This document shows, piece by piece, positions 1-64,000 of a stretch of DNA of 64,000 nt. The notes beneath the pieces are model-generated. The model did no database searches. It saw nothing but the letters and a program-made list of their open reading frames with translations, and had not been told where the DNA came from. The first letter of the stretch is position 1; each line of letters opens with the position of its first letter. The position numbers and the translations under genes were made by a program. Source of the stretch: Kribbella sp. VKM Ac-2569 (GTDB lineage Bacteria > Actinomycetota > Actinomycetes > Propionibacteriales > Kribbellaceae); the NCBI RefSeq assembly GCF_004216905.1, contig NZ_SGXJ01000003.1:744001-808000 (forward strand), in the 5' to 3' direction.

Positions 1-1258
1 TCTCTCCGGCGCACCGATCGCTCAGGCACTCCCAGCCACTGCGCCAGCGTTCCGCGGTGGACCGGTCACAGGCTGCCTGGACCACTCGATCGTCGGCACA
101 GTCGAGGAGCAGCGACTCAGCCGGGGCGTCAACGGCGGCCCGTCGGTGCCCGCGGAGATCCTGCGCCGCTCAGGCTTCGACCGCCAGGTCGCCCTGTTCA
201 CCCAACTCCTGTGTCGCGTCCCCAGCCGTCAGGCCGCCGCAACCCTCGTACGCACACAAGGCGAGGCCCTCTGGCGTACGGCGACCCAACGCGCCCAACG
301 TGCCCAGCAAGGCACCGACGCGCTACCCGCAACAGACGACCGCGGCCTGTACTGGGCGCGCATCTCGATGGCCCTCGCCCTGCGCCAATGGCAACCAGCC
401 TTCGGCCTCGGTACGACGGAACGCGCGAACCTGATCCGCTCGTTCGAGTATGCCTCCCGCGGTATCACCAGCACCCGCTTCACCCCGGGCGTCCGCAAGA
501 TCCTCGTCACCGGCTTCGACCCGTTCACGCTGGACGCGGACATCCGGATCGGCAACCCGTCCGGCGCCAACGCGCTGACGCTCGACGGTCAGCGCTGGCG
601 GGTGAACGGGACGACGTACGAGATCCAGACGGTGATGTTCCCGGTGCGGTACACCGACTTCGACGAGAACATGGTCGAGAACGCGCTCGCACCGCACTAC
701 CGCCCCGGTCCGCAGCACGCCGACCTGGTGATGACAGCGAGCCAGGGCCGGGTGGGCATCTTCGATCTCGAGGTCTTCAACGGACGTCGGCGTTCGGTCA
801 GCTCGATCGGCGACAACAACAACCTCTGGGGCGGCGGCACGATCAGCGCCCCGGTCGTCTCCCCCAGCATGCCGACAGGCCCCGAGTGGCTGACCTCGAG
901 CCTGCCGCTCGCGCGGATGGCGCAGACCGAGGTCCCGCCGTTCCGGACCCGCGTCAACACCTCCGTGCTGGAGATCCCCGCCGGCGAGACCACACCGGTC
1001 CGTCGGCCAGACGGTCCCACGGCCGGTTCGATCGCCTCCGAAGGGGCGGGCGGTGGCTACCTCTCCAATGAAGTTGCCTACCGCAACACTCTGCAGCGCG
1101 ATCTGCTCGACCCGTCGATGCCGGCCGGGCACCTGCACGTCCCGGTGCTGTCGTTCGACCTCGCGAACAAGACCGCCATCACCGACCCGACGTACGAGGC
1201 GAACCGCGACGCGATCGTCGCTGGCGCCCACGCGATCCTGCGCTCCGCCCTCTCGTGA
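1..1258 (+). CDS. Pyroglutamyl-peptidase-like (C15 fold) protein, 5' end cut by window edge
   Basis: The reading frame is open from the first bases to the TGA at 1256-1258, so the start lies left of the window. The first residues (ending QALPATA) look like the tail of an export signal, followed by an extra N-terminal domain of about 150 residues. From about base 490 the protein resembles pyrrolidone-carboxyl peptidase: VTGFDPF, NPSGANAL, a glutamate in FDLEVFNGRR and a histidine in HLHVPVL match the family's Glu and His positions. The Cys motif (usual form AGxYxCN) reads GGGYLSN, so serine (bases 1064-1066) replaces the catalytic cysteine. It may be a serine variant, a binding protein or an inactive homologue. 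The fold is likely; activity is unknown. Confidence 0.75.
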   Translation, partial: LSGAPIAQALPATAPAFRGGPVTGCLDHSIVGTVEEQRLSRGVNGGPSVPAEILRRSGFDRQVALFTQLLCRVPSRQAAATLVRTQGEALWRTATQRAQRAQQGTDALPATDDRGLYWARISMALALRQWQPAFGLGTTERANLIRSFEYASRGITSTRFTPGVRKILVTGFDPFTLDADIRIGNPSGANALTLDGQRWRVNGTTYEIQTVMFPVRYTDFDENMVENALAPHYRPGPQHADLVMTASQGRVGIFDLEVFNGRRRSVSSIGDNNNLWGGGTISAPVVSPSMPTGPEWLTSSLPLARMAQTEVPPFRTRVNTSVLEIPAGETTPVRRPDGPTAGSIASEGAGGGYLSNEVAYRNTLQRDLLDPSMPAGHLHVPVLSFDLANKTAITDPTYEANRDAIVAGAHAILRSALS

Positions 1259-1294
1259 TCAGAATAGTGGTCATGTGATCACTATTCTGGTCAC
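1255..1294. terminator. 15-bp inverted repeat between convergent genes, covering both stop codons
   Basis: Arms at 1255-1269 and 1280-1294 pair over 15 bp with one G-U pair and a 10-base loop. The hairpin contains the stop of the upstream plus-strand gene and the stop of the minus-strand dehydrogenase gene. It is AT-richer than its surroundings and lacks a T-tract. A bidirectional terminator is the simplest reading; a protein-binding palindrome is possible. Confidence 0.6.
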
Positions 1295-2592
1295 AGCTTG
1301 AGGAGGTCGGCCGTCCGGACCGGCAGGCCCGTCTCGAAGGAACGGTTCGCGGCCAGCCCGGTCACCAGCGCCAGCGCCGCCTGTCGCGCGTCGGCGATGT
1401 CTGCACCATCAGTCGGGTCGTCGTCGAGAAGCGCCGCCAGAACTCGCGCGTCGGCGCCTCCATGGCCCGCATGATCATGGTCGACCGTGTGATCGACGGG
1501 CGGCTTCCACAACGGCCGCAAGGTGATGCTCGTCCGGCCCGCGGTCGGCGCGGCCACGTCGCCGTGGACCCATCCCTTGGCCGACTCGACCCGGTGGTGA
1601 GGCATGGTAAATGTCGACTCTTCGACATGCAGCTCGAGCCGGCCGGCGGATCCGTTGAACATCACGCGGTAGCCCTCGGCCGGCGAGTACGCCGTCAAGT
1701 GGTACGTCATCGTCGCCCCGCTGTCGTACGAGACGAGGAGCGCCATGTCGTCCTCGATCGAGACACCTGGGGCGAAGACATTGCGATCCCGGTAGTAGCC
1801 GTCCTCCGCCTCGGCCTCCAGGTACAGCTCGCGCAGCGTCGTGTTGCGGGCCAGGTGCAGCGCGAACGGATCGTCCACAGCCTCCGCCGAACCGTTGACC
1901 CGCGAGTAGTCCCGCGCGTACCCGTGCCGGTGCCCAGGCCCGTAGAAGGCCAACTGCCCTTGCCCGTACACGATCCGCGGTTCAGCGCCCAGCCACCAGT
2001 TCACCAGATCGAAGTGGTGGCTGGCCTTGTGCACCATCAGGCCACCGGAGTTCGCCTTGTCCCGGTGCCAGCGCCGGAAGTAGTCGGCACCGTGCGACAC
2101 GTCCAGCAGCCACTCGAAGTGGATCGAGTGGATGTCACCGATCGCACCCTCGGCCAGGAGTTCGCACACCCGGCGGTGGACCGGATTGAATCGGTAGTTG
2201 TAGGCCACCGACAACGAGCCACCGGTTTCCTCGACGACGTCGAGAATGCCCTGTGCCTTCACGGCATCCGTGGTCATCGGCTTCTCGCTGATCACCCGTA
2301 CGCCGGCCCGCAGCGCGGCCTCGATGTACTGGTTGTGGGTCGCATCGATGCTCGTCACCACCAGCAACCCGATCCGCTCGACCTTGAGCATCTCCTCAAA
2401 CCGCGCCGGCGGCCACTGGTGCGCGGTGTGCCGCCCGGCCGCCAGCAGCATCCGGTTGTGGAACGCCATCCGCACCGAATTCGGGTCGCACAACGCGACG
2501 ACCTCGTAGCCGTCCCGCTTCGCCAGGCCCTCGGTGAACAGCTGGGCTCGGTTGCCGGTGCCGACGATCGCAGTTCGCACTGCTTCTGGCAT
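1291..2592 (-). CDS. Gfo/Idh/MocA family NAD(P)-dependent dehydrogenase
   Basis: A 433-residue cytosolic oxidoreductase. The N-terminus has the Rossmann motif GTGNRA (residues about 11-16) and the family signature EKP at 103-105 (ISEKPMT), followed by the C-terminal alpha/beta substrate domain. Family members oxidise or reduce sugars and cyclitols. It is the last gene of a minus-strand run (binding protein, two permeases, this gene), 9 bases behind the second permease. This suggests it processes the sugar that the transporter imports, probably a xylan-derived pentose or oligosaccharide. The substrate cannot be read from the sequence. Start ATG at 2592. Confidence 0.88.
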   Translation of the reverse strand: MPEAVRTAIVGTGNRAQLFTEGLAKRDGYEVVALCDPNSVRMAFHNRMLLAAGRHTAHQWPPARFEEMLKVERIGLLVVTSIDATHNQYIEAALRAGVRVISEKPMTTDAVKAQGILDVVEETGGSLSVAYNYRFNPVHRRVCELLAEGAIGDIHSIHFEWLLDVSHGADYFRRWHRDKANSGGLMVHKASHHFDLVNWWLGAEPRIVYGQGQLAFYGPGHRHGYARDYSRVNGSAEAVDDPFALHLARNTTLRELYLEAEAEDGYYRDRNVFAPGVSIEDDMALLVSYDSGATMTYHLTAYSPAEGYRVMFNGSAGRLELHVEESTFTMPHHRVESAKGWVHGDVAAPTAGRTSITLRPLWKPPVDHTVDHDHAGHGGADARVLAALLDDDPTDGADIADARQAALALVTGLAANRSFETGLPVRTADLLKL

Positions 2593-2601
2593 GTAGACCC
2601 C

Positions 2602-3432
2602 CTATTGCTTGACCGCGCCGGCCAGGCCGTTGACGAAGAAGCGCTGCAGGAGAACGAAGAGCAGGATGATCGGCGCGAGCGTGATGACGGTCCCCGCGCA
2701 GAGCAGCGTCCACTCGGTCGAGTTCTCGCCGATGAACGCGTACATCCCGATCGCCAGCGTGCGCAGCTCGGGCCGGCCGAGCGTGAACACCAGCGGGATG
2801 AAGAAGCTGTTCCACGCCGTGATCGCCGTGAACAGGCCGACCGTGGCCAGCATCGGACCGGACAGCGGGAGCATGATCCGCGCGAACGTCTGGTGGAAGT
2901 TCGCGCCGTCGACCTGGGCGGCGTCCTCGAGTTCCCTGTCGACGGCCATGAAGTAGCCCATGAACAGGAACGTTCCGAAGACCACTCCCCCGGATGCCTG
3001 GACGATGATCACCGACCACAGGCTGTTCAGCAGATGCAGCCGCTGCATCAGGTCGAACACCGGGATGATCGTGTACCCGTGCGGCAGGAAGAGCGTCGCG
3101 GACACCAGTCCGAGACAGAACCCACGCCCCGGGAACCGTGTGCGGGCAAGTACGTATCCCGCGCAGGAAGTGACTACTAAAGTGATCACCACCGTGCCTA
3201 AGGTGATCAGAATTGTGTTCATGAAGTACCGGCTGAACGAGGCCTCCTGCCAGGCGTTCAGGTAGTTCGCCCAGAGGAAGTGCGACGGCATCGGATTCAG
3301 TCCGTCGGTGAAGAAGTCGTCGTCGCTCTTCAGCGAGCTCCCGAGCGCCCAGAACAACGGGTAGAGCCACGCGAGCCCACTGACCAGCAGCGCGACATGC
3401 GTCATCGCCGTCACCATCCGCCGCCGCGTCAT
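2602..3432 (-). CDS. ABC sugar transporter permease, MalG type
   Basis: A 276-residue integral membrane protein with about six hydrophobic segments. The cytoplasmic EAA-like loop (EDAAQVDGANFHQTFARIML) normally docks on the ATPase. Its start overlaps the stop of the upstream permease by 4 bases (ATGA), showing translational coupling. With the neighbouring permease and lipoprotein it forms a CUT1-type carbohydrate importer. No ATPase gene is present in the locus. In actinobacteria such importers often share one MsiK-type ATPase encoded elsewhere, which is inferred here. Confidence 0.92.
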   Translation of the reverse strand: MTRRRMVTAMTHVALLVSGLAWLYPLFWALGSSLKSDDDFFTDGLNPMPSHFLWANYLNAWQEASFSRYFMNTILITLGTVVITLVVTSCAGYVLARTRFPGRGFCLGLVSATLFLPHGYTIIPVFDLMQRLHLLNSLWSVIIVQASGGVVFGTFLFMGYFMAVDRELEDAAQVDGANFHQTFARIMLPLSGPMLATVGLFTAITAWNSFFIPLVFTLGRPELRTLAIGMYAFIGENSTEWTLLCAGTVITLAPIILLFVLLQRFFVNGLAGAVKQ

Positions 3433-4421
3433 GCGATCCCTCCTGTCCCACGACGCTTCGCGAGAGACCGCAGTACGACGACCTGCACGACCGAGAACGC
3501 GATGAGCAGTACGCCGTACACGAACGACGCGGCCGAGGCGAGGCCGATGTCCGGTTGTACTGCGTTCGCGTTACTGCCACCGAACGCCAGGTGGTAGATG
3601 TACGTGTTCACAACCTCGGTCGCGAAGAACGGGCCGCCGCTGGTCAGCACCTGGACGAGGTCGAAGATCTGGAACGTCCCGATCACCGCGAGGATCACGA
3701 TTACTACGCCGACCGCGCGCAGCATCGGGATCGTGATGTACCGGAACGTCGCGAACCGCCCCGCACCGTCCAGCCGGGCGGCCTCGTACAGCTCCTCCGG
3801 GATGGTCTGCAGGCCCGCGAGGAAGTACACCAGGTTGTAGCCGAACGTGTGCCAGATCCCCACCAGGATGATGATCCCGAGCGCGAAGTGCGGATCCCCC
3901 AGCCAGTCGATGTGCCGGTCGATCAGGTGCAGCTTCATCAGCAGGTCGTTGATCGAGTCACCGAAGTTCGACACCAGCAACTGGATCACGACACCGATCA
4001 CCGCGGCGGACGTGACGACCGGAAGGAAGAACAACGTGCGGTAGAACGACGCGAACCGCAACTTCTTGTTGTTCAGCACGAGCGCCAGCGCCAACGCCAG
4101 TACCAGCTGGACCGGTACGACGAACGCGGCGTACACGAAGGTGTGTCCGAGCGATCGCCAGAAGATGCTGTCGTGGACGATCTGGCGGAAGTTGTCCAGC
4201 CCCACGAAGTCGGACGGATCGCCGATCCCGTCCCACTTGTAGAAGGTGTAGCCGAGCGAGGCGACGATCGGGTAGACCACGAACACCAGCAGCAGCACCA
4301 TCATCGGTGCCAGGTACACGTACGACCACAGGTAGGTCCGGCGGCGCGCGCGACGCCGCTCGGCCGAGCGCGGAGGCTCGGCGCGGGTGACGTCCTCGCG
4401 GACCGTGGCGGTCATCACCAT
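3429..4421 (-). CDS. ABC sugar transporter permease, MalF/UgpA type
   Basis: A 330-residue inner-membrane permease: a basic cytoplasmic N-terminus (about 28 residues), then YLWSYVYLAPMMVLL beginning the first of about six membrane segments. The EAA loop reads EELYEAARLDGAGRFATFRY. Its start shares one base with the stop of the binding-protein gene (TGATG), and its own stop overlaps the next permease start. It is the partner of the MalG-type permease at 2602-3432 in an oligosaccharide importer. A second in-frame ATG two codons downstream is an alternative start. Confidence 0.92.
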   Translation of the reverse strand: MVMTATVREDVTRAEPPRSAERRRARRRTYLWSYVYLAPMMVLLLVFVVYPIVASLGYTFYKWDGIGDPSDFVGLDNFRQIVHDSIFWRSLGHTFVYAAFVVPVQLVLALALALVLNNKKLRFASFYRTLFFLPVVTSAAVIGVVIQLLVSNFGDSINDLLMKLHLIDRHIDWLGDPHFALGIIILVGIWHTFGYNLVYFLAGLQTIPEELYEAARLDGAGRFATFRYITIPMLRAVGVVIVILAVIGTFQIFDLVQVLTSGGPFFATEVVNTYIYHLAFGGSNANAVQPDIGLASAASFVYGVLLIAFSVVQVVVLRSLAKRRGTGGIA

Positions 4422-5887
4422 CAGGCGCCCGGCTTGGTGGTGTAGGGCTTGGTCAGGTCCCAGTCGGCGAATGTGAAGTCCTTGGCGCTGACACCAGGCG
4501 CCTTCTTGATCGCGTCAGCGAGCGCCTGGTTCATCTTGTCCGTCAGCTCGTTCAGCGCAGCCTGCGGATCCTTCAGCTGTCCGGTGTAGACGCCGGCGAG
4601 TACGTCGTTGATGTCCGGCTTCACCCCGGGCAGCTGAACGGCCGACACTTTTGGGTTCCGGATCGTCGGCTGCGGCCCGACGACGGCTGCGCCCGACATC
4701 GCGACGTACTGCGCGAACGGCGCGAAGGTCACGCTCTTGGGATCGTTGTTCTTCGCGTACACCGAGAGTCCCTGTCCCTGCTCGACCCACCGCTTCCCCG
4801 CGTCGGGGCTGTACAGCCAGTCGAACCACGCCCACGCCTCGTCGGCGTGCGGCGTCTTCGCGTTGACCGCAACGAACTTCCCGCCGGGCGGACCGTAGAA
4901 CAGCGCCTTCGGATCACCGGCCGTCGGCGTCGGCAGCGTGACCAGGCTGTAGTCCGTGAACTTGTGCTTGGTCCACTCCGGCTGGTTCCACACCCCGCCG
5001 ACGGTCATCCCGAACCGTCCGCGTTCGAAGAAGGCCCGGGCCTGCTCGTCGGAGATGCTCATCGAGTTCGGGTAGAACCAGTTCTTGTTCTTCCACTCGA
5101 GCAGCAGGTTGATGACGTCGAGGTAGTTCCGGTCCGAGCCGAACGTCCACTTGCCGACCCGGTAGTCCATCCCGTCGATGCCGCCGACGGCCGCACCACC
5201 CGGCGTACCGGCGCCGCGGACGAACAGATCCAGCCACCAGGCCAGGGTCGTGTTCGTCGAGTTGCCGAACCCGAACGGCGCGACCTTGCCACCGCTCTTC
5301 GACGCGATCGCCTCCGCGGCGCTGGTGACGTCGTCCCAGGTCTTCGGCAGCTTCACGCTGCCGTCCGGGTTCGTCAGCCCCGCGTCCTTGAACACACCGT
5401 GGTGGACGTACAGCTGCAGCGACGGCGCCGGCGCGGCGAACGGCGCCGTGTAGACCTTCCCGCTGAAGACGTCCACGCCCTCGACGAAACTGTTCTCCGG
5501 GAATCGTCCCTGCCAGGAGTCGGTCGCCCACTTGTCCAGCGGCAGCAGCCAGCTCTGTGAGATCTGCTGGCTCAGCTGTGGGCTCTTCGGCACCATCAGG
5601 ATGTCCGGCGCGTTGTTGCTCCGGTACGCCAGCGACACCAGGTCGGCGTACTTGTCGCTGACCTGCGTGGTCTTCTTGACCGCGATCCCGGGATGCGCCT
5701 CTTGGAACAGCTTGATCTCGTTGTCGACCCAGCCGGCCTGGCTGGCGTACCAGTCCCAGTACGTTATGGTCGTCGCGGCCTTCGACCCCTGGGCGTTGCC
5801 GTCCGACGAGCAGCCGGCCAGTGCCCCGGCGCCGGCCAGTCCGGCCGCCCCGCGGAGCAGTGTCCGTCGTGAGATGCGTGATGACAT
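4421..5887 (-). CDS. Extracellular sugar-binding lipoprotein of the ABC importer
   Basis: A 488-residue family 1 solute-binding protein. The N-terminus SRRTLLRGAAGLAGAGALAGC combines a twin-arginine-like SRRTLL motif with a lipobox (LAGC, Cys at about 26). A Tat-exported lipoprotein anchored outside the membrane is therefore likely. The body has the usual pattern TITYWDWYA...WVDNEIKLFQEAHPGI near the start and aromatic-rich segments for sugar stacking. It lies 18 bases behind the GH10 enzyme gene and is coupled to both permeases, so it probably captures the products released by that enzyme. Confidence 0.92.
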   Translation of the reverse strand: MSSRISRRTLLRGAAGLAGAGALAGCSSDGNAQGSKAATTITYWDWYASQAGWVDNEIKLFQEAHPGIAVKKTTQVSDKYADLVSLAYRSNNAPDILMVPKSPQLSQQISQSWLLPLDKWATDSWQGRFPENSFVEGVDVFSGKVYTAPFAAPAPSLQLYVHHGVFKDAGLTNPDGSVKLPKTWDDVTSAAEAIASKSGGKVAPFGFGNSTNTTLAWWLDLFVRGAGTPGGAAVGGIDGMDYRVGKWTFGSDRNYLDVINLLLEWKNKNWFYPNSMSISDEQARAFFERGRFGMTVGGVWNQPEWTKHKFTDYSLVTLPTPTAGDPKALFYGPPGGKFVAVNAKTPHADEAWAWFDWLYSPDAGKRWVEQGQGLSVYAKNNDPKSVTFAPFAQYVAMSGAAVVGPQPTIRNPKVSAVQLPGVKPDINDVLAGVYTGQLKDPQAALNELTDKMNQALADAIKKAPGVSAKDFTFADWDLTKPYTTKPGA

Positions 5888-5905
5888 GAGTGTTCCTCCA
5901 GTGAC

Positions 5906-8900
5906 TTAGCTGCAGGCCGGCGTGGTCGACGACGCGGTCTGGGTCAGTGCGCCGAGCCGCCAGGTGAGTGGGCTGCCGTCCCAGGTGACCGCCACGCGGC
6001 GTGGTCGCTGGAAGGGCAGGAACGAGACGGTCTGGCCGCGATCGGACGGCCCGGGGCTGAACGCGTTGTCCGCGCCGACCGGGACCGGGATGTAGTAGTT
6101 GTTCGCGTTGGAGTACCCGAAGTACGCCGTGTACGTGTTGTCGCCGGTGTTGTGGACGACGCAGGCCGCAGTCGGCTGCACGGGGTTGAACGCGGTCTCG
6201 GCAGGACCGGTGCCCGGATCGGTGACGGTCTTGGCCATCGGAGCGAAGGATGCGTCGTCCACCAGCAGGTCGCCTGCACCGGTCGTCGTACTGATCCACC
6301 ACTCGGCTTTGGTCAGCGTGCCGGTCCAGCTGACCTGCGCGTTGGCGGCCGACAGTTGGGTCCACCCGGTGCTCGTGACCGGAGCTGTGCCGAGGCGGAT
6401 CGTGGTCGATCCAGTCGAGGTGGTGAGCTTCAGACTCACCATCGCGGTGTCCGAACCACTGGCCAGGCGGACCCACGCCGACGAGTCGTACAGACCGCCG
6501 TTCACCACAGACACACCCTGCGCCGGACCGGCCCATGCGGCCGCTCTACCGGTCACCGACAGATCACCACTGCCGCCGTGCGGAGTCGTCGACGCGTTCT
6601 TCAACGTGCAGGTCCCCAAGCAGTACCAGCCTGTGGTGTTCGACTGGTTCTCCAACGACCCGTTCCCAAGCACCGAAGGCGTCGGCAGGTACGGCGCTAT
6701 TGTCGGCGGACCCTGGGCCGGCGGTGGTGTGCCGTCCGTGGGTGTGATGGCGAGGTCGTCAAGGGTGCACTCGGTCGAGGTGGTACCGGGGTTCGACCAG
6801 GCGAACGCCTGAATCCATTTCGTCCCTGTCGGTGGTGTGAAGGCGGCCAGCTTCTGTGTGTAGGCGCGTTCGTCCGCATAGGAGAGGACGTATTGGAAGG
6901 TCGGCGTACCTGCGGTCGCGCCCCCACGTACGCCGACGTAGCACTGGGTGCCGCCGCCGTTGAGCCTCCCCCAGCCGGACAACAGGTAGCTGATGCCGGG
7001 CGTGATTCCCGTGAGGTTCTGCGTGACGCCGGAGCCCGGGCTCAGCGACAGCGCGGTGTGGCCGCTGTGCGCGTTCGCTGCGGTTGCGGGGCCGGTGCCG
7101 AGTGGCGTCCAGCCGCGGGTGCCGCTCTCGAAGTCGCCGTCGCCGATCGGGTTCGGCTGATCCGTGCGCACGGTGGTGGCGATGCCGTCGGCGATCACCT
7201 TGACCGATGCGCCGGCCGTGGTCGGCATCGCGACCTTGACCTGCTTGGACACGCCGTTCACGGTGACGGTCACCAGGTAGTCACCGAGGAAACCGCGCGT
7301 TCCGAACGTTCCGGCCGCACTGGTCTGACCGCTCGCGCTCGTGTGCCACTGGCGGGTGATCAGGTCCTCCCACACGAGTGCGTTCGGCTTGGGTGACCAG
7401 TCGTCGTTGTAGAGCGCGACGCGTGGGTTGTAGATGTTCTTCGTCCAAAGACCGAAGTTGCTGATCTGGTTCACGTTCGGGTTCGAGAACATCGCGGTCA
7501 TGAAGTCGCGGGTGTAGTCCGCCTGCAGTTGCAGGTCGTCGGTGTCCACGTCGAACTCCGTGATCGCGACCTTCACACCGAGCCCGGCGAACTGGTCCAC
7601 GATCGACAGCAGATCGTCGGGCGACGTCAGCTGCACCCCGTTGAAGTGGCTCTCGAAGCCGACCAGATCGATCGGCGCACCGGCGGCCTTGAGCGACTGC
7701 ACGATGCCGTAGACGTGGTCGCGGTGCCGCGTCTCCCAGCCGTTGTTCTCGACCAGGCCGTAGTCGTTGAGGGCGAGCTTCGCGTTCGGGTCCGCCTGGT
7801 GCGCGAGCTGGAACCAGGACGCGATCTCGTTCGGCCCGAGGATGTCCTGCAGGCTGTGCTCCGAGTACGGCTCGTTCACCACGTCCCACTCGTCGACGAT
7901 CCCGGCCAGTGCGCCGGCCTCGTCCAGGACGTGGTTGTTGACACGGGTCCGCAACGCGGCCGGGTCGTTCTGCAGCGTGCTCAGATCGGGCGGCAGGTAT
8001 CCCCACGACGGCCAGACCAGGTTGTGTCCGCGGATCCGCAGTCCGTGTTCGCGCATCCACTGCATCGCCGGCAGCGTGATCGTGTCGCGTTCGGTCGGGT
8101 TCTCCCAGTGGTTCCACTTCAGGTTGTTACCCAGGGCCCCTTGGTTGAAGATCGTGGACGCCTTGCTCTGGTACTGCGCGAGATCGGCCGCGCTGATCCC
8201 GCTGGACGGATCACCGATCAGCCGCGCGCCGTCCGACGCAGCGCCGAACTTGAACGCACTGGTCTGCTGTACGGCGGAAACGGTCGCACCACTGACCGGG
8301 TTGCCGGCCGGGTCGACGACCGAGACCGCGAGATTCCCCTTGCGGTACTGGTCGATCCGCGCGTTGGCCGCCGTACGCCAGGCCGCGTTCGCGTCGCGGC
8401 CGTCGTACGTCACCTGCGGGTAGCCGGTCGGCGTACCGGGGCCCCAGTTCTGCACGGAGACACCAGCGATCTGGAACGTCTGCGCGCCGTACCCGAGCCA
8501 GAGGTTCAGATGCGCTGCGGTGGTGGTCCCGGCCGTGTACGTCGTGGTGGCGCGGAACGGGAACTGGAACTTCTGCCACTCGGTGCCGTACCGCAGCGCG
8601 GCGTTGAGCGACTTCTTGTACGGCGACCCGTCGGTCTCGAACACCACGTGGGCGTTGCCGGCCGCGGGCGAGATCGACCGTGCCCAAAGCGTGGCGACGA
8701 GCGCATCGCCTTCGGTCACGGTCGCAGCAGCCGGTACGCCGAGCGTGATCTCGTACTCGCCATCGAGACCGGGACTCTGCGGCCCGTTCGGGACGGCGAT
8801 CTGGAGGGCCTTGGTGAAGTTGGGGTTGCCGGTGATCGGGATCTGTTGGGTCGCGTCGGCGGGGAGGTTCTTGAACTCGGTGAAGTTGGCGACGGCATCG

Positions 8901-9013
8901 GGCGGGAGGACTTCGACGGGGGCGGCGTCGGCGCGCGCAGCGGGCTGGAGCGCGACCACTGCGACGGCCGCAACCAGAGCGACGGTCACCCCGGTGGCCA
9001 GTTTTCTGATCAC
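5906..9013 (-). CDS. Secreted multidomain GH10 glycoside hydrolase (xylanase-like) with several carbohydrate-binding modules
   Basis: 1035 residues. Signal peptide about 1-29; CBM4/9-like beta-sandwich about 35-195; GH10 catalytic domain about 205-560; a short Ig-like segment about 560-618; two further CBM-like sandwiches about 622-757 and 780-925; and a C-terminal domain about 945-1035 rich in aromatic residues. The acid/base is E381 in DVVNEP and the nucleophile is E486 in AITEFD, both typical of GH10. The usual HTLVWHxQ loop reads HNLVWPSW, a divergent active-site edge. Start is GTG at 9013, with a GGAAGG ribosome site a few bases upstream. It probably cleaves xylan outside the cell for import by the adjacent transporter. 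Confidence 0.9.
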   Translation of the reverse strand: MIRKLATGVTVALVAAVAVVALQPAARADAAPVEVLPPDAVANFTEFKNLPADATQQIPITGNPNFTKALQIAVPNGPQSPGLDGEYEITLGVPAAATVTEGDALVATLWARSISPAAGNAHVVFETDGSPYKKSLNAALRYGTEWQKFQFPFRATTTYTAGTTTAAHLNLWLGYGAQTFQIAGVSVQNWGPGTPTGYPQVTYDGRDANAAWRTAANARIDQYRKGNLAVSVVDPAGNPVSGATVSAVQQTSAFKFGAASDGARLIGDPSSGISAADLAQYQSKASTIFNQGALGNNLKWNHWENPTERDTITLPAMQWMREHGLRIRGHNLVWPSWGYLPPDLSTLQNDPAALRTRVNNHVLDEAGALAGIVDEWDVVNEPYSEHSLQDILGPNEIASWFQLAHQADPNAKLALNDYGLVENNGWETRHRDHVYGIVQSLKAAGAPIDLVGFESHFNGVQLTSPDDLLSIVDQFAGLGVKVAITEFDVDTDDLQLQADYTRDFMTAMFSNPNVNQISNFGLWTKNIYNPRVALYNDDWSPKPNALVWEDLITRQWHTSASGQTSAAGTFGTRGFLGDYLVTVTVNGVSKQVKVAMPTTAGASVKVIADGIATTVRTDQPNPIGDGDFESGTRGWTPLGTGPATAANAHSGHTALSLSPGSGVTQNLTGITPGISYLLSGWGRLNGGGTQCYVGVRGGATAGTPTFQYVLSYADERAYTQKLAAFTPPTGTKWIQAFAWSNPGTTSTECTLDDLAITPTDGTPPPAQGPPTIAPYLPTPSVLGNGSLENQSNTTGWYCLGTCTLKNASTTPHGGSGDLSVTGRAAAWAGPAQGVSVVNGGLYDSSAWVRLASGSDTAMVSLKLTTSTGSTTIRLGTAPVTSTGWTQLSAANAQVSWTGTLTKAEWWISTTTGAGDLLVDDASFAPMAKTVTDPGTGPAETAFNPVQPTAACVVHNTGDNTYTAYFGYSNANNYYIPVPVGADNAFSPGPSDRGQTVSFLPFQRPRRVAVTWDGSPLTWRLGALTQTASSTTPACS

Positions 9014-9114
9014 TGGACGTTCCTTCCAGAGGGCGCACAGCAGCGCGGACCCACCGGCGGTACGCCGGGGTCCTGAACGGGGACTGCTGCGATCGGGCGG
9101 TCGGGCGGGACCTC

Positions 9115-9129
9115 GATCCGGTACGGATC
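9115..9129. terminator. Short palindrome at the end of lacI
   Basis: GATCCG and CGGATC flank GTA exactly, and the hairpin overlaps the lacI stop. CCT and AGG extend it with one bulged base. It could weakly terminate lacI transcripts before the GH10 gene or bind a protein. No T-tract is present. Confidence 0.35.
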
Positions 9130-10222
9130 AGGCCTTGGAGGTCGTCTGCGAGCGTCCGCGCGGGGATCGGGTCACGGGCGCCGGCCCGCAACTCGCCCGG
9201 ACGATCAAGCTGGTCGGCATCACGAGCCGGGGGTGCCCGTCGGCCGGTTCTTCTTCGGGTGCAGCGTCAGGCAGTGGGTCGGCAGGGCCGATCGCGTCGA
9301 GCAGCATCTCGGCGGCGCGCTTGCCCATGTCCACGAACGGCTGCTGGATGGTGGTCAGCGGCGGCCGGATCTGGGCCGCCGACTCGATGTCGTCGAAACC
9401 GATCACGGAGACGTCTTCCGGGACCCGCAGTCCGGCCTCGGCCGCGGCGGTCATCACGGCGTACGCCGTCACGTCCGAGTGCGCGAACACGGCGGTCGGC
9501 CGCTGGTCCGGGGGCAGCGCGAACAGCTCCCGCGAACGGGCGCGGATCTGCTCGGGCAGGAAGTCACCGGGTTTGGTGAGCTCGGGATCGGGCTGGATGC
9601 CGGCCGTCCGGAGCGCGTCCAGGTAACCGCGGTAGCGGTCCTGACAGCACCGGTAGACCATCCGGCCTTGGACACAGGCGATGCGCTCGTGTCCCAGCTG
9701 AAGCAGGTGGTCCATCGCCGTCAGCGCGCCGTCGTAGTTGTCGGCGGTGACCGACGGCAGCGCGACATCGGCGTCGACCGTGTTCACGAGGACGACCGGC
9801 AGGCCGTCGGAGTGCAGTTGGACGAGCGGTTCCAGCGGCTGCTCGTGGCTGACCACGAGCAGGCCGGACACCATGCTCGACGTGAGGATGCGGTCGATCA
9901 GCGAACCGTAGTCGCGGTCGTTGGTCGCGGTGTACAGGATGATGTCGAAACCGCTGCGCTCGGTCACCGCGGCCACCCCGATGTTGATCGAGGCAACCAT
10001 GTGCCAGGACAGGCCCGGCACGACCATCCCGATCAGCCGGGTGCTGCCCTTGGCCAGCGCGGTCGCCGCGAAACTCGGGACATACCGGTTCCGCCGCATC
10101 ACCGCGAGCACGTGCCGCCGCGTCGCCGGGTCGACCTTCGGGCTGTTGTTCAGCACCAGGGAGACCGTCGACTTCGAGACACCGGACAGCGCGGCGATGT
10201 CACGAATCGTCAGCTTCGCCAT
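9128..10222 (-). CDS. LacI-family transcriptional regulator of the xylan locus
   Basis: 364 residues. The N-terminal LacI helix-turn-helix is clear (LTIRDIAALSGVSKSTVSLV, about residues 4-23, then the hinge), followed by a periplasmic-binding-protein-like sensor domain with the usual segments IGMVVPGLSWH, VVLVNTVD and VIGFDDIESA. It sits directly upstream of the GH10/ABC genes, reading the same way, and is divergent from a glycosidase-like gene. Three related palindromes lie in the divergent gap. It most likely represses the locus until a xylo-oligosaccharide binds and probably also controls itself. The ligand is inferred from context. Confidence 0.93.
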   Translation of the reverse strand: MAKLTIRDIAALSGVSKSTVSLVLNNSPKVDPATRRHVLAVMRRNRYVPSFAATALAKGSTRLIGMVVPGLSWHMVASINIGVAAVTERSGFDIILYTATNDRDYGSLIDRILTSSMVSGLLVVSHEQPLEPLVQLHSDGLPVVLVNTVDADVALPSVTADNYDGALTAMDHLLQLGHERIACVQGRMVYRCCQDRYRGYLDALRTAGIQPDPELTKPGDFLPEQIRARSRELFALPPDQRPTAVFAHSDVTAYAVMTAAAEAGLRVPEDVSVIGFDDIESAAQIRPPLTTIQQPFVDMGKRAAEMLLDAIGPADPLPDAAPEEEPADGHPRLVMPTSLIVRASCGPAPVTRSPRGRSQTTSKA

Positions 10223-10247
10223 CCGGCCACCTCCCTCTGCTGGATCC

Positions 10248-10265
10248 GTTGGACTGGTCCAACGG
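10248..10265. promoter_or_regulatory. Probable LacI operator 1
   Basis: CGTTGGA-CTGG-TCCAACG: 7-bp perfect arms around a central pair of the type LacI proteins recognise. It starts 26 bases upstream of the lacI start. Its core GGACTGGTCC matches the two sites further right, which supports one regulator binding all three. Confidence 0.7.
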
Positions 10266-10381
10266 GCTTGTGCACCGGAACGTAACAGCGGCCCGCAACC
10301 CCGTCAACACCTCGCCCGAAAACGGTTTCCCGCCAGGGGATTGCGCCGTACGCCGTCATCATGCCACGATCGGCCCACCGT

Positions 10382-10397
10382 GTTGGACCGGTCCTAC
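10382..10397. promoter_or_regulatory. Probable LacI operator 2
   Basis: GTTGGACCGGTCCTAC, palindromic except for one position per arm, with core GGACCGGTCC. It lies 100 bases upstream of the divergent glycosidase-like gene, near where its promoter should be. Confidence 0.6.
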
Positions 10398-10416
10398 GTA
10401 GGCCGGGATCACCTGC

Positions 10417-10430
10417 CCGGACCGGTCCGG
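10417..10430. promoter_or_regulatory. Possible LacI operator 3
   Basis: CCGGACCGGTCCGG is a perfect 14-bp palindrome sharing the GGACCGGTCC core with operator 2, 33 bases away. Its outer bases differ from TTGGAC..GTCCAA, so it is a weaker candidate. Confidence 0.4.
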
Positions 10431-10496
10431 CACGCTCTGCCCCGGCGCACTCGGCTGCGGGCGCCTCGCGCTGCCCGCGAATCAGGAAGGCCGCCC

Positions 10497-12416
10497 ATGC
10501 CGCCGTACTCCCTCGACGACTTCAGCTTCGACCTGCGCCGCGCCGTACCGCCCGCCGAGCTCTGGGTGCGCAGCCCGACCGGCACCGTCACCCAACTCGC
10601 GAACACCGTGTGCGGCGTCGGCGGCTGGTTCGCTCCCCCACTGGCCGCGCCTGACAGCCGGCTGACGATCTCGTTCGAGGTCGACGGCCGACGCATTGTC
10701 GACGCTGCACGACCTGGAGCCGGAGATCGCGGGCTGCTGCCGGCCGGCGGCACGTGGCGTCCGGATCGCCTGGTCCGCCACGGCACTTATCACCAGTACG
10801 CCGACGGCCGACTGACGTCGCTCGCCGTTGAGTCCATGCTCGTTCCGGGCGCGGTCGGGTACGAGCTCACGCTGACGGTCACCAACCGCTCCGCCAACAC
10901 CCACGAGGTGTCGATCCAGCCCGACCTCGCCCCGACCAAGACCCACCGGGTACCGCTCTCCGAATGGGGTTGGGTCCCACCCGGCCCGGGCGCGGACGAC
11001 GAGATTCCCTTCCACCACAGCGATCTGACCGTGGCGCTCCCACCCCGGGGCAAGGTCACCTTCACCCTGACAGTCGGCCCCACCGGAAACACATCGCCGC
11101 CCGACGACCTCGCCGACCTCCTCGGGCGGCTCCCTGTGCTCACGTCCGACATCCCGGGGCTCGAGCAGTACTACCGGCGTTCGCTGGCCAGCGGTTTGGT
11201 GTGCTGGTGGGATCATCCGGACTTCGTCACCCGGCCGTTCATCTCGACCTCCGGCCTCGACGGCGGCGCGCTCTGCGCCTACGCCTGGGACACCGGCGGC
11301 TACGCGCCCAACCTCCTCAGCCTGATGCTCGGCGACCGCGTCATTGACATCATCGAGTCGTTCCTCGACGCCGACCTCACCGACCGGTACGCGATCGCCC
11401 CCGACGGCACCGGCCTCGGCGTCGCCTACGCGTACAGCGGCTGGTCGCTCGTCTCCCTCGCCCGCGCCGCCGCCGCGGAACGTCGGCTCGATCCCACGCT
11501 GGTGTCACGGCTGTACGACGTACTGATCGCGCTCGACAAGCGGTTCCAGCCGGACGATCAGACCGGCGTACTGCGGGACTACGGCGATCAGAGCAATCTC
11601 CTCGAGATGCGAAGTACCGGCTGGGAGCACGTCGTCGCGAGCCCGAACGCCGAACGTGCGTGGGCCCTCGACGCCCTCGCCGACCTGTCCGACCTCACCG
11701 GCGCCGCACTTCCGACCACCGAACTCCGGGAGTCCGCGCAACAGATCCGCACCGAGGTGATCCGCCAGTTGTGGGACGCCGACGCCGGCTGGTTCCGCAG
11801 CCGCTACCCGGACGGCCATACCGAGCTCGCGTACTCGATCCAGGCGTACGACGTACTTCGCGCCGGCGCCTGCCCACCCGAGGTCGCCGCCGCGCTGATC
11901 AGCCACCTGCGACCCGGCGCGTTCCTTGGCGAGTACGGCGTCAGCAGCGTCAGCGCCGAGGATCCAATGCACTACGAGACGGCCGACATCGACTGGTCCG
12001 GGGCCGGCGCCTATACCGGCGAGGCCCCGCAACTAGCGCTCACCCTTTGGGAACACGGCGAACCCGACCGCGCCTGGGACGTGCTACGTCGTCTGTTCTG
12101 GATGGGCGAGCACTACCCGTACTTCCCCCAGGACCACTACTCCGACAAACCCGGCGCCCCCGCCACCGGCCGCCGCATCAACATCATCGCCGGCCTGACC
12201 GGAGCCGAATCCCTCCTCACCGGTCTCCTAGGCATCCAACCCCAACCCGATGGGTCGTTGACCATCAGCCCCAATCCGGTTGCTGCAGGCAACGTCAGGC
12301 TCACCAACCTCAGCTACCGCGGCCACGCGATCGAGGTCGCGATCGAGTCCCGCCGTACGACGATCACTGTCGACGGACGCGAGGTCGCGCCGGGCCAGGT
12401 CATCCCGCCAAGATGA
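10497..12416 (+). CDS. Glycosidase-like protein with a probable (alpha/alpha)6 toroid, family not assigned
   Basis: 639 residues from ATG at 10497, preceded by AGGAAGG six bases away. An upstream in-frame extension exists but lies antisense to lacI and is not believable. The N-terminal third is beta-rich (WVRSPTGTVTQLANTVCGVGGW). The rest has helical-toroid features seen in GH65/GH78/GH63-like enzymes: WDTGGYAPNLLSLMLGDR, STGWEHVVASPNAERAWALD, YSIQAYDVL and a C-terminal beta-sheet ending in ITVDGREV. Acidic residues in DYGDQSN and EYG are catalytic candidates. No signal peptide is visible, so it may act on imported oligosaccharides. It shares the LacI-controlled gap. The exact reaction is unknown. 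Confidence 0.72.
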   Translation: MPPYSLDDFSFDLRRAVPPAELWVRSPTGTVTQLANTVCGVGGWFAPPLAAPDSRLTISFEVDGRRIVDAARPGAGDRGLLPAGGTWRPDRLVRHGTYHQYADGRLTSLAVESMLVPGAVGYELTLTVTNRSANTHEVSIQPDLAPTKTHRVPLSEWGWVPPGPGADDEIPFHHSDLTVALPPRGKVTFTLTVGPTGNTSPPDDLADLLGRLPVLTSDIPGLEQYYRRSLASGLVCWWDHPDFVTRPFISTSGLDGGALCAYAWDTGGYAPNLLSLMLGDRVIDIIESFLDADLTDRYAIAPDGTGLGVAYAYSGWSLVSLARAAAAERRLDPTLVSRLYDVLIALDKRFQPDDQTGVLRDYGDQSNLLEMRSTGWEHVVASPNAERAWALDALADLSDLTGAALPTTELRESAQQIRTEVIRQLWDADAGWFRSRYPDGHTELAYSIQAYDVLRAGACPPEVAAALISHLRPGAFLGEYGVSSVSAEDPMHYETADIDWSGAGAYTGEAPQLALTLWEHGEPDRAWDVLRRLFWMGEHYPYFPQDHYSDKPGAPATGRRINIIAGLTGAESLLTGLLGIQPQPDGSLTISPNPVAAGNVRLTNLSYRGHAIEVAIESRRTTITVDGREVAPGQVIPPR

Positions 12417-13050
12417 CCGGGAACGCTTTCACTACCGATTCGAACTGATGATCCGCGACCGGCGCGTCTGGCACTTGCCGGCTTCCGATCTGGATCGTGT
12501 GGAGGCCTGCCGCGATGCCGCCGGCAATGTCGTGGGATGGGTGGTCGCCTACCATCCAGCCGTCGTCGAGGGTCGTGCCGGTTTGGGTTCCGGCTAGTTC
12601 GAAGATTCGTCGGTCGGGTTTGCGGACGCCGACTGTTTCGGAGACGCAGGCGTAGTCGATGGCGTCGGCGATCTGGGTGTACTCGAGTTTCAGGTTCTGC
12701 TGGATGGTGCCGCCGTTCGTCACGACCGCGATGCGCCAGCCGGCTGCGCGCAGGTCGGCCAGTCCGTCGAGCACGGGCTGCTCCACCCAGGTGAACAACG
12801 GATGTTCCTCGTCGTACGACGCCACCAGTTCGTCCACCGGAGCCGCGAGCCCGAACCGCGCCCGCGCCAGCTCGAACAGCTCCGCCCGCGGCCTGAACCC
12901 ACCGTCGTCATGAGCAAGCAACCACTCGACACCGGACTCCCCCAGCCCATTCAAGTCCGCCCACCAACGCGCCCACTTCAGAAACGCCCCATCCCGATCG
13001 ATCAGCGTGTTGTCCAAATCAAAACAAACCAACCCAGGTGTCCGCTCCAC
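12400..13050 (-). CDS. HAD-superfamily hydrolase
   Basis: 216 residues from GTG at 13050, the start that puts motif I near the N-terminus; an in-frame start 33 bases further upstream is possible. All four HAD motifs are visible: FDLDNTLID (nucleophile D11, general acid D13), VVTNGG, K in GVRKPDRRIF, and VGDHPSHD. It is likely a phosphatase for a small phosphorylated metabolite. Its last 17 bases overlap the end of the convergent glycosidase-like gene. It lies downstream of the topoisomerase gene but is separated from it by a large hairpin, so it is probably its own unit. Substrate unknown. Confidence 0.87.
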   Translation of the reverse strand: MERTPGLVCFDLDNTLIDRDGAFLKWARWWADLNGLGESGVEWLLAHDDGGFRPRAELFELARARFGLAAPVDELVASYDEEHPLFTWVEQPVLDGLADLRAAGWRIAVVTNGGTIQQNLKLEYTQIADAIDYACVSETVGVRKPDRRIFELAGTQTGTTLDDGWMVGDHPSHDIAGGIAAGLHTIQIGSRQVPDAPVADHQFESVVKAFPVILAG

Positions 13051-13100
13051 ACCCCCACCCTCACACACCCCAGTCGGCACCACCTCAGCCGGAGAGCGTG

Positions 13101-13186
13101 GACGTCCAGGCCATCACAATCGATCGCGGCTGGCGTGCGCGAGCGTGGATCGCCGGGCGGCCGGCAATTGTGATGGGCTGGACGTC
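13101..13186. repeat. 86-base inverted repeat with 20-bp arms just downstream of the topoisomerase gene
   Basis: Arms at 13101-13120 and 13167-13186 are complementary over 20 bp with a single mismatch; the loop is 46 bases. It starts 10 bases past the stop of the parE-like gene, so termination is a plausible role. The long loop is unusual for a terminator and fits a small interspersed repeat or structured RNA equally well. Confidence 0.75.
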
Positions 13187-13195
13187 GGCGGCAGA

Positions 13196-15280
13196 TCAGA
13201 CGTCGATGCGGTTTTCGTCCAGGTCGTAGGCGCCTTGGACTATGAACTCCTTGCGGGGGGCTACGTCGTTGCCCATCAGGAGGTCGAAGACCTGGGCGGC
13301 GGCTTCGGCGTCGTCTACCGTGATGCGGCGGAGGGTGCGGTGCCGGGGGTCCATGGTGGTTTCGGCCAGCTGGTCGGCGTCCATTTCACCGAGACCCTTG
13401 TAGCGCTGCGGTGGCTCCTTCCAGCGGACGCCCTTCTTCATCAGTTCGGCCGTCTTCCGCTGGTACTCCGAGTCGCTGTACGTGTACAGGTACTTGTCCT
13501 GCCCCTTCTTCGGGTTCGTCAGCTCGAACCGGTGCAGCGGCGGTACGGCGGTGTAGACCCGCCCCGCCTCCACCAGCGGCCGCATGTACCGGAAGAAGAG
13601 CGTCGCGAGCAGCGTCCGGATGTGGGCGCCGTCGGAGTCGGCGTCCGCCATGAAGATGATCTTGCCGTAGCGCGCCTGCTCGAGGTCGAACGTGCGGCCC
13701 GAGCCGGCACCGACCACCTGGATGATCGACGCGCACTCGACGTTCTTCAGGACGTCGCTGACGGATGCCTTCTGCACGTTCAGGATCTTGCCGCGGATCG
13801 GCAGCAGCGCCTGGAACTCCGAGCTCCGCGCGAGCTTCGCCGTACCCAACGCCGAATCACCCTCGACGATGAACAGCTCGGACCGGTCGACGTCGTTGCT
13901 CCGGCAGTCCGCCAGCTTCGCCGGCAGCGCAGACGACTCCAGCGCGGTCTTCCGCCGCTGTAGCTCCCGGTGCTGACGCGCCGCGACGCGCGTCCGGGAA
14001 GCGGCGACGATCTTCTCCAGTACGGCGCGCGCCTGCGCCTTGTACTCCCGTTTCGTCGACGTCAGGAACGACTCGAGCTCGGACTGCACGACCTTCGCCA
14101 CGATCCGCGACGCCGCCGGCGTACCCAGCACTTCCTTCGTCTGCCCGTCGAACTGCGGCTCGGCCAGCCGTACCGTCACGACCGCGGTCAGACCCTCGAG
14201 TACGTCGTCCTTGATGATCTCCTCGCCGCTCTTCAGCAGCCGGGTGCCGTCAAGTGCGTTTGTGAAACTCTTCGACAGCGCCCGCTCGAACCCGGCGACG
14301 TGGGTGCCGCCCTTCGGGGTCGCGACGATGTTCACGAACGACCGCAGCTCGGTCTCGTACCCGTCGCCCCAGCGCACCGCGATGTCGACGTCCAGGTCCC
14401 GCTCGACGTCGGTCGGCGTCATGTGGCCGGCGTCGTCGAGCATCGGCACGGTCTCGGTGAAGTGACCGGTCCCGGCCAGCCGGACGACCTCGGTCACCTT
14501 CTGGTCCGTCGCCAGGAACTCGCAGAACTCGCTGATGCCGCCGTCGTGCTTGAAGGTCTCCTCGGTGATCTCGTCGCCGCGCTCGTCGCGGATCACCAGC
14601 TCGAGCCCCGGCACCAGGAAGGACGTCTGCCGCGCCCGGGTGACCAGTTCGTCGTAGTTGAAGGCCGCGTCCTTGGTGAAGATCTGCCGGTCCGCCCAGT
14701 ACCGGATCCGGGTGCCGGTGACGCCCTTCTTCGCGCGGCCCGCCTTCCGCAGTCCCTTCGCCGGGGTGAAGCCGGCCGCGGCCCCCTCGCCGTCGAACTC
14801 ACCGGCGACACCGCGCCGGAAGGACGTCGTCCAGATCACGCCGCCACGGTCGACCTCGACGTCCAGCCGCGCGGACAGCGCATTCACCACCGACGCGCCG
14901 ACACCGTGCAGACCACCGGACGCGTTGTACGACCCGCCGCCGAACTTGCCGCCGGCGTGCAGCTTGGTGAACACGACCTCGACACCGCTGAGCTTGGTCT
15001 TCGGCTCGATATCGACCGGGATCCCGCGCGCGCGGTCCACAACCTCGACCGAACCGTCCTTGTGGAGCACCACGTCGATCCGCTCGCCGTGCCCGGCCAA
15101 GGCCTCGTCGACGGCGTTGTCGATGATCTCCCACAGGCAGTGCATCAGGCCGCGGCTGTCGGTGGACCCGATGTACATACCGGGCCGCTTCCGGACCGCC
15201 TCGAGACCTTCGAGGACGAGCAGATGGCGGGCGTTGTACGCCGGGTCGATCTCGGTACTGCGAGGCGTCGGGGCGGCCAC
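13196..15280 (-). CDS. parE: Type II topoisomerase subunit B (ParE-like, second GyrB-type protein)
   Basis: 694 residues. A GHKL ATPase domain at the N-terminus (EIIDNAVDEAL at 51-61; GxxGxG lid GGLHGVGASVVN), then the transducer domain, the TOPRIM domain (VEGDSALG with catalytic Glu; DADSDGAHI metal site) and the C-terminal tail. This is the usual length for an actinobacterial ParE; gyrB is normally beside dnaN/recF, which are absent here. Together with a ParC subunit (not in the window) it would decatenate and relax DNA. Its divergent neighbour is the DUF7455 gene; parE, DUF7455 and the main sigma gene are often near each other in actinobacteria. GyrB cannot be excluded on sequence alone. 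Confidence 0.9.
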   Translation of the reverse strand: MAAPTPRSTEIDPAYNARHLLVLEGLEAVRKRPGMYIGSTDSRGLMHCLWEIIDNAVDEALAGHGERIDVVLHKDGSVEVVDRARGIPVDIEPKTKLSGVEVVFTKLHAGGKFGGGSYNASGGLHGVGASVVNALSARLDVEVDRGGVIWTTSFRRGVAGEFDGEGAAAGFTPAKGLRKAGRAKKGVTGTRIRYWADRQIFTKDAAFNYDELVTRARQTSFLVPGLELVIRDERGDEITEETFKHDGGISEFCEFLATDQKVTEVVRLAGTGHFTETVPMLDDAGHMTPTDVERDLDVDIAVRWGDGYETELRSFVNIVATPKGGTHVAGFERALSKSFTNALDGTRLLKSGEEIIKDDVLEGLTAVVTVRLAEPQFDGQTKEVLGTPAASRIVAKVVQSELESFLTSTKREYKAQARAVLEKIVAASRTRVAARQHRELQRRKTALESSALPAKLADCRSNDVDRSELFIVEGDSALGTAKLARSSEFQALLPIRGKILNVQKASVSDVLKNVECASIIQVVGAGSGRTFDLEQARYGKIIFMADADSDGAHIRTLLATLFFRYMRPLVEAGRVYTAVPPLHRFELTNPKKGQDKYLYTYSDSEYQRKTAELMKKGVRWKEPPQRYKGLGEMDADQLAETTMDPRHRTLRRITVDDAEAAAQVFDLLMGNDVAPRKEFIVQGAYDLDENRIDV

Positions 15281-15673
15281 AGGGCTCCTTCACTGGATTG
15301 CCACACTTACACACCGCAGCTTATGCGGCCGCACCCCCAAATCGTGGCAGGCGGGGCCTGTGACGACTGGCGGGTGGGTACCGGAGACAGGCAACGAGAC
15401 AGGTATCGATCCGGACTCGATTAAGAGTGGCGTACGACACTCCGAACCCGAGCAGACGGTGACGGGTTCATGGCGCACAGTGAGAGAAGAAGCACCCCGC
15501 CTCCGTGTCTCACCAGAAAAACGCCCGCCGACGAAACGATTCCGCGTCAGCAAGCGTCATACGAAGACAGGTGGTTCGTCTCACATACGGACACGTTGTC
15601 CCCACCGGGAAGCGATCCACGTGTCAGGATGTTGCTATCTGGTGAGTACGGAACTAGATGAGATGAGGCCTCA
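15281..15673. other. 393-base divergent promoter region, no gene seen
   Basis: The gap holds the promoters of the parE-like gene (left) and the DUF7455 gene (right). No open frame with coding character or a ribosome site stands out. A GAGG ribosome site precedes the DUF7455 ATG by six bases. I could not assign -35/-10 elements with confidence. Confidence 0.5.
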
Positions 15674-15907
15674 ATGACTACAGCACTCGCCCCGAGTTCG
15701 GCGCTGTCTGCCGCGGATCGTTGTGACCGCTGCGGTGCGCAGGCCTACGTCCGAGTCACCCTGACCAGCGGTGGGGAGCTACTTTTCTGCGCCCACCACG
15801 GCCGCGAGCACTCGGAGAAGCTGCGCGACATCGCGATCACCATCCACGACGAGACCGGTCGGCTCGAAGCCACCCCCACCACGGTCGCCGTAGACGACGA
15901 GCGGTGA
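15674..15907 (+). CDS. Small zinc-ribbon-like protein, DUF7455
   Basis: 77 residues with the pattern CDRCGAQAYVRV followed by LLFCAHHGREH: two Cys and a CxxH pair that could bind one zinc ion. Short conserved actinobacterial proteins of this type occur near the principal sigma factor and the topoisomerase B subunit genes; their function is not known. The start is supported by GAGG six bases upstream. A strong terminator follows 55 bases after the stop, so the gene is probably monocistronic. Confidence 0.85.
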   Translation: MTTALAPSSALSAADRCDRCGAQAYVRVTLTSGGELLFCAHHGREHSEKLRDIAITIHDETGRLEATPTTVAVDDER

Positions 15908-15961
15908 CCCTCACGCTGTTCTAAACGCGCCAGCGCCGGCGCCAAAGTCATCACAGGCTTC

Positions 15962-16003
15962 GATGGCGGTTCACCCGAGGGGTGAACCGCCATCCCTCTT
16001 TTG
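15962..16003 (+). terminator. Strong rho-independent terminator
   Basis: A perfect 14-bp stem (15962-15975 with 15981-15994) and a tight loop are followed by CCCTCTTTT. It ends the DUF7455 transcript and separates it from the convergent MocR gene. Confidence 0.9.
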
Positions 16004-16014
16004 ACCCAAAAGGC

Positions 16015-17490
16015 TTACACGACAGGTACGCCGGGACCGGGCCCGTGTCGCCGCAGTTCCTGCCAGGCCCGCGACAGCCGCGCGACCGCATCATCAAGCA
16101 CTTGCTCGGAGTAGGCGAACGGCACCCGTAGGTAGTCGTCGTGCGCACCCGACGGATCCATCGCCTGCCCGGCCACCACCTCGACGCCGTGCCGCAGCGC
16201 CACCTGTGCGAACACCCGCGCATCGGTGTCCGGCAACCGGACCCACAACGCCGACCCACCGACCGGCGACGACCATTCCCAGTCCGGAAGTCGTTCGGTC
16301 AGCAACTCCCCCATCAACTTCTTCCGCACGGTCGCCAGCCGCGCCCGTGCCGACGTCAGCTCGGTGAGCCGCGGCAGCAGCCGCGCAGTCAGTGCCTGGT
16401 CGATGACCGGACTCCCGAGGTCGGCCAGCGCCTTGTGCCGCGCCAGCCGCTCAGCAAGCGGCCGCGACGCCCGGATCCACCCGATCCGCAGTCCGCCCCA
16501 CACGGCCTTCGACACCGACCCGATCGTCAGCACCTCGGCGTCGTCCGGCGCGTACGCCGCTAGCGGTGGCGGGATCTCCGGACCGGCCGGATCCCACGCG
16601 GAGTACGCGTTGTCCTCGACCACGACGACTCCGTGCCGCGCGGCCAGCTCCGCGACCTGGCGACGACGGTTCGCCGACATCAGCCGGCCGGTCGGGTTGT
16701 GGAACGTCGGCATCACGAACAGCATCGCCGGCTGATGCTCCGCGAAGGCGGCCTCGAGCAGGTCCGGCCGGATCCCGGCGTCGTCCAGCGGTACGCCGAC
16801 CACTCGCCCGCCGGCCGCGCCGAACAGGTCGAAACATCCCGGCCAACTCGGCTGCTCGATGGCGACCGCGGCGCCGTTGCGCAGGTACATCTGCGTCGCC
16901 AGCGCGATCGCCTGGTGCGCGCCGGTCGTCACCACGATCTCATCGGGCGACGTCGGCAGCCCGCCCTCGGTGAAGTGTTCCGCGATCCGCTCGCGCAGTA
17001 CCGGCAGACCACGCGGGTGGTACCCGACGTCGCCGAGCAGTGCGGGCAGCTCGTCGGAGGCCAGCTCGATCAGCTCCGACGACAGTTCGGGCAGCCCGGG
17101 ATCCACGGCGTACGTGAGCGAGATGACCTCGCCCGGTCCGACGGTGATCCGGTGGAACAGCGACTCGCCGTACCCGGCCGGCATCTGCTTGTCCGATCGT
17201 GAACGACCACGTCCGGCCGCGCGTGCGACCGTCGTACCGCTGCCGCGCCGGCTTTCGACCAGGCCGCGGGCGCGGAGTTCGTCGTACGCCGCGACGACCG
17301 TCGAGCGACTGATCGCCAACGAGTCGGCCAGCCGTCGTTCGGCCGGGAGGCGGGCGCCGACCGGGAGCTCGGCGGAACCGATCAGGGCGCCGATCTCGTC
17401 GGCGAGCCGCCGGTACAGGCCGCCGGTGCGGGTGCTGAGCCGGTGCCCGATGAGGTCGGCCAGTGCCGACGGGTCTCCAGAACGGTCCAC
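16015..17490 (-). CDS. MocR/PdxR-type regulator (GntR helix-turn-helix fused to an aminotransferase-like domain)
   Basis: 491 residues from GTG at 17490. The winged helix is at about 20-90 (LPAERRLADSLAISRSTVVAAYDELRARGL). The fold-type I aminotransferase domain runs from about 125 to 485 and keeps the PLP-binding lysine K328 (SVSKAVWGGLRIG) and the motifs MPTFHNPTGR and EDNAYSAWD. Family members sense PLP or an amino acid derivative and control PLP synthesis, GABA use or transport. It is divergent from a LysE-type exporter, a frequent pairing, with GTGGACT-type half-sites in the gap. It probably regulates that exporter and itself. Confidence 0.9.
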   Translation of the reverse strand: MDRSGDPSALADLIGHRLSTRTGGLYRRLADEIGALIGSAELPVGARLPAERRLADSLAISRSTVVAAYDELRARGLVESRRGSGTTVARAAGRGRSRSDKQMPAGYGESLFHRITVGPGEVISLTYAVDPGLPELSSELIELASDELPALLGDVGYHPRGLPVLRERIAEHFTEGGLPTSPDEIVVTTGAHQAIALATQMYLRNGAAVAIEQPSWPGCFDLFGAAGGRVVGVPLDDAGIRPDLLEAAFAEHQPAMLFVMPTFHNPTGRLMSANRRRQVAELAARHGVVVVEDNAYSAWDPAGPEIPPPLAAYAPDDAEVLTIGSVSKAVWGGLRIGWIRASRPLAERLARHKALADLGSPVIDQALTARLLPRLTELTSARARLATVRKKLMGELLTERLPDWEWSSPVGGSALWVRLPDTDARVFAQVALRHGVEVVAGQAMDPSGAHDDYLRVPFAYSEQVLDDAVARLSRAWQELRRHGPGPGVPVV

Positions 17491-17556
17491 TTCTCCTCAT
17501 ATTGGCTCGGGTGGACTGCTTCTCGCGCCGCCAGGCTAGTACCGGAAGGCAGTCCA
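17485..17556. promoter_or_regulatory. Possible MocR binding half-sites in the mocR/lysE gap
   Basis: Three half-sites occur: GGTCCAC (17485-17491, overlapping the mocR start), TGGACTGC (17512-17519) and GCAGTCCA (17549-17556). The last two form an inverted pair 29 bases apart. GTGGACT resembles the GTGGWCTA-like sites I recall for corynebacterial PdxR. The assignment is inference. Confidence 0.4.
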
Positions 17557-17580
17557 GTTCGAGAGCAGGAGTGAGAAGAG

Positions 17581-18207
17581 ATGATGATCGGTCAGCTGCT
17601 GGGGTTCACCGGCGCGACGGTGGTGCTGGTCGGGATGCCGGGGCCGAACAACCTGTACATCTCGCTCCGCAGCCTCACCCAGGGCCGCCGCGCAGGCGTC
17701 GTCTCGGCGCTGGCCATCGAGACCGGCACGCTCGTCTACATCGTCGTGACCGCGCTCGGTCTCGCCACCCTCGTGCAGGCGTCGCCCACGCTCTTCACGG
17801 CGATCACCGTCGCCGGGGCGCTCTACCTCGCGTACCTCGGCCTCAAGCTGCTCAAGGCTCCCGCGAGCGACCACGCAGCCGATATTCAGGCCGCGCCGCT
17901 CGGCCGCGTGTTCCGCGACGGCGTCGTGGTCAACCTGCTCAACCCGAAGGCCGCGCTGTTCTTCCTCGCGTTCCTGCCGCAGTTCGCGACCCGCGGCGCG
18001 GATCCCGCCCAGCTCCGCTCCGAACTCCTGGTGCTCGGCGTCGGCGCCTTGCTGATCGGCCTCACCCTCGACCTCTGCTACGCGGTCGGCGCCGACGCCG
18101 TCGGTCGCCGCTTCCGCTCGGTCCGTACATCGAGCCGCCGCCGCAACCTGATCGTCGCTGCGATCTACCTCGGGCTGTCGGCGTTCGCGCTGATCACGGC
18201 ACTCTGA
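17581..18207 (+). CDS. LysE/RhtB-family amino acid exporter
   Basis: 208 residues with about six membrane segments and the family's N-terminal signature VGMPGPNNLYI. The middle contains the loop VNLLNPKAALFFLAFLPQF, typical of LysE/RhtB. It exports amino acids or related metabolites across the cytoplasmic membrane. It is divergent from the MocR regulator, which suggests efflux induced by the regulator's ligand. A second ATG follows immediately. The last 43 bases overlap the end of the convergent debranching-enzyme gene. Confidence 0.92.
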   Translation: MMIGQLLGFTGATVVLVGMPGPNNLYISLRSLTQGRRAGVVSALAIETGTLVYIVVTALGLATLVQASPTLFTAITVAGALYLAYLGLKLLKAPASDHAADIQAAPLGRVFRDGVVVNLLNPKAALFFLAFLPQFATRGADPAQLRSELLVLGVGALLIGLTLDLCYAVGADAVGRRFRSVRTSSRRRNLIVAAIYLGLSAFALITAL

Positions 18208-20177
18208 GGACCTTCCACAACCACCACGGAGCCGTTCTCGAACCGGAGCGACAACGTCTCGCCGCCGACCCGCAGCCCGTCGAGTTCGAGCACCTGCCAA
18301 GGCACCGAGTCAGCGGGATTGATCGTCAGCGTGCCGCCGGGTACGTCGGGCTCGATACCGAACGCGGCCACCAGGACGGCGACCGCCGAGGCCGCCGCCC
18401 ACGCCTGCGGGCGGCACGAGAGCGGGTACGGCGTCGGCGCACGCTCCGCGCCCGTCCCGCGTCCGCCGTACAACTCCGGCAGGCGATAGCCGAACGCCTC
18501 CGCAGCACGGACCAGACCCTCGACGTACGACGACGCCACGTCGGACTGACCGCTCGCGAAGAGGCCTTGGACGGTCATCGCGGTGTCGTGCGGCCACACG
18601 CTGCCGGTGTGGTAGCCGAGTGGGTTGAAGCGGGTCATCGTGGTGGACAGCGTCCGCAGCCCGAAGCCACTGTTCAGGTCCTCGCCGGCCAGCACGTCGG
18701 CGACCGTCTGCTCCTCGTCCGCGTCGAGCAGCCCCGTGCCGAGCAGGTGGCCCATGTTCGAGGCACGGCCGGCGACCGGGTTCTTCGCGCCGTCGAGCGC
18801 GATCGCCGGGTAGCCGTCGACCCAGAACGCCTCGCGGAAGCGTTCCTGCAGCGCGGTCGCCCAGGTCCGCCACTCGTCGCCGGACTCGCCGTGCGCATCG
18901 AGCAGCTCGGCGCCCTGCACGGCAGCGGCGTACGCGTATCCCTGCACCTCGCACAGCGCGATCGGCGCCGTCGCCAGCGTCCCGTCCGGCCATTGCACCG
19001 CGTCGTTGGAGTCCTTCCAGCCCTGGTTCGCGAGCCCGTGGCCCGACTCGTCGACGTACTCGAGGAAGCCGTCGTCGTCCGGGTCGGCGTACTCCTTCAG
19101 CCAGGTGAGGGCGCGCTTCAGGTTCGGCAGCAGGTCGCGGACCTCGTCGGCGGGCATGCCCCAGCGCCACGCCTTGTGCAGCGTCATGATCCACAGCTGG
19201 GTGGCGTCGTGCGTGCCGTAGTACACGGCCGGGAGAACCAGGCCGCCGCCGTGGTCGGCGACCTCGGCGCGTAGCTCGTGCGGGATCTTGCCCGGTTGTT
19301 CGGCGGACCCGGTGTCGACCTTGGTGCCTTGCCGCGCGGCGAGCGCACGCAGCGTGCCCGCGGCGAGCGTGGGGTCGACGGGGATCAGCATGCCCGACGA
19401 GATGAGTGAGTCGCGGCCGAAGAGCGTGAGGTACCAAGGCGGACCGGCGCCTAGGTAGCGGTCGTTGTCGGCGGCGAGCTGGAGCGCGCGGACGTCCTCC
19501 AGCGAACGGTCCAGCCAGCGTTCGACGCGTTTGTCGTCACAACGGACACTGACGTCGTACGGCGTGCGCTCGGCCGGCGGCTCGATCGAGAAGCCGGTGT
19601 TCGACTTCGGGAAGTCGGCCGTCACGCGCACGGTGATGGTGAACTCCTCCCCCGGCTCGACGCGCGGTGTGGCCGACACGCCCGGGTCGGCGGTGACGAC
19701 GACGCGGGTGTCGTCGCTCTCCCAGCGCGTACGTCCGGGGCCGTCCGGGAGCGGAGCGAGTTGCGGCAGGCTGGTGGCGGCGCCGCTGCGGACCGCGGCC
19801 GTGCCCGCGAGGTCGGTGCCGAGGGCAACGTCCAGCCGACCCTCGATCGCCGACCGGGAGCGGTTCACGAGGGTGATGCGCTCGGTGAGACCTTCGGAGT
19901 CGACGGTCCGGGTCCGGTACAGCATCACGGTCGGGTCGTGCCGGGTGTCGCCGAGTCCCTCGACCATCGCGACGTACTGATGGGTGGCCGCGTCCCGCTC
20001 GTCGACATGCACCGGGAGCGGTTCGCGTCCGTCGACCGTCACGCTCAGGTGGGACAGGATCCGGCGGTCCCGGGCGTACACGCCCTCGGAGCCGGAACCC
20101 GTCAGCTGACCGGACCTGGGCGACAGGACCACCCAAGGGGCGGCGAGGGCGGTGACGAGTTCGTGTAACGGGGACAT
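18165..20177 (-). CDS. Glycogen debranching enzyme-like protein (amylo-alpha-1,6-glucosidase family)
   Basis: 670 residues. The N-terminal half resembles the GDE_N_bis beta-domain (YARDRRILSHLSVTVDG). The C-terminal half is an (alpha/alpha)6 barrel with FGRDSLISSG, GLANQGWKDSNDAVQWPDG, CEVQGYAYAA and GYHTGSVWPHDTAM, as in MGH/GDE_C glucosidases. Cytosolic; it likely removes glucose from branch points of glycogen or related alpha-glucans. Start ATG at 20177, with GGTGGAG upstream. It is divergent from the DUF456 gene with only 23 bases between starts, and its 3' end overlaps the lysE-type gene. Confidence 0.88.
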   Translation of the reverse strand: MSPLHELVTALAAPWVVLSPRSGQLTGSGSEGVYARDRRILSHLSVTVDGREPLPVHVDERDAATHQYVAMVEGLGDTRHDPTVMLYRTRTVDSEGLTERITLVNRSRSAIEGRLDVALGTDLAGTAAVRSGAATSLPQLAPLPDGPGRTRWESDDTRVVVTADPGVSATPRVEPGEEFTITVRVTADFPKSNTGFSIEPPAERTPYDVSVRCDDKRVERWLDRSLEDVRALQLAADNDRYLGAGPPWYLTLFGRDSLISSGMLIPVDPTLAAGTLRALAARQGTKVDTGSAEQPGKIPHELRAEVADHGGGLVLPAVYYGTHDATQLWIMTLHKAWRWGMPADEVRDLLPNLKRALTWLKEYADPDDDGFLEYVDESGHGLANQGWKDSNDAVQWPDGTLATAPIALCEVQGYAYAAAVQGAELLDAHGESGDEWRTWATALQERFREAFWVDGYPAIALDGAKNPVAGRASNMGHLLGTGLLDADEEQTVADVLAGEDLNSGFGLRTLSTTMTRFNPLGYHTGSVWPHDTAMTVQGLFASGQSDVASSYVEGLVRAAEAFGYRLPELYGGRGTGAERAPTPYPLSCRPQAWAAASAVAVLVAAFGIEPDVPGGTLTINPADSVPWQVLELDGLRVGGETLSLRFENGSVVVVEGPQSAVISANADSPR

Positions 20178-20200
20178 GTCTCCACCCTAAAGGTGCGCCG

Positions 20201-20704
20201 ATGCGAGAGAGTGTGGGTATGGAGACAGGGGTGACCGTACTGGTCGGGATCGCGATCTTCGTCGGGATCGTGGGCATCGTCGTACCGATCCTGCCCGGGG
20301 CGATCCTGAGTCTGGCGGCGATCCTGGTCTGGGCGATCGTCGAGCGCAGCGCGATCGGCTGGGTGGTGTTCGCGATCGCCGTGGTCCTGATCGGTGCGAG
20401 TCAGGTGGTGAAGTACGTCGTACCGGAGCGGCGGCTCCGGGAGGCCGGCGTACCGCGGCGGTCGATGATCATCGGCGTCCTGCTCGGCATCGTCGGGTTC
20501 TTCGTCATCCCGGTGGTCGGGATGTTCGTCGGCTTCCCGATCGGCGTCTACCTGTCCGAGTTGCAGCGCCAGCGTGACCATGCCGCGGCCTGGACCTCGA
20601 CCAAGCACGCGCTGCGCCAGACCGGCGTCTCCATCCTGATCGAGCTAGTCGGCACCTCCCTCGCCGCCGCTGTTTGGCTCATCGCCGTGCTGTTCATCGT
20701 GTGA
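20201..20704 (+). CDS. DUF456 family membrane protein
   Basis: 167 residues with four or five hydrophobic segments and repeated small-residue motifs (GIVGIVVPILPGAILSLAAI; IVGFFVIPVVGMFVGFPIG), matching the DUF456 family. No function is established. ATG at 20201 is used here; ATG at 20219 would give a shorter protein beginning at the first membrane helix. The start is so close to the divergent gene that the transcript may be nearly leaderless. Confidence 0.85.
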   Translation: MRESVGMETGVTVLVGIAIFVGIVGIVVPILPGAILSLAAILVWAIVERSAIGWVVFAIAVVLIGASQVVKYVVPERRLREAGVPRRSMIIGVLLGIVGFFVIPVVGMFVGFPIGVYLSELQRQRDHAAAWTSTKHALRQTGVSILIELVGTSLAAAVWLIAVLFIV

Positions 20705-20708
20705 ACTG

Positions 20709-20751
20709 CCAGGGACCTTCCAGGGTTCTCAGGTGATTGCCAGGTTGTTCT
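20709..20751 (+). promoter_or_regulatory. Tandem CCAGG-type repeats, probable response-regulator site A
   Basis: CCAGG or TCAGG recurs at 20709, 20720, 20729 and 20740, mostly 11 bases apart, as in OmpR-family binding sites. It lies about 100 bases upstream of the secreted DUF5666-like gene. A closely similar block precedes the response regulator gene. Confidence 0.6.
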
Positions 20752-20847
20752 TATCCGCAGTGGAGGTTCGTCCAAGCTCCACGCGGCACCGTGGGAAGCA
20801 ACAGTGCCGGGTGACGTCCCGGCACGTAGTACGGAAGGCACAGCAGG

Positions 20848-21384
20848 ATGAAGCTCTCACAGAAGCGATGGCGGCTGCTCGGCACCGTGGCCGCCGTGGC
20901 CGTGACCACCACGGCCGGCGGGGTCGCTTGGGCCACGAGCAACGCGGATCCGACGCCGTCGCCGTCGGCCTCCCCCTCCAGTCCGTCGACGCCCGGGCAA
21001 CAAGAGAAGCCGGACAGACCGGGCAAGGGCGGATTCGGGCCGCGGGGCGAGTTCGGGCTCGGCGCGGCGCTGCACGGCGAGTTCGTCGTACCGAAGGACG
21101 GCGGCGGGTACCAGACCGTCGCGACCCAGCGCGGCGAGGTCACCGCGGTCAGCAAGGAATCGATCACCGTGAAGAGCGCGGACGGGTACAGCCGCACCTA
21201 CACACTCACCGAGGACACGCTGGTGAACGCGGCCCGCGACGGCATCGACGACGTGAAGACCGGGAACACCGTGACCGTCACGGCCGTGGTCACCGACGGC
21301 AAGGCGACCGCCAGCTCGGTGAACGACGGGACCGTCCGCGACGCGGCGGGCCAGAAGTGGGGTTTCAAGCACGGTCCACGCTGA
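20848..21384 (+). CDS. Secreted DUF5666-like protein
   Basis: 178 residues. The signal peptide runs to about residue 30 (hydrophobic core LLGTVAAVAVTTTAGGVAWA), followed by a Ser/Pro/Thr linker and a Gly-rich stretch. A small beta domain follows (RGEVTAVSKESITVKSADG..YTLTEDT), similar to DUF5666. It has no lipobox, so it is probably released or wall-associated. It sits just upstream of the two-component genes and has the same tandem repeats in its promoter, which makes it a likely target of that system. Function unknown. Confidence 0.8.
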   Translation: MKLSQKRWRLLGTVAAVAVTTTAGGVAWATSNADPTPSPSASPSSPSTPGQQEKPDRPGKGGFGPRGEFGLGAALHGEFVVPKDGGGYQTVATQRGEVTAVSKESITVKSADGYSRTYTLTEDTLVNAARDGIDDVKTGNTVTVTAVVTDGKATASSVNDGTVRDAAGQKWGFKHGPR

Positions 21385-21412
21385 GCCTGCTCTGAGCAGG
21401 CGCGGACGACTC

Positions 21413-21445
21413 ACAGGTGATTGCCAGGAACCTTCCAGGGTTCGC
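21413..21445 (+). promoter_or_regulatory. Tandem CCAGG-type repeats, probable response-regulator site B
   Basis: ACAGG at 21413, CCAGG at 21424 and CCAGG at 21435 are exactly 11 bases apart. The block GTGATTGCCAGG is identical to part of site A. It ends 26 bases before the response regulator ATG, consistent with autoregulation and with binding at or near the promoter. Confidence 0.65.
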
Positions 21446-21471
21446 ATGGGAACCACCGGCACACTGAGACC

Positions 21472-22173
21472 ATGAGTCCGCATCTGCTGGTTGTCGACGA
21501 CGAGCCGAACATCGTCGAGCTCCTGTCCGCGAGCCTGCGTTTCGCCGGGTACGACGTGACCACGGCGACTCACGGCGCCGAGGCGCTGCGCAAGGCGCGG
21601 GACGTGGAGCCGGACCTGGTCGTGCTCGACGTCATGATGCCCGGGCTGGACGGCTTCGAGGTCGTACGCCGGTTGCGCGGTGAGGATCGGCACGTGCCGG
21701 TGCTGTTCCTCACCGCCCGGGACGCGGTCGAGGACAAGGTGCTCGGTCTGCAGACCGGCGGCGACGACTACGTCACGAAACCGTTCAGCCTGGACGAGCT
21801 GGTCGCCCGTGTCCGTGCGCTGCTCCGCCGTTCCGGTCATCGCGAACAGACCACGACCGAGGCCGCCGTACTGCGCTATGCGGATCTGGAACTGAACGAG
21901 GACAGCTACGAGGTCTTCAAGTCCGGTCAGGCCGTGCAACTGTCGTTGACCGAGTTCAAACTGCTGCGATGCCTGCTAGAGAACGCCGAGCGGGTGATGT
22001 CGAAAGGCCAGATTCTGTCCGCGGTCTGGAACTACGACTTCGCCGGGGACGCCGGCGTGGTCGAGTCGTACATGTCCTACCTGCGCCGTAAGGTCGATAC
22101 CGGCGATCAGAAGCTGCTCCACACCGTCCGCGGGGTCGGCTACGTCCTGCGTACTCCGCGAGGCCCCAACTGA
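21472..22173 (+). CDS. OmpR/PhoB-family response regulator
   Basis: 233 residues from ATG at 21472 (MSPHLLVVDDEPN). Receiver domain with phosphoacceptor D53 in VVLDVMMPG, the acidic pair DDE near the start, and K in YVTKPF. The C-terminal winged helix has LSLTEFKLLRCLLENAERVMSK and ends RGVGYVLR. Its stop overlaps the kinase ATG by one base, giving tight coupling. An upstream in-frame extension covers the repeat block and is unlikely to be translated. Confidence 0.95.
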   Translation: MSPHLLVVDDEPNIVELLSASLRFAGYDVTTATHGAEALRKARDVEPDLVVLDVMMPGLDGFEVVRRLRGEDRHVPVLFLTARDAVEDKVLGLQTGGDDYVTKPFSLDELVARVRALLRRSGHREQTTTEAAVLRYADLELNEDSYEVFKSGQAVQLSLTEFKLLRCLLENAERVMSKGQILSAVWNYDFAGDAGVVESYMSYLRRKVDTGDQKLLHTVRGVGYVLRTPRGPN

Positions 22174-23672
22174 TGCAACTGAACCACCGGCGGTTCGCCG
22201 ACCGGTACCCGCTCCGCGTCACCATCGTCGTGGTCCTGCTGGCGCTGGTCGCGCTCGCGCTGGCCGCCTCCGGTGTGCTGGCGACGACGATCATGCGCGG
22301 CTACCTGACCGACCGCGTCGACGAGCAACTGCAGCAGTCCGCCATGCCGCTGTCGCACGTCCCGTCGGATCGGCGTCCGTTGCCTCCCGGCGTCGGTGGT
22401 GCGGCGCGTCGGCAGCTACCGAGCGAGTTCGTGGTGCAGTTCAACGACTCCGAAGGTACGAGCGACAAGGGGCCGGTCGGGTCGCCGCTCGCCGAGACCG
22501 AGCCGCTGCCGAACCTGCCGATGCTCAACCTCAACCAGGTGCGGAACCTGGCCGGGAAGCCGTTCCAGGTCGACGCACAGTCCGGCGGAGCGACGTGGCG
22601 GGTGCTCGCGGTGCCTACCGACGACGGGAAGGGCTCCGTCATCGTGGCGCTGAGCCTGAAGGAGATGGACCACACGATCCAGCGGCTGGTGGGGATCCAG
22701 GTCGCGGCCGGGGTGATCCTGCTGGTGTTGCTGGCCGGCGTCGGGACTTACGTCGTACGGCGAAGTCTGCGCGGACTCGAGGATGTGGAGCACACCGCGG
22801 TCGCGATCGCCGGCGGGGATCTGAGCCAACGGGTGCCGCAGCGGGACCCGCGGACCGAGGTCGGACGGTTGTCGCTGGCGCTGAACCAGATGCTCGGGCA
22901 GATCGAGACCGCGTTCGCGCAACGCACCGCGTCGGAGTTCACGGCGCGGCGGAGTGAGGATGCTGCGAGGCAGTCGGAGGAAGCCGCTCGGCAGTCCGAG
23001 GAGCGGATGCGGCGCTTCGTGGCGGACGCTTCGCATGAGTTGCGTACGCCGTTGACGTCGATCCGGGGGTTCGCGGAGCTGGCCCGGCACCGGGGAGACG
23101 TGACAGACGCCGACACGATGCGCCGGATCGAGGACGAGGCCAAGCGGATGGGGCTGCTCGTCGACGACCTGTTGCTGCTCGCGCGGCTGGATCAGCAGCG
23201 CCCGTTGCGTTCGGAGTCCGTCGATCTGCTTCCGATCGCGGCCGACGCACTGCACAACGCGCAAGCCGTGCAGCCCGACCGCCACATCTCGCTGACGATC
23301 CTGCCCGACTCGGAAGCGCCGGTGGTCTCCGGTGACGAGGCACGTCTGCGGCAGGTGCTCGGAAACCTGGTCAGCAACGCCCTCCACTACACCCCCGTCG
23401 ACGCACCCATCACCGTCTCCGTCGGCACCCGCGGCTCCGAAGCCATCCTCGAAGTCAGCGACACCGGCCCCGGCCTCACCGACGAACAGAAGGCCCGCAT
23501 CTTCGAACGCTTCTACCGAGTGGACACCGCCCGAACCCGCTCCACCGGCGGCTCCGGCCTAGGCCTCTCCATAGTCGCCGCCCTGGTAGCCGCCCACCAC
23601 GGCCACGTAACCACCACCGACGCCCACCCCCACGGCGCCACCTTCACCGTCCACCTACCTCTCAGCACGTAG
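22173..23672 (+). CDS. Membrane sensor histidine kinase
   Basis: 499 residues. Membrane segment 1 about 14-36, an extracytoplasmic sensor of about 130 residues, membrane segment 2 about 172-192, and HAMP (RRSLRGLEDVEHTAVAIAGG). An extra helical stretch has a repeated (A)RQSEE motif before the HisKA domain with H288 in DASHELRTPL. The HATPase domain has N, G1 and G2 boxes (NLVSNALHY, DTGPGL, GGSGLGLSI). It phosphorylates the preceding response regulator. Its last 18 bases overlap the convergent PPK2 gene. The stimulus is unknown. Confidence 0.95.
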   Translation: MQLNHRRFADRYPLRVTIVVVLLALVALALAASGVLATTIMRGYLTDRVDEQLQQSAMPLSHVPSDRRPLPPGVGGAARRQLPSEFVVQFNDSEGTSDKGPVGSPLAETEPLPNLPMLNLNQVRNLAGKPFQVDAQSGGATWRVLAVPTDDGKGSVIVALSLKEMDHTIQRLVGIQVAAGVILLVLLAGVGTYVVRRSLRGLEDVEHTAVAIAGGDLSQRVPQRDPRTEVGRLSLALNQMLGQIETAFAQRTASEFTARRSEDAARQSEEAARQSEERMRRFVADASHELRTPLTSIRGFAELARHRGDVTDADTMRRIEDEAKRMGLLVDDLLLLARLDQQRPLRSESVDLLPIAADALHNAQAVQPDRHISLTILPDSEAPVVSGDEARLRQVLGNLVSNALHYTPVDAPITVSVGTRGSEAILEVSDTGPGLTDEQKARIFERFYRVDTARTRSTGGSGLGLSIVAALVAAHHGHVTTTDAHPHGATFTVHLPLST

Positions 23673-24575
23673 GTCCGGGAAGGTGCGGGTGGCGGATTCG
23701 CCGTGTTCTAGGACTTGGGCTGCGGGGCCGAGGATTTGGGGGTCGGGGTGGCCTACTAGGTCCTCGTCCTTGTCGGTGTAGTTGTAGAGGGAGAGGACGT
23801 GGCGCATGGCTTCCAGGCGGGCGCGTTTCTTGTCGTTGCTTTTGACAACGGTCCACGGGGCGTGGGGCGTGTCGGTGTAGTGGAACATCGCCTCCTTGGC
23901 CTCGGTGTACGCCTGCCACTTGTCGAGGGACGCGAGGTCGGTGGGTGAGAGTTTCCACTGCCGGACCGGGTCGATCTGCCGGATCGTGAACCGGGTCTGC
24001 TGTTCGGCCTGCGACACCGAGAACCACAGTTTCACCAGCAGGATCCCCGACCGCACCAGCATCCGTTCGAACTCGGGCGTCTGCCGCATGAACTCCTCGT
24101 ACTGCTCCTGGTCGCAGTACCCCATCACGTGCTCGACGCACGCGCGGTTGTACCAGGAGCGGTCGAACAATGTCATCTCACCAGCCGCCGGCAGATGCGC
24201 GACGTACCGCTGGAAGTACCACTGGGTCTGCTCGCGCTCGGTCGGCTTCTCCAGCGCGACGATGCTCGCCCCGCGCGGATTGAGGTGCTCCATGAACCGC
24301 TTGATCGTCCCGCCCTTACCGGCCGCGTCACGACCCTCGAACACGATCACGAGCCGCTGCTTCGACCGCTTCACCCAGTACTGCAGCTTCAGCAACTCGA
24401 TCTGCAACAGCCGTTTGTCCCGGTCGTAGACCTCCCGCGCCAGCCGCTCGCCGTACGGATAACCCTCGCGCCAGGTATCCACCGGCGTACCGTCGGCCCG
24501 CAGCAACACCGGGTCGTCGTCCTCCTCGTCCAGCACACGAAAGCCGAGCTCTTGCACCAGATCAGGCCCACTCAT
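23655..24575 (-). CDS. ppk2: Polyphosphate kinase 2 (PPK2 family)
   Basis: 306 residues from ATG at 24575 (MSGPDLVQEL). Walker A GRDAAGKGGT at 81-90, the lid residues, and Walker B DRSWYNR beginning at D138 define PPK2. The family moves phosphate between polyphosphate and nucleoside di- or monophosphates in the cytosol. The N-terminal extension and single-domain length fit class I (nucleoside diphosphate). The upstream leader carries two copies of a short repeat. Confidence 0.93.
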   Translation of the reverse strand: MSGPDLVQELGFRVLDEEDDDPVLLRADGTPVDTWREGYPYGERLAREVYDRDKRLLQIELLKLQYWVKRSKQRLVIVFEGRDAAGKGGTIKRFMEHLNPRGASIVALEKPTEREQTQWYFQRYVAHLPAAGEMTLFDRSWYNRACVEHVMGYCDQEQYEEFMRQTPEFERMLVRSGILLVKLWFSVSQAEQQTRFTIRQIDPVRQWKLSPTDLASLDKWQAYTEAKEAMFHYTDTPHAPWTVVKSNDKKRARLEAMRHVLSLYNYTDKDEDLVGHPDPQILGPAAQVLEHGESATRTFPDLRAER

Positions 24576-24649
24576 CGACGTCCTCGCTTCGCTCCGGGCG
24601 CCGATGAGGCACGAGGTGTCCTGTGCCATTTGATGACCTCGCTTCGCTC
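24571..24649. repeat. Two copies of CCTCGCTTCGCTC in the PPK2 leader
   Basis: The 13-base element occurs at 24582-24594 and 24637-24649. The first copy lies in the loop of a hairpin with arms CTCATCG (24571-24577) and CGATGAG (24602-24608), whose left arm overlaps the PPK2 start codon. It might affect translation of PPK2 or be a dispersed short repeat. Confidence 0.5.
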
Positions 24650-24699
24650 GCTCATGAGCACAGACTCAGCCCCGAGGATGACGCCCAGGTGAACAAGCC

Positions 24700-25326
24700 T
24701 CAGTGACGGCGCAGCTTGACCGTACAGTCGCGGCGATTAATCGGTACGCCGTCACGCAGCACCTGCGCCCGGTCGTGGACGCGACTGACCAGCGTCTCCC
24801 ACTCGCCGTCAGGAAGCGCCAGGCTCTCGATCACCTCGTCGGGTTCCGGGAAGTGAATGTCGGGGTGCGGATTGTGCTCGCCGGGCGGGAAGCCCAGGTG
24901 GCCCTCGATCAGCAGTACGCCGCCTCGCGCGACAGCCGCCGCTGCGCTACGCAGGATTGCGTCGCGCGCCAGTTCGGTCTTGGAGTGCAGGAACTGCGCG
25001 GACACCAGGTCGAACTCCCCGTCCGGGAACGACTTCCCCAACTCGTGCTGCTGCCAATCGATCCGGTCGCGGACCCCGGCGGCCTTCGCATGCTCGGCTG
25101 CCCGACCCAGCGCGACCGTCGAGATATCAACAGCCGTCACCGTCCAGCCCTGCCGAGCGAGCCAGATCGCGTCGGCCCCTTCGCCGCAGCCGAGGTCGAG
25201 CGCCCGGCCCGGCGTCAGGCCGGACACCTCGTCGACGAAGGCGACGTTCGGCTTGCCGCTCCAGATCTGCTCGTGCTCGGTGTAGAACGCGTTCCAGTGC
25301 TCGTCAGGGAGCTGTTCGGTGGTCAT
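24700..25326 (-). CDS. Class I SAM-dependent methyltransferase
   Basis: 208 residues from ATG at 25326 (MTTEQLPDEHWN). The Rossmann motif I is LDLGCGEGADAIWLA, followed by VTAVDIS and later FDLVSAQFLH. Similar to small methyltransferases acting on metabolites or metalloid ions (TehB-like). No substrate domain is recognisable. It is 9 bases from the stop of the MFS gene, but the MFS gene lies upstream on the same strand and ends at 25388, so the two could be co-transcribed. Confidence 0.85.
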   Translation of the reverse strand: MTTEQLPDEHWNAFYTEHEQIWSGKPNVAFVDEVSGLTPGRALDLGCGEGADAIWLARQGWTVTAVDISTVALGRAAEHAKAAGVRDRIDWQQHELGKSFPDGEFDLVSAQFLHSKTELARDAILRSAAAAVARGGVLLIEGHLGFPPGEHNPHPDIHFPEPDEVIESLALPDGEWETLVSRVHDRAQVLRDGVPINRRDCTVKLRRH

Positions 25327-25387
25327 GGACCGATGGTGCGCGAACCCACCGCCGCACGGCAAACAATGTTGCCGGATTGGCAATCAC

Positions 25388-26701
25388 CTAGCTGTCGCGG
25401 ACCGGCAGCGGCTCGGCCTTCCCGACCACGAACGCGTACGTCAGCGCGCCGATCACCGCCACCACCCCCGCGACGGCGAACGACGGCAGGTACGACCCGT
25501 GGTAGATGTCGAGCAGCAGGCCGAAGACGTACGGGCTGATGATCCCCGCGATGTTCGACGCGAAGTTCTGGATGCCCCCGATCGACGCCACGTGCCGCGA
25601 CGACGGCGCTACGTCGCCCGGCAACGACCAGATCCCGGTCGCCGCGATCGCCAGGCTCGCGTACGAGATCGCCAGGAACAGCAACGCGACGTACACCGAC
25701 TTCGCCGGTGCCGCGAACACGATCGCCGCACCGCCGAGCAGCCCGCCGACCATCACGGTCTTCCGCACCCGCGTCACGTCCGCGCCCGCGCGGATCCGCC
25801 GGTCGGCGACGATGCCGGCGATCCAGCCGCCGGCGATCGCGGTGATTCCGGGCAGTGTGCCGAGCGTCCCGAGCTCCTTCAAGTCGAGCCCGCGGGCGTC
25901 CTTCAGGTACGACGGGAACCAGGTGAGGAAGAAGTAGATGACGAAGTTCAGGCAGAAGAAGCCGAGCATCATCCCGCGGATCGTCCGGTACCGGAACAGG
26001 TCCCGCCAGCGCACCTGCGCCGCGGCCTCGGAGTCGTTCTCGTCGAGCCGCGCACCGTTCGACACGATGTACTCGCGTTCCTCGGCGTTCGCATGCCTGT
26101 GCTCCATCGGATCGCGGTAGTACCAGTACCAGACCGCAGCGAGCATGATCCCGAGCACGCCGAGGACGACGAACGAGAAATGCCAGCTCACCAGGGCGAT
26201 CAGCGCGGTCACGACCGGCAGCGACAGCACCGTCCCGACCCGCGAACCCGAGTCGATCACCGCGCTCGCGAACGCCCGCTCGTGCGCCGGAAACCACCGC
26301 GACGCGGCCTTGGTCGCACTCGGGTACGCCGGAGCCTCCCCCGCTCCGAGCGCGAACCGGAACGCGAACAACGACCAGAACCCACGTGCCAGCGGCGTCA
26401 ACGCGGTGACGATGCTCCACCACAGCACGGCGAACGTGAACGCCTTCCGCGAGCCCACCTTGTCGGCGAACCAGCCCGCCGCGAGCATCGCCCCGTCGTA
26501 CGCCCAGAAGAACGCGCCGAGGATCAGGCCCTTCTCGGCGTTGCTGAGGTCGAGGTGCAGGTCGTCCTCGATGAACGGCAGCGCGACGCTGAGGTTCGCG
26601 CGATCCAGGTAATTCAGTGAGAGCCCGACGAACGCGAGCCCTAGGATCAGGTACCTCGTACGGCTGGCTCCTGGTGGAGCTTTCACAGAGGTGGCGGTCA
26701 C
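25388..26701 (-). CDS. MFS transporter, ACS (anion:cation symporter) family
   Basis: 437 residues from GTG at 26701, preceded by GGAGG six bases away. Twelve hydrophobic segments; the first contains SLNYLDRANLSVALP, and FALGAGEAPAYPSATKAASRWFP is characteristic of ACS-family importers of hexuronates, galactonate, tartrate or similar organic anions. A TTTGTGCAGACAAA palindrome sits in the divergent gap. The substrate is probably a sugar acid, but this is family-level inference. Confidence 0.9.
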   Translation of the reverse strand: MTATSVKAPPGASRTRYLILGLAFVGLSLNYLDRANLSVALPFIEDDLHLDLSNAEKGLILGAFFWAYDGAMLAAGWFADKVGSRKAFTFAVLWWSIVTALTPLARGFWSLFAFRFALGAGEAPAYPSATKAASRWFPAHERAFASAVIDSGSRVGTVLSLPVVTALIALVSWHFSFVVLGVLGIMLAAVWYWYYRDPMEHRHANAEEREYIVSNGARLDENDSEAAAQVRWRDLFRYRTIRGMMLGFFCLNFVIYFFLTWFPSYLKDARGLDLKELGTLGTLPGITAIAGGWIAGIVADRRIRAGADVTRVRKTVMVGGLLGGAAIVFAAPAKSVYVALLFLAISYASLAIAATGIWSLPGDVAPSSRHVASIGGIQNFASNIAGIISPYVFGLLLDIYHGSYLPSFAVAGVVAVIGALTYAFVVGKAEPLPVRDS

Positions 26702-26752
26702 TGTGCGCCTCCGATCGAGTGCGGATCGTGGCACGCTACCGCGCACATCTTC

Positions 26753-26766
26753 TTTGTGCAGACAAA
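26753..26766. promoter_or_regulatory. Possible GntR-type operator between MFS and APH genes
   Basis: TTTGT-GCAG-ACAAA has 5-bp perfect arms, the TTGTnnnnACAA form often bound by FadR/FCD-type GntR proteins. No GntR gene lies next to it, so any regulator would be encoded elsewhere. Confidence 0.4.
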
Positions 26767-26793
26767 CGTTTCATCCAGCGGAATGAGGCTTGA

Positions 26794-27603
26794 GTGATCG
26801 AGGACGGCGAGGAGATCCCGCTGCTCGGCGGCGACGTGACCGAGGGTCTGGTGCGCGTCGGCGACACGGTACGGCGGCCACCCGGGGAACGCGCCGAACT
26901 TGTCCAGGACGTCCTGCTGCACCTGGAGAAGGTCGGCTTCGACGGCGCACCGCGGTTCCTCGGCATCGACTCGGCCGGCCGCCAGGCGCTCACGTACGTC
27001 GAGGGCGAGGTCGCAGGCCGCCCGCGACCGCCGTGGATCGCGGACGAGGAGCGGATGGTCTCGGTCGCGCGGTTGCTGCGTGCGTACGACGACGCCGTCG
27101 AGGGATTCGGCATCCCGGAGAACCTGCCCGCGCCGATCGAGCCGCCCGGCTTGCCGGACCTGAACGATCCGCCGGAGCTGGTCGGCCATCAGGACGTGAC
27201 GCCGGAGAACGTGGTCTTCCGGGAAGGCCGCGCGTACGCCCTGATCGACTTCGATCTCGCCCGCCCGGTCAGCCGTGCCCGTGAGTTCGTGAACCTGATG
27301 CTGTGGTGGGCCCCACTCGGCGCCGACGCGGATCTCGACCCCGAACTCCGCGGCCTCGACCGTCCCCGCCGCAGCCGGCTCCTCGCCGACGCCTACGGCC
27401 TCTCCCCCGCCGACCGCGCCCGCACACTGGAGCTCACGATCGGTTTGAACGAGCGCGCCTGGCACACGATGAAGTACCGCGCCGACACCCTGGGCGGCGG
27501 CTGGCAGCGGATGTGGAGCGAGGGAGTCGGCGACAAGATCCGCGCACGGCAGACCTGGCTCGAGGAGAACGCCGACTCCCTCACCACCGCACTACTCAGC
27601 TGA
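26794..27603 (+). CDS. Aminoglycoside phosphotransferase (APH)-family kinase
   Basis: 269 residues from GTG at 26794 with GAGG upstream. The APH/choline kinase catalytic loop GHQDVTPENVVF and the metal-binding LIDFDLARP are present. The N-terminal lobe is short (ALTYVEGEVAG hinge). Such proteins phosphorylate small molecules; resistance is only one possible role and no drug specificity can be read. Its last 8 bases overlap the convergent MFS efflux gene. Confidence 0.85.
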   Translation: MIEDGEEIPLLGGDVTEGLVRVGDTVRRPPGERAELVQDVLLHLEKVGFDGAPRFLGIDSAGRQALTYVEGEVAGRPRPPWIADEERMVSVARLLRAYDDAVEGFGIPENLPAPIEPPGLPDLNDPPELVGHQDVTPENVVFREGRAYALIDFDLARPVSRAREFVNLMLWWAPLGADADLDPELRGLDRPRRSRLLADAYGLSPADRARTLELTIGLNERAWHTMKYRADTLGGGWQRMWSEGVGDKIRARQTWLEENADSLTTALLS

Positions 27604-29074
27604 CAGCAACCTCGTCCTGGATCTGCTCCTGATCTGACGACTTCCGGTCCCGCAGCAGCACGAGGGAAAGCACGGCCGACCCGAGAACCGCCACCGCGCT
27701 CACCACGAACGTGCCTGACATCGCTTGTGCGAAAGCAGTTCGGGCGATGTCAGCCACCCCCGCGTCACCTAAAGCGAACGCCTCGCCGATCGACCGCCGC
27801 GCCTGAGCAGGCGCTGACTCGGGCATGTTCGCGGTGAAGTTGTTCGCCAGCGCCGACCCGAGGATCGCGATCCCCAACGCGGCGCCCGCCTGCTGCACGG
27901 TGTCGTTCAACGCCGATTCGACGCCGGCGTGCTCGTGCGGCACCGCTCCCATCAGCGCGGCGGTCGCCGCCGGCTGGGCCAGTCCGGCGCCCGCGCCGAA
28001 CACACCCAGCGCCAGTGCGACCATCCCGAACCCGTCGTCCGCGGTGAGCGTCGACATCACCCAGAAGCCGCTGGCCAGCACCACCAACCCGGCAACGGTC
28101 ATCGGCCGGTTCCCGATCTTCTGACCGAGTGTCGCCCCGACGCCGTTCACCAGGATGACCGCCACCGCCATCGGCGCCATCGCCAGACCGGTCTTCGTCG
28201 GCGAGAACCCGAGCACGAACTGCAGGTACTGCGTCAGCGCCAGAATCAACCCGCCGTTGGCGATCTGCAGCAGCACCAGCGACAGGCTGCCACCGCTGAA
28301 GTTCCGGTCACGGAAGAGTGCCAACGGCACCATCGGTACCGGAGTCCGCAGCTCCCACCCGACGAACAACGTCAGCCCGGCGACGGCGACTGCTAGCATC
28401 GGCCAGGACAGACCGTGCTCCGGCAGGTCGATGATCACCCAGACCAGCGCCACCAGTCCGACCATCGACAGCAGCGCACCGATCGGGTCCGGCTTGCGCC
28501 ACGGCCCCTTCGACTCGGGCATCAGGACCACTGCCGCCGCAATCGCCAGCACCACCACCGGCACGTTGATCAGGAACACCGAGCCCCACCAGAACTTCGC
28601 GATCAACGCGCCGCCGAGCACCGGTCCGCCGATCAGCCCGACCATCAGCACCGAGCTCCAGATCGACATCGCCTTGCGGCGTTCGTCAGCGTCGAAGACC
28701 GTGATCAGCACCGACAGCGTGCTCGGCATCACGACCGCCCCGCCGACGCCCATCAGCACCCGTCCCGCGATCAGCATCTCCGGGGTCCCGGCGTACGTCG
28801 CCAGCAGGGACGCGGCGCCGAAGATCGCCAAGCCGACGATCATCACCTTCTTGCGCCCGTACCGGTCGGACAGACTGCCGGCCGTCAGCAGCAGGCCCGC
28901 GAACACCAGGATGTAGCTCGCGACGATCCACTGGATCTCCTGCGCGCTCGCACCGAGGTCCTCGGTCAGCACCGGGATCGCGACATTCAGGACGCCGTTG
29001 TCCAGCACCAGCACCATCGTGCTCAGGCAGAGCACGACCAGAATCAGCCACCTGCGCGGATGCCGAGCGGTCAT
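27596..29074 (-). CDS. MFS drug/metabolite efflux transporter, DHA2 (EmrB/QacA) family
   Basis: 492 residues from ATG at 29074, preceded by GAGGAGG; the frame is open further upstream but that part covers the operator region. Fourteen hydrophobic segments, motif A GSLSDRYGRKKVMI and motif C-like GGPVLGGALI show a proton-driven drug exporter. The divergent TetR gene and TGAACA operators make ligand-induced efflux likely. Confidence 0.92.
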   Translation of the reverse strand: MTARHPRRWLILVVLCLSTMVLVLDNGVLNVAIPVLTEDLGASAQEIQWIVASYILVFAGLLLTAGSLSDRYGRKKVMIVGLAIFGAASLLATYAGTPEMLIAGRVLMGVGGAVVMPSTLSVLITVFDADERRKAMSIWSSVLMVGLIGGPVLGGALIAKFWWGSVFLINVPVVVLAIAAAVVLMPESKGPWRKPDPIGALLSMVGLVALVWVIIDLPEHGLSWPMLAVAVAGLTLFVGWELRTPVPMVPLALFRDRNFSGGSLSLVLLQIANGGLILALTQYLQFVLGFSPTKTGLAMAPMAVAVILVNGVGATLGQKIGNRPMTVAGLVVLASGFWVMSTLTADDGFGMVALALGVFGAGAGLAQPAATAALMGAVPHEHAGVESALNDTVQQAGAALGIAILGSALANNFTANMPESAPAQARRSIGEAFALGDAGVADIARTAFAQAMSGTFVVSAVAVLGSAVLSLVLLRDRKSSDQEQIQDEVAVS

Positions 29075-29099
29075 CGCGCACCTCCTCGAGTCAGTTACT

Positions 29100-29171
29100 T
29101 GAACAGTGTTCAGCTTGCCTGAACAGTGTGCAATTGGAATTGAACGCTGGTCAAGTCCTGCACGGTGTTCA
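29100..29171. promoter_or_regulatory. TetR operator cluster, consensus TGAACAnTGTTCA
   Basis: A perfect palindrome TGAACA-G-TGTTCA lies at 29100-29112, a second copy with one mismatch at 29120-29132, a looser palindrome TTGAAC..GTCAA at 29140-29154 and a TGTTCA half-site at 29166-29171. They fill the gap between the transporter and the TetR gene, so both promoters should be repressed. Confidence 0.8.
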
Positions 29172-29192
29172 GTCATCGGCTAAGGTGAAGGC

Positions 29193-29915
29193 ATGGCGAG
29201 CGAGGAGTACACGTCGGTCTGGACTCGGCCGAAACGCGGCCGGCGCCGGGAGCAGCCCGCGCTGACGCAGGAGCAGATCGTCGCGGAGGCGATCAAGCTG
29301 CTGGATGCCGACGGGCTGGAGGCGCTCACGATGCGCAAACTCGGCGCGGCGCTCGGCGCGGTGGCGACCGCGGTCTACTGGCACGTCGCGAACAAGGACG
29401 AGCTGCTCGAGCTCGTCGTCGACGAGGTGTACGGCGAGGTCGAGGTGCCGAGAGTCGCCGACCCGTCGGAATGGCGCCCGGCAGCAGAAGCCGCGGCGCG
29501 CAGCGTGCGCGCGATGATCGTCCGGCACCCGTGGCTCGCACCCACACTCGCCGACGTGGGCATGAACTACCTCGGGCCGAACCTGATGCGGATCTCCGAT
29601 GATCTGCTCGGCACCTACCTGGCCGCCGGCTTCGAGCTGATCGAGGCGGACCGGGCCGCCAACACCGTGCTCGGCTACGTCATCGGCGTCGCGTCCGTCG
29701 AGGCAGCGACCGTCAGCAAGCTCAAGCGCACCGGCAAGGACATGGCCGCGTGGCAGGCTGAGGTCTGGCCCGCCGCGGTCCAGGCTGCCGAGCCGTACCC
29801 GCACATGCGGGCGCTGTACGCCGCCAACAGCAACACCGACCTCGAAGCAGGCGGCGAGGACAGCTTCAGCTACGGCCTCGCCAGAATCCTGGACGGGCTC
29901 GAAGCTCGCCTGTGA
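29193..29915 (+). CDS. TetR-family transcriptional regulator of the adjacent efflux pump
   Basis: 240 residues. The N-terminal helix-turn-helix LTQEQIVAEAIKLLDADGLEALTMRKLGAALG..AVYWHVANKDELLELV is canonical for the TetR class that has a TetR_C-type ligand domain. Divergent from the DHA2 pump with operator repeats between. It likely releases DNA on binding a pump substrate. A 14-bp hairpin follows the stop. Confidence 0.94.
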   Translation: MASEEYTSVWTRPKRGRRREQPALTQEQIVAEAIKLLDADGLEALTMRKLGAALGAVATAVYWHVANKDELLELVVDEVYGEVEVPRVADPSEWRPAAEAAARSVRAMIVRHPWLAPTLADVGMNYLGPNLMRISDDLLGTYLAAGFELIEADRAANTVLGYVIGVASVEAATVSKLKRTGKDMAAWQAEVWPAAVQAAEPYPHMRALYAANSNTDLEAGGEDSFSYGLARILDGLEARL

Positions 29916-29921
29916 TCCGGC

Positions 29922-29955
29922 CGGTTGCCCGAGGCGGAAGAGCCTCGGGCAACCG
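29922..29955. terminator. Bidirectional terminator hairpin
   Basis: A perfect 14-bp stem (29922-29935 with 29942-29955) and a 6-base loop lie between the convergent tetR and dehydrogenase genes. There is no T-tract. Confidence 0.75.
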
Positions 29956-29960
29956 AGCGG

Positions 29961-31016
29961 TCAGCGGGTGATTGCGACCTCGGCGCCGCTCTTCGCGGAC
30001 TCGTAGATCGCGGACAGCATGCGGGCCATCTCCAGGCCCTGTTCCGCGGTCGCGTCGGCCGGGATCTCGCCGCGGCAGATCCGCAGGAAGTGGTCGATCT
30101 GGTTCGCGAACCCGACCCGGAAGTCGAACCCGAGCGAGTCGATCTGCGGCTGGACGTGCAGCAGCGTGTCGTGCCGCTCCGTGATCATGAGCAGCTCGGG
30201 CTCGATCTCCGCGCCGCCCTTGTCACCGTGGATCCGGACGCTGATCTCGTTGCGCGCGTGCAGCGAGTACGACGTGGCCACGTCGAGGACCGCCCCGCCC
30301 TCGAAGCGGATCTGCGCGGTCGCGAAGTCCTCGACCGTGTTCGGCCGCGCCGCCGACGCGGCCTTGTACCTGGTCAGGTTCTGGATGTTGTCGCGGGCAC
30401 CCAGCAGCGTGAACGTCGCACCGGACGCGGTCACCGCCTTCGGCATCCCCATCAGGTACCAGCACAGGTCGATGATGTGGACGCCGAGGTCGATCAGTGG
30501 ACCGCCGCCGGAAAGCTCCACGTCACCGAACCAGCCGCCGGGATTGCCGGCCGTCCGCAGGAGCGTGGCCCGGGCCGCGTAGATGTCACCGAACTCGCCC
30601 GCGTCCAGGAACCGCTTGGTCACCAGCGCGTTCGGCGCATACCGCCGTACGTACCCGATCTGCAGTGCCTTCCCGGTCTCCTCGACCGCCTGCACCAGCG
30701 CCTCGGCCTCGGGCACCGTCACGGTCATCGGCTTCTCGACCAGGACGTCCTTGCCGGCCCGCAGTGCCGCCTCGGCGATCGGGGCGTGCAGCGTGTTCGG
30801 TACGCACACGCTCACCGCGTCGATGCTCGGGTCCGAGAAGATCTCCGCCGCGTCGCCGGTCACCCGCGCCACACCGAACTCCTCAGCGCGTGCCTTCGCC
30901 CGTTCGAGGTCCACGTCGCACACGGCGACGAGCTCGGCCTGAGGGTTCTTCTGATACGCCTTCAGGTGCTCGACGGCGATCGAGCCGAGCCCGATCACTG
31001 CAATCCGCGTCGTCAT
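29961..31016 (-). CDS. Gfo/Idh/MocA family dehydrogenase, second paralogue
   Basis: 351 residues. Rossmann motif GLGSIAVEHL at the N-terminus, EKP in VLVEKPMTVTV and the C-terminal substrate domain with GVHIIDLCWYLMG. It follows the sugar isomerase with only one base between stop and start, in an operon with a ROK regulator. It probably oxidises a sugar or inositol derivative that the isomerase then uses or forms. It is not closely similar to the first Gfo/Idh/MocA gene of the window. Confidence 0.9.
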   Translation of the reverse strand: MTTRIAVIGLGSIAVEHLKAYQKNPQAELVAVCDVDLERAKARAEEFGVARVTGDAAEIFSDPSIDAVSVCVPNTLHAPIAEAALRAGKDVLVEKPMTVTVPEAEALVQAVEETGKALQIGYVRRYAPNALVTKRFLDAGEFGDIYAARATLLRTAGNPGGWFGDVELSGGGPLIDLGVHIIDLCWYLMGMPKAVTASGATFTLLGARDNIQNLTRYKAASAARPNTVEDFATAQIRFEGGAVLDVATSYSLHARNEISVRIHGDKGGAEIEPELLMITERHDTLLHVQPQIDSLGFDFRVGFANQIDHFLRICRGEIPADATAEQGLEMARMLSAIYESAKSGAEVAITR

Positions 31017-31017
31017 G

Positions 31018-31863
31018 TCATGCCACGCTTTCGGTCAGTCGGATGATGTTCGCGAGCGAGCGCTCGATGGCCGGCAGCGGCGCCTCCATGCCCTCGAACT
31101 CCAGGCTCACCGGTACGTCGGGCTTGGTCGCGACCAGTGCGAGCAGGCCCGGGAGGTCCACGTCACCGTGACCCGACACCGTGCCGAGCAGGTAGTCGCC
31201 GGCCAGCGTCTTGAGCCAGCCGTCGCCCGCCGAACGGCGGATGTGGAAGTCCTTCACCCCGATGGACGCCGCGACGTCGATCAGTCCGGCGGCGGTCTTG
31301 CCGGGCACCTCGCCGACACACAGGCCGTTGCCGAGGTCGAGCGTGACCCGGAAGTTCGGGCGGTCCACGGCGTGCACGAGCCGGGCCAGCCGGTCGCTGC
31401 CGTTCATGAAGAAGCCGTGGTTCTCGATCGTCGACACGATGCCCAGGTCCGCGGCGTGGTCGGCGACCGCGCGGCAGCCCTCGACGACCTTCTCGAACGT
31501 CGTCTCGAACTCGCCCGGGTCCTGCTCACGCCACGCCCACGGCGCGACGTCGTGCCGGAAGATGCGGGCGCCGAACCGGTGCGCGACGTCCAGCTGCCGG
31601 CGGAGACGGTCGATTTCCTCGCCGTCGGCGGTCCGCAGATCGCCGCTGACCAGGTAGTTCACGATCGGTACGCCGATCTCCTCGGCGTGCTTCGCCGTGT
31701 CACGGACGACGTTCTCGTTCTCCAGGTAGTACTCGCCGTCCATCGCGGCGACCTCGATGTGCCCGGCCGACGAGGCCGCGACCCAGTCCAGGACCGCGAT
31801 CAGGTCCATCTCACCGCTCGTCATGAGCTGGCGGAAGCAATACGAGCTGACTCCTAGCTTCAC
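31018..31863 (-). CDS. Sugar phosphate isomerase/epimerase (xylose isomerase-like TIM barrel)
   Basis: 281 residues from GTG at 31863 (VKLGVSSYCF), whose start overlaps the ROK stop as GTGA. An AP endonuclease 2-type TIM barrel; likely metal ligands lie in EVAAMDGEYY, STIENHGF, VTLDLGNG and SLEFEG. Family members isomerise or epimerise sugars, hydroxypyruvate or inosose. Together with the downstream dehydrogenase it fits catabolism of a sugar or cyclitol. Confidence 0.88.
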   Translation of the reverse strand: MKLGVSSYCFRQLMTSGEMDLIAVLDWVAASSAGHIEVAAMDGEYYLENENVVRDTAKHAEEIGVPIVNYLVSGDLRTADGEEIDRLRRQLDVAHRFGARIFRHDVAPWAWREQDPGEFETTFEKVVEGCRAVADHAADLGIVSTIENHGFFMNGSDRLARLVHAVDRPNFRVTLDLGNGLCVGEVPGKTAAGLIDVAASIGVKDFHIRRSAGDGWLKTLAGDYLLGTVSGHGDVDLPGLLALVATKPDVPVSLEFEGMEAPLPAIERSLANIIRLTESVA

Positions 31864-33014
31864 TGCGTGGTCCTCTCGAGTTCTTGAGTGATGTGGGCCC
31901 ACGGACTGGGGTAGCCGTGGACACCGTAGATACCTGAGCTGCACCGGTCGAACGCATTGCCGACCGCCCCGAGCACCACCGCCTCGCGCCCCAGCGCCGA
32001 GGCGACGAACGGTGGACGCTCGGGGAAGACCAGTTCCTGCTCGACCGCTGCCGCGAGCGGACGAAGCAGAGCGTCGCTGTCCTGCAAGGCCCCGCCCCGC
32101 ACGACCACGACCTCGGGATCGACGACCAGCAGCACCGTCGCGATCCGCCCGGCGATCTGCGCGCAGAGGTCCTCGACCTCCGCCTGCGCGTCGGCGTCGC
32201 CGGCGGCGGCCGCACTCAGCACCTCCGCACTGGTAGGCCGCACGGACCAGATCAGCTGCCCGCGCTGCGCGTTCCGCGTCCAGCGCATGCCGCGCTGCGC
32301 GCCGAGCTCACCCGCGAGCCGGTGGCGGCCTTGCCGGATGACTCCGTTCAGGACGATCGACACGGACAGCCGATGACCGATCTGGAGATAGACGACATCG
32401 GAGTACCCACGGCCCGCGCCGCCACGTTGCTCCGCCAGCGCCGCCAGCTTGATGTCGTTGTCCACGACGATCGGCTGTTCGAGCTCCTTCGCCAGCAACT
32501 CCGCGACGGGCAGGCCGACGAGGTCCGGCATCGCCAGGCTGGCACGCAGGCGACCGTCGGCCTCGACCACGCCGGGCAGGCCTACACCAACCGCGCGGAG
32601 ACGCCCGAGGTCGGTCGAGCCGGCTGCGGCGTCTAGTGCGCGTGGGATCAGTGAGAGATCGGCCTTCCGCTCGGGCGCCAGTTCGGCGTACCCGAGCCGG
32701 CGGCCGGACAGGTCGCAGATGATCGCGCGTGCCCCGCGGGGACCGAGGTCGACGCCGGCAACCAGCCCGGTCTCGCGGGCGAACCGGAAAGCACGGGCAG
32801 GTCGGCCCGGGCCGGCCGTCGCCGGGCTGGCCGCCTCGACCAGCCCGGTCTCGAGGAGATCGTCCAGGACGGCATGCACGGTCGGTCGCGACAGGCCGGT
32901 GCCCTCGCTGATCGCCCCGACCGTGCGCGCCTCGTCGGCGTCGGCGAGGAAGCGCAGACACGCGACCTGGTTCGCAGATCGCTCCGCCTGGGCGGCGCCG
33001 CGTGCAGTATCCAT
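31860..33014 (-). CDS. ROK-family transcriptional regulator
   Basis: 384 residues from ATG at 33014. Winged helix (AISEGTGLSRPTVHAVLDDLLETGLV, about 32-57), then the ROK sugar-kinase fold (VAGVDLGPRGARAIICDLSG; VDNDIKLAALAE). The zinc motif CxCGxxGC found in most ROK proteins is missing: the region reads GELGAQRGMRWTRN. It therefore probably works only as a sugar sensor and not as a kinase. It heads the operon with the isomerase and dehydrogenase, and a 21-bp palindrome precedes it. Confidence 0.9.
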   Translation of the reverse strand: MDTARGAAQAERSANQVACLRFLADADEARTVGAISEGTGLSRPTVHAVLDDLLETGLVEAASPATAGPGRPARAFRFARETGLVAGVDLGPRGARAIICDLSGRRLGYAELAPERKADLSLIPRALDAAAGSTDLGRLRAVGVGLPGVVEADGRLRASLAMPDLVGLPVAELLAKELEQPIVVDNDIKLAALAEQRGGAGRGYSDVVYLQIGHRLSVSIVLNGVIRQGRHRLAGELGAQRGMRWTRNAQRGQLIWSVRPTSAEVLSAAAAGDADAQAEVEDLCAQIAGRIATVLLVVDPEVVVVRGGALQDSDALLRPLAAAVEQELVFPERPPFVASALGREAVVLGAVGNAFDRCSSGIYGVHGYPSPWAHITQELERTTQ

Positions 33015-33034
33015 CGACCCCAACCCATTATGGA

Positions 33035-33055
33035 ACCGGCTTTAATAAAGACGGT
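33035..33055. promoter_or_regulatory. Probable ROK operator
   Basis: ACCG-G-CTTTA-A-TAAAG-A-CGGT: a 21-bp palindrome with one mismatched pair, AT-rich in its centre against a GC-rich background. It lies 20 bases upstream of the ROK start, suitable for autoregulation. Confidence 0.75.
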
Positions 33056-33098
33056 AACAGAATGGATCGCCGGAAGGCAACGGTATTGCCGGCGACGA

Positions 33099-33776
33099 CT
33101 AGCGCTGCAGGATTGTGCGCTCGGCAACCGTCCAGGTGGTGGTTGTCAGGAGGTAGAGGCCGGCGGCGAGCGGTACGAAGGCGGCTGTCAGTAGCGTGCC
33201 GAAGGGCAGCAGTTGGGCGAGCCGGCGTGACAACGTGGTCGCCGACGAGTCCAACTGTCGTAGCTGGAGTCGTGCCGAGAACCAGGCGACCACAGCGAGT
33301 AGTACCGCGATCACGGCGTACGCCGGGGTGCCGGTGAGGATCGGCCAGTGCACGCCGAGCGGGGCGCCGAGCAGGTTGCCGCTGATGAGTTGGTTCGACT
33401 CCCCCGCCACCATGGTTCGTGAGAACAGCGTGTACATCAGCCAGAAGAACGGCAGTTGCGCGAGCGTCGGCAGGAAGCCGGCGAACAACGACGTACCGGA
33501 CTCCGTCTGCAGCTTCGCCACTTCACGCTGCAGGCGCTCCGGGTTGTCGCGATGCCGCTCGGTCAACTGCTTCAGCTGCGGCATCAACTCCGCGCGGGCC
33601 TTCAGCCCGCGGTGCGCCCGCACGCTCAGCGGGACGAGGGACAGCCGTACGGCGAGGGTGCACAGCACGATCGCGATGACCGCGGCGTACGCACCGGCCA
33701 GCGGTTCGAGAGTGGCGACGAGGGACGTGAGCAAGTGATAGGCACCGGCGACCGGTGCCTCCAGAAAGGAAGGCAC
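33099..33776 (-). CDS. yidC: YidC/Oxa1-family membrane protein insertase (short paralogue)
   Basis: 225 residues. About five membrane segments with the Oxa1 core: GLKARAELMPQLKQLTERHRDN in the cytoplasmic loop and LFAGFLPTLAQLPFFWLMYTLFSR following. It lacks the large periplasmic domain, as in Gram-positive YidC. The main actinobacterial yidC sits between rnpA and jag, which are absent, so this is probably the second copy. It is downstream of sigA and the DUF6412 gene on the same strand, 45 bases behind the latter. Confidence 0.88.
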   Translation of the reverse strand: MPSFLEAPVAGAYHLLTSLVATLEPLAGAYAAVIAIVLCTLAVRLSLVPLSVRAHRGLKARAELMPQLKQLTERHRDNPERLQREVAKLQTESGTSLFAGFLPTLAQLPFFWLMYTLFSRTMVAGESNQLISGNLLGAPLGVHWPILTGTPAYAVIAVLLAVVAWFSARLQLRQLDSSATTLSRRLAQLLPFGTLLTAAFVPLAAGLYLLTTTTWTVAERTILQR

Positions 33777-33821
33777 AGCAAAACTCCACGAGTGTGTAGG
33801 AACAGGTAGCGAGGTGGAGCG

Positions 33822-34088
33822 CTACTGTCCCGGTGCTCGTGGGCGTGGTCGACCGGCTGCGTCGGGATCGCGCAGCCGGAGGAACACAGTCTGCTCGGCG
33901 CGGTCCCGGACCGAGGTGGCGCGGGCGAGCAGCGGCGCGGCGGTGTGCACCGACCAACGCGCGGACGTCCGCGCGACCACAACCAGCGCCAACAGCAAAG
34001 CCGCCGCCGTAAGCACGGCGGCGGCCAGTGAAGCCGTGTCGAACACAGGGATCACCGACGCGAGCACGCCGGCGATCCACTGCGTCAT
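33822..34088 (-). CDS. DUF6412 small membrane protein
   Basis: 88 residues with two hydrophobic stretches (VLASVIPVFDTASLAAAVLTAAALLLALVVVA overall) and an Arg/Pro-rich cytoplasmic tail. It resembles DUF6412 proteins, which accompany YidC paralogues in actinobacteria. Its start is 4 bases behind the sigA stop, so it is probably translated from the sigA transcript. Function unknown. Confidence 0.78.
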   Translation of the reverse strand: MTQWIAGVLASVIPVFDTASLAAAVLTAAALLLALVVVARTSARWSVHTAAPLLARATSVRDRAEQTVFLRLRDPDAAGRPRPRAPGQ

Positions 34089-34092
34089 GACA

Positions 34093-35409
34093 TCAATCCA
34101 GGTAGTCGCGGAGCACCTGGGACCGCGACGGGTGCCGGAGCTTCGACATGGTCTTGGACTCGATCTGGCGGATCCGCTCGCGGGTCACGCCGTACACCTT
34201 GCCGATCTCGTCGAGCGTCTTCGGCTGGCCGTCGGTGAGACCGAACCGCATCGAGACCACGCCGGCCTCGCGCTCGGACAGCGTGTCGAGGACCGCGTGC
34301 AGCTGCTCCTGCAGCAGCGTGAACGAGACCGCCTCGGCCGGCACGATCGCCTCGGAGTCCTCGATCAGGTCACCGAACTCGGAGTCACCGTCCTCACCGA
34401 GCGGGGTGTGCAGCGAGATCGGCTCGCGACCGTACTTCTGCACCTCGATGACCTTCTCCGGGGTCATGTCGAGCTCCTTGGCGAGCTCTTCCGGAGTGGG
34501 TTCGCGACCGAGGTCCTGCAGCATCTGCCGCTGGACGCGGGCCAGCTTGTTGATGACCTCGACCATGTGCACCGGGATCCGGATGGTGCGGGCCTGGTCG
34601 GCCATCGCGCGGGTGATCGCCTGCCGGATCCACCAGGTCGCGTACGTCGAGAACTTGTAGCCCTTGGTGTAGTCGAACTTCTCGACCGCGCGGATCAGAC
34701 CGAGGTTGCCCTCCTGGATCAGGTCCAGGAACAGCATGCCGCGACCCGTGTAGCGCTTGGCCAACGACACCACCAGGCGCAGGTTGGCCTCGAGCAGGTG
34801 GTTCTTGGCGCGCCGGCCGTCCTCGGAGATCCACTCGTACTCGTCGCGGACCTTCTCCTTGAGCTTGGCGGCCTCGTCGGCGATCTGCTCCTCCGCGAAC
34901 AGGCCGGCCTCGATCCGCTTGGCGAGCTCGACCTCCTGCTCGGCGTTCAGCAGGGGGACCTTGCCGATCTGCTTCAGGTAGTCCTTGACCGGGTCCGCGG
35001 TGGCCCCCGCGACCATCACCTGCTGCTCGGGCTCGTCGGTCTCGTCGGCCTCGGAGACGATGAAGCCCTGGTCCTCGGTGAGCTCCTTCTCGAGTGGCTT
35101 CACCGCGTCCGGGCTGAAGTCGGCCTCGTCCACATCGTCCAGCGCGCGCGGCTTACCGGTCTTCGGGTCGATGGACAGACCCGCCTCGGACACTGCCTTC
35201 TTCGCCGGAGCCTTCTTGGCAGCGGCCTTCTTCGCGGGGATACCGTCCTCCTTGGTGCCGGCGGCCTTCGCCGCGGCCTTCTTCGCGGCCACCTTCTTGG
35301 CGGCGGGGTCGGTCACTCGAGCGCTGGTCCTCGGAGCCGTGCTACGGGCCGTGGCGGCCACGGTCCGGGCCGGCTCGGCGGGAAGATTCTCGGACGAGCT
35401 GGACGACAC
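34093..35409 (-). CDS. sigA: Principal RNA polymerase sigma factor (SigA/HrdB)
   Basis: 438 residues from GTG at 35409, preceded by GAGG. An Ala/Lys-rich N-terminus (about 25-75) is typical of actinobacterial HrdB. Then follow region 1.2 ([16 protein letters not shown]), region 2 ([17 protein letters not shown]; the -10-reading helix [16 protein letters not shown]), region 3 and region 4.2 ([20 protein letters not shown]). It directs transcription of housekeeping genes. It is read into DUF6412 and possibly yidC. Confidence 0.97.
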
Positions 35410-35520
35410 GAATTACCTCTCGTCTGACGCAGGGTTTGTACGACGGTACGACGTTGTGTTGCTGAGTCTTTGGGTACTGCTGTTCGCGGCTGCTCGCTGG
35501 TCAGGCGGCGGCAACAGTCC

Positions 35521-35526
35521 ATTGTA
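35521..35526 (-). promoter_or_regulatory. Possible sigA -10 element
   Basis: TACAAT on the minus strand, about 112 bases upstream of the sigA start, is the best SigA-type -10 in the gap. No matching -35 at 16-18 bases is convincing, so this is tentative. Confidence 0.3.
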
Positions 35527-35556
35527 ATCCGCGAACCAAGCCCAAGCGTCGCGCGA

Positions 35557-35583
35557 CCCCCCGCTGACATCATTTCAGGGGGG
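35557..35583 (-). terminator. Hairpin terminator after the HhH-GPD gene
   Basis: CCCCCC and TGA pair with TCA and GGGGGG around a 7-base loop, with two bulged bases. It lies 18 bases beyond the HhH-GPD stop and separates it from sigA. Confidence 0.6.
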
Positions 35584-35601
35584 CCGCCGCCGTCGATCGT
35601 C

Positions 35602-36222
35602 TCACCCGTTACGGGTCTGCCGCAGTGGACGCGCCACCACCCGCTGCCGGACCATTTGCTGCTCCTGCTTGAACTGCCGCACCTTGACCAGCGACGCCAC
35701 GTCGATGACGTCCGCGACCGACTTGAACGCGCCGTCCTCGCCGTACGGCTCGGAGGCCTCGCGCCAGCCGCGCGGCCGGACCTTCAACTGCTTGCCGAGC
35801 AGCGCGACGAAGATCTTCGCCTTCTGCGCACCGAACCCCGGCAGGGCCGACAGCCTGGCCAGCAGATCGTCCCCGGACTTCACGTCGGACCACAGGCCCG
35901 ACGCGTTCCCGGCGTACTGGTCGTCCAGGTGCTTGGCCAGCGTCTGGATCCGGGCCGCCATCGCGGTCGGGAAGCGGTGCACGGCCGGCGGACCGGCCAC
36001 CACCTCGACGAACGCGTCCGGGTCGTAGTGCGCGACCGTCTGCGGGTCGAAGGGACCGATCATCCGCTTCGAGATCGCGACCGGGCCGGCGAACGCCCGC
36101 TCCATAGGGATCTGCTGGTCGAGCAGCATGCCGACCAGCAGGGCGAACGGATCTCTGCTCAACATCTCGTCGGCGTCGGGCTGCTGCGCAAGGCACAGCT
36201 TCCTGCTGCGTGTGGAAGTCAC
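35602..36222 (-). CDS. HhH-GPD-type base-excision repair DNA glycosylase
   Basis: 206 residues from GTG at 36222, one base behind the usp stop and preceded by GGAGGAGG. The helix-hairpin-helix is SALPGFGAQKAKIFVALLGKQL, and MLLDQQIPMERAF matches the glycosylase core. Such proteins remove damaged or mispaired bases. The usual catalytic Asp after the HhH motif is not obvious, so the lesion it acts on is unclear. It is co-transcribed with the universal stress protein. Confidence 0.85.
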   Translation of the reverse strand: MTSTRSRKLCLAQQPDADEMLSRDPFALLVGMLLDQQIPMERAFAGPVAISKRMIGPFDPQTVAHYDPDAFVEVVAGPPAVHRFPTAMAARIQTLAKHLDDQYAGNASGLWSDVKSGDDLLARLSALPGFGAQKAKIFVALLGKQLKVRPRGWREASEPYGEDGAFKSVADVIDVASLVKVRQFKQEQQMVRQRVVARPLRQTRNG

Positions 36223-36223
36223 C

Positions 36224-36652
36224 TCAGTCCTCCTCCCCTTCAGACAACTCAGGCTCGGCCTTCACGGCCAGCACCGGACACGGAGCATCGAGCAGCACCC
36301 GCTGCGCGTTGCTGCCGAGGATGAGCTTGCCGACCGGGGAACGGCGCCGCAGGCCGATCACGATGAACTCCGCATGCACCTGCTCGGCGACGGCCACCAG
36401 GTCCTCCGCCGGGTCCAGGCCACGCACCAGCTGCCGCACCTCGTACGGCACACCGGTCGAGTCCAACTGCTCCCGTACCTCCGTCAGAGCGGCGTCACTC
36501 GCCGCAGCCTCGTCGCTGTCGAAGCCGCGCCCACCTCGGTGCGAGTTCACCACCACCAGCTTGGCGTCCCGCAGCGTTGCCTCCTCCGCTGCGCGCCGAA
36601 GGGCCGCACGGCCTTCCGCCTTCGGCACATAACCCACGACGATGGTCGTCAT
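36224..36652 (-). CDS. Universal stress protein (UspA family)
   Basis: 142 residues, single Usp domain: TTIVVGYVPKAEGRAALRRA at the N-terminus, a central linker, and the ATP-binding signature VIGLRRRSPVGKLILGSNAQRVL (G2xG9GS pattern). It is probably an ATP-binding stress protein in the cytosol. It is upstream of and coupled to the HhH-GPD gene, joining a stress protein to DNA repair. Confidence 0.92.
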   Translation of the reverse strand: MTTIVVGYVPKAEGRAALRRAAEEATLRDAKLVVVNSHRGGRGFDSDEAAASDAALTEVREQLDSTGVPYEVRQLVRGLDPAEDLVAVAEQVHAEFIVIGLRRRSPVGKLILGSNAQRVLLDAPCPVLAVKAEPELSEGEED

Positions 36653-36994
36653 CGCCCTGCCTCACCTCCGGGTGTGTGTCGACCCGTCTCGAACGATACT
36701 GCTCCCGACCGCGGTCGGCATCCGCTGCATTTGCACCTGTTGTGTCGCACCGGTGACGGAGGGCTGCCGGTGCCCGGGTCCTACCCGCGGCGGGCCCGCC
36801 TAACCTTCCGGTGGCCACACCTTTGCAGGGCTGTCACCAAAAGCGCCACCCCTGTAGTCCGGGTCGTTATCGAACTCGTCCGGAAACCGTCCATCCCGTT
36901 GCCTTGGGCAAGATCGAACGGGTTCCGCCAGAAGGACCGGGGTTCCGCGACCGCTGTCCTACGTTGTCCTGCGTACGCCGGCGTACGAACCGGT
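36653..36994. other. 342-base gap between gshA-like and usp genes, no gene seen
   Basis: Both flanking genes read leftward, so it holds the end of the ligase transcript and the usp promoter. Two palindromes are visible: CCGACCGCGGTCGG (36705-36718), near the usp side, and CGTACGCCGGCGTACG (36972-36987), 8 bases past the ligase stop and possibly its terminator. No convincing small ORF. Confidence 0.5.
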
Positions 36995-38473
36995 TCAGTC
37001 GACCGGCCATTCGTGCACCGGCGTGTTGTCGTGCATGTGGTCGCGGTACCTGCGGAGCATCCCGCGCAACGCGTCCTTGCGGCCGTGCGATCCCTTTGTA
37101 TACAAGCGGTGGAACTCGTCGGCCTGCCACGACGCGCCGTTGCGGCCGGTCAGGCACCGCTGCTCGATGATCCCGAGCAACCGGTCCCGTACGGCGACGT
37201 CCACCCCCCACGCGTCGAGACCGCGAACCGCCAATGGTAGAAGGCGTCTGAGCACCAGCTCCGTCGCACGCGCCGTACCGACGCCGGGCCAGAACACCTC
37301 CGCCTCGATGCCGTTGCGGGCCGCGGCGTGGAAGTTCTCCTCGGCGGCGCTGAAGGACATCTGCGACCAGATCGGCCGTTCGTCGTCGGCCAGCGCGCGC
37401 ACCAGCCCGAAGTAGAAAGCGCCGTTGGCAATCGTGTCGACGACGGTCGGGCCGGCCGGCAGGACCCGATTCTCCACGCGCAGATGCGGCTTCTCCCGGA
37501 CAACGTCGTACACGGGCCGGTTCCAGCGATAGATCGTCCCGTTGTGCAGCCGCAACTCCGAAAGGGCCGGCGTGTCACCGCGGTCCAGGACGGCGATCGG
37601 GTCCTCGTCCGAGGTGACCGGCAACAGTGCCGGGTAGTACCGCGAGTTCTCCTCGAAGAGGTCGAAGATCGAGGTGATCCAACGTTCACCGAACCAAACC
37701 CGCGGCCGCACGCCCTGCGTCTTCAGTTCGTGGGTGCGCGTGTCGGCGGCCTGTTCGAACAACGCGATCCGGGTCTCGCGGAGCAGTTCCTTGCCGAACA
37801 GGAACGGCGAGTTGGCGCCGACCGCGAGTTGTACGCCGGAGATCGCCTGCGCCGCGTTCCAGTACCGCGGGAACGCCTCCGGTGTCACCTGGAGATGGAA
37901 CTGCGTCGACGTACAGGCGGCCTCGGGGACGATGCTGTCCGCGGTGACCTGGAGCCGTTCGACGCCGTCGATGGAGATCTGCACGTCCTCGCCGCGGGCG
38001 GCGAAGATCTGGTCGTTGAGCAGCGCGTACCGCGGGTTGGTGCTGAGCGCCTCGCGGCGGATGTGCTCGGTGAGCAGCGTCGGCAGGATGCCGACGACCA
38101 CCATCGACGAGCCGGTCCGGGCGGCCTTGTCCTCGGCAGCGTTCAGGCTCTCCCGGATGCTCGACTCCATGTTGTCCAGACCGAGTCCGTCGATCTGGCC
38201 GGGCGGCACGTTGATCTCGATGTTGAACTGGCCGAGCTCGGTCTGGAACGCGTCGTCCTCGATCGCGCTCAGCACCTCGGAGTTCTTGAACGCCGGGTCG
38301 CACTTCTCGTCGACCAGGTTCAGCTCGATCTCGATCCCGGTCATCGGCCGCTCGGGCGCGAACCGGTTCTCGCGCAGCATCCGCGCGAAGGCGTCCAGAT
38401 TGCGGTGCACCTGTTCGCGGAACGCGGTCCGGTCCGCCCGGGTGAACTCGACCCGGTCGACTTCCTCACCCAT
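36995..38473 (-). CDS. Glutamate-cysteine ligase-like protein (GCS2 family)
   Basis: 492 residues with GGAGG upstream of ATG 38473. ATP-grasp-like carboxylate-amine ligase features: TGIEIELNLVDE, FNIEINVPPG, ACTSTQFHLQV and GANSPFLFG, with the C-terminal AAENFHAAARNGIEAEVFWPG. The family joins glutamate to an amine such as cysteine. Actinobacteria generally make mycothiol instead of glutathione, so the product may be another gamma-glutamyl compound. Downstream gap of 342 bases. Confidence 0.85.
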   Translation of the reverse strand: MGEEVDRVEFTRADRTAFREQVHRNLDAFARMLRENRFAPERPMTGIEIELNLVDEKCDPAFKNSEVLSAIEDDAFQTELGQFNIEINVPPGQIDGLGLDNMESSIRESLNAAEDKAARTGSSMVVVGILPTLLTEHIRREALSTNPRYALLNDQIFAARGEDVQISIDGVERLQVTADSIVPEAACTSTQFHLQVTPEAFPRYWNAAQAISGVQLAVGANSPFLFGKELLRETRIALFEQAADTRTHELKTQGVRPRVWFGERWITSIFDLFEENSRYYPALLPVTSDEDPIAVLDRGDTPALSELRLHNGTIYRWNRPVYDVVREKPHLRVENRVLPAGPTVVDTIANGAFYFGLVRALADDERPIWSQMSFSAAEENFHAAARNGIEAEVFWPGVGTARATELVLRRLLPLAVRGLDAWGVDVAVRDRLLGIIEQRCLTGRNGASWQADEFHRLYTKGSHGRKDALRGMLRRYRDHMHDNTPVHEWPVD

Positions 38474-38563
38474 CAGCGCCTCCCCTGGTGGCTCCCCCGC
38501 TATGACATGGCCTCAGTGTGCCTGAAGGTGCCCATCCGTGTACGGCGCAATCGCGTGGTGGAC

Positions 38564-39325
38564 TCAGACTGGGTAGACGATGAAATGGTCGCGCTCTATC
38601 CGCACCGGAGCCTCCCCCGCCTCGGCGACGACCTCGGCCAGCTCGGTCAGTACGTCGGGATGCAGCTGCAACTCGTGCTCGTCCGGGTGCCTCGCATCCC
38701 CCATCTCGTAGTCCTGCCCCGGCGTGTTTGTCAGCTCGATGTGGGCACCCAGGACCCACTCGACCGGATTGCCGTCAGCAACAAACGCCGCGAGCCGCGC
38801 GACGCTCGCCCGGAACGCCGGCCAGTCGAACACGTACAGCCGCCCGGGGTAGAGCGAGTCGCCGCTCAGGAGCAGCCGCGTGTCCCGGTCGTAGACCGCG
38901 AGGTGCGACGCGTGGTGGCCCGGGATCGCCAGGGCGTCGAGAACTCGCCCGCCGAGGTCGAACTGCACCACACCGTTCGGCCAGTCGGCGAACCCGAAGT
39001 ACGCCGCGACCTCCTCGGCGGACCGGCCGACGGGCTTGTCGAACTCGCCGTCGCCGCCGACGTGGTCGCCGTGGCCGTGGGTGTGCGCGATGACCAGCTC
39101 CCGCTCCCCCGCCAGCTCCTCGATCAGCGGGCGCAGCGGCACATGTCCGGTGCCGGTGTCGAGCAGCAGGGCGCGCTCCTCGCCGAGCAACAGGTACAGG
39201 AACGGGCCCTCGAAGTTGGTTCGGAGCGACTGGCGGATGATCGCCGTACGTTCGTCGTACCAATGAACCTGATGGTCGGGACTGGACGGATCTGTGCCGT
39301 CGTCCCAGTGGCTGGGGAAGGTCAT
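38564..39325 (-). CDS. MBL-fold metallo-hydrolase
   Basis: 253 residues from ATG at 39325. The metal motif HTHGHGDHVGG (HxHxDH) is intact, followed by the later ligands in IPGHHASHLAV, LSGDSLY and LGAHIEL. Likely a two-zinc hydrolase, possibly acting on thioesters or lactones. It is divergent from dinB with 36 bases between starts. No neighbour points to a substrate. Confidence 0.88.
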   Translation of the reverse strand: MTFPSHWDDGTDPSSPDHQVHWYDERTAIIRQSLRTNFEGPFLYLLLGEERALLLDTGTGHVPLRPLIEELAGERELVIAHTHGHGDHVGGDGEFDKPVGRSAEEVAAYFGFADWPNGVVQFDLGGRVLDALAIPGHHASHLAVYDRDTRLLLSGDSLYPGRLYVFDWPAFRASVARLAAFVADGNPVEWVLGAHIELTNTPGQDYEMGDARHPDEHELQLHPDVLTELAEVVAEAGEAPVRIERDHFIVYPV

Positions 39326-39361
39326 CCGGTAATTGTCGGTGGCGGCAGGGACACTGGACAG

Positions 39362-40717
39362 GTGCGAGACGATCCGTCGGTGCTGCACGTGGACCTGGAC
39401 GCGTTCTTCGCGGCGGTCGAGCAGCGGGACAAGCCGTCACTACGGGGCAAGCCCGTGGTCGTCGGCGGCATCGGTGTGCGCGGGGTCGTGTCGACTGCAT
39501 CGTACGAGGCACGCAAGTACGGCGTGCGCTCGGCGATGTCGACCGCCGAGGCGCGATCGCGTTGCCCGCACGCGGCGTACCTGAGTCCGCGCTTCGAGGT
39601 GTACCGGCAGAGCAGCAAGGCCGTGATGGCGGAGATGCGGGCGCTGTCGCCGCTGGTCGAGCCGCTGTCGCTGGACGAGGCGTTCATTGATCTGGCGGCC
39701 AGTGGGTTGACCGGGTTGACGGTCGAGGACGTGCAGGCGATCGCCGACGACCTGAAGGCGGCCATCTACAAGGTGTCCGGCGGACTGACCGCGTCCGTTG
39801 GTGCGGGTACGTCGAAGTTGATCGCGAAGATCGCCAGCGATCTCGACAAGCCGAACGGCGTGGTCGTCGTACCGGCGGGGACCGAGGCCGAGTTCCTCGC
39901 GCCGATGCAGGTCACGGTGATCCCGGGAGTCGGCCCGGCGACCGCGCAGCGGCTGAGCATGGCCGGCGTGCGCACCGTCGCGGACCTGCAGCAGCTCGAC
40001 GAGGACGAGTTGATCCGCCAGGTCGGGTCCGCGCACGGCAGCAGCCTGCACCGGCTCGCGGTGGCGGCGGACGACCGGCCTGTTGTGAGTGATCGGGAGA
40101 CCAAGTCGGTCAGCGTCGAGGACACGTTCGAGACCGACATCATCGACCGCGCGCTGCTGACCGCGATCAGCGACCGGATGGCGCACCGTGTCGCCGAGCG
40201 TCTGCAGAAGGCGCAGCTGTCCGGCCGGACCGTGACGGTCAAGACGCGGATGCACGACTTCACCACGCACACCCGCTCGTCGACACTGGCCGGCCCCACC
40301 GACGACGCGCGGGTGGTCGCGCGGGTCGCGCGCCGGCTGCTCGAGGAGAGCGACATCGGCGGCGGCATCCGATTGCTCGGTGTAGGCGTCTCGTCACTCG
40401 CCGACTGGATTCAGGATGATCTGTTCACCGAGGGAGAGCACGCCGAGGACCCGGTCGAGGTGGTCGAGCTGCCGGCCAGGCCGCGCGACCAGATCGGATT
40501 CCATCCCGGGCAGGACGTCGCGCACCCGGACTACGGCCGCGGCTGGGTCTGGGGCTCCGGACGCGGCCGCGTCACGGTCCGGTTCGAGACCGCGGACACC
40601 CCGCCGGGTCCGGTCCGGACGTTCTCGGTCGACGATCCGGCCCTGACAAAAGTGCAGCACACCGGTGCGGATGCAGACGACGAACCCGAAACTGAGCACA
40701 ATGTCTCGGGTGAATGA
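39362..40717 (+). CDS. dinB: DNA polymerase IV (Y family)
   Basis: 451 residues from GTG at 39362; the frame is open far upstream, but that stretch is antisense to other genes. Catalytic residues are D11 (LHVDLDAFF) and D105/E106 (SLDEAF), with palm, thumb (HhH, VIPGVGPATAQRL) and little-finger domains. A C-terminal extension of about 75 residues (PGQDVAHPDYGRGWVWG) is typical of actinobacterial DinB. Performs error-prone translesion synthesis. No LexA box is visible in the short divergent gap. Confidence 0.94.
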   Translation: MRDDPSVLHVDLDAFFAAVEQRDKPSLRGKPVVVGGIGVRGVVSTASYEARKYGVRSAMSTAEARSRCPHAAYLSPRFEVYRQSSKAVMAEMRALSPLVEPLSLDEAFIDLAASGLTGLTVEDVQAIADDLKAAIYKVSGGLTASVGAGTSKLIAKIASDLDKPNGVVVVPAGTEAEFLAPMQVTVIPGVGPATAQRLSMAGVRTVADLQQLDEDELIRQVGSAHGSSLHRLAVAADDRPVVSDRETKSVSVEDTFETDIIDRALLTAISDRMAHRVAERLQKAQLSGRTVTVKTRMHDFTTHTRSSTLAGPTDDARVVARVARRLLEESDIGGGIRLLGVGVSSLADWIQDDLFTEGEHAEDPVEVVELPARPRDQIGFHPGQDVAHPDYGRGWVWGSGRGRVTVRFETADTPPGPVRTFSVDDPALTKVQHTGADADDEPETEHNVSGE

Positions 40718-41642
40718 GGAACGGCGGGGGGTGTACCCGTTCTGCGCGCCCTGCACGGCGACGTCGGAGGCATGGCGCGGGGCCGAGGCAGCGGGCCCGA
40801 TGGGTGGCCGGTTCTACGGGCACCGGGACGTGTGCGAGAACTGCGGGTCGTCGGTGCGGACGCTCTACAACACGGTGCTGTGGCTCCCGGTGTCGAAGGT
40901 CGGACGGTTCCGGATCATCCCTACCGGCGGGCGCACGTACGTCGGCCGCAAGGTGGTCGATCAGCCCGTGCCGGCGGTCGTACGGCGGGAGCCGGTGTCG
41001 GCGATCGTGAATCATCCGGAGCTCGACGGCGCCCCGGCGTACAAGCAGGCCGAGGCGTACTGGGACGAGAACGAGCCAGGGCAGGCGCTGCCGTTCTACC
41101 AGTCGGCGCTGGCCGAGCGGGAGAAGGTGCTGGCGGCCGACGACCCGGCGACGTTGCGGGTCCGGTTGCGGGTGGCCCAGGGTCTGCTGGCGACTGCGAA
41201 CTACGGGCGCGCGATCGCCTGGTTCGAGTTGGTGACGCCGCAGTTGGGCGAGGTGTTCGGGCCGCATCACGAGTTGACGCGGGCGGCGACCGAGGCGATT
41301 ACCGGTGCGCGTTTGATGGTCGGTGGTCCGCGGTCGGAGGCTCAGTTGCTCGCGGACATCGTCGCGGCCGACGAGGTTGTGGACGACGATGCACAGTTGT
41401 TGCGCGATCAGGCAGCACTTGGGAAGGCGTTGCTCGCGTGCGGCGACATCGCGGAGGCCGTCGAGGCGCTGACCCAGGTCGTCCGGGACGCCCCGCCTGG
41501 CCATCCGGATACGGCGATCTACCGCACGGCACTGGTGGGGGCGTGCGGGGTCGCCGAGGCGCGGGGGAAGAAGCGCGATGTGCAGCTCGCCGCAACCGCT
41601 CGGCAGTTGCTCAGCGGCGTAGACGCACCGACAAGCACGTGA
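40701..41642 (+). CDS. Tetratricopeptide-like protein with N-terminal CxxC pairs, function unknown
   Basis: 313 residues if read from ATG at 40701 (MSRVNEERRG), which overlaps the dinB end by 17 bases; GTG at 40710 is another option. Two CxxC pairs (CAPC, CENC) form a possible zinc ribbon at the N-terminus, and the rest is helical with TPR character (QAEAYWDENEPGQALPFYQSAL; ATANYGRAIAWFELV). I do not recognise the family beyond this. The 3' end overlaps the convergent ddaH gene by 32 bases. Confidence 0.72.
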   Translation: MSRVNEERRGVYPFCAPCTATSEAWRGAEAAGPMGGRFYGHRDVCENCGSSVRTLYNTVLWLPVSKVGRFRIIPTGGRTYVGRKVVDQPVPAVVRREPVSAIVNHPELDGAPAYKQAEAYWDENEPGQALPFYQSALAEREKVLAADDPATLRVRLRVAQGLLATANYGRAIAWFELVTPQLGEVFGPHHELTRAATEAITGARLMVGGPRSEAQLLADIVAADEVVDDDAQLLRDQAALGKALLACGDIAEAVEALTQVVRDAPPGHPDTAIYRTALVGACGVAEARGKKRDVQLAATARQLLSGVDAPTST

Positions 41643-42408
41643 CACAGCCCTCGAGCTTCTCGAACTCGCTGATGTCGACCACGATCGGCCGATAGCCCAA
41701 GCCCTCGAATAGCTGCGCCGACTTCGGCGCCGACGCGGCCATCAGCAGGCGGTCGTCGTCCAGCAGTACGACATGCGCGCCCGCCTCCTCGGGCACCGGG
41801 CGGAACGCATCGAACGCGGTCGGGTCGTCGACGAGCGGCTCGTACCCGACGACCGTCCCGTCGGGCAGCGCGGTCACGGCCGACTTGAGGTGCAGGACCT
41901 TCTGCACCGGGACCGCGCGCACCTCCGCGCCGAGCGGGGCGAACGCGTCGCGCAATTGCTGGATCCCGGCCGCGTTCGTACGGCCGCCCTGCCCCACGTA
42001 GATCGTCGAGCCGATCTTCAGTACGTCGCCGCCATCGAGCGTCCCGGGCTCGTTGATCCTTGCGATCCGGTACCCCTGCGCCGCAACGGTCTCCTCGGCC
42101 GCCGTCGCCTCCGCGCGTCGCTCGTCCGCGCCGGCCCGCGCGATCACCGCGAGGTCGCCGTACACGACCATCGTGTCCTCGATGAACACGCCGTCCGGGC
42201 ACTCGTCGATCGGCGGTACTTCGACGGTGCACCAGCCGGCGTCGTGCAGCGCGTCGACGTACCGCTGCCATTGCTCGAACGCCAGGTCGAGGTCCACCGG
42301 CCGGCGCTCGATGTGCGTGACGAGACCTTCGGCGAGTCGCGTGCTCGGGCGGCGGATCAGGGCTGTCGGCACGGTTGGCGGCGTGGTTGGCGGCATGGTT
42401 GGCGGCAT
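41611..42408 (-). CDS. ddaH: Dimethylarginine dimethylaminohydrolase (pentein fold)
   Basis: 265 residues from ATG at 42408, with no obvious ribosome site. Pentein hydrolase with PDGVFIEDTMVV, DGGDVLKIG, the catalytic His in VLHLKSAVTAL and the catalytic Cys near the end (GCVTCLSVRLRR, probably C258). The family converts methylated arginines to citrulline. The N-terminus MPPTMPPTTPPTVP comes from a 12-base tandem repeat, so the true start may be one of several repeat ATG or GTG codons. Confidence 0.85.
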   Translation of the reverse strand: MPPTMPPTTPPTVPTALIRRPSTRLAEGLVTHIERRPVDLDLAFEQWQRYVDALHDAGWCTVEVPPIDECPDGVFIEDTMVVYGDLAVIARAGADERRAEATAAEETVAAQGYRIARINEPGTLDGGDVLKIGSTIYVGQGGRTNAAGIQQLRDAFAPLGAEVRAVPVQKVLHLKSAVTALPDGTVVGYEPLVDDPTAFDAFRPVPEEAGAHVVLLDDDRLLMAASAPKSAQLFEGLGYRPIVVDISEFEKLEGCVTCLSVRLRR

Positions 42409-42410
42409 GG
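42372..42410. repeat. 12-base tandem repeat at the ddaH start
   Basis: Three near-identical units of TGGTTGGCGGCA at 42372-42383, 42384-42395 and 42396-42407, followed by TGG. Two of the units carry a minus-strand ATG in frame. Unit gain or loss would keep the frame and only shift the N-terminus. Confidence 0.85.
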
Positions 42411-42458
42411 CCGCAGAGTATCCGGGTACCGGCAGGCATCCGAGAAAGGAGACGACGG

Positions 42459-42977
42459 ATGCCGAAGATCCTTCCGGCAGCGGGTGGTGACGTGGTCGAG
42501 ATCATCCTCGCCGACCACAGGTGGTTCGAGGAGGCGTTGCGCGAACTGCGTGACGTGCGCAGCGACCGTTCGGCGGTGCTCGCCGACCTCGCCACCGTCC
42601 TGATCGCGCACGCCGAGGCGGAGGAGTCGAAGGTCTACCCGGCGCTGCGGCACAAGGACGCGATCGACGCCGACGAGGTCGAGCACTCCGAGCACGAGCA
42701 TGCCGAGGGCAACGACGCACTGCTCGCCCTGATGGAGGTCGACGACACCGCCAGCGAGGAGTTCAGCGAGAAGCTGCACGAGCTGTCCGAGGCGCTCACG
42801 CACCACCTCGACGAGGAGGAGCGAGACGTCCTGAACCCGGCGCGGACGGACGTCGCCGAAGGGGTCCGCCGCAAGCTCGGGGACCTGTTCGCCGAGGAGC
42901 GCGCCCGATTGATCGAGTCGGGCTGCGGCGAGCTGGCGAACGTCCGGAAGGTCGTCGCGGCCGAACAGCAGAACTAG
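42459..42977 (+). CDS. Hemerythrin HHE-domain protein
   Basis: 172 residues from ATG at 42459 with AAGGAG upstream. Four-helix hemerythrin-like pattern: ILADHRWFEEAL, LIAHAEAEESKVYP, HSEHEHAEGNDAL and THHLDEEERDVLN supply His and Glu ligands for a di-iron or other metal centre. Such single-domain proteins are linked to oxygen, nitric oxide or redox sensing. Followed 9 bases later by the SRPBCC gene, probably co-transcribed. Confidence 0.9.
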   Translation: MPKILPAAGGDVVEIILADHRWFEEALRELRDVRSDRSAVLADLATVLIAHAEAEESKVYPALRHKDAIDADEVEHSEHEHAEGNDALLALMEVDDTASEEFSEKLHELSEALTHHLDEEERDVLNPARTDVAEGVRRKLGDLFAEERARLIESGCGELANVRKVVAAEQQN

Positions 42978-42986
42978 GCTGCGCCC

Positions 42987-43430
42987 GTGCGCGAACTGAC
43001 CGCCGTGGCCGGCCTGACGGTCCCATCCGATGTGGCCTTCGAGATCTTCACCGACGAGTTCGGTCGATGGTGGCCACCGGAGTTCTCGTGGTCAGGAGCC
43101 GAACTGCTGACCGACATGGGCCTCCTCGACGGAGTCCTGTACGAGCTCGGTCCGCACGGTATGCAATGGGATTGGGGCCGGGTGCTGACCTGGGAGCCGG
43201 GTCGCCGGCTCGTGTTCAGCTGGCAGATCGGTCCGGACAGGGTGCCGGTCCCCCGTGCCGAGGACGCGACGGAGGTGGAGGTCACCTTCGAGGGGTCGAC
43301 GGTGACCGTCGCCCATCGCGGCTGGGAGCGGCACGGCGAGGCCGGCGCCGAGTACCGGAAGAACTTCGAGCAGGTCTGGCCGTACGCGCTCGGTCGGTTC
43401 GCCGAGTACGCCACCAAGCGTCCTCGCTAG
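42987..43430 (+). CDS. SRPBCC (AHSA1-like) domain protein
   Basis: 147 residues from GTG at 42987. START-like helix-grip fold pattern: FEIFTDEFGRWWPPEF, ELGPHGMQWDWGRVLTWEPGRRLVFSWQIG and VTVAHRGWERHG. Such small domains bind hydrophobic ligands or act with Hsp90-like chaperones; no exact role can be given. Overlaps the convergent MBL gene by 4 bases. Confidence 0.85.
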   Translation: MRELTAVAGLTVPSDVAFEIFTDEFGRWWPPEFSWSGAELLTDMGLLDGVLYELGPHGMQWDWGRVLTWEPGRRLVFSWQIGPDRVPVPRAEDATEVEVTFEGSTVTVAHRGWERHGEAGAEYRKNFEQVWPYALGRFAEYATKRPR

Positions 43431-44158
43431 AGCTGGATGGTGAGGCCTTCCTCGGCGGCGATCACTTCGCCCGCGAACGCCCGCTTCGCCTCGGCCACGG
43501 ACACTGATCGATCCGACCCCGGCCAGAAGTGCGTCAGCAACAGCCTCGATGCTCCCCGCGCGCCCTCGGCTGCTTCCGTGGCAGTCATCACGTAACGGGG
43601 CTGGGTCTGCGGAGACGGACCTTGAAGCGTGGCATCGGAGATGAAGAGGTCAGTTCCGGCGGCCAAGCGCGCCAGGTCGGGCGATGGGCCGCTGTCCCCC
43701 GTATACGCGACCGATACCCCTGGCGCGGTGAGTCGCACGCCGAGATTCGTCTTGTAATGCGGGAGTTCCACGGTCAGCACCTCGAACGGCCCGATCCGCG
43801 TTGTCGACGCCAGGTCGTGGACGGCGAAGACGTCTGCCGGATCCGGGTGGGGCTCGAGTGCCCGCAGTACGTCGAGGACGCCGGGAGCGCAGTGCAGCGG
43901 GACCGGTGGTGCGTCTGGCTCCTCGTAGTACCTCACTCGGGCCAGACCACTCACGTCGACGCAGTGGTCCGGGTGCTGGTGGGTCACGACGATCGCGTCC
44001 ACCTCGCCCTTCGGACAATGTTCGAGCAGTCGCGGCAGAGCGGCGTACCCGAGATCGAGGACGACCCGGAAACCGTCGTACTCCAGCAGGAATCCCGCGC
44101 AGGCCCGGCCCGCCTCCGGCCAGGCGCCACAGGAACCGAGGACGGTCAGCGACCTCAC
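43427..44158 (-). CDS. MBL-fold hydrolase, last gene of a five-gene operon
   Basis: 243 residues from GTG at 44158, which overlaps the YccF stop as GTGA. The frame is open much further upstream, but that stretch is antisense to nothing useful and covers yccF. Ribonuclease Z/phosphodiesterase-like MBL fold: LGSCGAWPEAGRACAGFLLE, HQHPDHCVD, YTGDSGPS and LTHFWPG. It may hydrolyse a phosphodiester or cyclic nucleotide. Confidence 0.87.
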   Translation of the reverse strand: MRSLTVLGSCGAWPEAGRACAGFLLEYDGFRVVLDLGYAALPRLLEHCPKGEVDAIVVTHQHPDHCVDVSGLARVRYYEEPDAPPVPLHCAPGVLDVLRALEPHPDPADVFAVHDLASTTRIGPFEVLTVELPHYKTNLGVRLTAPGVSVAYTGDSGPSPDLARLAAGTDLFISDATLQGPSPQTQPRYVMTATEAAEGARGASRLLLTHFWPGSDRSVSVAEAKRAFAGEVIAAEEGLTIQL

Positions 44159-44541
44159 GCGAACGGCTGATTGGTCGGCACGATGGTCTTGCCGAGCGGC
44201 ACCAGCGAGACCGGGATCAGCTTGAAGTTCGCGACACCGAGCGGGATGCCGACAACCGTCAGGCACAACGCGATGCCGGTGGTCAGGTGGCCGAGCGCCA
44301 GCCACCAGCCGGCGACGACGATCCAGATCAGGTTGCCGAGCAGCGCGCCGGCCCCGGCGCTGCGTTTGTCCACGATGGTCCGCCCGAACGGCCACAGGGT
44401 GTACGCCGCGATCCGGAACGACGCGATCCCGAACGGGATCGTGACGATCAGCACGCAACAGATGATCCCGGCGACCGCGTAACCGACCGCCAGCCAGAAC
44501 CCGGCCAGAACCAGCCAGATCAGGTTGAGGAGCGTCTTCAT
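44155..44541 (-). CDS. YccF family membrane protein
   Basis: 128 residues with two YccF repeats (LLNLIWLVLAGFWLAVGYAVAG and LLGNLIWIVVAGWWLALGHLTTG) and about four membrane segments. Its start overlaps the alpha/beta hydrolase stop by 4 bases and its stop overlaps the MBL start by 4 bases. The role of YccF is not known; a membrane scaffold or transport function is only a guess. Confidence 0.9.
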   Translation of the reverse strand: MKTLLNLIWLVLAGFWLAVGYAVAGIICCVLIVTIPFGIASFRIAAYTLWPFGRTIVDKRSAGAGALLGNLIWIVVAGWWLALGHLTTGIALCLTVVGIPLGVANFKLIPVSLVPLGKTIVPTNQPFA

Positions 44542-45392
44542 GTCCTCCAGCGTGCCACCTGGCCGGTGTGTTCCAGCACCAACTGGGCGACAAGTCCGGG
44601 ATCGTTCCGGGGTATCCAGTGGCCACCCCTGATCACCTTGACCGTGAGGTTCGGGGCCCAGCGTGCGATGTCGGTCTGCAGCGGGGTGGTGACGAACGGG
44701 TCGGCATCCGGTGACACCGCGAGCACGGGTACGTCGGTACGCCGTTGTGCGGGCCGGAGGAGCCGTGGGATGACGTTCGCGCGGTACAGCTTGATGCCGT
44801 TCACATAGTCGCCGAGAGAGCGGTTGTCGTCGGGCTGCTGCTTCTCGAGGCGGTTGAACGCGCGGTGCGCCCAGCCTTTGCGCCAGCCAAGCTCAGGGAG
44901 CCATGGGAGGTGGAAGTAGAAGATGTACCAGGAGTGCAGCAACTGCCTGAGCGCTGCGAGAGAGCGCTTTCTGAGGAAGTAACCGGCGTGATCGAGTGAC
45001 GGGCCGGAGATGGACGTGAAGGACGCGATGCGGGGTTGTAGGTCCGGGGCGGTGACGAAGTGCCAGGCCTGGATGGAGCCCCAGTCGTGGGCCAGTACGT
45101 GCACAGGCCGGTCGGGTGACACCTGGTCGATGACTGCCTGGAAGTCGTCCTGCAGGCGATCGAGTGTGTACGCCGCGGTGCTGGTCGGATGGTCGGATTC
45201 GCCGGCGCCGCGGACGTCGTACGCGACCACCTGGAAGTCGTCGGCAAGCAGATCGGCCACCGGCTCCCAGAGCGCCGCGTTGTCCGGATACCCATGCACA
45301 CACACCAGCACCGGGCCGCCGTGGATGCTGTAGTCGTAGACGGCGAGGGTGGTGCCGTCGGGGCTAGTAGTTGTCGACTTCGAGGGTGGCAA
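44538..45392 (-). CDS. Alpha/beta hydrolase, epoxide-hydrolase-like
   Basis: 284 residues read from TTG at 45392; no ATG or GTG lies near the conserved N-terminus in this frame, so TTG is the likely start and overlaps the upstream reductase by 29 bases. Fold motifs: VCVHGYPDN oxyanion region, nucleophile position in LAHDWGS (Asp instead of Ser, as in epoxide hydrolases and dehalogenases), the acid in SPDADPFV and catalytic His in RGGHWIPR. It is the third gene of the operon. Confidence 0.87.
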   Translation of the reverse strand: MPPSKSTTTSPDGTTLAVYDYSIHGGPVLVCVHGYPDNAALWEPVADLLADDFQVVAYDVRGAGESDHPTSTAAYTLDRLQDDFQAVIDQVSPDRPVHVLAHDWGSIQAWHFVTAPDLQPRIASFTSISGPSLDHAGYFLRKRSLAALRQLLHSWYIFYFHLPWLPELGWRKGWAHRAFNRLEKQQPDDNRSLGDYVNGIKLYRANVIPRLLRPAQRRTDVPVLAVSPDADPFVTTPLQTDIARWAPNLTVKVIRGGHWIPRNDPGLVAQLVLEHTGQVARWRT

Positions 45393-46512
45393 AGGTCATT
45401 CCCGCTTTCACCAGGCGCTCGCGCAGAACGGGTCCCATGGCCGCGGCCGTCGTGGTTTGGCCGGCGGTCTCCGGCAGATCGTCGAGCGCCAGACAGAGAG
45501 CGCTCTCCCCGAGCATCTTCGCGGTCTCGTCGTACCCGGGGTCCCTGCCCGCGACCTCGGTGATCACCTGCTTGCCGCCGCCGCGACCAATGAATCGCAC
45601 GTTGAACCACGACTGCGCCCGCCGTTCTGCACTCGGTCCGTCACCGGGCTGGAGCCGCTTCAGCAGCGCGTTCCGGATCGGCGGGACCTGGGCGCCCGCG
45701 ATCAGCAGTCCGATCCCACCGATGCCTGCGGCAACAGTCGGGAGATGCTTCACCGCGGCGTAATGCGAGTACCGGAAGTCCGGTCCGTAGCGATCGAGCA
45801 GCCGGCCCGAGTACCCGACGATCTGCGGATCGATCGTCGGCAACGGAACCGCCCAGAACCCTTGCTGGCGGTGGATCTTCCCGGCAACCGCACGCGCCCT
45901 CCGATCCGTCGGCAGGGGCTCGGCTGCGCGCCGCGCGCGGTGCGCTTCCAGGTTCTGCTTCGGCCGCGAGAACGCGGTGATCGCGGTGTGGAACGTTCCC
46001 CCGGACGGACGGCCACCGCCACGGACCAGTCCGTCGACCTGGATGGGCACGCTCTGCGGCAACTGCTCGACCGTGTACTGCACGCCGAGGTCGTACGGGA
46101 TCGAGTCGAACCCGCACGCGTGAATAAGCCGTGCGCCGGTCTGCGTCGCGCGCTCGTGGTACCGAACGTACATCCGGTCCAGGAACTCCTGCTCACCCGT
46201 GAGATCGAGATACCCCGTCCCGGCCTCGGCGCACGCGGCGACGAGCGGTTCGCCGTACTCGACGTAGGGGCCGACGGTGGTGGCGACGACCTTGGTGGAC
46301 TCGGCGAGTTCGCGCAGCGACTTCGGGTCGGTGACGTCGGCGATCAGGATGTCTCTGCCGAACCGCTCGAGCTTCTGTTTGTTGCGTCCGGCAACCGCCC
46401 AGCGAAGGCCGTCCGGCGCGTTCTCCTCCAGGTACTCCGCGGTGAGCGCTCCCGTGAACCCGCTCGCACCCAGCAGGACGACGTCGTACTCGCGACTCAT
46501 TTCTGCGCTCAC
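45364..46512 (-). CDS. Saccharopine dehydrogenase-family reductase (trans-acting enoyl reductase-like)
   Basis: 382 residues from GTG at 46512 (overlapping the SDR stop as GTGA) or ATG at 46500. The NADP-binding motif VVLLGASGFTGALTAEYL is followed by RWAVAGRNKQKLE and ATTVGPYVEYGEPLV. It resembles the trans-acting enoyl reductases of mycobacterial polyketide lipids and related membrane-associated reductases. It probably reduces a lipid or polyketide-like substrate; this is family inference. Confidence 0.86.
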   Translation of the reverse strand: MSAEMSREYDVVLLGASGFTGALTAEYLEENAPDGLRWAVAGRNKQKLERFGRDILIADVTDPKSLRELAESTKVVATTVGPYVEYGEPLVAACAEAGTGYLDLTGEQEFLDRMYVRYHERATQTGARLIHACGFDSIPYDLGVQYTVEQLPQSVPIQVDGLVRGGGRPSGGTFHTAITAFSRPKQNLEAHRARRAAEPLPTDRRARAVAGKIHRQQGFWAVPLPTIDPQIVGYSGRLLDRYGPDFRYSHYAAVKHLPTVAAGIGGIGLLIAGAQVPPIRNALLKRLQPGDGPSAERRAQSWFNVRFIGRGGGKQVITEVAGRDPGYDETAKMLGESALCLALDDLPETAGQTTTAAAMGPVLRERLVKAGMTFATLEVDNY

Positions 46513-47399
46513 TTCTGAGCAGCCTGGGCGTCAGCGAGACCACCCGCGCCGCTCGGTCGCGAGGACACCTCGGCACCGCGGGCCTGGACGTCGGCCAGCG
46601 CCGCCGCGTCGGCCTTCGGCACGCTGAAGCGCGAGCCGGCCTCGATGACATGCGGGATCACCCAGCGGAACACCTTCAGCGCGCCGATCCAGCCCGGCAC
46701 GTGAACGGTGCGAGAGCGCTTTCTGATGCCCTCGACGAACTTGCCCACGGCGAACTCCAGCGAGTACGTCTTGCCCACTCCCGGGATCCCGGTCCGCACC
46801 TTGCCGAACACCGGGTGCGTGTCGACCCCGCGCACCATGTCGGTGTCGACGAACGTCATGTGCGCGACGCCGACCCGTACGCCGAGGTGCTTCAGCTCGG
46901 ACCGCAGCGTGTTCCCCATCGCCTCGACTCCGGCCTTGGACACGTTGTACGACGCGAGACCCGGGATGTGGACGATTGCGGCGAGGGACGAGACGAGCAA
47001 CAGATAGCCCTTGCTCTCCAGCAGGTACGGCAGCGTCAGGTGGACGGTGCGCCAGACACCGATCAGGTCGACATCCAGTACGCGCTCCCAGACCTTCGGG
47101 TCCATGCTCCGGCTGAAGCCCGGCGCCGCGATCCCGGCGTTCGCCATCACGACGTCGATCCGGCCGTAGCGCTCGGCGATCGCCTCGACCGCGGTCCGCA
47201 GCGAGTCGGTGTCGGTGACGTCGGCCTCCCACCAGCCGGAGTCCGGGCCGCAGTCCTCCGCGACCTTCTTCAACTCGTCCGGCTCCAGGCCGACCAGCGC
47301 GAGCTTCGCGCCGTCCTCCGCCAGCTTCCGGGCGACCGCGGCGCCGATCCCCCGGGAGGCGCCGGTGATGAGCACGACTTGACCGGCCAACGGACGCAT
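46509..47399 (-). CDS. Short-chain dehydrogenase/reductase, first gene of the TetR-controlled operon
   Basis: 296 residues from ATG at 47399 with GGAGG upstream. Classical SDR: VLITGASRGIGAAVA (TGxxxGxG), NAG in MANAGIAAP, catalytic Ser in VSSLAAI and YxxxK in YNVSKAGVE. A C-terminal extension of about 50 residues follows. NAD(P)-dependent oxidoreductase of unknown substrate. Two palindromes in the gap to the divergent TetR gene suggest tight repression. Confidence 0.92.
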   Translation of the reverse strand: MRPLAGQVVLITGASRGIGAAVARKLAEDGAKLALVGLEPDELKKVAEDCGPDSGWWEADVTDTDSLRTAVEAIAERYGRIDVVMANAGIAAPGFSRSMDPKVWERVLDVDLIGVWRTVHLTLPYLLESKGYLLLVSSLAAIVHIPGLASYNVSKAGVEAMGNTLRSELKHLGVRVGVAHMTFVDTDMVRGVDTHPVFGKVRTGIPGVGKTYSLEFAVGKFVEGIRKRSRTVHVPGWIGALKVFRWVIPHVIEAGSRFSVPKADAAALADVQARGAEVSSRPSGAGGLADAQAAQK

Positions 47400-47416
47400 C
47401 TGGCACCTCCAGCTTG

Positions 47417-47463
47417 TTGAGTGGATACTCAACAGTAAGTGATTATTGACCGAATACTCAATA
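47417..47463. promoter_or_regulatory. Two TetR operators, consensus TTGAnYgrATACTCAA
   Basis: TTGAGTGGATACTCAA (47417-47432) and the 16-base core TTGACCGAATACTCAA within 47444-47463, the latter extended to TATTGA...TCAATA. Both are palindromic and lie between the divergent SDR and TetR starts, so both promoters should be controlled. Confidence 0.8.
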
Positions 47464-47473
47464 GACTGCCCGC

Positions 47474-48085
47474 ATGAGCCAGATCTCCTCCTCCGGTGCC
47501 AGGCTGCGGCCCGATGAGCGGCGGGCGCAGATCCTCGCGGCCGCGCGCCGGGTGCTGCTCGCGGACCCGCACCGCGAGCTCACGGTCGAGCTCGTCGCCG
47601 CCGAGGCCGGCGTCTCCCCCGCTCTCCTGTTTCACTACTTCGGCTCCAAGAAGAAGTTCCAGTACGCCGTCATCGAGGAAGCCGCGGCCGAGGTCATGCT
47701 GCGCACCGCCCCGGACCCGTCGCTGCCGCCCGACGAGCAGCTGCGTGCCGGGATCCGCGCGTTCGTCCGCGCCGTCCTCGAGGCTCCCCAGCTGTACCGG
47801 GCCACCCTGTTGATGTCGGCCGCCGGGGACCCCGACGTCAGAGCGCTGCACTCCGACCTGCGCCGTGTCTTCAGCCAGTGGGTGATCAGCGCCGTCGCCG
47901 AGCGCGGCATCGAGATCACCCCCGTCGTCGAGCTCGCCTGTCACGGCTGGCAGGGTTACGTCGAACAGACCCTGCTGGTGTGGATCGACAACCCGACCGT
48001 CTCGCCGGAAGCCCTCGAGCATCTGTGCGCGCAGTCCCTGGACGCCATCCTGTCGACAACCAGCCTCACGACGACCCCGGAGTGA
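47474..48085 (+). CDS. TetR/AcrR-family regulator of the SDR operon
   Basis: 203 residues. Helix-turn-helix at about 15-60 (RAQILAAARRVLLADPHRELTVELVAAEAGVSPALLFHYFGSKKKF overall), followed by a helical ligand domain. Divergent from the SDR operon. It probably senses a hydrophobic molecule related to the operon's substrate. Its last 20 bases overlap the convergent marR gene. Confidence 0.93.
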   Translation: MSQISSSGARLRPDERRAQILAAARRVLLADPHRELTVELVAAEAGVSPALLFHYFGSKKKFQYAVIEEAAAEVMLRTAPDPSLPPDEQLRAGIRAFVRAVLEAPQLYRATLLMSAAGDPDVRALHSDLRRVFSQWVISAVAERGIEITPVVELACHGWQGYVEQTLLVWIDNPTVSPEALEHLCAQSLDAILSTTSLTTTPE

Positions 48086-48530
48086 TCTCCGACGGCTCGG
48101 CAGCGAGCGCGGTCAGCAACTGCAGCACCTTGCCGATCAGACCGTCAGTCGCCTCCGCGCCGAGCCGCGCGGTCAGCTCCGCATCGATCGCGGACAGCAC
48201 GACTCGGCAGCGACCGAGCAGTTGCTCGCCTGCAGCCGTGACCTTCAGGTCTGCGGCCCGTCCTCGCCCAGGTGCCGTCAGTCGCTCGACAGCCCCCATG
48301 TCCTGCAACTGCAGGAGCGTCGACTGCATGCTCTGGGCTGTGATGCCGTCCCTCCGGGCGAGCTCGCTGTACGACAACCCCGGCTGGTGTGCGAGATGCC
48401 CCAGCGCCGAGAAGTGCCGCAGCGACAGGCCCTCCGCCCGGAGATCACGCTCCAACCGCGCGCGCAGCTCTCCACCCAGCATCACCAGCAACAGCGCGGG
48501 ACTCAGCGGCGGTCGCCTGGTCTCTTCCAT
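48066..48530 (-). CDS. MarR-family transcriptional regulator
   Basis: 154 residues from ATG at 48530. Winged-helix region LSLRHFSALGHLAHQPGLSYSELARRDGITAQSMQSTLLQLQ followed by the wing with LTAPGRGRAADLKVTAAG, typical of MarR. It is divergent from the DUF2269 gene, with repeated CAGTCT-type sites in the gap. It probably controls itself and the two membrane-protein genes. Confidence 0.92.
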   Translation of the reverse strand: MEETRRPPLSPALLLVMLGGELRARLERDLRAEGLSLRHFSALGHLAHQPGLSYSELARRDGITAQSMQSTLLQLQDMGAVERLTAPGRGRAADLKVTAAGEQLLGRCRVVLSAIDAELTARLGAEATDGLIGKVLQLLTALAAEPSEITPGSS

Positions 48531-48549
48531 CCGGCAATCATCGCAGGTT

Positions 48550-48585
48550 TCAGTCTCACTGATACTTGAGTTACAGTCTGGCTGA
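48550..48585. promoter_or_regulatory. Probable MarR operators
   Basis: TCAGT-CTC-ACTGA at 48550-48562 is a perfect palindrome; CAGTCTGGCTGA at 48574-48585 repeats its form 24 bases away. GTTTCAG and CTGAAAC also frame the whole block. Located between the divergent starts. Confidence 0.65.
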
Positions 48586-48609
48586 AACTTTCGACCTCTG
48601 GGGAGTGTG

Positions 48610-49077
48610 ATGAACAAGTTCCTGCTCAGCGTCCATGTCCTGGCCGCGATCATCTTCGTCGGTCCGGTGACGATCGCGGCGAGCATGTTCCCGCCGATCG
48701 CCCGCCGGACGCTCCTGGCGGAGGCGCCGGACGCCGCGGTACTGGCGGTCCTCCACCGCATCAGCAAGGTCTACGCGATCGGCGGTCTGGCCGTGCCCGT
48801 CTTCGGTCTTGCGGTGGCCGGCGGGATGGGGGTGCTGGGCGACTACTGGCTGATCATCTCGATGATCCTCACGCTCGTCGCCGCTGCCTTGCTCGCCTTC
48901 GTGGTCATCCCCACACAATCCCGTGTGCTGGCAGCGGCCGCCGCCGGTCCCGACGTACGCACGGCGCTGCTCCCCCAGGCCAAGGCACTGTCCATGACCA
49001 CCGGCGTGTTCGCCCTCCTGTGGGCCGTCGTCGTGGTGCTGATGATCGTCCGCCCCGGTTCGACAACGGGGGCCTGA
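48610..49077 (+). CDS. DUF2269 family membrane protein
   Basis: 155 residues from ATG at 48610 (GTG at 48607 is an alternative), with GGGAG just upstream. Four membrane segments, starting KFLLSVHVLAAIIFVGPVTIAASMFPP, match DUF2269. Function unknown. The next gene starts three bases after its stop, so the two form an operon opposite the MarR gene. Confidence 0.88.
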   Translation: MNKFLLSVHVLAAIIFVGPVTIAASMFPPIARRTLLAEAPDAAVLAVLHRISKVYAIGGLAVPVFGLAVAGGMGVLGDYWLIISMILTLVAAALLAFVVIPTQSRVLAAAAAGPDVRTALLPQAKALSMTTGVFALLWAVVVVLMIVRPGSTTGA

Positions 49078-49079
49078 CG

Positions 49080-49343
49080 ATGAAGGTGCTGAAGATCGCG
49101 GCGGCCGTCGAGGCTGCGACGGTGTGCTTGCTGTTCGCGAACCTCCTCACGGTGCATTGGGCGCCCGTCTCGTCGGTGCTGGGTCCGACGCACGGTACGG
49201 CGTACCTCGTGACGATCGTGACGGTCCTCACCTCGGCCGGCGCGTCGCCGCGGGCAAAGGTGCTCTCGTTCGTCCCTGCGGTCGGCGGGTACCTGGCATT
49301 GCGGAGGATGTCAGCGCGCGAGCCGTGGGGGTCTGCGCGTTAG
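49080..49343 (+). CDS. DUF3817-like small membrane protein
   Basis: 87 residues from ATG at 49080. Three hydrophobic segments with AAAVEAATVCLLFANLLTVHW and VLGPTHGTAYLVTIV, the pattern of DUF3817 proteins. Function unknown; co-transcribed with the DUF2269 gene and likely under the same MarR regulator. Confidence 0.82.
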   Translation: MKVLKIAAAVEAATVCLLFANLLTVHWAPVSSVLGPTHGTAYLVTIVTVLTSAGASPRAKVLSFVPAVGGYLALRRMSAREPWGSAR

Positions 49344-49352
49344 GGTTCTCGC

Positions 49353-50156
49353 GTGCTGACGGTTGCCACGGTGAATGTGAATGGGATCAGGGCCGCCTTT
49401 CGGCGCGGGATGGCGCCGTGGCTGGAGAGCACGGACCCGGACTTGTTGCTGATGCAGGAAGTCCGCGCGTCCGACGACGTACTGCGGGAGCTCCTCGGCG
49501 GCGACTGGAACATCGCGCACGCCGAGCCGGCGATCGACGGGCACAAGGGACGCGCGGGCGTCGCGGTCGCGAGCCGGCGGCCGATCAAGGACGAGCGCGG
49601 CGAGATCGGACCCGAACGGTTCGCCGGGACCGGGCGCTGGGTCGAGGCGGACGTGGTGCTGGACGACGGTACGACGTTGACCGCGGTCAGCACGTACGTG
49701 TTCACCGGCGAGTTCGAGACCCCGCCGCGGCAGGAGGAGAAGTACGCGTTCCTGGACGTGATCACCGCCCGGCTGGCCGAGCTGCGGGCGGACGGGCGGC
49801 ACGTGCTGATGTGCGGCGACCTCAACATCGCGCACCGCGAGGAAGACCTGAAGGCCTGGAAGGCGAACCGCAAGAAGAGCGGCTTCCTGCCCGAGGAGCG
49901 CGCCTGGATGGACCGTCTCTTCGAGGCCGGCTGGGTAGACCTGGGCCGCCGCTTCGGCGGTGAAGGCCCCGGCCCGTACTCGTGGTGGTCCTGGCGCGGC
50001 AAGGCCTTCGACAACGACGCCGGCTGGCGCATCGACTACCAGATCGCCTCCCCCGAACTGGCAGCCGCCGCCACCAATTGCGTCGTCCACCGAGCCCCGA
50101 CGTACGCCGAACGCTGGAGCGACCACGCCCCTGTCGTCGCGACGTACGAGATCTAG
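49353..50156 (+). CDS. xthA: Exodeoxyribonuclease III
   Basis: 267 residues from GTG at 49353. EEP-fold nuclease with TVNVNGIRAAF, metal Glu in LLLMQEVRA, catalytic Asn/Asp in GDLNIAHRE, and SDHAPVV. It acts as an AP endonuclease and 3'-5' exonuclease in base-excision repair. Ten bases separate it from the DUF3817 gene, so partial read-through is possible. Confidence 0.94.
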   Translation: MLTVATVNVNGIRAAFRRGMAPWLESTDPDLLLMQEVRASDDVLRELLGGDWNIAHAEPAIDGHKGRAGVAVASRRPIKDERGEIGPERFAGTGRWVEADVVLDDGTTLTAVSTYVFTGEFETPPRQEEKYAFLDVITARLAELRADGRHVLMCGDLNIAHREEDLKAWKANRKKSGFLPEERAWMDRLFEAGWVDLGRRFGGEGPGPYSWWSWRGKAFDNDAGWRIDYQIASPELAAAATNCVVHRAPTYAERWSDHAPVVATYEI

Positions 50157-50180
50157 CCTGACCGTGCCTACGGTTGGGCC

Positions 50181-50891
50181 ATGACCGACGATCCTTCCTT
50201 CGTCCTGCCGACGCCCGATGTCACCCGGACGGCGCACGAGGGACTGCTGCTCAACCTCCCGGACACCCCGGAACCCGCGCCGGCCGTTCTGCTGAACCAC
50301 GGAGTGCCCTACCGCGCGGAGGGCAGGCCGTTGCCGAGTGCGTGGCAGATCTATCAGGGGTACGCCGCTCAGCTCGCCGCCCACGGCTCCGTGGCCGCTG
50401 TCGTCGACCACAGTCCCGACGGGCTTCCCGACGACGGTCGCTCGCTGACTGCGCTGTCGAAGGCGATCGCGGCCGTCCGGGCGCACCCGCGCGTGGACGC
50501 GAGCCGCGTCGCCCTGTGGTTCTTCTCCGGCGGCTCACCGCTGTCCGTCGGCTTCCTGCAGAGTCCCCCGGACTGGCTCAAATGCATCGCCCTGACCTAC
50601 CCGGTCCTCGGCGACTCCGAACTGGTCACGATCCGCGGCGTGCACCCGGTCGACGCCGTCAGGGGTGCGCGCGGGCTCCCGCTCGTGATGACCGTGGTCG
50701 GTCGTGAACTGCCGGACGTGGCGCTCACCCAGCCGCCGTTCATCGACGCCGCGCGGGCGGCTGGTGCCGATCTCGAGCTGATCGAAGTACCGGATGGCCG
50801 GCACGGTTTCGACGTACTCGACCACACCGAAGAGTCGCGCCAGGCGGTGGCAGCCGCGTTGTCCGCGGTGACGGAACGCGTGCGCGCTTAG
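50181..50891 (+). CDS. Dienelactone hydrolase-like alpha/beta hydrolase
   Basis: 236 residues. Alpha/beta fold with VLLNHGVPYR near the oxyanion site, the nucleophile region VALWFFSGGSPL (Ser in FSGGS) and catalytic His in GRHGFD. Close to dienelactone hydrolase-family proteins, but the exact esterase substrate is unknown. It lies 32 bases before the oligopeptidase gene. Confidence 0.82.
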   Translation: MTDDPSFVLPTPDVTRTAHEGLLLNLPDTPEPAPAVLLNHGVPYRAEGRPLPSAWQIYQGYAAQLAAHGSVAAVVDHSPDGLPDDGRSLTALSKAIAAVRAHPRVDASRVALWFFSGGSPLSVGFLQSPPDWLKCIALTYPVLGDSELVTIRGVHPVDAVRGARGLPLVMTVVGRELPDVALTQPPFIDAARAAGADLELIEVPDGRHGFDVLDHTEESRQAVAAALSAVTERVRA

Positions 50892-50923
50892 TCCTTGTCC
50901 GACGTCGCAGGTAGTCTCGCGGC

Positions 50924-53020
50924 ATGTCCGAGAATTCTTCTTCTGTCACATCTTCTGGCACACCGCCGGTCGCCGCCCGGAAGCCGGTCGAGCGGGTGCA
51001 TCACGGTGATGTTTTCGTCGACGAGTACGAGTGGTTGCGGGACAAGAGCGACGACGAGGTGCTGGGGTACCTGCGGGCCGAGAACGCGTACACCGAGGCG
51101 CGGACGGCGCACCTGGAATCGTTGCGCGAGGCAATCTTCAAGGAGATCTCGGACCGGACGCTGCAGACCGACCTGAGCGTGCCGGCCCGGCGCGGCGGGT
51201 ACTGGTACTACTCGCGCACGATCGAGGGGCAGCAGTACTCGCTGCACTGCCGGGTCAAGGTGGACGGCGACCGGCCGCCGGCCACCGACGGCGAGATCGC
51301 CGGCGAAGAGGTCATGCTGGACGGCAACGAGGTGGCCGGCGGCTCCGAGTTCTTCTCGCTCGGCACCGTCGACGTGTCCCCCGACGGCCGCCTGCTGGCG
51401 TACTCCGTCGATCTCAAGGGCGACGAGCGGTTCACGCTGCGGATCAAGGACCTCGACACCGGTGAACTGCTGCCGGACGAGCTGCCCGAGGTGCACTACG
51501 GCTCGGCCTGGTCCGCCGACGGCTCGACGATCTTCTACACCAAGGTCGACGACGCCTGGCGCCCGTACCAGGTCTGGCGGCACACCCTCGGCGCTGCTGA
51601 TGACGTCCTGGTGATGGAGGAGCCGGACGAGCGGTTCTGGGTCGGCGTCGACCTGACCCGCAACGAGCAGGCGATCATGATCGCGCTCGGCAGCAAGCTC
51701 ACCAGCGAGGTCTGGCTGCTCGACGCTCAGAACCCGACGGGTGACCCCGTCGTGGTCGCTGCCCGCCGCGAGGGTGTCGAGTACGACGTCGAGCATGCCG
51801 GCGACCGGCTGCTGATCACCCACAACGCCGACGCGGCCAACTTCTCGCTGGCCTCCGCGCCGCTCGACTCCCCCGGCGACTGGACGACGCTGATCGAGGG
51901 CGACGAGACCAGCCGCCTGCTCGGCGCGGACGCGTTCGCCGACCACGTCATCCTGTACCGGCGCCGCAACGCGCTCACCGAGCTCGCGATCATGCGACGT
52001 ACCAACGACGGCTTCGGCGATCCAGAAGTACTGGAGTTCGACGAGCCGATCTACACCGTGTCCCCCGGCCGCAACGACGAGTGGCACGACACCCGGTACC
52101 GCTTCGGCTACACCTCCCTCATCACGCCGGGTTCGACGTACGACGTGGACGTGGCGACCGGTGAGCGGCGACTGCTCAAGCAGCAGCCCGTGCTCGGCGA
52201 CGTGGACCTCACCGCGTACACGCAGTACCGGGAGTGGGCGACCGCGCCGGACGGGACGAAGGTGCCGATCTCGATGGTCGCGCGCAAGGACGTCGCGAAG
52301 GACGGGAACGCCCCGGTCGTGCTGTACGGGTACGGCTCGTACGAGACGTCGGTCGACCCGTGGTTCTCGATCCCGCGGCTGTCGCTCCTCGACCGCGGCG
52401 TGGTGTTCGCGATCGCGCACATCCGCGGCGGCGGCGAGCTCGGCCGGCACTGGTACGACGACGGCAAGATGCTCACCAAGCGGAACACGTTCACCGACTT
52501 CGTGGCGGCCGCCGAACACCTGGTGCAGTCCGGCTGGACCAGGCCGGAACGGATCGTCGCCCAGGGCGGCAGCGCCGGCGGGCTGCTGATGGGCGCGGTC
52601 GCGAACCTGGCCCCGCAGGCATTCGGCGGAATCGTCGCGGAAGTCCCCTTCGTCGACGCGTTGACGACGATTCTGGACCCGTCGCTGCCGCTCACCGTGA
52701 TCGAGTGGGAGGAATGGGGCAATCCGCTCGAAGACGCGGGCGTCTACGAGTACATGAAGTCCTACTCGCCGTACGAAAACGTCACCGCGCAGCACTATCC
52801 GCGCATCCTGGCGATCACCAGCCTGAACGACACCCGGGTGTTCTTCGTCGAGCCGGCGAAGTGGGTGGCGAAACTCCGGGCGACCGCGTCCGGTGACACC
52901 GACGTACTGCTCAAGACCGAGATGGACGCCGGGCACGGCGGCCGCAGCGGGCGGTACGACGCCTGGCGCGAGGTCGCGTTCTCGCTCGCCTGGGAGCTGG
53001 ACGCCCTCGGCCTGAGCTAA
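50924..53020 (+). CDS. ptrB: Oligopeptidase B (protease II, S9A family)
   Basis: 698 residues. N-terminal seven-bladed propeller (from [20 protein letters not shown]) and C-terminal alpha/beta hydrolase domain with S550 (GGSAGG), D636 (SLNDTRV) and H671 (DAGHGG). The sequence is closer to oligopeptidase B than to prolyl endopeptidase in the N-terminal helix and the [13 protein letters not shown] segment. Cytosolic peptidase that cuts short peptides after basic residues, if OPB. A large hairpin follows the stop. Confidence 0.9.
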
Positions 53021-53053
53021 CTGCGCCCGACCAAGACGGCCAGGGAATTTCTG

Positions 53054-53087
53054 GCCCCGGATGTGTGTTGTGCAACACATCCGGGGC
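53054..53087. terminator. Hairpin after the oligopeptidase gene
   Basis: Perfect 13-bp arms (53054-53066 and 53075-53087) around an 8-base loop, 33 bases past the stop. A second, shifted pairing (TGTGTTG/CAACACA) is possible inside it. No T-tract. Likely ends the ptrB transcript ahead of the sigma gene. Confidence 0.7.
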
Positions 53088-53203
53088 ACCGGAACACTGG
53101 ATTTCTGTACGGATTCTCAGGTTGTGTCCCGGAGTGTTGGGCCGAATAGGCCACCAGCACCCCGGGACACCGGTTTCCACGGCGAATTCGCTGCCGGGAA
53201 CTC

Positions 53204-53225
53204 TCAGGGAACCTTCAGGGTGTTT
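53204..53225 (+). promoter_or_regulatory. Tandem TCAGGG repeats upstream of the group 2 sigma gene
   Basis: TCAGGGAACCT and TCAGGGTGTTT are two 11-base units in direct repeat, about 70 bases upstream of the sigma start. The block GGAACCTTC..AGGG matches the response-regulator site B at 21413-21445, suggesting a shared regulator. Confidence 0.5.
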
Positions 53226-53294
53226 ACACACTGGTACCGGAATCTTGAACCCTACTCGAGCGTTGCTCTCCATGTAACGACGAAGGGAGTTTCG

Positions 53295-54254
53295 GTGGCT
53301 CGCATGGCTCGTGTCCGCAGCACGGACGACGGTATCGACGGCAAGGACTCCGTCGGTCTCTATCTCGAAGAGATCGCGCGGACGCCTTTGCTGACGGCTG
53401 AAGAAGAAGTCGAGCTCGCTGAGACGGTCGAGGCAGGACTCCTGGCGGAGCAACTGCTGGCCGAAGGGCGGGTTGGACGCAAGAAGGGCGGAGCGCCCAA
53501 ATATGCCACGGAGGAGGAGCTGGAGTGGCTGGCCGAAGAGGGCCAGCGCGCGCAGCAGCGGTTCGTGACCGCCAACCTCCGGCTCGTGGTGTCGATCGCC
53601 CGCCGTTACGGACGTTCCCAGATGCCTCTGCTGGACCTGGTCCAGGAAGGCAACACGGGACTGATCCGCGCGGTGGAGAAGTTCGACTACCGGAAGGGTT
53701 TCAAGTTCTCGACGTACGCGACCTGGTGGGTGCGGCAGGCCATCACCCGCGGTATCGCGCAGCAGGCCCGTGTGGTCCGGCTGCCGGTGCACGTGGTGGA
53801 GCAGCTGAACCAGATCGGGTCGGCACGGCGCACGCTGGAGCGCAAGCTCGGGCGGGAGCCGGAGATCGACGAGATCGCAGCCGAGCTGAACCTGGACCCG
53901 GAGCGGGTCACGGAACTGATCCGCATCGGCCGGGACCACATCAGCCTGAACAGCCCGGTCGACGACGAGGGTGAGACCTCGCTGGGCGACCTGATCGCGG
54001 CCGAGACCGCGCCGGGTCCGGACCAGCTGGTCGCCGACGCGTCGGACCGTTCGGGACTGTTCAGTCTGGTCGACCAGCTCGACCCGCGGTCCGCGGACGT
54101 GATCCGGCGCCGCTACGGTCTGCACGACGGCCGCCAGGCCAAGCTGGCCGACATCGGCGCGGTGCACGGCATCTCCGCCGAGCGGGTCCGCCAGATCGAG
54201 CGCGAGGCACTGGGCCGCCTCCGCCTGATGGCAGACCCGACGCTGGCCGCGTAA
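53295..54254 (+). CDS. Group 2 sigma-70 factor (SigB/HrdD-like)
   Basis: 319 residues from GTG at 53295 with AGGGAG upstream; the frame is open to 53061 but that part covers the terminator hairpin and the repeat block. Region 1.2 ([19 protein letters not shown]), region 2 ([37 protein letters not shown]), region 3 and region 4.2 ([17 protein letters not shown]) are all present, and the long N-terminal extension of SigA is missing. This is the layout of stress or stationary-phase sigma factors. Followed by a strong terminator. Confidence 0.93.
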
Positions 54255-54274
54255 CACCCACCCCGAAACCCCTC

Positions 54275-54312
54275 AGGACCCCCGAGCCACGATCTGGCTC
54301 GGGGGTCCTTTC
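54275..54312 (+). terminator. Strong rho-independent terminator
   Basis: A perfect 15-bp stem (54275-54289 with 54295-54309), a 5-base loop and a short T-run (CTTT) end the sigma factor transcript. It may also stop the convergent nuclease-like gene. Confidence 0.92.
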
Positions 54313-54328
54313 GGTTCTCAGCCCGACG

Positions 54329-55219
54329 TCAGCCCAGGTGGATCCAGGACTCGACCGGAAGGTGGTCACTCGGGAACTGCCCGTCCTTGCTGAAGGTGTT
54401 GATGTTCGCCTTCGAGACGCGCAGACCCGGGGTGGTGAGGATCCAGTCGATCCGGTCCCCGTTCGGCGTCAGAGGCTTGTACCCGTGGAACGTCGCGTAC
54501 AGGGCACTGCGGCGCTCGGCCGTCACCCAACTGTCGGCGAACTTCCCGCTCGTCACGAGCTTGTCGTACACGGTCAACCCCGGCTTGGCGGCCTCGTTGA
54601 AGTCCGCCGTGAGGATCACCGGCAGCGCGGGGTCGAAGCCGGCGATCCGCTGCAGGATCAGGTCGGCGGACTTGGACCGCGCCGTCGCGTCGTACGCCTC
54701 CAGATGGGTGTTGACCGCGTAGAACTCCTTCGACGTCGCCTTGTCCTTGAAGCGCACCCACGTCACCATCCGCGGGCAGCAGCCGCCCCAGGTCTGGGAG
54801 CCGATCACGTCCGGGGTGTCCGACAGCCAGAAGTGGTCGTACTCGAGCGGCTGCAGGCGGCGCTGGTCGAAGAAGATCATCATGAACTCGCCCTTGCTGC
54901 CGCCCTCCCGCCCCAGCCCGATCGAGTCGTACGCTGGGCCGAGGTCAGAGGCGATGTCCTGCAACTGGGAGTACAGGCCCTCCTGCGTGCCGATGAGCTG
55001 CGGGCGTGCCTGCCGCAACTGCTCCCGCATCACCGGACGCCGCTCCGCCCAGGTGTTCGGCGGGGTGTCGCTGGCGTACCGCAGGTTGTACGACATCACG
55101 TGCAGTGGTCCAGTTGCCTCGTCCGAGGTTGGCGCGGCCTGTGACACCCCGCTGGTGAGGGTCAGGCCGGCGACGGTCGCCGCGACGAGCGCGGCGAACC
55201 GACGGCGCATGGTGAACAT
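54329..55219 (-). CDS. Secreted endonuclease/exonuclease/phosphatase-family protein
   Basis: 296 residues from ATG at 55219, with GGAGG eight bases upstream; a TTG 15 bases earlier is less likely. Signal peptide ending near VSQAAP. EEP fold: VMSYNLRYAS, metal Glu in IGTQEGLYSQ, VNTHLEA, ADFNEAAKPG and final SDHLPVES. It could be a secreted phosphodiesterase, sphingomyelinase-like enzyme or nuclease; the substrate is unclear. Confidence 0.88.
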   Translation of the reverse strand: MFTMRRRFAALVAATVAGLTLTSGVSQAAPTSDEATGPLHVMSYNLRYASDTPPNTWAERRPVMREQLRQARPQLIGTQEGLYSQLQDIASDLGPAYDSIGLGREGGSKGEFMMIFFDQRRLQPLEYDHFWLSDTPDVIGSQTWGGCCPRMVTWVRFKDKATSKEFYAVNTHLEAYDATARSKSADLILQRIAGFDPALPVILTADFNEAAKPGLTVYDKLVTSGKFADSWVTAERRSALYATFHGYKPLTPNGDRIDWILTTPGLRVSKANINTFSKDGQFPSDHLPVESWIHLG

Positions 55220-55306
55220 GTCAAAAACCTCCAAGGGCGGTTTGCAAGGAGGTTGGACGTTAACCAGATCGGGTGACGCGTCGCTAGCCGTAGCGCGTCG
55301 CGGACG

Positions 55307-56023
55307 TTAAGCGGCCGCTTCGTTCCAGGAGTCGATCAGCGGGGGCAGCTCGGACAGGCGCTGGACGGTCACGTCCGGCGTACCTTCCGTGTGACCGATC
55401 TGCTCGAGCGGGATCGCGCTGTGCGGCAGGTGCGCCGCGCGCATCCCGACGTTCTGCGCGCCCCAGACGTCGTCGAACAGCCGATCGCCGACGAACAGGC
55501 ACCGGGACGGCTCATCGACCTCGACCGCCCGCATCGCGGCCAGGAACGCCTCCGGGTGCGGCTTGGTGTGCGCGATCTCGCTGGTGTAGACGGCTCCGTC
55601 GAGCAGGTCGAGTACGCCGTCGCGCGCGAAGACCTCCTCGTGCCGCCGACGCGGCCAGATCGTGTTCGACAGGACGCCGACCTTGAGACCGCGGTCCCGG
55701 AGCGCCTGCAGCGTGTCGACCGCGTCCGGCTCCAGCTCGGTGTGCGGGTCCCACTGCCGCTCGTACTCCGCCAGCGCCGCGGGCGTCATCACCACCTCGG
55801 CCAGCGAGCACACCTCCTCCAAGGTGCTGCTGCGGTGCTCGTCGCGTGAACGCCGCCACACAGAGCCCTCGGCCGCGACCAGCCGGGCCGCCAGCTCATC
55901 GGCATTGTCCTCGTCGAGCAGCACAGACACGGCCCGCCACGTCTCGTGGAGAGAGATGTCGTGCCAGGTTGCCAGCGTGCCGCCCCAGTCGAACAGGACA
56001 GCTTCGATCTTCGCGTTCGTCAC
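55307..56023 (-). CDS. HAD-superfamily hydrolase (phosphatase)
   Basis: 238 residues from GTG at 56023; the longer open frame upstream runs antisense-like through the CPBP gene and is not coding. HAD motifs: LFDWGGTLATW (nucleophile Asp; the second Asp position is Gly, unusual for a phosphatase), VLSNTIWP, K in HTKPHPEAF and FVGDRLFDDVWG. The DWGGT form is found in several HAD subfamilies. Role unknown. It follows the CPBP gene on the same strand, 44 bases apart. Confidence 0.85.
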   Translation of the reverse strand: MTNAKIEAVLFDWGGTLATWHDISLHETWRAVSVLLDEDNADELAARLVAAEGSVWRRSRDEHRSSTLEEVCSLAEVVMTPAALAEYERQWDPHTELEPDAVDTLQALRDRGLKVGVLSNTIWPRRRHEEVFARDGVLDLLDGAVYTSEIAHTKPHPEAFLAAMRAVEVDEPSRCLFVGDRLFDDVWGAQNVGMRAAHLPHSAIPLEQIGHTEGTPDVTVQRLSELPPLIDSWNEAAA

Positions 56024-56067
56024 CCGGCAAAGCCTGCCAGAGCCGACCGACAGTTCTCGCCTGCCTT

Positions 56068-57213
56068 TCAGCTCAGCCGGCGGATCTCCTGCCGGCGGGC
56101 CAGCCAGGTGACGGCGATCAGGTAGAACGCCAGGCACGGAATGTCCGCGACGAACAGCGTCCACGGAGCGCCGCCCTGCACATCCCACTGATCCCCACGG
56201 CCCGTTGCCGCCGGCAACAGAAAGGCGATGAGGTTGTTTAGCACGTGCAGAGCGATCGCGGCCTCCAGTCCCCCGGTCCGGACCGTCAGCCAGCCCACTA
56301 CCACCGCGAACATGAAGATGTCCGCCATCGCCCAGCCGATGTACGCGTGGGCAGACGCGAAGGCAACGCCGCCCACGACGATCCCGGGCCACGGCGAACG
56401 GAACAGCCTCCGCAACCAGCGCGCCCGCCCGTTCGGGTCGTCCGGACCGTAGGCGCCGACCGCCTGGATCAGCCAGCCGCGGAACACGAACTCCTCGGCC
56501 GTCGACTGGAACGGCACGAGGATCAGGATCACCAGCGCGGGTACGACGAACGCGCTGAAGCCGATCCAGTCTCCGCCGGCGGTCCCGATCGAGTCGTCGG
56601 ACGGAAACACCGCGTCGACCAGCACGCCCATCGCGAACGACAGTGCGATGTAGCCGAACGCCGGCAGGCAGCACCACAGCAGCCAGCGCCAGCGGATCCG
56701 GTTCAGCACCGAGGCAACGCTCCAGAACGGCCGGCGTTGGACCATCCACGCGACGAGGCCGACGAGCGGTGTGAGGACGCCGAGCAGCACCAGCGTCACG
56801 GCGAGGTTCTCGGTGTCGCTCGGGAAGATGTCCGTGCCGCTCGGCGTCGGGAACGGTCCGGCCAAGGTGCGGTGCGCGATCACCCACACGACCACGACGA
56901 GCGAGGTCAGGACGAACGCGAAGAGGCCGAGCAGGAGGGTTCCGACGAAGGGCCGCCACCAGGCGTGCTTCGGCGTACGGGCCAGCCGGTGGTACGGCGT
57001 ACCTGCCGGTGCCTGGACCGTCCGCGGCTCGCGATACACGGGCTGCGGCGGGTAGGCGCCGTACGGCTGTTGATAAGGCGGTGGGTATTGCGGCGGGTAC
57101 TGCTGCGGTTGCTGCTGCGGATATGGGCCGGCATGGGGCGGCGGTGGCGGCGGCTGCCCCGGCTGGGAGTATGGGCCCGGTTGCGGAGGCGGTCCGGGCT
57201 GCTGCGGGTCCAT
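56068..57213 (-). CDS. CPBP-family intramembrane glutamic protease (Abi/CAAX type)
   Basis: 381 residues. The first 75 residues are a Pro/Gln/Tyr/Gly-rich cytoplasmic tail. About eight membrane segments follow, with the CPBP motifs EEFVFRG (EExxxR), the His motif SAHAYIGW and HVLNN. Members cleave membrane proteins or prenylated peptides; actinobacterial targets are mostly unknown. The low-complexity tail may mediate protein contacts. Confidence 0.9.
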   Translation of the reverse strand: MDPQQPGPPPQPGPYSQPGQPPPPPPHAGPYPQQQPQQYPPQYPPPYQQPYGAYPPQPVYREPRTVQAPAGTPYHRLARTPKHAWWRPFVGTLLLGLFAFVLTSLVVVVWVIAHRTLAGPFPTPSGTDIFPSDTENLAVTLVLLGVLTPLVGLVAWMVQRRPFWSVASVLNRIRWRWLLWCCLPAFGYIALSFAMGVLVDAVFPSDDSIGTAGGDWIGFSAFVVPALVILILVPFQSTAEEFVFRGWLIQAVGAYGPDDPNGRARWLRRLFRSPWPGIVVGGVAFASAHAYIGWAMADIFMFAVVVGWLTVRTGGLEAAIALHVLNNLIAFLLPAATGRGDQWDVQGGAPWTLFVADIPCLAFYLIAVTWLARRQEIRRLS

Positions 57214-57259
57214 AACTGGACTCTAGAAGATCGGGCCAACTGGACGGAGGGAGAACACG

Positions 57260-58228
57260 GTGGTTACTGAACCGACGCTTGGGGCGGACCGGCAGACGGA
57301 CGCGTTACCGCAGTCCGTGCTGATGCCGCTGAGCGGTTCCGCCATCTTCCTGGTGGTCCAGGTGCAGCCGGGCGGCGAGGACCGGACCCGCGACCTGCTG
57401 GAGCGGCTGAGCGGTCTCGTGCGCTCGGTCGGGTTCCGCGTGCCGGGCGGCAACCTGTCCTGTGTCACCAGCATCGGCTCGGACGTCTGGGACCGTTTGT
57501 TCAGCGGACCGCGCCCGGCCGAGTTGCACCCGTTCGTCGAGCTCAAGGGCGCCACGCACCACGCGCCGTCGACCGCGGGCGACCTGCTCTTCCACATCCG
57601 GGCCGCGCACCAGGACCAGTGCTTCGAGCTGGCCGGCCAGATCATGAACGTGCTCAACGGCGCCGCGACGGTCGTCGACGAGGTGCACGGCTTCAAGTAC
57701 TTCGAGATGCGCGACCTGCTCGGCTTCGTCGACGGCACCGAGAACCCGACCGGTAGCGACGCGCACGCCGCCGTACTCATCGGCGACGAGGATCCGGACT
57801 TCCGCGGCGGCAGCTACGTGATCGTGCAGAAGTACCTGCACGACCTGAAGGCGTGGAACACGCTGACCGTCGAGCAGCAGGAGCTCGCCGTCGGGCGGAC
57901 CAAGCTCGACGATATCGAGCTCGACGACGCCAAGAAGCCCGGCAACGCGCACATCGTGCTCAACGTGATCGAGGACGAGGACGGCAACGAGCTGCAGATC
58001 CTGCGCGACAACATGCCGTTCGGCGCCGTCGGCACGCAGGAGTTCGGCACCTACTTCATCGGGTACGCCAAGACGCCGGCGGTGACCGAGCTGATGCTCC
58101 GGCGGATGTTCATCGGGGTGCCCGAGGGCAACCACGACCGGCTGCTCGACTTCTCCACCGCTGTCACCGGCTGCCTGTTCTTCACACCCCCCGCGAACTT
58201 CCTGGACGACCTGCCCCCGGCACCCTGA
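57260..58228 (+). CDS. Dye-decolourising (DyP-type) heme peroxidase
   Basis: 322 residues from GTG at 57260, with GGAGGGAG upstream. Contains the DyP signature GFVDGTENP (catalytic Asp) and the later region QEFGTYFIGYAKTP with the downstream heme ligand segment. It has no Tat signal, so it is probably cytosolic or carried in an encapsulin, although no encapsulin gene is adjacent. It oxidises phenolic or dye substrates with hydrogen peroxide. Confidence 0.93.
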   Translation: MVTEPTLGADRQTDALPQSVLMPLSGSAIFLVVQVQPGGEDRTRDLLERLSGLVRSVGFRVPGGNLSCVTSIGSDVWDRLFSGPRPAELHPFVELKGATHHAPSTAGDLLFHIRAAHQDQCFELAGQIMNVLNGAATVVDEVHGFKYFEMRDLLGFVDGTENPTGSDAHAAVLIGDEDPDFRGGSYVIVQKYLHDLKAWNTLTVEQQELAVGRTKLDDIELDDAKKPGNAHIVLNVIEDEDGNELQILRDNMPFGAVGTQEFGTYFIGYAKTPAVTELMLRRMFIGVPEGNHDRLLDFSTAVTGCLFFTPPANFLDDLPPAP

Positions 58229-58656
58229 ACGCCATTCCCCGAACCGGACCTCACGCCCTTCGCCCGAACCGCCTCCACAAACCTCCCCAAACCGGTTTGG
58301 GGAGGCTCCGTCCTCCGACCGGGGAGCACAACTGCCCGATTCGGGCGGGTAGACCTCCCCAAACCGGTTTGGGAACGGGATCCAGCGACGGGCGTCCAGC
58401 GGATTCGTCCGCGGTTGAGCTTTCGTCCCGCAGGCCGGAGTCTGTCGACCTGGCCATGGTCCTCACCGAGTCCGGCTCTGGTCACCTTGGGCACCTTGGG
58501 CACCGATCAACCGTTTTCCGCCGCGCATTCTGGTTGACCCGCACTCAAGGTGGTCACAGGCGCATGCCGCGGCCCCTGCCCGGGTGGGTGTGAGGAGATG
58601 CCAGGGCCGATGGCGCTGGCGCCCGGACTGTCGGCGGGTTGAGTGACACTTGGGAC
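58229..58656. other. 428-base gap with two large palindromes, no gene seen
   Basis: Between the DyP and DNA ligase genes. Open frames here lack start context and typical codon bias. It carries the two CCAAACCGGTTTGG palindromes described separately and a short direct repeat CACCTTGGG (two copies, 58483-58500). The ligase promoter must lie in its right part. Confidence 0.6.
58282..58374. repeat. Two copies of a CCTCCCCAAACCGGTTTGGG palindrome
   Basis: Copy 1 (58282-58305) is a perfect 24-bp palindrome; copy 2 (58354-58374) shares 20 of its bases, with its right end changed. The centres are 72 bp apart. The core CCAAACCGGTTTGG is self-complementary with no loop, which favours binding by a dimeric protein over an RNA hairpin. 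Confidence 0.8.
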
Positions 58657-60210
58657 ATGTTGCTCACCGAGGTGGTCGAGACGTCGGCCGCGCTGGCCGG
58701 GACCCGGTCGCGGCTGAAGAAGGCCGAGTTCATCGCCGGCTTGTTGTCCAAGGCCACCGAACCGGCCGAGATCGAGATCGTCGTGACGTACCTGTCGGGC
58801 GAGCTGCGGCAACGGCGCACTGGAGTGGGCTGGCGGACGCTGATGGACGCTCCGGAGCCGGCCGCCGAGCCGACGGTGACGGTCGAGGAGGTCGACGCCA
58901 CGTTCGCGGAGCTGGCGGAGATGTCGGGCACCGGCGTACAGGCTCGCCGACGCGCTGCGGTGGACGGGTTGTTCGCGCGGGCGACGGCGGACGAGCAGCG
59001 CTTCTTGCAACTGCTCGTCGGTGGTGAGCTGCGACAGGGTGCGCTCGACGGCGTCATGGCGGATGCGGTCGCGCGGGCGACGGGCATTCCGCTGACCAAG
59101 ATCCGGGCCGCGGCGATGTTGCGCGGGGCGGCTGCTCCGGTCGCGGTCGCCGTACTGACCGAGGGCGAGGCGGGGCTCGCGCAGTTCGGGCTCGAGGTCG
59201 GCCGTGGGGTGCAGCCGATGCTCGCGCAGTCGGCGACGAGTGTGGCGGAGGCGTTGGAGAAGACGGGTACGCCGGCCGCACTCGAGTGGAAGCTGGACGG
59301 GATCCGGATCCAGGCGCACCGCGACGGCGAGAAGGTCGTCGTCTACACACGGACGCTGGACGACATCACCACACGGGTTCCTGAGGTGGCGACCGCCGTA
59401 CTGGCGCTCGATGCACAGCAGGTCGTGCTCGACGGCGAGCTCATCGCGTTGCGGACCGACGGGCGACCGGAGGCGTTCCAGGTGACGGGGTCGCGGACGG
59501 CGACCCGGGCTGCGACGGGGCCGGAGTCGGTGCCGCTGACGCCGTACTTCTTCGACATCCTGCATCAGGACGGGGAGGATCTGCTCGGGCTCGACGGGGC
59601 CACGCGACAGGAGTGGCTGGCGAAGCTCGTGCCTGAGGAGCGGCGGGTGCCGCGGCTCGTGACCGATGACGCGGACGCCGGTCAGGCGTTCTTCGCGGAG
59701 GCCGTGCGCCGCGGGCACGAGGGTGTGATGGTGAAGTCGTTGACCGTGCCGTACGAGGCGGGTCGGCGCGGCTCGGGATGGGTCAAGGTCAAGCAGACGC
59801 ACACGCTCGACCTGCTCGTGCTGGCGGCGGAGTGGGGTCACGGGCGACGGACGGGCTGGTTGTCGAACCTGCATCTCGGCGCGCGGGACGAGGAGACCGG
59901 CGAATTCGTGATGCTCGGGAAGACGTTCAAGGGGCTCACGGACGAGCTGCTGCGGTGGCAGACGGAGCGGTTCCAGGAACTCGCCGTACGACGGGACGAC
60001 TGGGCGGTCTACCTCCGGCCGGAGGTGGTGGTGGAGATCGCGTTCGACGGCGTACAGACCTCGCCGCGGTATCCGGCCGGGATGGCACTTCGGTTTGCCC
60101 GGGTGATCCGGTATCGCGAGGACAAGCGGCCTGCCGACGTTGATACCGTGCAGACGGTGCGCGAGATTCACCTCGGACCCGGTGCAGAAGAGAGTGTGGG
60201 CGATGAGTGA
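58657..60210 (+). CDS. ATP-dependent DNA ligase (LigB type)
   Basis: 517 residues from ATG at 58657. N-terminal DNA-binding domain (about 1-200), then the nucleotidyltransferase motif I with K212 (EWKLDGIRIQ), motif III LDGELIAL, motif IV EGVMVKS, motif V GWVKVKQ and a C-terminal OB fold. The layout is that of actinobacterial LigB/LigC-type ligases additional to NAD-dependent LigA. No Ku or LigD-like primase is next to it. The downstream methyltransferase start overlaps its stop. Confidence 0.93.
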   Translation: MLLTEVVETSAALAGTRSRLKKAEFIAGLLSKATEPAEIEIVVTYLSGELRQRRTGVGWRTLMDAPEPAAEPTVTVEEVDATFAELAEMSGTGVQARRRAAVDGLFARATADEQRFLQLLVGGELRQGALDGVMADAVARATGIPLTKIRAAAMLRGAAAPVAVAVLTEGEAGLAQFGLEVGRGVQPMLAQSATSVAEALEKTGTPAALEWKLDGIRIQAHRDGEKVVVYTRTLDDITTRVPEVATAVLALDAQQVVLDGELIALRTDGRPEAFQVTGSRTATRAATGPESVPLTPYFFDILHQDGEDLLGLDGATRQEWLAKLVPEERRVPRLVTDDADAGQAFFAEAVRRGHEGVMVKSLTVPYEAGRRGSGWVKVKQTHTLDLLVLAAEWGHGRRTGWLSNLHLGARDEETGEFVMLGKTFKGLTDELLRWQTERFQELAVRRDDWAVYLRPEVVVEIAFDGVQTSPRYPAGMALRFARVIRYREDKRPADVDTVQTVREIHLGPGAEESVGDE

Positions 60211-60877
60211 AGACCCGGATGTCGTGTCGCGGCGGATCGCGCGCGAGTCACTCGACCGGGACGACCCGACCGGCTGGTTCGAGAATCTGTACGCCGCTGC
60301 CGCCGAGGGGTCCGCGGTTGTCCCGTGGGATCGCGGTACGGCGCACCAGTTGCTGAGCGAGTGGGTCCAGGAGTCCGCGCCGGACGGCGCGGACAAGACG
60401 GCACTGATCGTCGGAGCGGGCACCGGGTGGGACGCCGAGCTGATCGCCGACCGCGGGTACGACACGACCGCGTTCGACATCTCCCCCACCGCGATCGAGA
60501 CTGCGCTCCGCAATCACCCGGACTCGAAGGCGCACTACCGAGTCGCCGATCTGCTCGCGCCACCGCCTGATTGGCATCACGCGTTCGACCTCGTGGTGGA
60601 GATCTATACCGTTCAGGCGCTGCCGATCCCACTCCAGCCCGAGGCCGTCAAGCAGGTCACTGAGTTCGTCGCGCCCGGCGGCACGCTGCTGGTCATCGCC
60701 GCCGCCCGGCCGGACGACCAGCGCGACGACGCCATCCAAGGTCCGCCCTGGCCGCTCACGCGCGCGACCATCCAGTCGTTCGCGAGTGCGGATCTCCGGC
60801 TCATCCAGCTCAGCCAGTCCCCCAGCCCTGCCGACGCAAGCGTCCTGCGCTGGCGAGCCGAGTACCTGCGCGACTGA
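60203..60877 (+). CDS. Class I SAM-dependent methyltransferase
   Basis: 224 residues from ATG at 60203, overlapping the ligase stop by 8 bases. Rossmann motif I is ALIVGAGTGWDAELIAD, followed by TTAFDIS and the acidic loop LLAPPPDWHHAFDLVVEIYT. Similar to thiopurine methyltransferase-like enzymes that act on small metabolites. It may simply be coupled by position to the ligase and not linked in function. Confidence 0.87.
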   Translation: MSEDPDVVSRRIARESLDRDDPTGWFENLYAAAAEGSAVVPWDRGTAHQLLSEWVQESAPDGADKTALIVGAGTGWDAELIADRGYDTTAFDISPTAIETALRNHPDSKAHYRVADLLAPPPDWHHAFDLVVEIYTVQALPIPLQPEAVKQVTEFVAPGGTLLVIAAARPDDQRDDAIQGPPWPLTRATIQSFASADLRLIQLSQSPSPADASVLRWRAEYLRD

Positions 60878-60883
60878 GATCCC

Positions 60884-61117
60884 ATGGCCGCCCTGCCTCC
60901 GCTCGTGCAGCCCGATCAGATCGTGGAACTGCTGCGGATCGGCGGGCGGCTGGTGAACGACGACGTGACGCCGGTGGACGTGTTGCCGGCCGATTCGCCG
61001 TACCGGGAACACGATCCGAAGCGGGAGTTCTTCTTCGGCGATCCGCGCCTCGTCGCCGCCGAGGTGGTGCTGCCGGACCTGCGGAACTCGCTCCTCGTGG
61101 GCACCCGGGTGGGCTGA
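60884..61117 (+). CDS. Small hypothetical protein
   Basis: 77 residues, acidic and soluble, with no membrane segment or Cys pairs. It starts 6 bases after the methyltransferase stop, so it is probably in the same operon. I do not recognise the family. Pattern: LVQPDQIVELLRIGG, PADSPYREHDP, FFFGDPRLVAAEVVLPDL. The spacing and codon use support a real gene. Confidence 0.6.
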   Translation: MAALPPLVQPDQIVELLRIGGRLVNDDVTPVDVLPADSPYREHDPKREFFFGDPRLVAAEVVLPDLRNSLLVGTRVG

Positions 61118-61127
61118 GATTGCATGG

Positions 61128-61139
61128 GAACATCTGTTC
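61128..61139. promoter_or_regulatory. LexA (SOS) box upstream of the XRE regulator
   Basis: GAAC-ATCT-GTTC is an exact match to the actinobacterial and Gram-positive LexA consensus GAACnnnnGTTC; the right flank (GTTCGA) also matches the extended form TCGAAC..GTTCGA. A -10-like GATAAT begins at the next base (61140), so LexA binding would block the promoter. Confidence 0.7.
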
Positions 61140-61161
61140 GATAATGATGTAGACTCGGGTT

Positions 61162-62031
61162 ATGGCGGGGCGAAGTGTGGTGGGGCCGACGGCGTTGCGG
61201 ATGATGCTCGGGAGTCATCTGCGGGAGCTGCGTGAGCGCGCCGGCGTCACTCGCACCGATGCGGGCTGGGCGATCCGGGCCTCGGAGTCGAAAATCAGCC
61301 GCCTCGAGCTGGGACGCGTCGGGTTCAAGGAACGCGATGTCTCCGACCTGCTGACGTTGTACGGCGTGCAGGACGCTCGCGAGCGCGATCGGCTGCTGCA
61401 GCTGGCCCGCGAGGCCAACGACCCGGGCTGGTGGCATCGGTACGGCGACGTCACGCCCGAGTGGTTCGACTCGTATCTCGGGCTCGAGGCGACCGCCGAA
61501 CTGATCCGCACGTACGAGATCCAGTTCGTGCCCGGCCTCCTGCAGACCGCGGACTACGCACGCGCCGTCGCTCAGCTCACGCCCGGCGGAGCACGAAACG
61601 AGAGCGAGATCGAGCGGGTCGTCGCCCTGCGCACCCGCCGGCAACGGGTGCTCGACCGCGAGCCGCCGCTCAAACTCTGGGCCGTCATCGAAGAGGCTGT
61701 GCTGCACCGGCCGATCGGCGGCACCGACGTACTGCGGAGTCAACTCGACGCGCTCCGCGAAGCCGTCACCCGCCCCAACGTGACCGTCCAGATCATCCCC
61801 CTCGAAAGCCCCGGCCACGCCGCGACCGGCGGCGCCTTCAGCCTGCTCCGCTTCCCACAACGCGACCTGCCCGACATCGTCTACCTGGAGCACCTAACCA
61901 GCGCGCTCTACCTGGATAAACGCGACGACGTCGAGGCGTACACCCAGGCTTTGGACCTCCTGGCCTCCACCAGCCCGTCCCCCCAGCAAACCGAGCACGA
62001 CCTCACCCGCCTACTCGCCCGCTTACCGTAG
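61162..62031 (+). CDS. XRE-family regulator with DUF5753 domain
   Basis: 289 residues. Helix-turn-helix at about 12-75 (LREARERAGVT..AGWAIRASESKISRLELGRVGFKERDV pattern), then the DUF5753 domain (EATAELIRTYEIQFVPGLLQTADYARA; VIEEAVLHRPIGG). Such regulators are usually paired with small DUF397 proteins in actinobacteria; none is adjacent here. ATG at 61162 has no clear ribosome site and lies about 17 bases after a GATAAT box, so the mRNA may be leaderless. The LexA box suggests DNA-damage control. Confidence 0.9.
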   Translation: MAGRSVVGPTALRMMLGSHLRELRERAGVTRTDAGWAIRASESKISRLELGRVGFKERDVSDLLTLYGVQDARERDRLLQLAREANDPGWWHRYGDVTPEWFDSYLGLEATAELIRTYEIQFVPGLLQTADYARAVAQLTPGGARNESEIERVVALRTRRQRVLDREPPLKLWAVIEEAVLHRPIGGTDVLRSQLDALREAVTRPNVTVQIIPLESPGHAATGGAFSLLRFPQRDLPDIVYLEHLTSALYLDKRDDVEAYTQALDLLASTSPSPQQTEHDLTRLLARLP

Positions 62032-62104
62032 ACCCGTCACGCCGACCGGTCCCGCGAAGCGGGCTCGCCGCCGCCGACCTCTCGGCCGCCGTCCCCCACG
62101 TTCC

Positions 62105-62164
62105 TCGAGTCGTGGATCTCGGCGTGTCGACGACGGCCAAACGCAGCCTCGATCCACGACTCGA
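62105..62164. repeat. Inverted repeat with 14-bp perfect arms
   Basis: TCGAGTCGTGGATC (62105-62118) and its exact complement GATCCACGACTCGA (62151-62164) enclose a 32-base loop. It is too long a loop for a classic terminator. Confidence 0.8.
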
Positions 62165-62187
62165 CGTTCCGCGCGACAGCAGAGCCG

Positions 62188-62259
62188 GGGTTATCCCCTC
62201 GTGTGCAGGGTTCTCCCTTCGTGTATCAGTAGAGAACCCACCACGCGAGGGGATAACCC
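62188..62259. repeat. Nested double inverted repeat (17-bp outer arms, 8-bp inner arms)
   Basis: Outer arms 62188-62204 and 62243-62259 pair with one G-U pair; inner arms GGGTTCTC (62208-62215) and GAGAACCC (62232-62239) pair inside them. A 72-base rod-like structure results. Candidate terminator for ctaD or a structured RNA. Confidence 0.8.
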
Positions 62260-62353
62260 GTCGGCTGCTCGACGGGTGGCGGCCGGCCGGCGGTGCGACT
62301 ACCTGGGCGACGGCGGGAGTGGAGCCGAGTGCTTGGTCTGGGGGTTTTGAGGG

Positions 62354-64000
62354 TCAGACCTCGAGTTCTTCGCGGTGGGCGGTGATGGCGAGGTCTGGGT
62401 GGTGGAGGTCGAAGGCTGGGGATTCGGAGCGGATTCGGGGCAGTTTCTCGAAGTTGTGGCGGGGTGGTGGGCAGCTGGTCGCCCACTCGAGCGAGCGGCC
62501 CCAGCCCCACGGATCGTCAACCTCTACTCGTGGAGTGCGGCGCGACTTGTAGATGTTGTAGAGGAACGGCAGCGTCGAGACTCCGAGGACGAACGCGCCG
62601 ACCGTCGACACCTGATGCAGGACGGTGAAGCCCTCGCTCGCCCGATAGTCGGCGTACCGGCGCGGCATGCCCTCGACGCCGAGCCAGTGCTGCACCAGGA
62701 ACGTCGTGTGGAAACCGATGAACAGCAACCAGAAGTGCAGCTTGCCCAGCCGCTCGTCGAGCATCCGTCCCGTCAGCTTGGGCCACCAGAAGTAGAACCC
62801 GGCGAACATCGCGAACACCACCGTGCCGAACACGACGTAGTGGAAGTGCGCGACCACGAAGTACGAGTCGTTCAACTGATAGTCCAGCGCCGGCGACGCG
62901 AGGATGATCCCGGTCAGACCGCCGAACAGGAACGTGACGAGGAAGCCCACCGACCACAGCATCGGCGTATCCATCGAGACCGACCCGCCCCAGATCGTGC
63001 CGATCCAGTTGAAGAACTTCACCCCGGTCGGCACGGCGATCAGGAACGTCATGAACGAGAAGAACGGCAGGTTCACGCCGCCGGTCACGAACATGTGGTG
63101 GGCCCAGACCGCGATCGACAGCGCCCCGATCGCGAGGGTCGCGGCGACCAGACCGAAGTACCCGAAGATCGGTTTGCGGCTGAACACCGGCAGGATCTCG
63201 GTGATGATGCCGAAGAACGGCAACGCGATGATGTACACCTCGGGATGCCCGAAGAACCAGAACAGGTGCTGCCACAGCAGCGCGCCACCGTTCGCGGCAT
63301 CGAACACGTGCGCGCCCAACGTGCGGTCCGCCTCCAGCACCAGGAGCGCCGCCGCCAGGATCGGGAACGCGATCAGCACGAGGATCGACGTGACCAGGAC
63401 GTTCCAGCAGAAGATCGGCATCCGGAACATCGTCATCCCCGGCGCGCGCATGGTGATGATCGTGGTGACGAAGTTGACGCCGCCGAGGATGGTGCCGAGA
63501 CCGGCCATCCACAGACCCATGATCCACAGGTCTCCCCCGATCCCCGGCGATCGCATCCCACCCGACAACGGCGCGTACGCCGTCCAGCCGAAGTCGGCCG
63601 CCCCGCCCGGGCTCATGAACGCGCTGATCGTGATCAACCCGCCGAACAGGAACAGCCAGTAGCTGAACATGTTCAGCCGCGGAAACGCCACGTCCGGCGA
63701 CCCGATCTGCACCGGCATGATGACGTTGGCGAACCCGACGAACAGCGGGGTCGCGAACAGCAGCAGCATGATCGTGCCGTGCATCGTGAAGAGCTGGTTG
63801 TACACCTCTTCGTTCACGATCTGCAGACCCGGCTCGGCCAGCTCGGCGCGGACGACCAGGGCCATCACGCCGGCGATCAGGAAGAACGCGAACGACGTGA
63901 CGAGGTACAGCTGGCCGATCACCTTGTGGTCGGTTGTCGACAACAGCCGGCCGATCACCTGCCCCAGCGGCCGCCGCCCTACCTCGGCAGCGGTCGAGGA
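62354..64000 (-). CDS. ctaD: Cytochrome c oxidase subunit I, 5' end cut by window edge
   Basis: 548 residues are visible; the frame stays open to the right edge ([14 protein letters not shown] precedes [12 protein letters not shown]), so the start is outside. Twelve membrane helices with the heme and copper ligand regions: MHGTIMLL (heme a His), [11 protein letters not shown] (CuB His and Tyr), [10 protein letters not shown] (CuB His pair) and HFHYVVFG (heme a3/a His). It is the catalytic subunit of the aa3-type terminal oxidase in the cytoplasmic membrane. Partner genes ctaC/ctaE are not in the window. Confidence 0.97.

Follow-up and report, generated by a model that had tools for sequence, protein, structure and literature searches.

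Among described proteins, those closest to the hydrolase of the locus studied here are the EphD-type fusions, such as M. tuberculosis EphD and M. smegmatis MSMEG_4280, and PMC7998700 describes EphD as acting on oxygenated mycolic acids and as cleaving 9,10-epoxystearic acid. The N-terminal hydrolase half of these fusions is homologous to the Kribbella hydrolase (hereafter ABH) over its whole length, with identities of 44-48%, and the five catalytic residues are the same in the one fusion that was aligned; the Kribbella operon, like the fusions, also encodes an SDR. However, ABH is unfused, as it lacks the C-terminal SDR domain and stops after the hydrolase domain (284 aa), and the SDR of the operon belongs to the PRK05872 subfamily. 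The score of ABH against the NF004514 (PRK05855) model, which we take to represent the EphD family, was 322.8 vs a curated cut-off of 455, so that the threshold of this family was not reached. In addition, many EphD-type genes have PF10118, M24 or Fer2 neighbours, none of which is found at the Kribbella operon.

For the saccharopine-dehydrogenase-like enzyme of the locus (SacDH), the saccharopine and carboxyspermidine dehydrogenases (8deb, 3abi, 2axq) offer a structural comparison, and no sequence-level match was found in the PDB. An AlphaFold model of SacDH (pLDDT 86.5) predicts their overall NADP-dehydrogenase fold, matching carboxyspermidine, lysine and saccharopine dehydrogenases, but at identities of 10-16%. 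In M. tuberculosis, Rv2953 is a trans-acting enoyl reductase of the saccharopine-dehydrogenase family and falls in the same broad superfamily as SacDH. A search of the open-access PMC literature returned no title or abstract on the gene set or its regulator.

Layout of the operon and its divergent regulator

The locus lies in a window of 64,000 nucleotides from the soil actinobacterium Kribbella sp. VKM Ac-2569. Five contiguous genes encoding SDR, SacDH, ABH, YccF and MBL occupy the minus strand, and tetR is divergent on the plus strand, with a gap of 74 bp (47400-47473) shared by tetR and SDR (Table 1). A preliminary description had joined the five genes by three 4-base overlaps and one 29-base overlap and had placed two copies of TTGAnYgrATACTCAA in the tetR gap. 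Our results confirmed these coordinates and junctions (SDR/SacDH, 4 bases; SacDH/ABH, 29; ABH/YccF, 4; YccF/MBL, 4), and both sites match the pattern. The start codon is ATG for SDR and YccF, GTG for SacDH and MBL, and TTG for ABH, and GGAGG is found directly 5' of SDR.

Table 1. Positions within the window of the genes, putative operators and candidate promoter elements.
Feature	Position	Strand	Support or remark
MBL-fold metallohydrolase (MBL), 243 aa, THQHPDH motif	43427..44158	-	PF12706
YccF inner-membrane protein, 128 aa	44155..44541	-	NF008740, 181 bits vs cut-off 123; PF03733
Epoxide-hydrolase-like alpha/beta hydrolase (ABH), 284 aa	44538..45392	-	NF004514 profile positions 3-287 of 578, E 4.1e-96
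Saccharopine-dehydrogenase-like NADP-binding oxidoreductase (SacDH), 382 aa	45364..46512	-	PF03435, 39.9 bits vs gathering cut-off 25.1
SDR oxidoreductase, PRK05872 subfamily, 296 aa	46509..47399	-	NF004526, 318.3 bits vs cut-off 276
Putative operator 1, TGTTGA-N8-TCAACA	47415..47434		covers likely SDR transcription start
Candidate SDR -10, TACTGT	47432..47437	-	18 bp from candidate -35; putative promoter element
Putative operator 2, TATTGA-N8-TCAATA	47444..47463		overlaps likely SDR -35 and first bases of likely tetR -10
Candidate SDR -35, TTGAGT	47456-47461	-	putative promoter element
Candidate tetR -10, TAGACT	47462..47467	+	6 bases before tetR ATG; putative promoter element
TetR-family regulator, 203 aa	47474..48085	+	TetR_N, 42.7 bits vs cut-off 24

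The SDR, YccF and TetR proteins all score over the curated cut-offs of their models. A PF03435 search of the Kribbella genome missed the SacDH of the operon in spite of its Pfam score, leaving the paralogue count from this search incomplete. ABH carries the full epoxide-hydrolase set, i.e., an Asp nucleophile (HDWG), a His, an acid, two lid Tyr residues and HGxP, with roles assigned by alignment to the PDB epoxide hydrolase 5ng7 and from the general anatomy of epoxide hydrolases. Residues D103, Y156, Y203, D231 and H258 and the HGYP motif are invariant in 22 Kribbella ABH sequences, including the one studied here, and in one EphD-type fusion (L185). We infer from these residues that ABH would open epoxides where it is present.

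Twin operator-like sites in the shared gap

Site 1 has the core TTGAGTGGATACTCAA at 47417, in which TTGAGT and ACTCAA form perfect inverted arms, and site 2 has the core TTGACCGAATACTCAA at 47446, with an offset of 29 bp between operators 1 and 2. The sequence TTGAN6ACTCAA occurs at three places in the 8.43 Mb genome, two of which are within the tetR-SDR gap, but its reversed control gave 3 forward and 2 reverse matches; because the control matches similarly often, the count alone is not above chance. The unusual feature is the presence of two sites 29 bp apart inside one promoter gap. A search with the operator 20-mer, allowing up to 2 mismatches, matched this genome solely at the tetR-SDR gap (reversed control, 0 forward and 3 reverse), and a wider regulon or global role for TetR was therefore set aside. 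In a class-wide scan, the spaced site pair was found in 4 of 394 genomes, the studied genome among them. The three other matches were dropped as evidence, as their letters differ and one (G007) precedes another TetR-like gene, as judged by eye.

Two TTGAN8TCAA sites are also present in 37/37 other Kribbella genomes examined, and their 29-bp offset is constant even though the estimated tetR-SDR distance ranges from 49 to 209. At the level of sequence, this conservation is strong evidence for the putative sites. When loci lacking a TetR of the studied type, 950 kb in total, were scanned for the relaxed motif TRYTGA-N(4-11)-TCARYA, there were 0 matches.

The promoter-like elements of SDR (CAACAGTA) are kept in 37/37 other Kribbella genomes, and in the same 37 genomes TA[G/C]ACT directly follows site 2, 6-7 bases before ATG or GTG. 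The short distance between the candidate tetR -10 and the ATG suggests that the tetR mRNA may be leaderless. Scans for consensus sigma-70 promoters and terminators found nothing above shuffled sequence, and no SDR promoter was called from them.

Conservation within Kribbella and outside the genus

The preliminary description had asked whether the five genes stay together in other genomes. Within Kribbella, TetR, SDR, SacDH and the twin sites were present in 38/38 genomes (own included), although the constancy of SDR and SacDH is partly by choice, because these genomes were found via SDR or SacDH; tetR adjoins SDR in 37/37 of the others. Most genomes retain all five genes. Nevertheless, ABH is absent from 4/38 genomes and truncated in 3/38 (7/38 in all), with deletion scars visible by alignment at the ABH position in all four genomes that lack it, and MBL and YccF are absent from 2/38 and 1/38 genomes, respectively. 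Frameshifts were found in the SDR of L128 and in the MBL of L010 and L132. In these comparisons, SDR plus SacDH is what stays constant across the 38 genomes, and ABH has been lost repeatedly.

As for the junctions, 17 Kribbella loci, all within one part of the tree, have the 29-base SacDH/ABH overlap, and in loci without it the ABH start lies 0-5 bases past the SacDH stop. In both parts of the tree, 4-base junctions join ABH to YccF (30/34 loci) and YccF to MBL (29/35 loci), with one genome counted twice. Adjacent hemerythrin-like and DDAH-like genes, named by eye, are likewise conserved in Kribbella. As flanking genes are conserved too, part of the linkage within the operon is plain genus-level synteny.

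Outside the genus, the genes are scattered, an outcome that the preliminary description had named as speaking against its reading, and no locus examined had the full set. None of 64 non-Kribbella SacDH loci had an adjoining TetR, ABH, YccF or MBL gene, and none of 14 fetched non-Kribbella SDR loci had any of the other five genes; a distant monooxygenase (26%) adjoins an SDR relative outside Kribbella (L124). Many actinobacteria that lack the Kribbella operon nevertheless have SacDH, with 59-64% identity, and when the neighbours of the 64 SacDH loci were clustered, recurrence was seen solely within sets of related genomes. A comparison with other queries showed that SacDH is not a plain stand-alone gene everywhere else: 7/8 Amycolatopsis loci had a related flavin monooxygenase no more than about 4 kb away from it, four of them with an SDR, in convergent orientation to SacDH. 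This proximity may be genus synteny.

The regulator was followed in 29 fetched TetR relatives from outside Kribbella, with 31-43% identity to the Kribbella TetR. The same half-sites were found in 23/29 of these loci, always with a spacer of 7 bp vs 8 bp in Kribbella. The motif is missing from 6/29, and also from two further TetR relatives located beside EphD-type genes (L243 and L255). A flavin monooxygenase adjoins 19/29 of the relatives, an SDR adjoins one more, and an EphD-type fusion cluster occurs in three genomes, so that the clade is accompanied by redox/hydrolase cassettes. The eight loci with a monooxygenase that were retrieved completely (L188, L190 and L192-L197), which are FMO/BVMO-like - SDR (- Abhydrolase_3) cassettes, all contain an SDR and resemble the Kribbella locus in their related TetR, divergent layout, TRYTGA/TCARYA half-sites and SDR neighbour. 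They differ from it in the 7-bp spacer and in the monooxygenase, which the Kribbella operon lacks, and they gave no SacDH, ABH, YccF or MBL match. Furthermore, their SDR is more distant from the Kribbella SDR (32-36%) than other SDRs are (41-50%).

Common descent of ABH and the TetR-linked EphD (family f21) was weakened by the finding that other EphD-type proteins score higher, and further by L243 and L255. Because the nearest relatives of ABH are thus not the EphD proteins of TetR-linked genomes, the shared TetR-EphD theme may be a coincidence. A second TetR relative in the studied genome (L226, 28% identity) adjoins an apparent acyl-CoA dehydrogenase, as judged by eye, and was set aside.

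Possible roles of the operon

As a gene cluster, the locus resembles an ordinary inducible operon for metabolism or detoxification. We consider it probable that the operon is autorepressed locally and serves a carbonyl, alkene or epoxide compound that is lipid-like or xenobiotic, with SDR and SacDH as its core and ABH dispensable. By binding both palindromes within the promoter region that tetR and the minus-strand operon share, TetR would shut off the two of them until released by a ligand, probably a lipophilic one. Processing of the compound would then fall to the operon proteins: SDR and SacDH would form the core redox pair, epoxides would be opened by the EphD-like hydrolase in genomes that have ABH, and MBL would hydrolyse a product or side product, with YccF in the membrane. 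The preliminary description had read the genes as one coherent route. The single operon, the divergent TetR, the two operator-like sites and the epoxide-hydrolase residues of ABH agree with that reading, but the losses of ABH, MBL and YccF speak against five genes forming one obligatory route, and for the same reason the enzymes need not share one compound. The order of steps that it had proposed (reduction, reduction, hydrolysis) drew support from no result of our analysis.

A rather doubtful alternative, and the strongest of those considered, is that TetR regulates SDR and SacDH for a single purpose, whereas ABH, YccF and MBL have unrelated functions and merely travel along in the transcript. 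The gaps in ABH, MBL and YccF next to a TetR, SDR, SacDH and site set found in 38/38 genomes, the failure to find the gene set among the 64 SacDH and 14 SDR loci outside Kribbella, and the equal conservation of flanking genes are all consistent with this idea. However, the 4-base junctions downstream of ABH are kept in each of the two parts of the tree, and most genomes retain all five genes.

It is unlikely that the operon modifies envelope lipids in the manner of EphD, with a lipid epoxide opened and then rearranged or oxidised by the SDR, the two activities being split into separate polypeptides. The similarity of ABH to EphD-type N-halves, the SDR in the same operon and the lipid substrates described for EphD point this way, as does the result that the studied genome has no full-length EphD match at E <= 1e-30. 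Against it, the SDR falls in the PRK05872 subfamily and comes first in the gene order, and ABH is often lost where the SDR stays. Moreover, Kribbella is not a known mycolic acid producer. Finally, a signalling-linked operon, in which MBL degrades cyclic nucleotides with YccF as its membrane partner and the redox enzymes are secondary, is highly improbable: the best NCBIfam match of MBL is indeed a cyclic-nucleotide phosphodiesterase (NF041851), but it is a distant one (110.8 vs a cut-off of 400), and another gene of the same genome (C1:1675641) matches that family better, with 247 bits, although it too stays under the cut-off, so that this identity was rejected for MBL; MBL is also absent from 2/38 genomes.

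We tentatively propose, as a possibility short of an even chance, that the actinobacterial TetR clade keeps the operator code TRYTGA..TCARYA and swaps its whole enzyme cassette, that in Kribbella this swap was accompanied by a change of spacer from 7 to 8 bp, with regulator and sites co-evolving into a private switch, and that the new cassette is an undescribed lipid epoxide/enone route. If true, this would clearly illustrate how the operator half-sites of a repressor clade can outlast changes of spacer and regulon. The unassigned SDR and SacDH pair, retained throughout the Kribbella genomes examined, would also offer an entry to the function of a saccharopine-like enzyme family that occurs in many actinobacteria.

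The operon and its paired sites

As the preliminary description had held, five overlapping genes lie opposite a tetR gene, with two palindromes between them; coordinates, overlaps and the position of both sites in the gap bore this out. From the SDR through the saccharopine-dehydrogenase-like oxidoreductase (SacDH), the epoxide-hydrolase-like protein (ABH) and YccF to the MBL-fold metallohydrolase (MBL), the overlaps are 4, 29, 4 and 4 bases.

Coordinates of the operon and its regulator gene in the window
Gene	Position	Strand
SDR	46509-47399	minus
SacDH	45364-46512	minus
ABH	44538-45392	minus
YccF	44155-44541	minus
MBL	43427-44158	minus
tetR	47474-48085	divergent from the five minus-strand genes

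The 74-base tetR-SDR gap contains the palindromes TTGAGTGGATACTCAA and TTGACCGAATACTCAA, the two putative operators called site 1 and site 2. The whole genome, 8.43 Mb long and placed in Kribbella by its closest named relatives, contains TTGAN6ACTCAA at three places, two of them in this gap. The reversed control gave 3 and 2 matches, which places the bare count at chance level, and therefore the closeness of the two sites is what counts. When the 20-base site was searched with up to two mismatches, it was found only in the tetR-SDR gap (reversed control, 0 and 3), and this whole-genome search yielded no further target site. The operon is real, and its pair of operator-like sites is private to it.

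Next to the operon, an SRPBCC-like gene (identified by eye; 42987-43430, plus strand) is convergent with MBL, and their ends overlap by 4 bases (43427-43430). At 48066-48610, a MarR-type gene and a DUF2269-like membrane gene (both named by eye) are divergent, and the gap between them carries the inverted arms GTTTCAG...CTGAAAC, also seen by eye.

Redox core and companion genes

All 38 Kribbella genomes with an SDR match, the window's and 37 others, were inspected: besides the window itself, 16 loci came from the SacDH scan and 22 were retrieved by position (one genome is in both sets). The order sample held 90 genomes without an SDR match, and none of the 20 listed among them is Kribbella. TetR, SDR and SacDH were present in 38 of 38 genomes (SDR is frameshifted in locus L128); because the genomes were picked via SDR or SacDH, selection partly explains the constancy of these two genes, but not that of tetR and its sites.

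ABH was intact in 31 of the 38, including L135, where joined coverage is complete although partial by single segment. It was absent from L008, L012, L024 and L128, while L004, L141 and L148 have a copy that is truncated or can be recognised only in part. Two loci have no MBL (L142, L143) and two have it frameshifted (L010, L132), and YccF was absent from L024. On a midpoint-rooted FastTree tree of TetR, SDR and SacDH, without support values and read by eye, ABH was lost at six or more separate points, assuming that it was never regained. Where ABH is missing altogether (four genomes), the leftover behind SacDH aligned with the end of intact copies of the gene, and in 12 of 12 comparisons none of 200 shuffles reached the score, so these absences are deletions. 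In K. turkmenica (L024:7120-7320), only a scar of ABH lies between SacDH and MBL, and by eye YccF seems to be a scar as well. The neighbouring hemerythrin-like and DDAH-like genes show conservation too, and given this, the Kribbella linkage should not be over-read. Altogether, the redox core of SDR and SacDH is constant and its companions are less fixed. The single epoxide route proposed in the preliminary description is no more than possible, and that the hydrolase was lost several times argues against its being the point of the operon.

SDR and YccF scored above the cut-offs of PRK05872 and NF008740, respectively. PF03435 is the sole domain of SacDH, which had no relative in the PDB by sequence at E ≤ 0.001; its structure model (24 sequences, pLDDT 86.5) matched dehydrogenases of carboxyspermidine, lysine and saccharopine, with 10-16% identity. 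ABH matched the N-half of the profile for EphD-type epoxide hydrolase-SDR fusions (E 4e-96) and, without the SDR half, fell below its cut-off. Residues D103, H258, D231, Y156 and Y203 did not vary among the 22 Kribbella proteins compared, the window's among them, or in one EphD-type fusion. Judging from an alignment with 5ng7 and from the general anatomy of epoxide hydrolases, D103 would be the nucleophile and Y156 and Y203 the lid tyrosines. ABH is the only EphD N-half relative among the matches listed in its own genome at E ≤ 1e-30. M. tuberculosis EphD is described as a fusion of hydrolase and SDR with oxygenated mycolic acids as its target and the ability to cleave 9,10-epoxystearic acid (PMC7998700). 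MBL is distantly related to a phosphodiesterase family that has a better match elsewhere in the genome.

Relatives of the operon genes outside Kribbella

Among the best 64 non-Kribbella SacDH loci of a longer list, several of which end at contig ends, none contained TetR, ABH, YccF or MBL at E ≤ 1e-10, and five contained a distant SDR. None of the other five genes was found in 14 non-Kribbella SDR loci. In Amycolatopsis, a flavin monooxygenase lies within ~4 kb of SacDH, convergent on the opposite strand, in seven of eight loci (L020, L028, L037, L043, L057, L063, L068), and SDR is present in four; this monooxygenase is 40-41% identical to the TetR-linked one. The proximity is a hint of similar chemistry but may be genus synteny.

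EphD-type fusions repeatedly adjoin a predicted metal-dependent hydrolase (PF10118) and an M24 peptidase-like protein (L185-L187, L234-L236, L245, L256, L258-L260), neighbours that form a conserved cluster around EphD.

A shared switch with differing cassettes

In all 37 other Kribbella genomes, tetR adjoins SDR and TTGAN8TCAA is present exactly twice, at a constant offset of 29 bp even though the tetR-SDR distance ranges from 49 to 209 (estimated from protein matches). CAGTA between the sites, and TA[G/C]ACT directly after site 2 and 6 or 7 bases before ATG/GTG, were likewise kept in 37 of 37. Because these bases are conserved, we propose a candidate SDR promoter, TTGAGT-18-TACTGT, which site 2 would overlap and site 1 follow, and a candidate leaderless tetR promoter; a generic sigma-70 scan found no promoter.

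A class-wide search of 394 genomes (E ≤ 1e-20) found TetR relatives in 57 genomes, counting the window's own; 61 matches lay in the other genomes, of which 29 non-Kribbella loci were read. Of these 29 loci, 23 carry TRYTGA-N-TCARYA upstream of tetR, the spacer being 7 bp each time, and six lack it there (L160, L162, L177, L180, L182, L183); in every Kribbella locus the spacer is 8. In 950 kb of loci lacking this TetR the relaxed motif was not matched once, and the only other-spacer matches in the wider locus set were three of spacer 6, all inside Kribbella loci.

The neighbours of these regulators vary. A flavin monooxygenase match was present in 19 of the 29 loci, and L169 has SDR alone, as does the larger stretch L198. 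In the larger stretches L188, L190 and L192-L197, the monooxygenase is divergent from tetR and followed by SDR, with Abhydrolase_3 also in L188, L195 and L196. Three f21 genomes (81-88% complete; L185-L187) carry PF10118, a Fer2 reductase, M24 and an EphD-type hydrolase-SDR fusion. The Kribbella SDR and the monooxygenase-linked SDR are not close to each other (32-36%). Closer relatives of the Kribbella SDR (41-50%) occurred in 19 genomes, and in the 14 loci fetched from these they lie elsewhere, without this TetR.

Three further observations concern such regulators and sites. The monooxygenase-SDR(-Abhydrolase_3) cassettes, with TRYTGA-N7-TCARYA at tetR, are a predicted regulon in their own right. 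At L199:5975-6019 (G007:C16:212974-213018), the palindromes TTGAGCGTCCGCTCAA and TTGAGCGACCGCTCAA lie at a 29-bp offset beside another TetR-like gene (by eye), which is probably unrelated to this TetR clade. The own genome encodes a second TetR relative, 28% identical (L226; G000:C4:155297-157900), whose gene is divergent from a gene that by eye resembles acyl-CoA dehydrogenases and from an SDR gene.

The differing neighbours, together with the common TetR and half-sites, indicate that the regulator and its half-sites are shared and the cassette differs. The most unusual part is the switch, one operator code apparently kept in a TetR clade across different cassettes, with a spacer that in Kribbella appears to have changed by one base.
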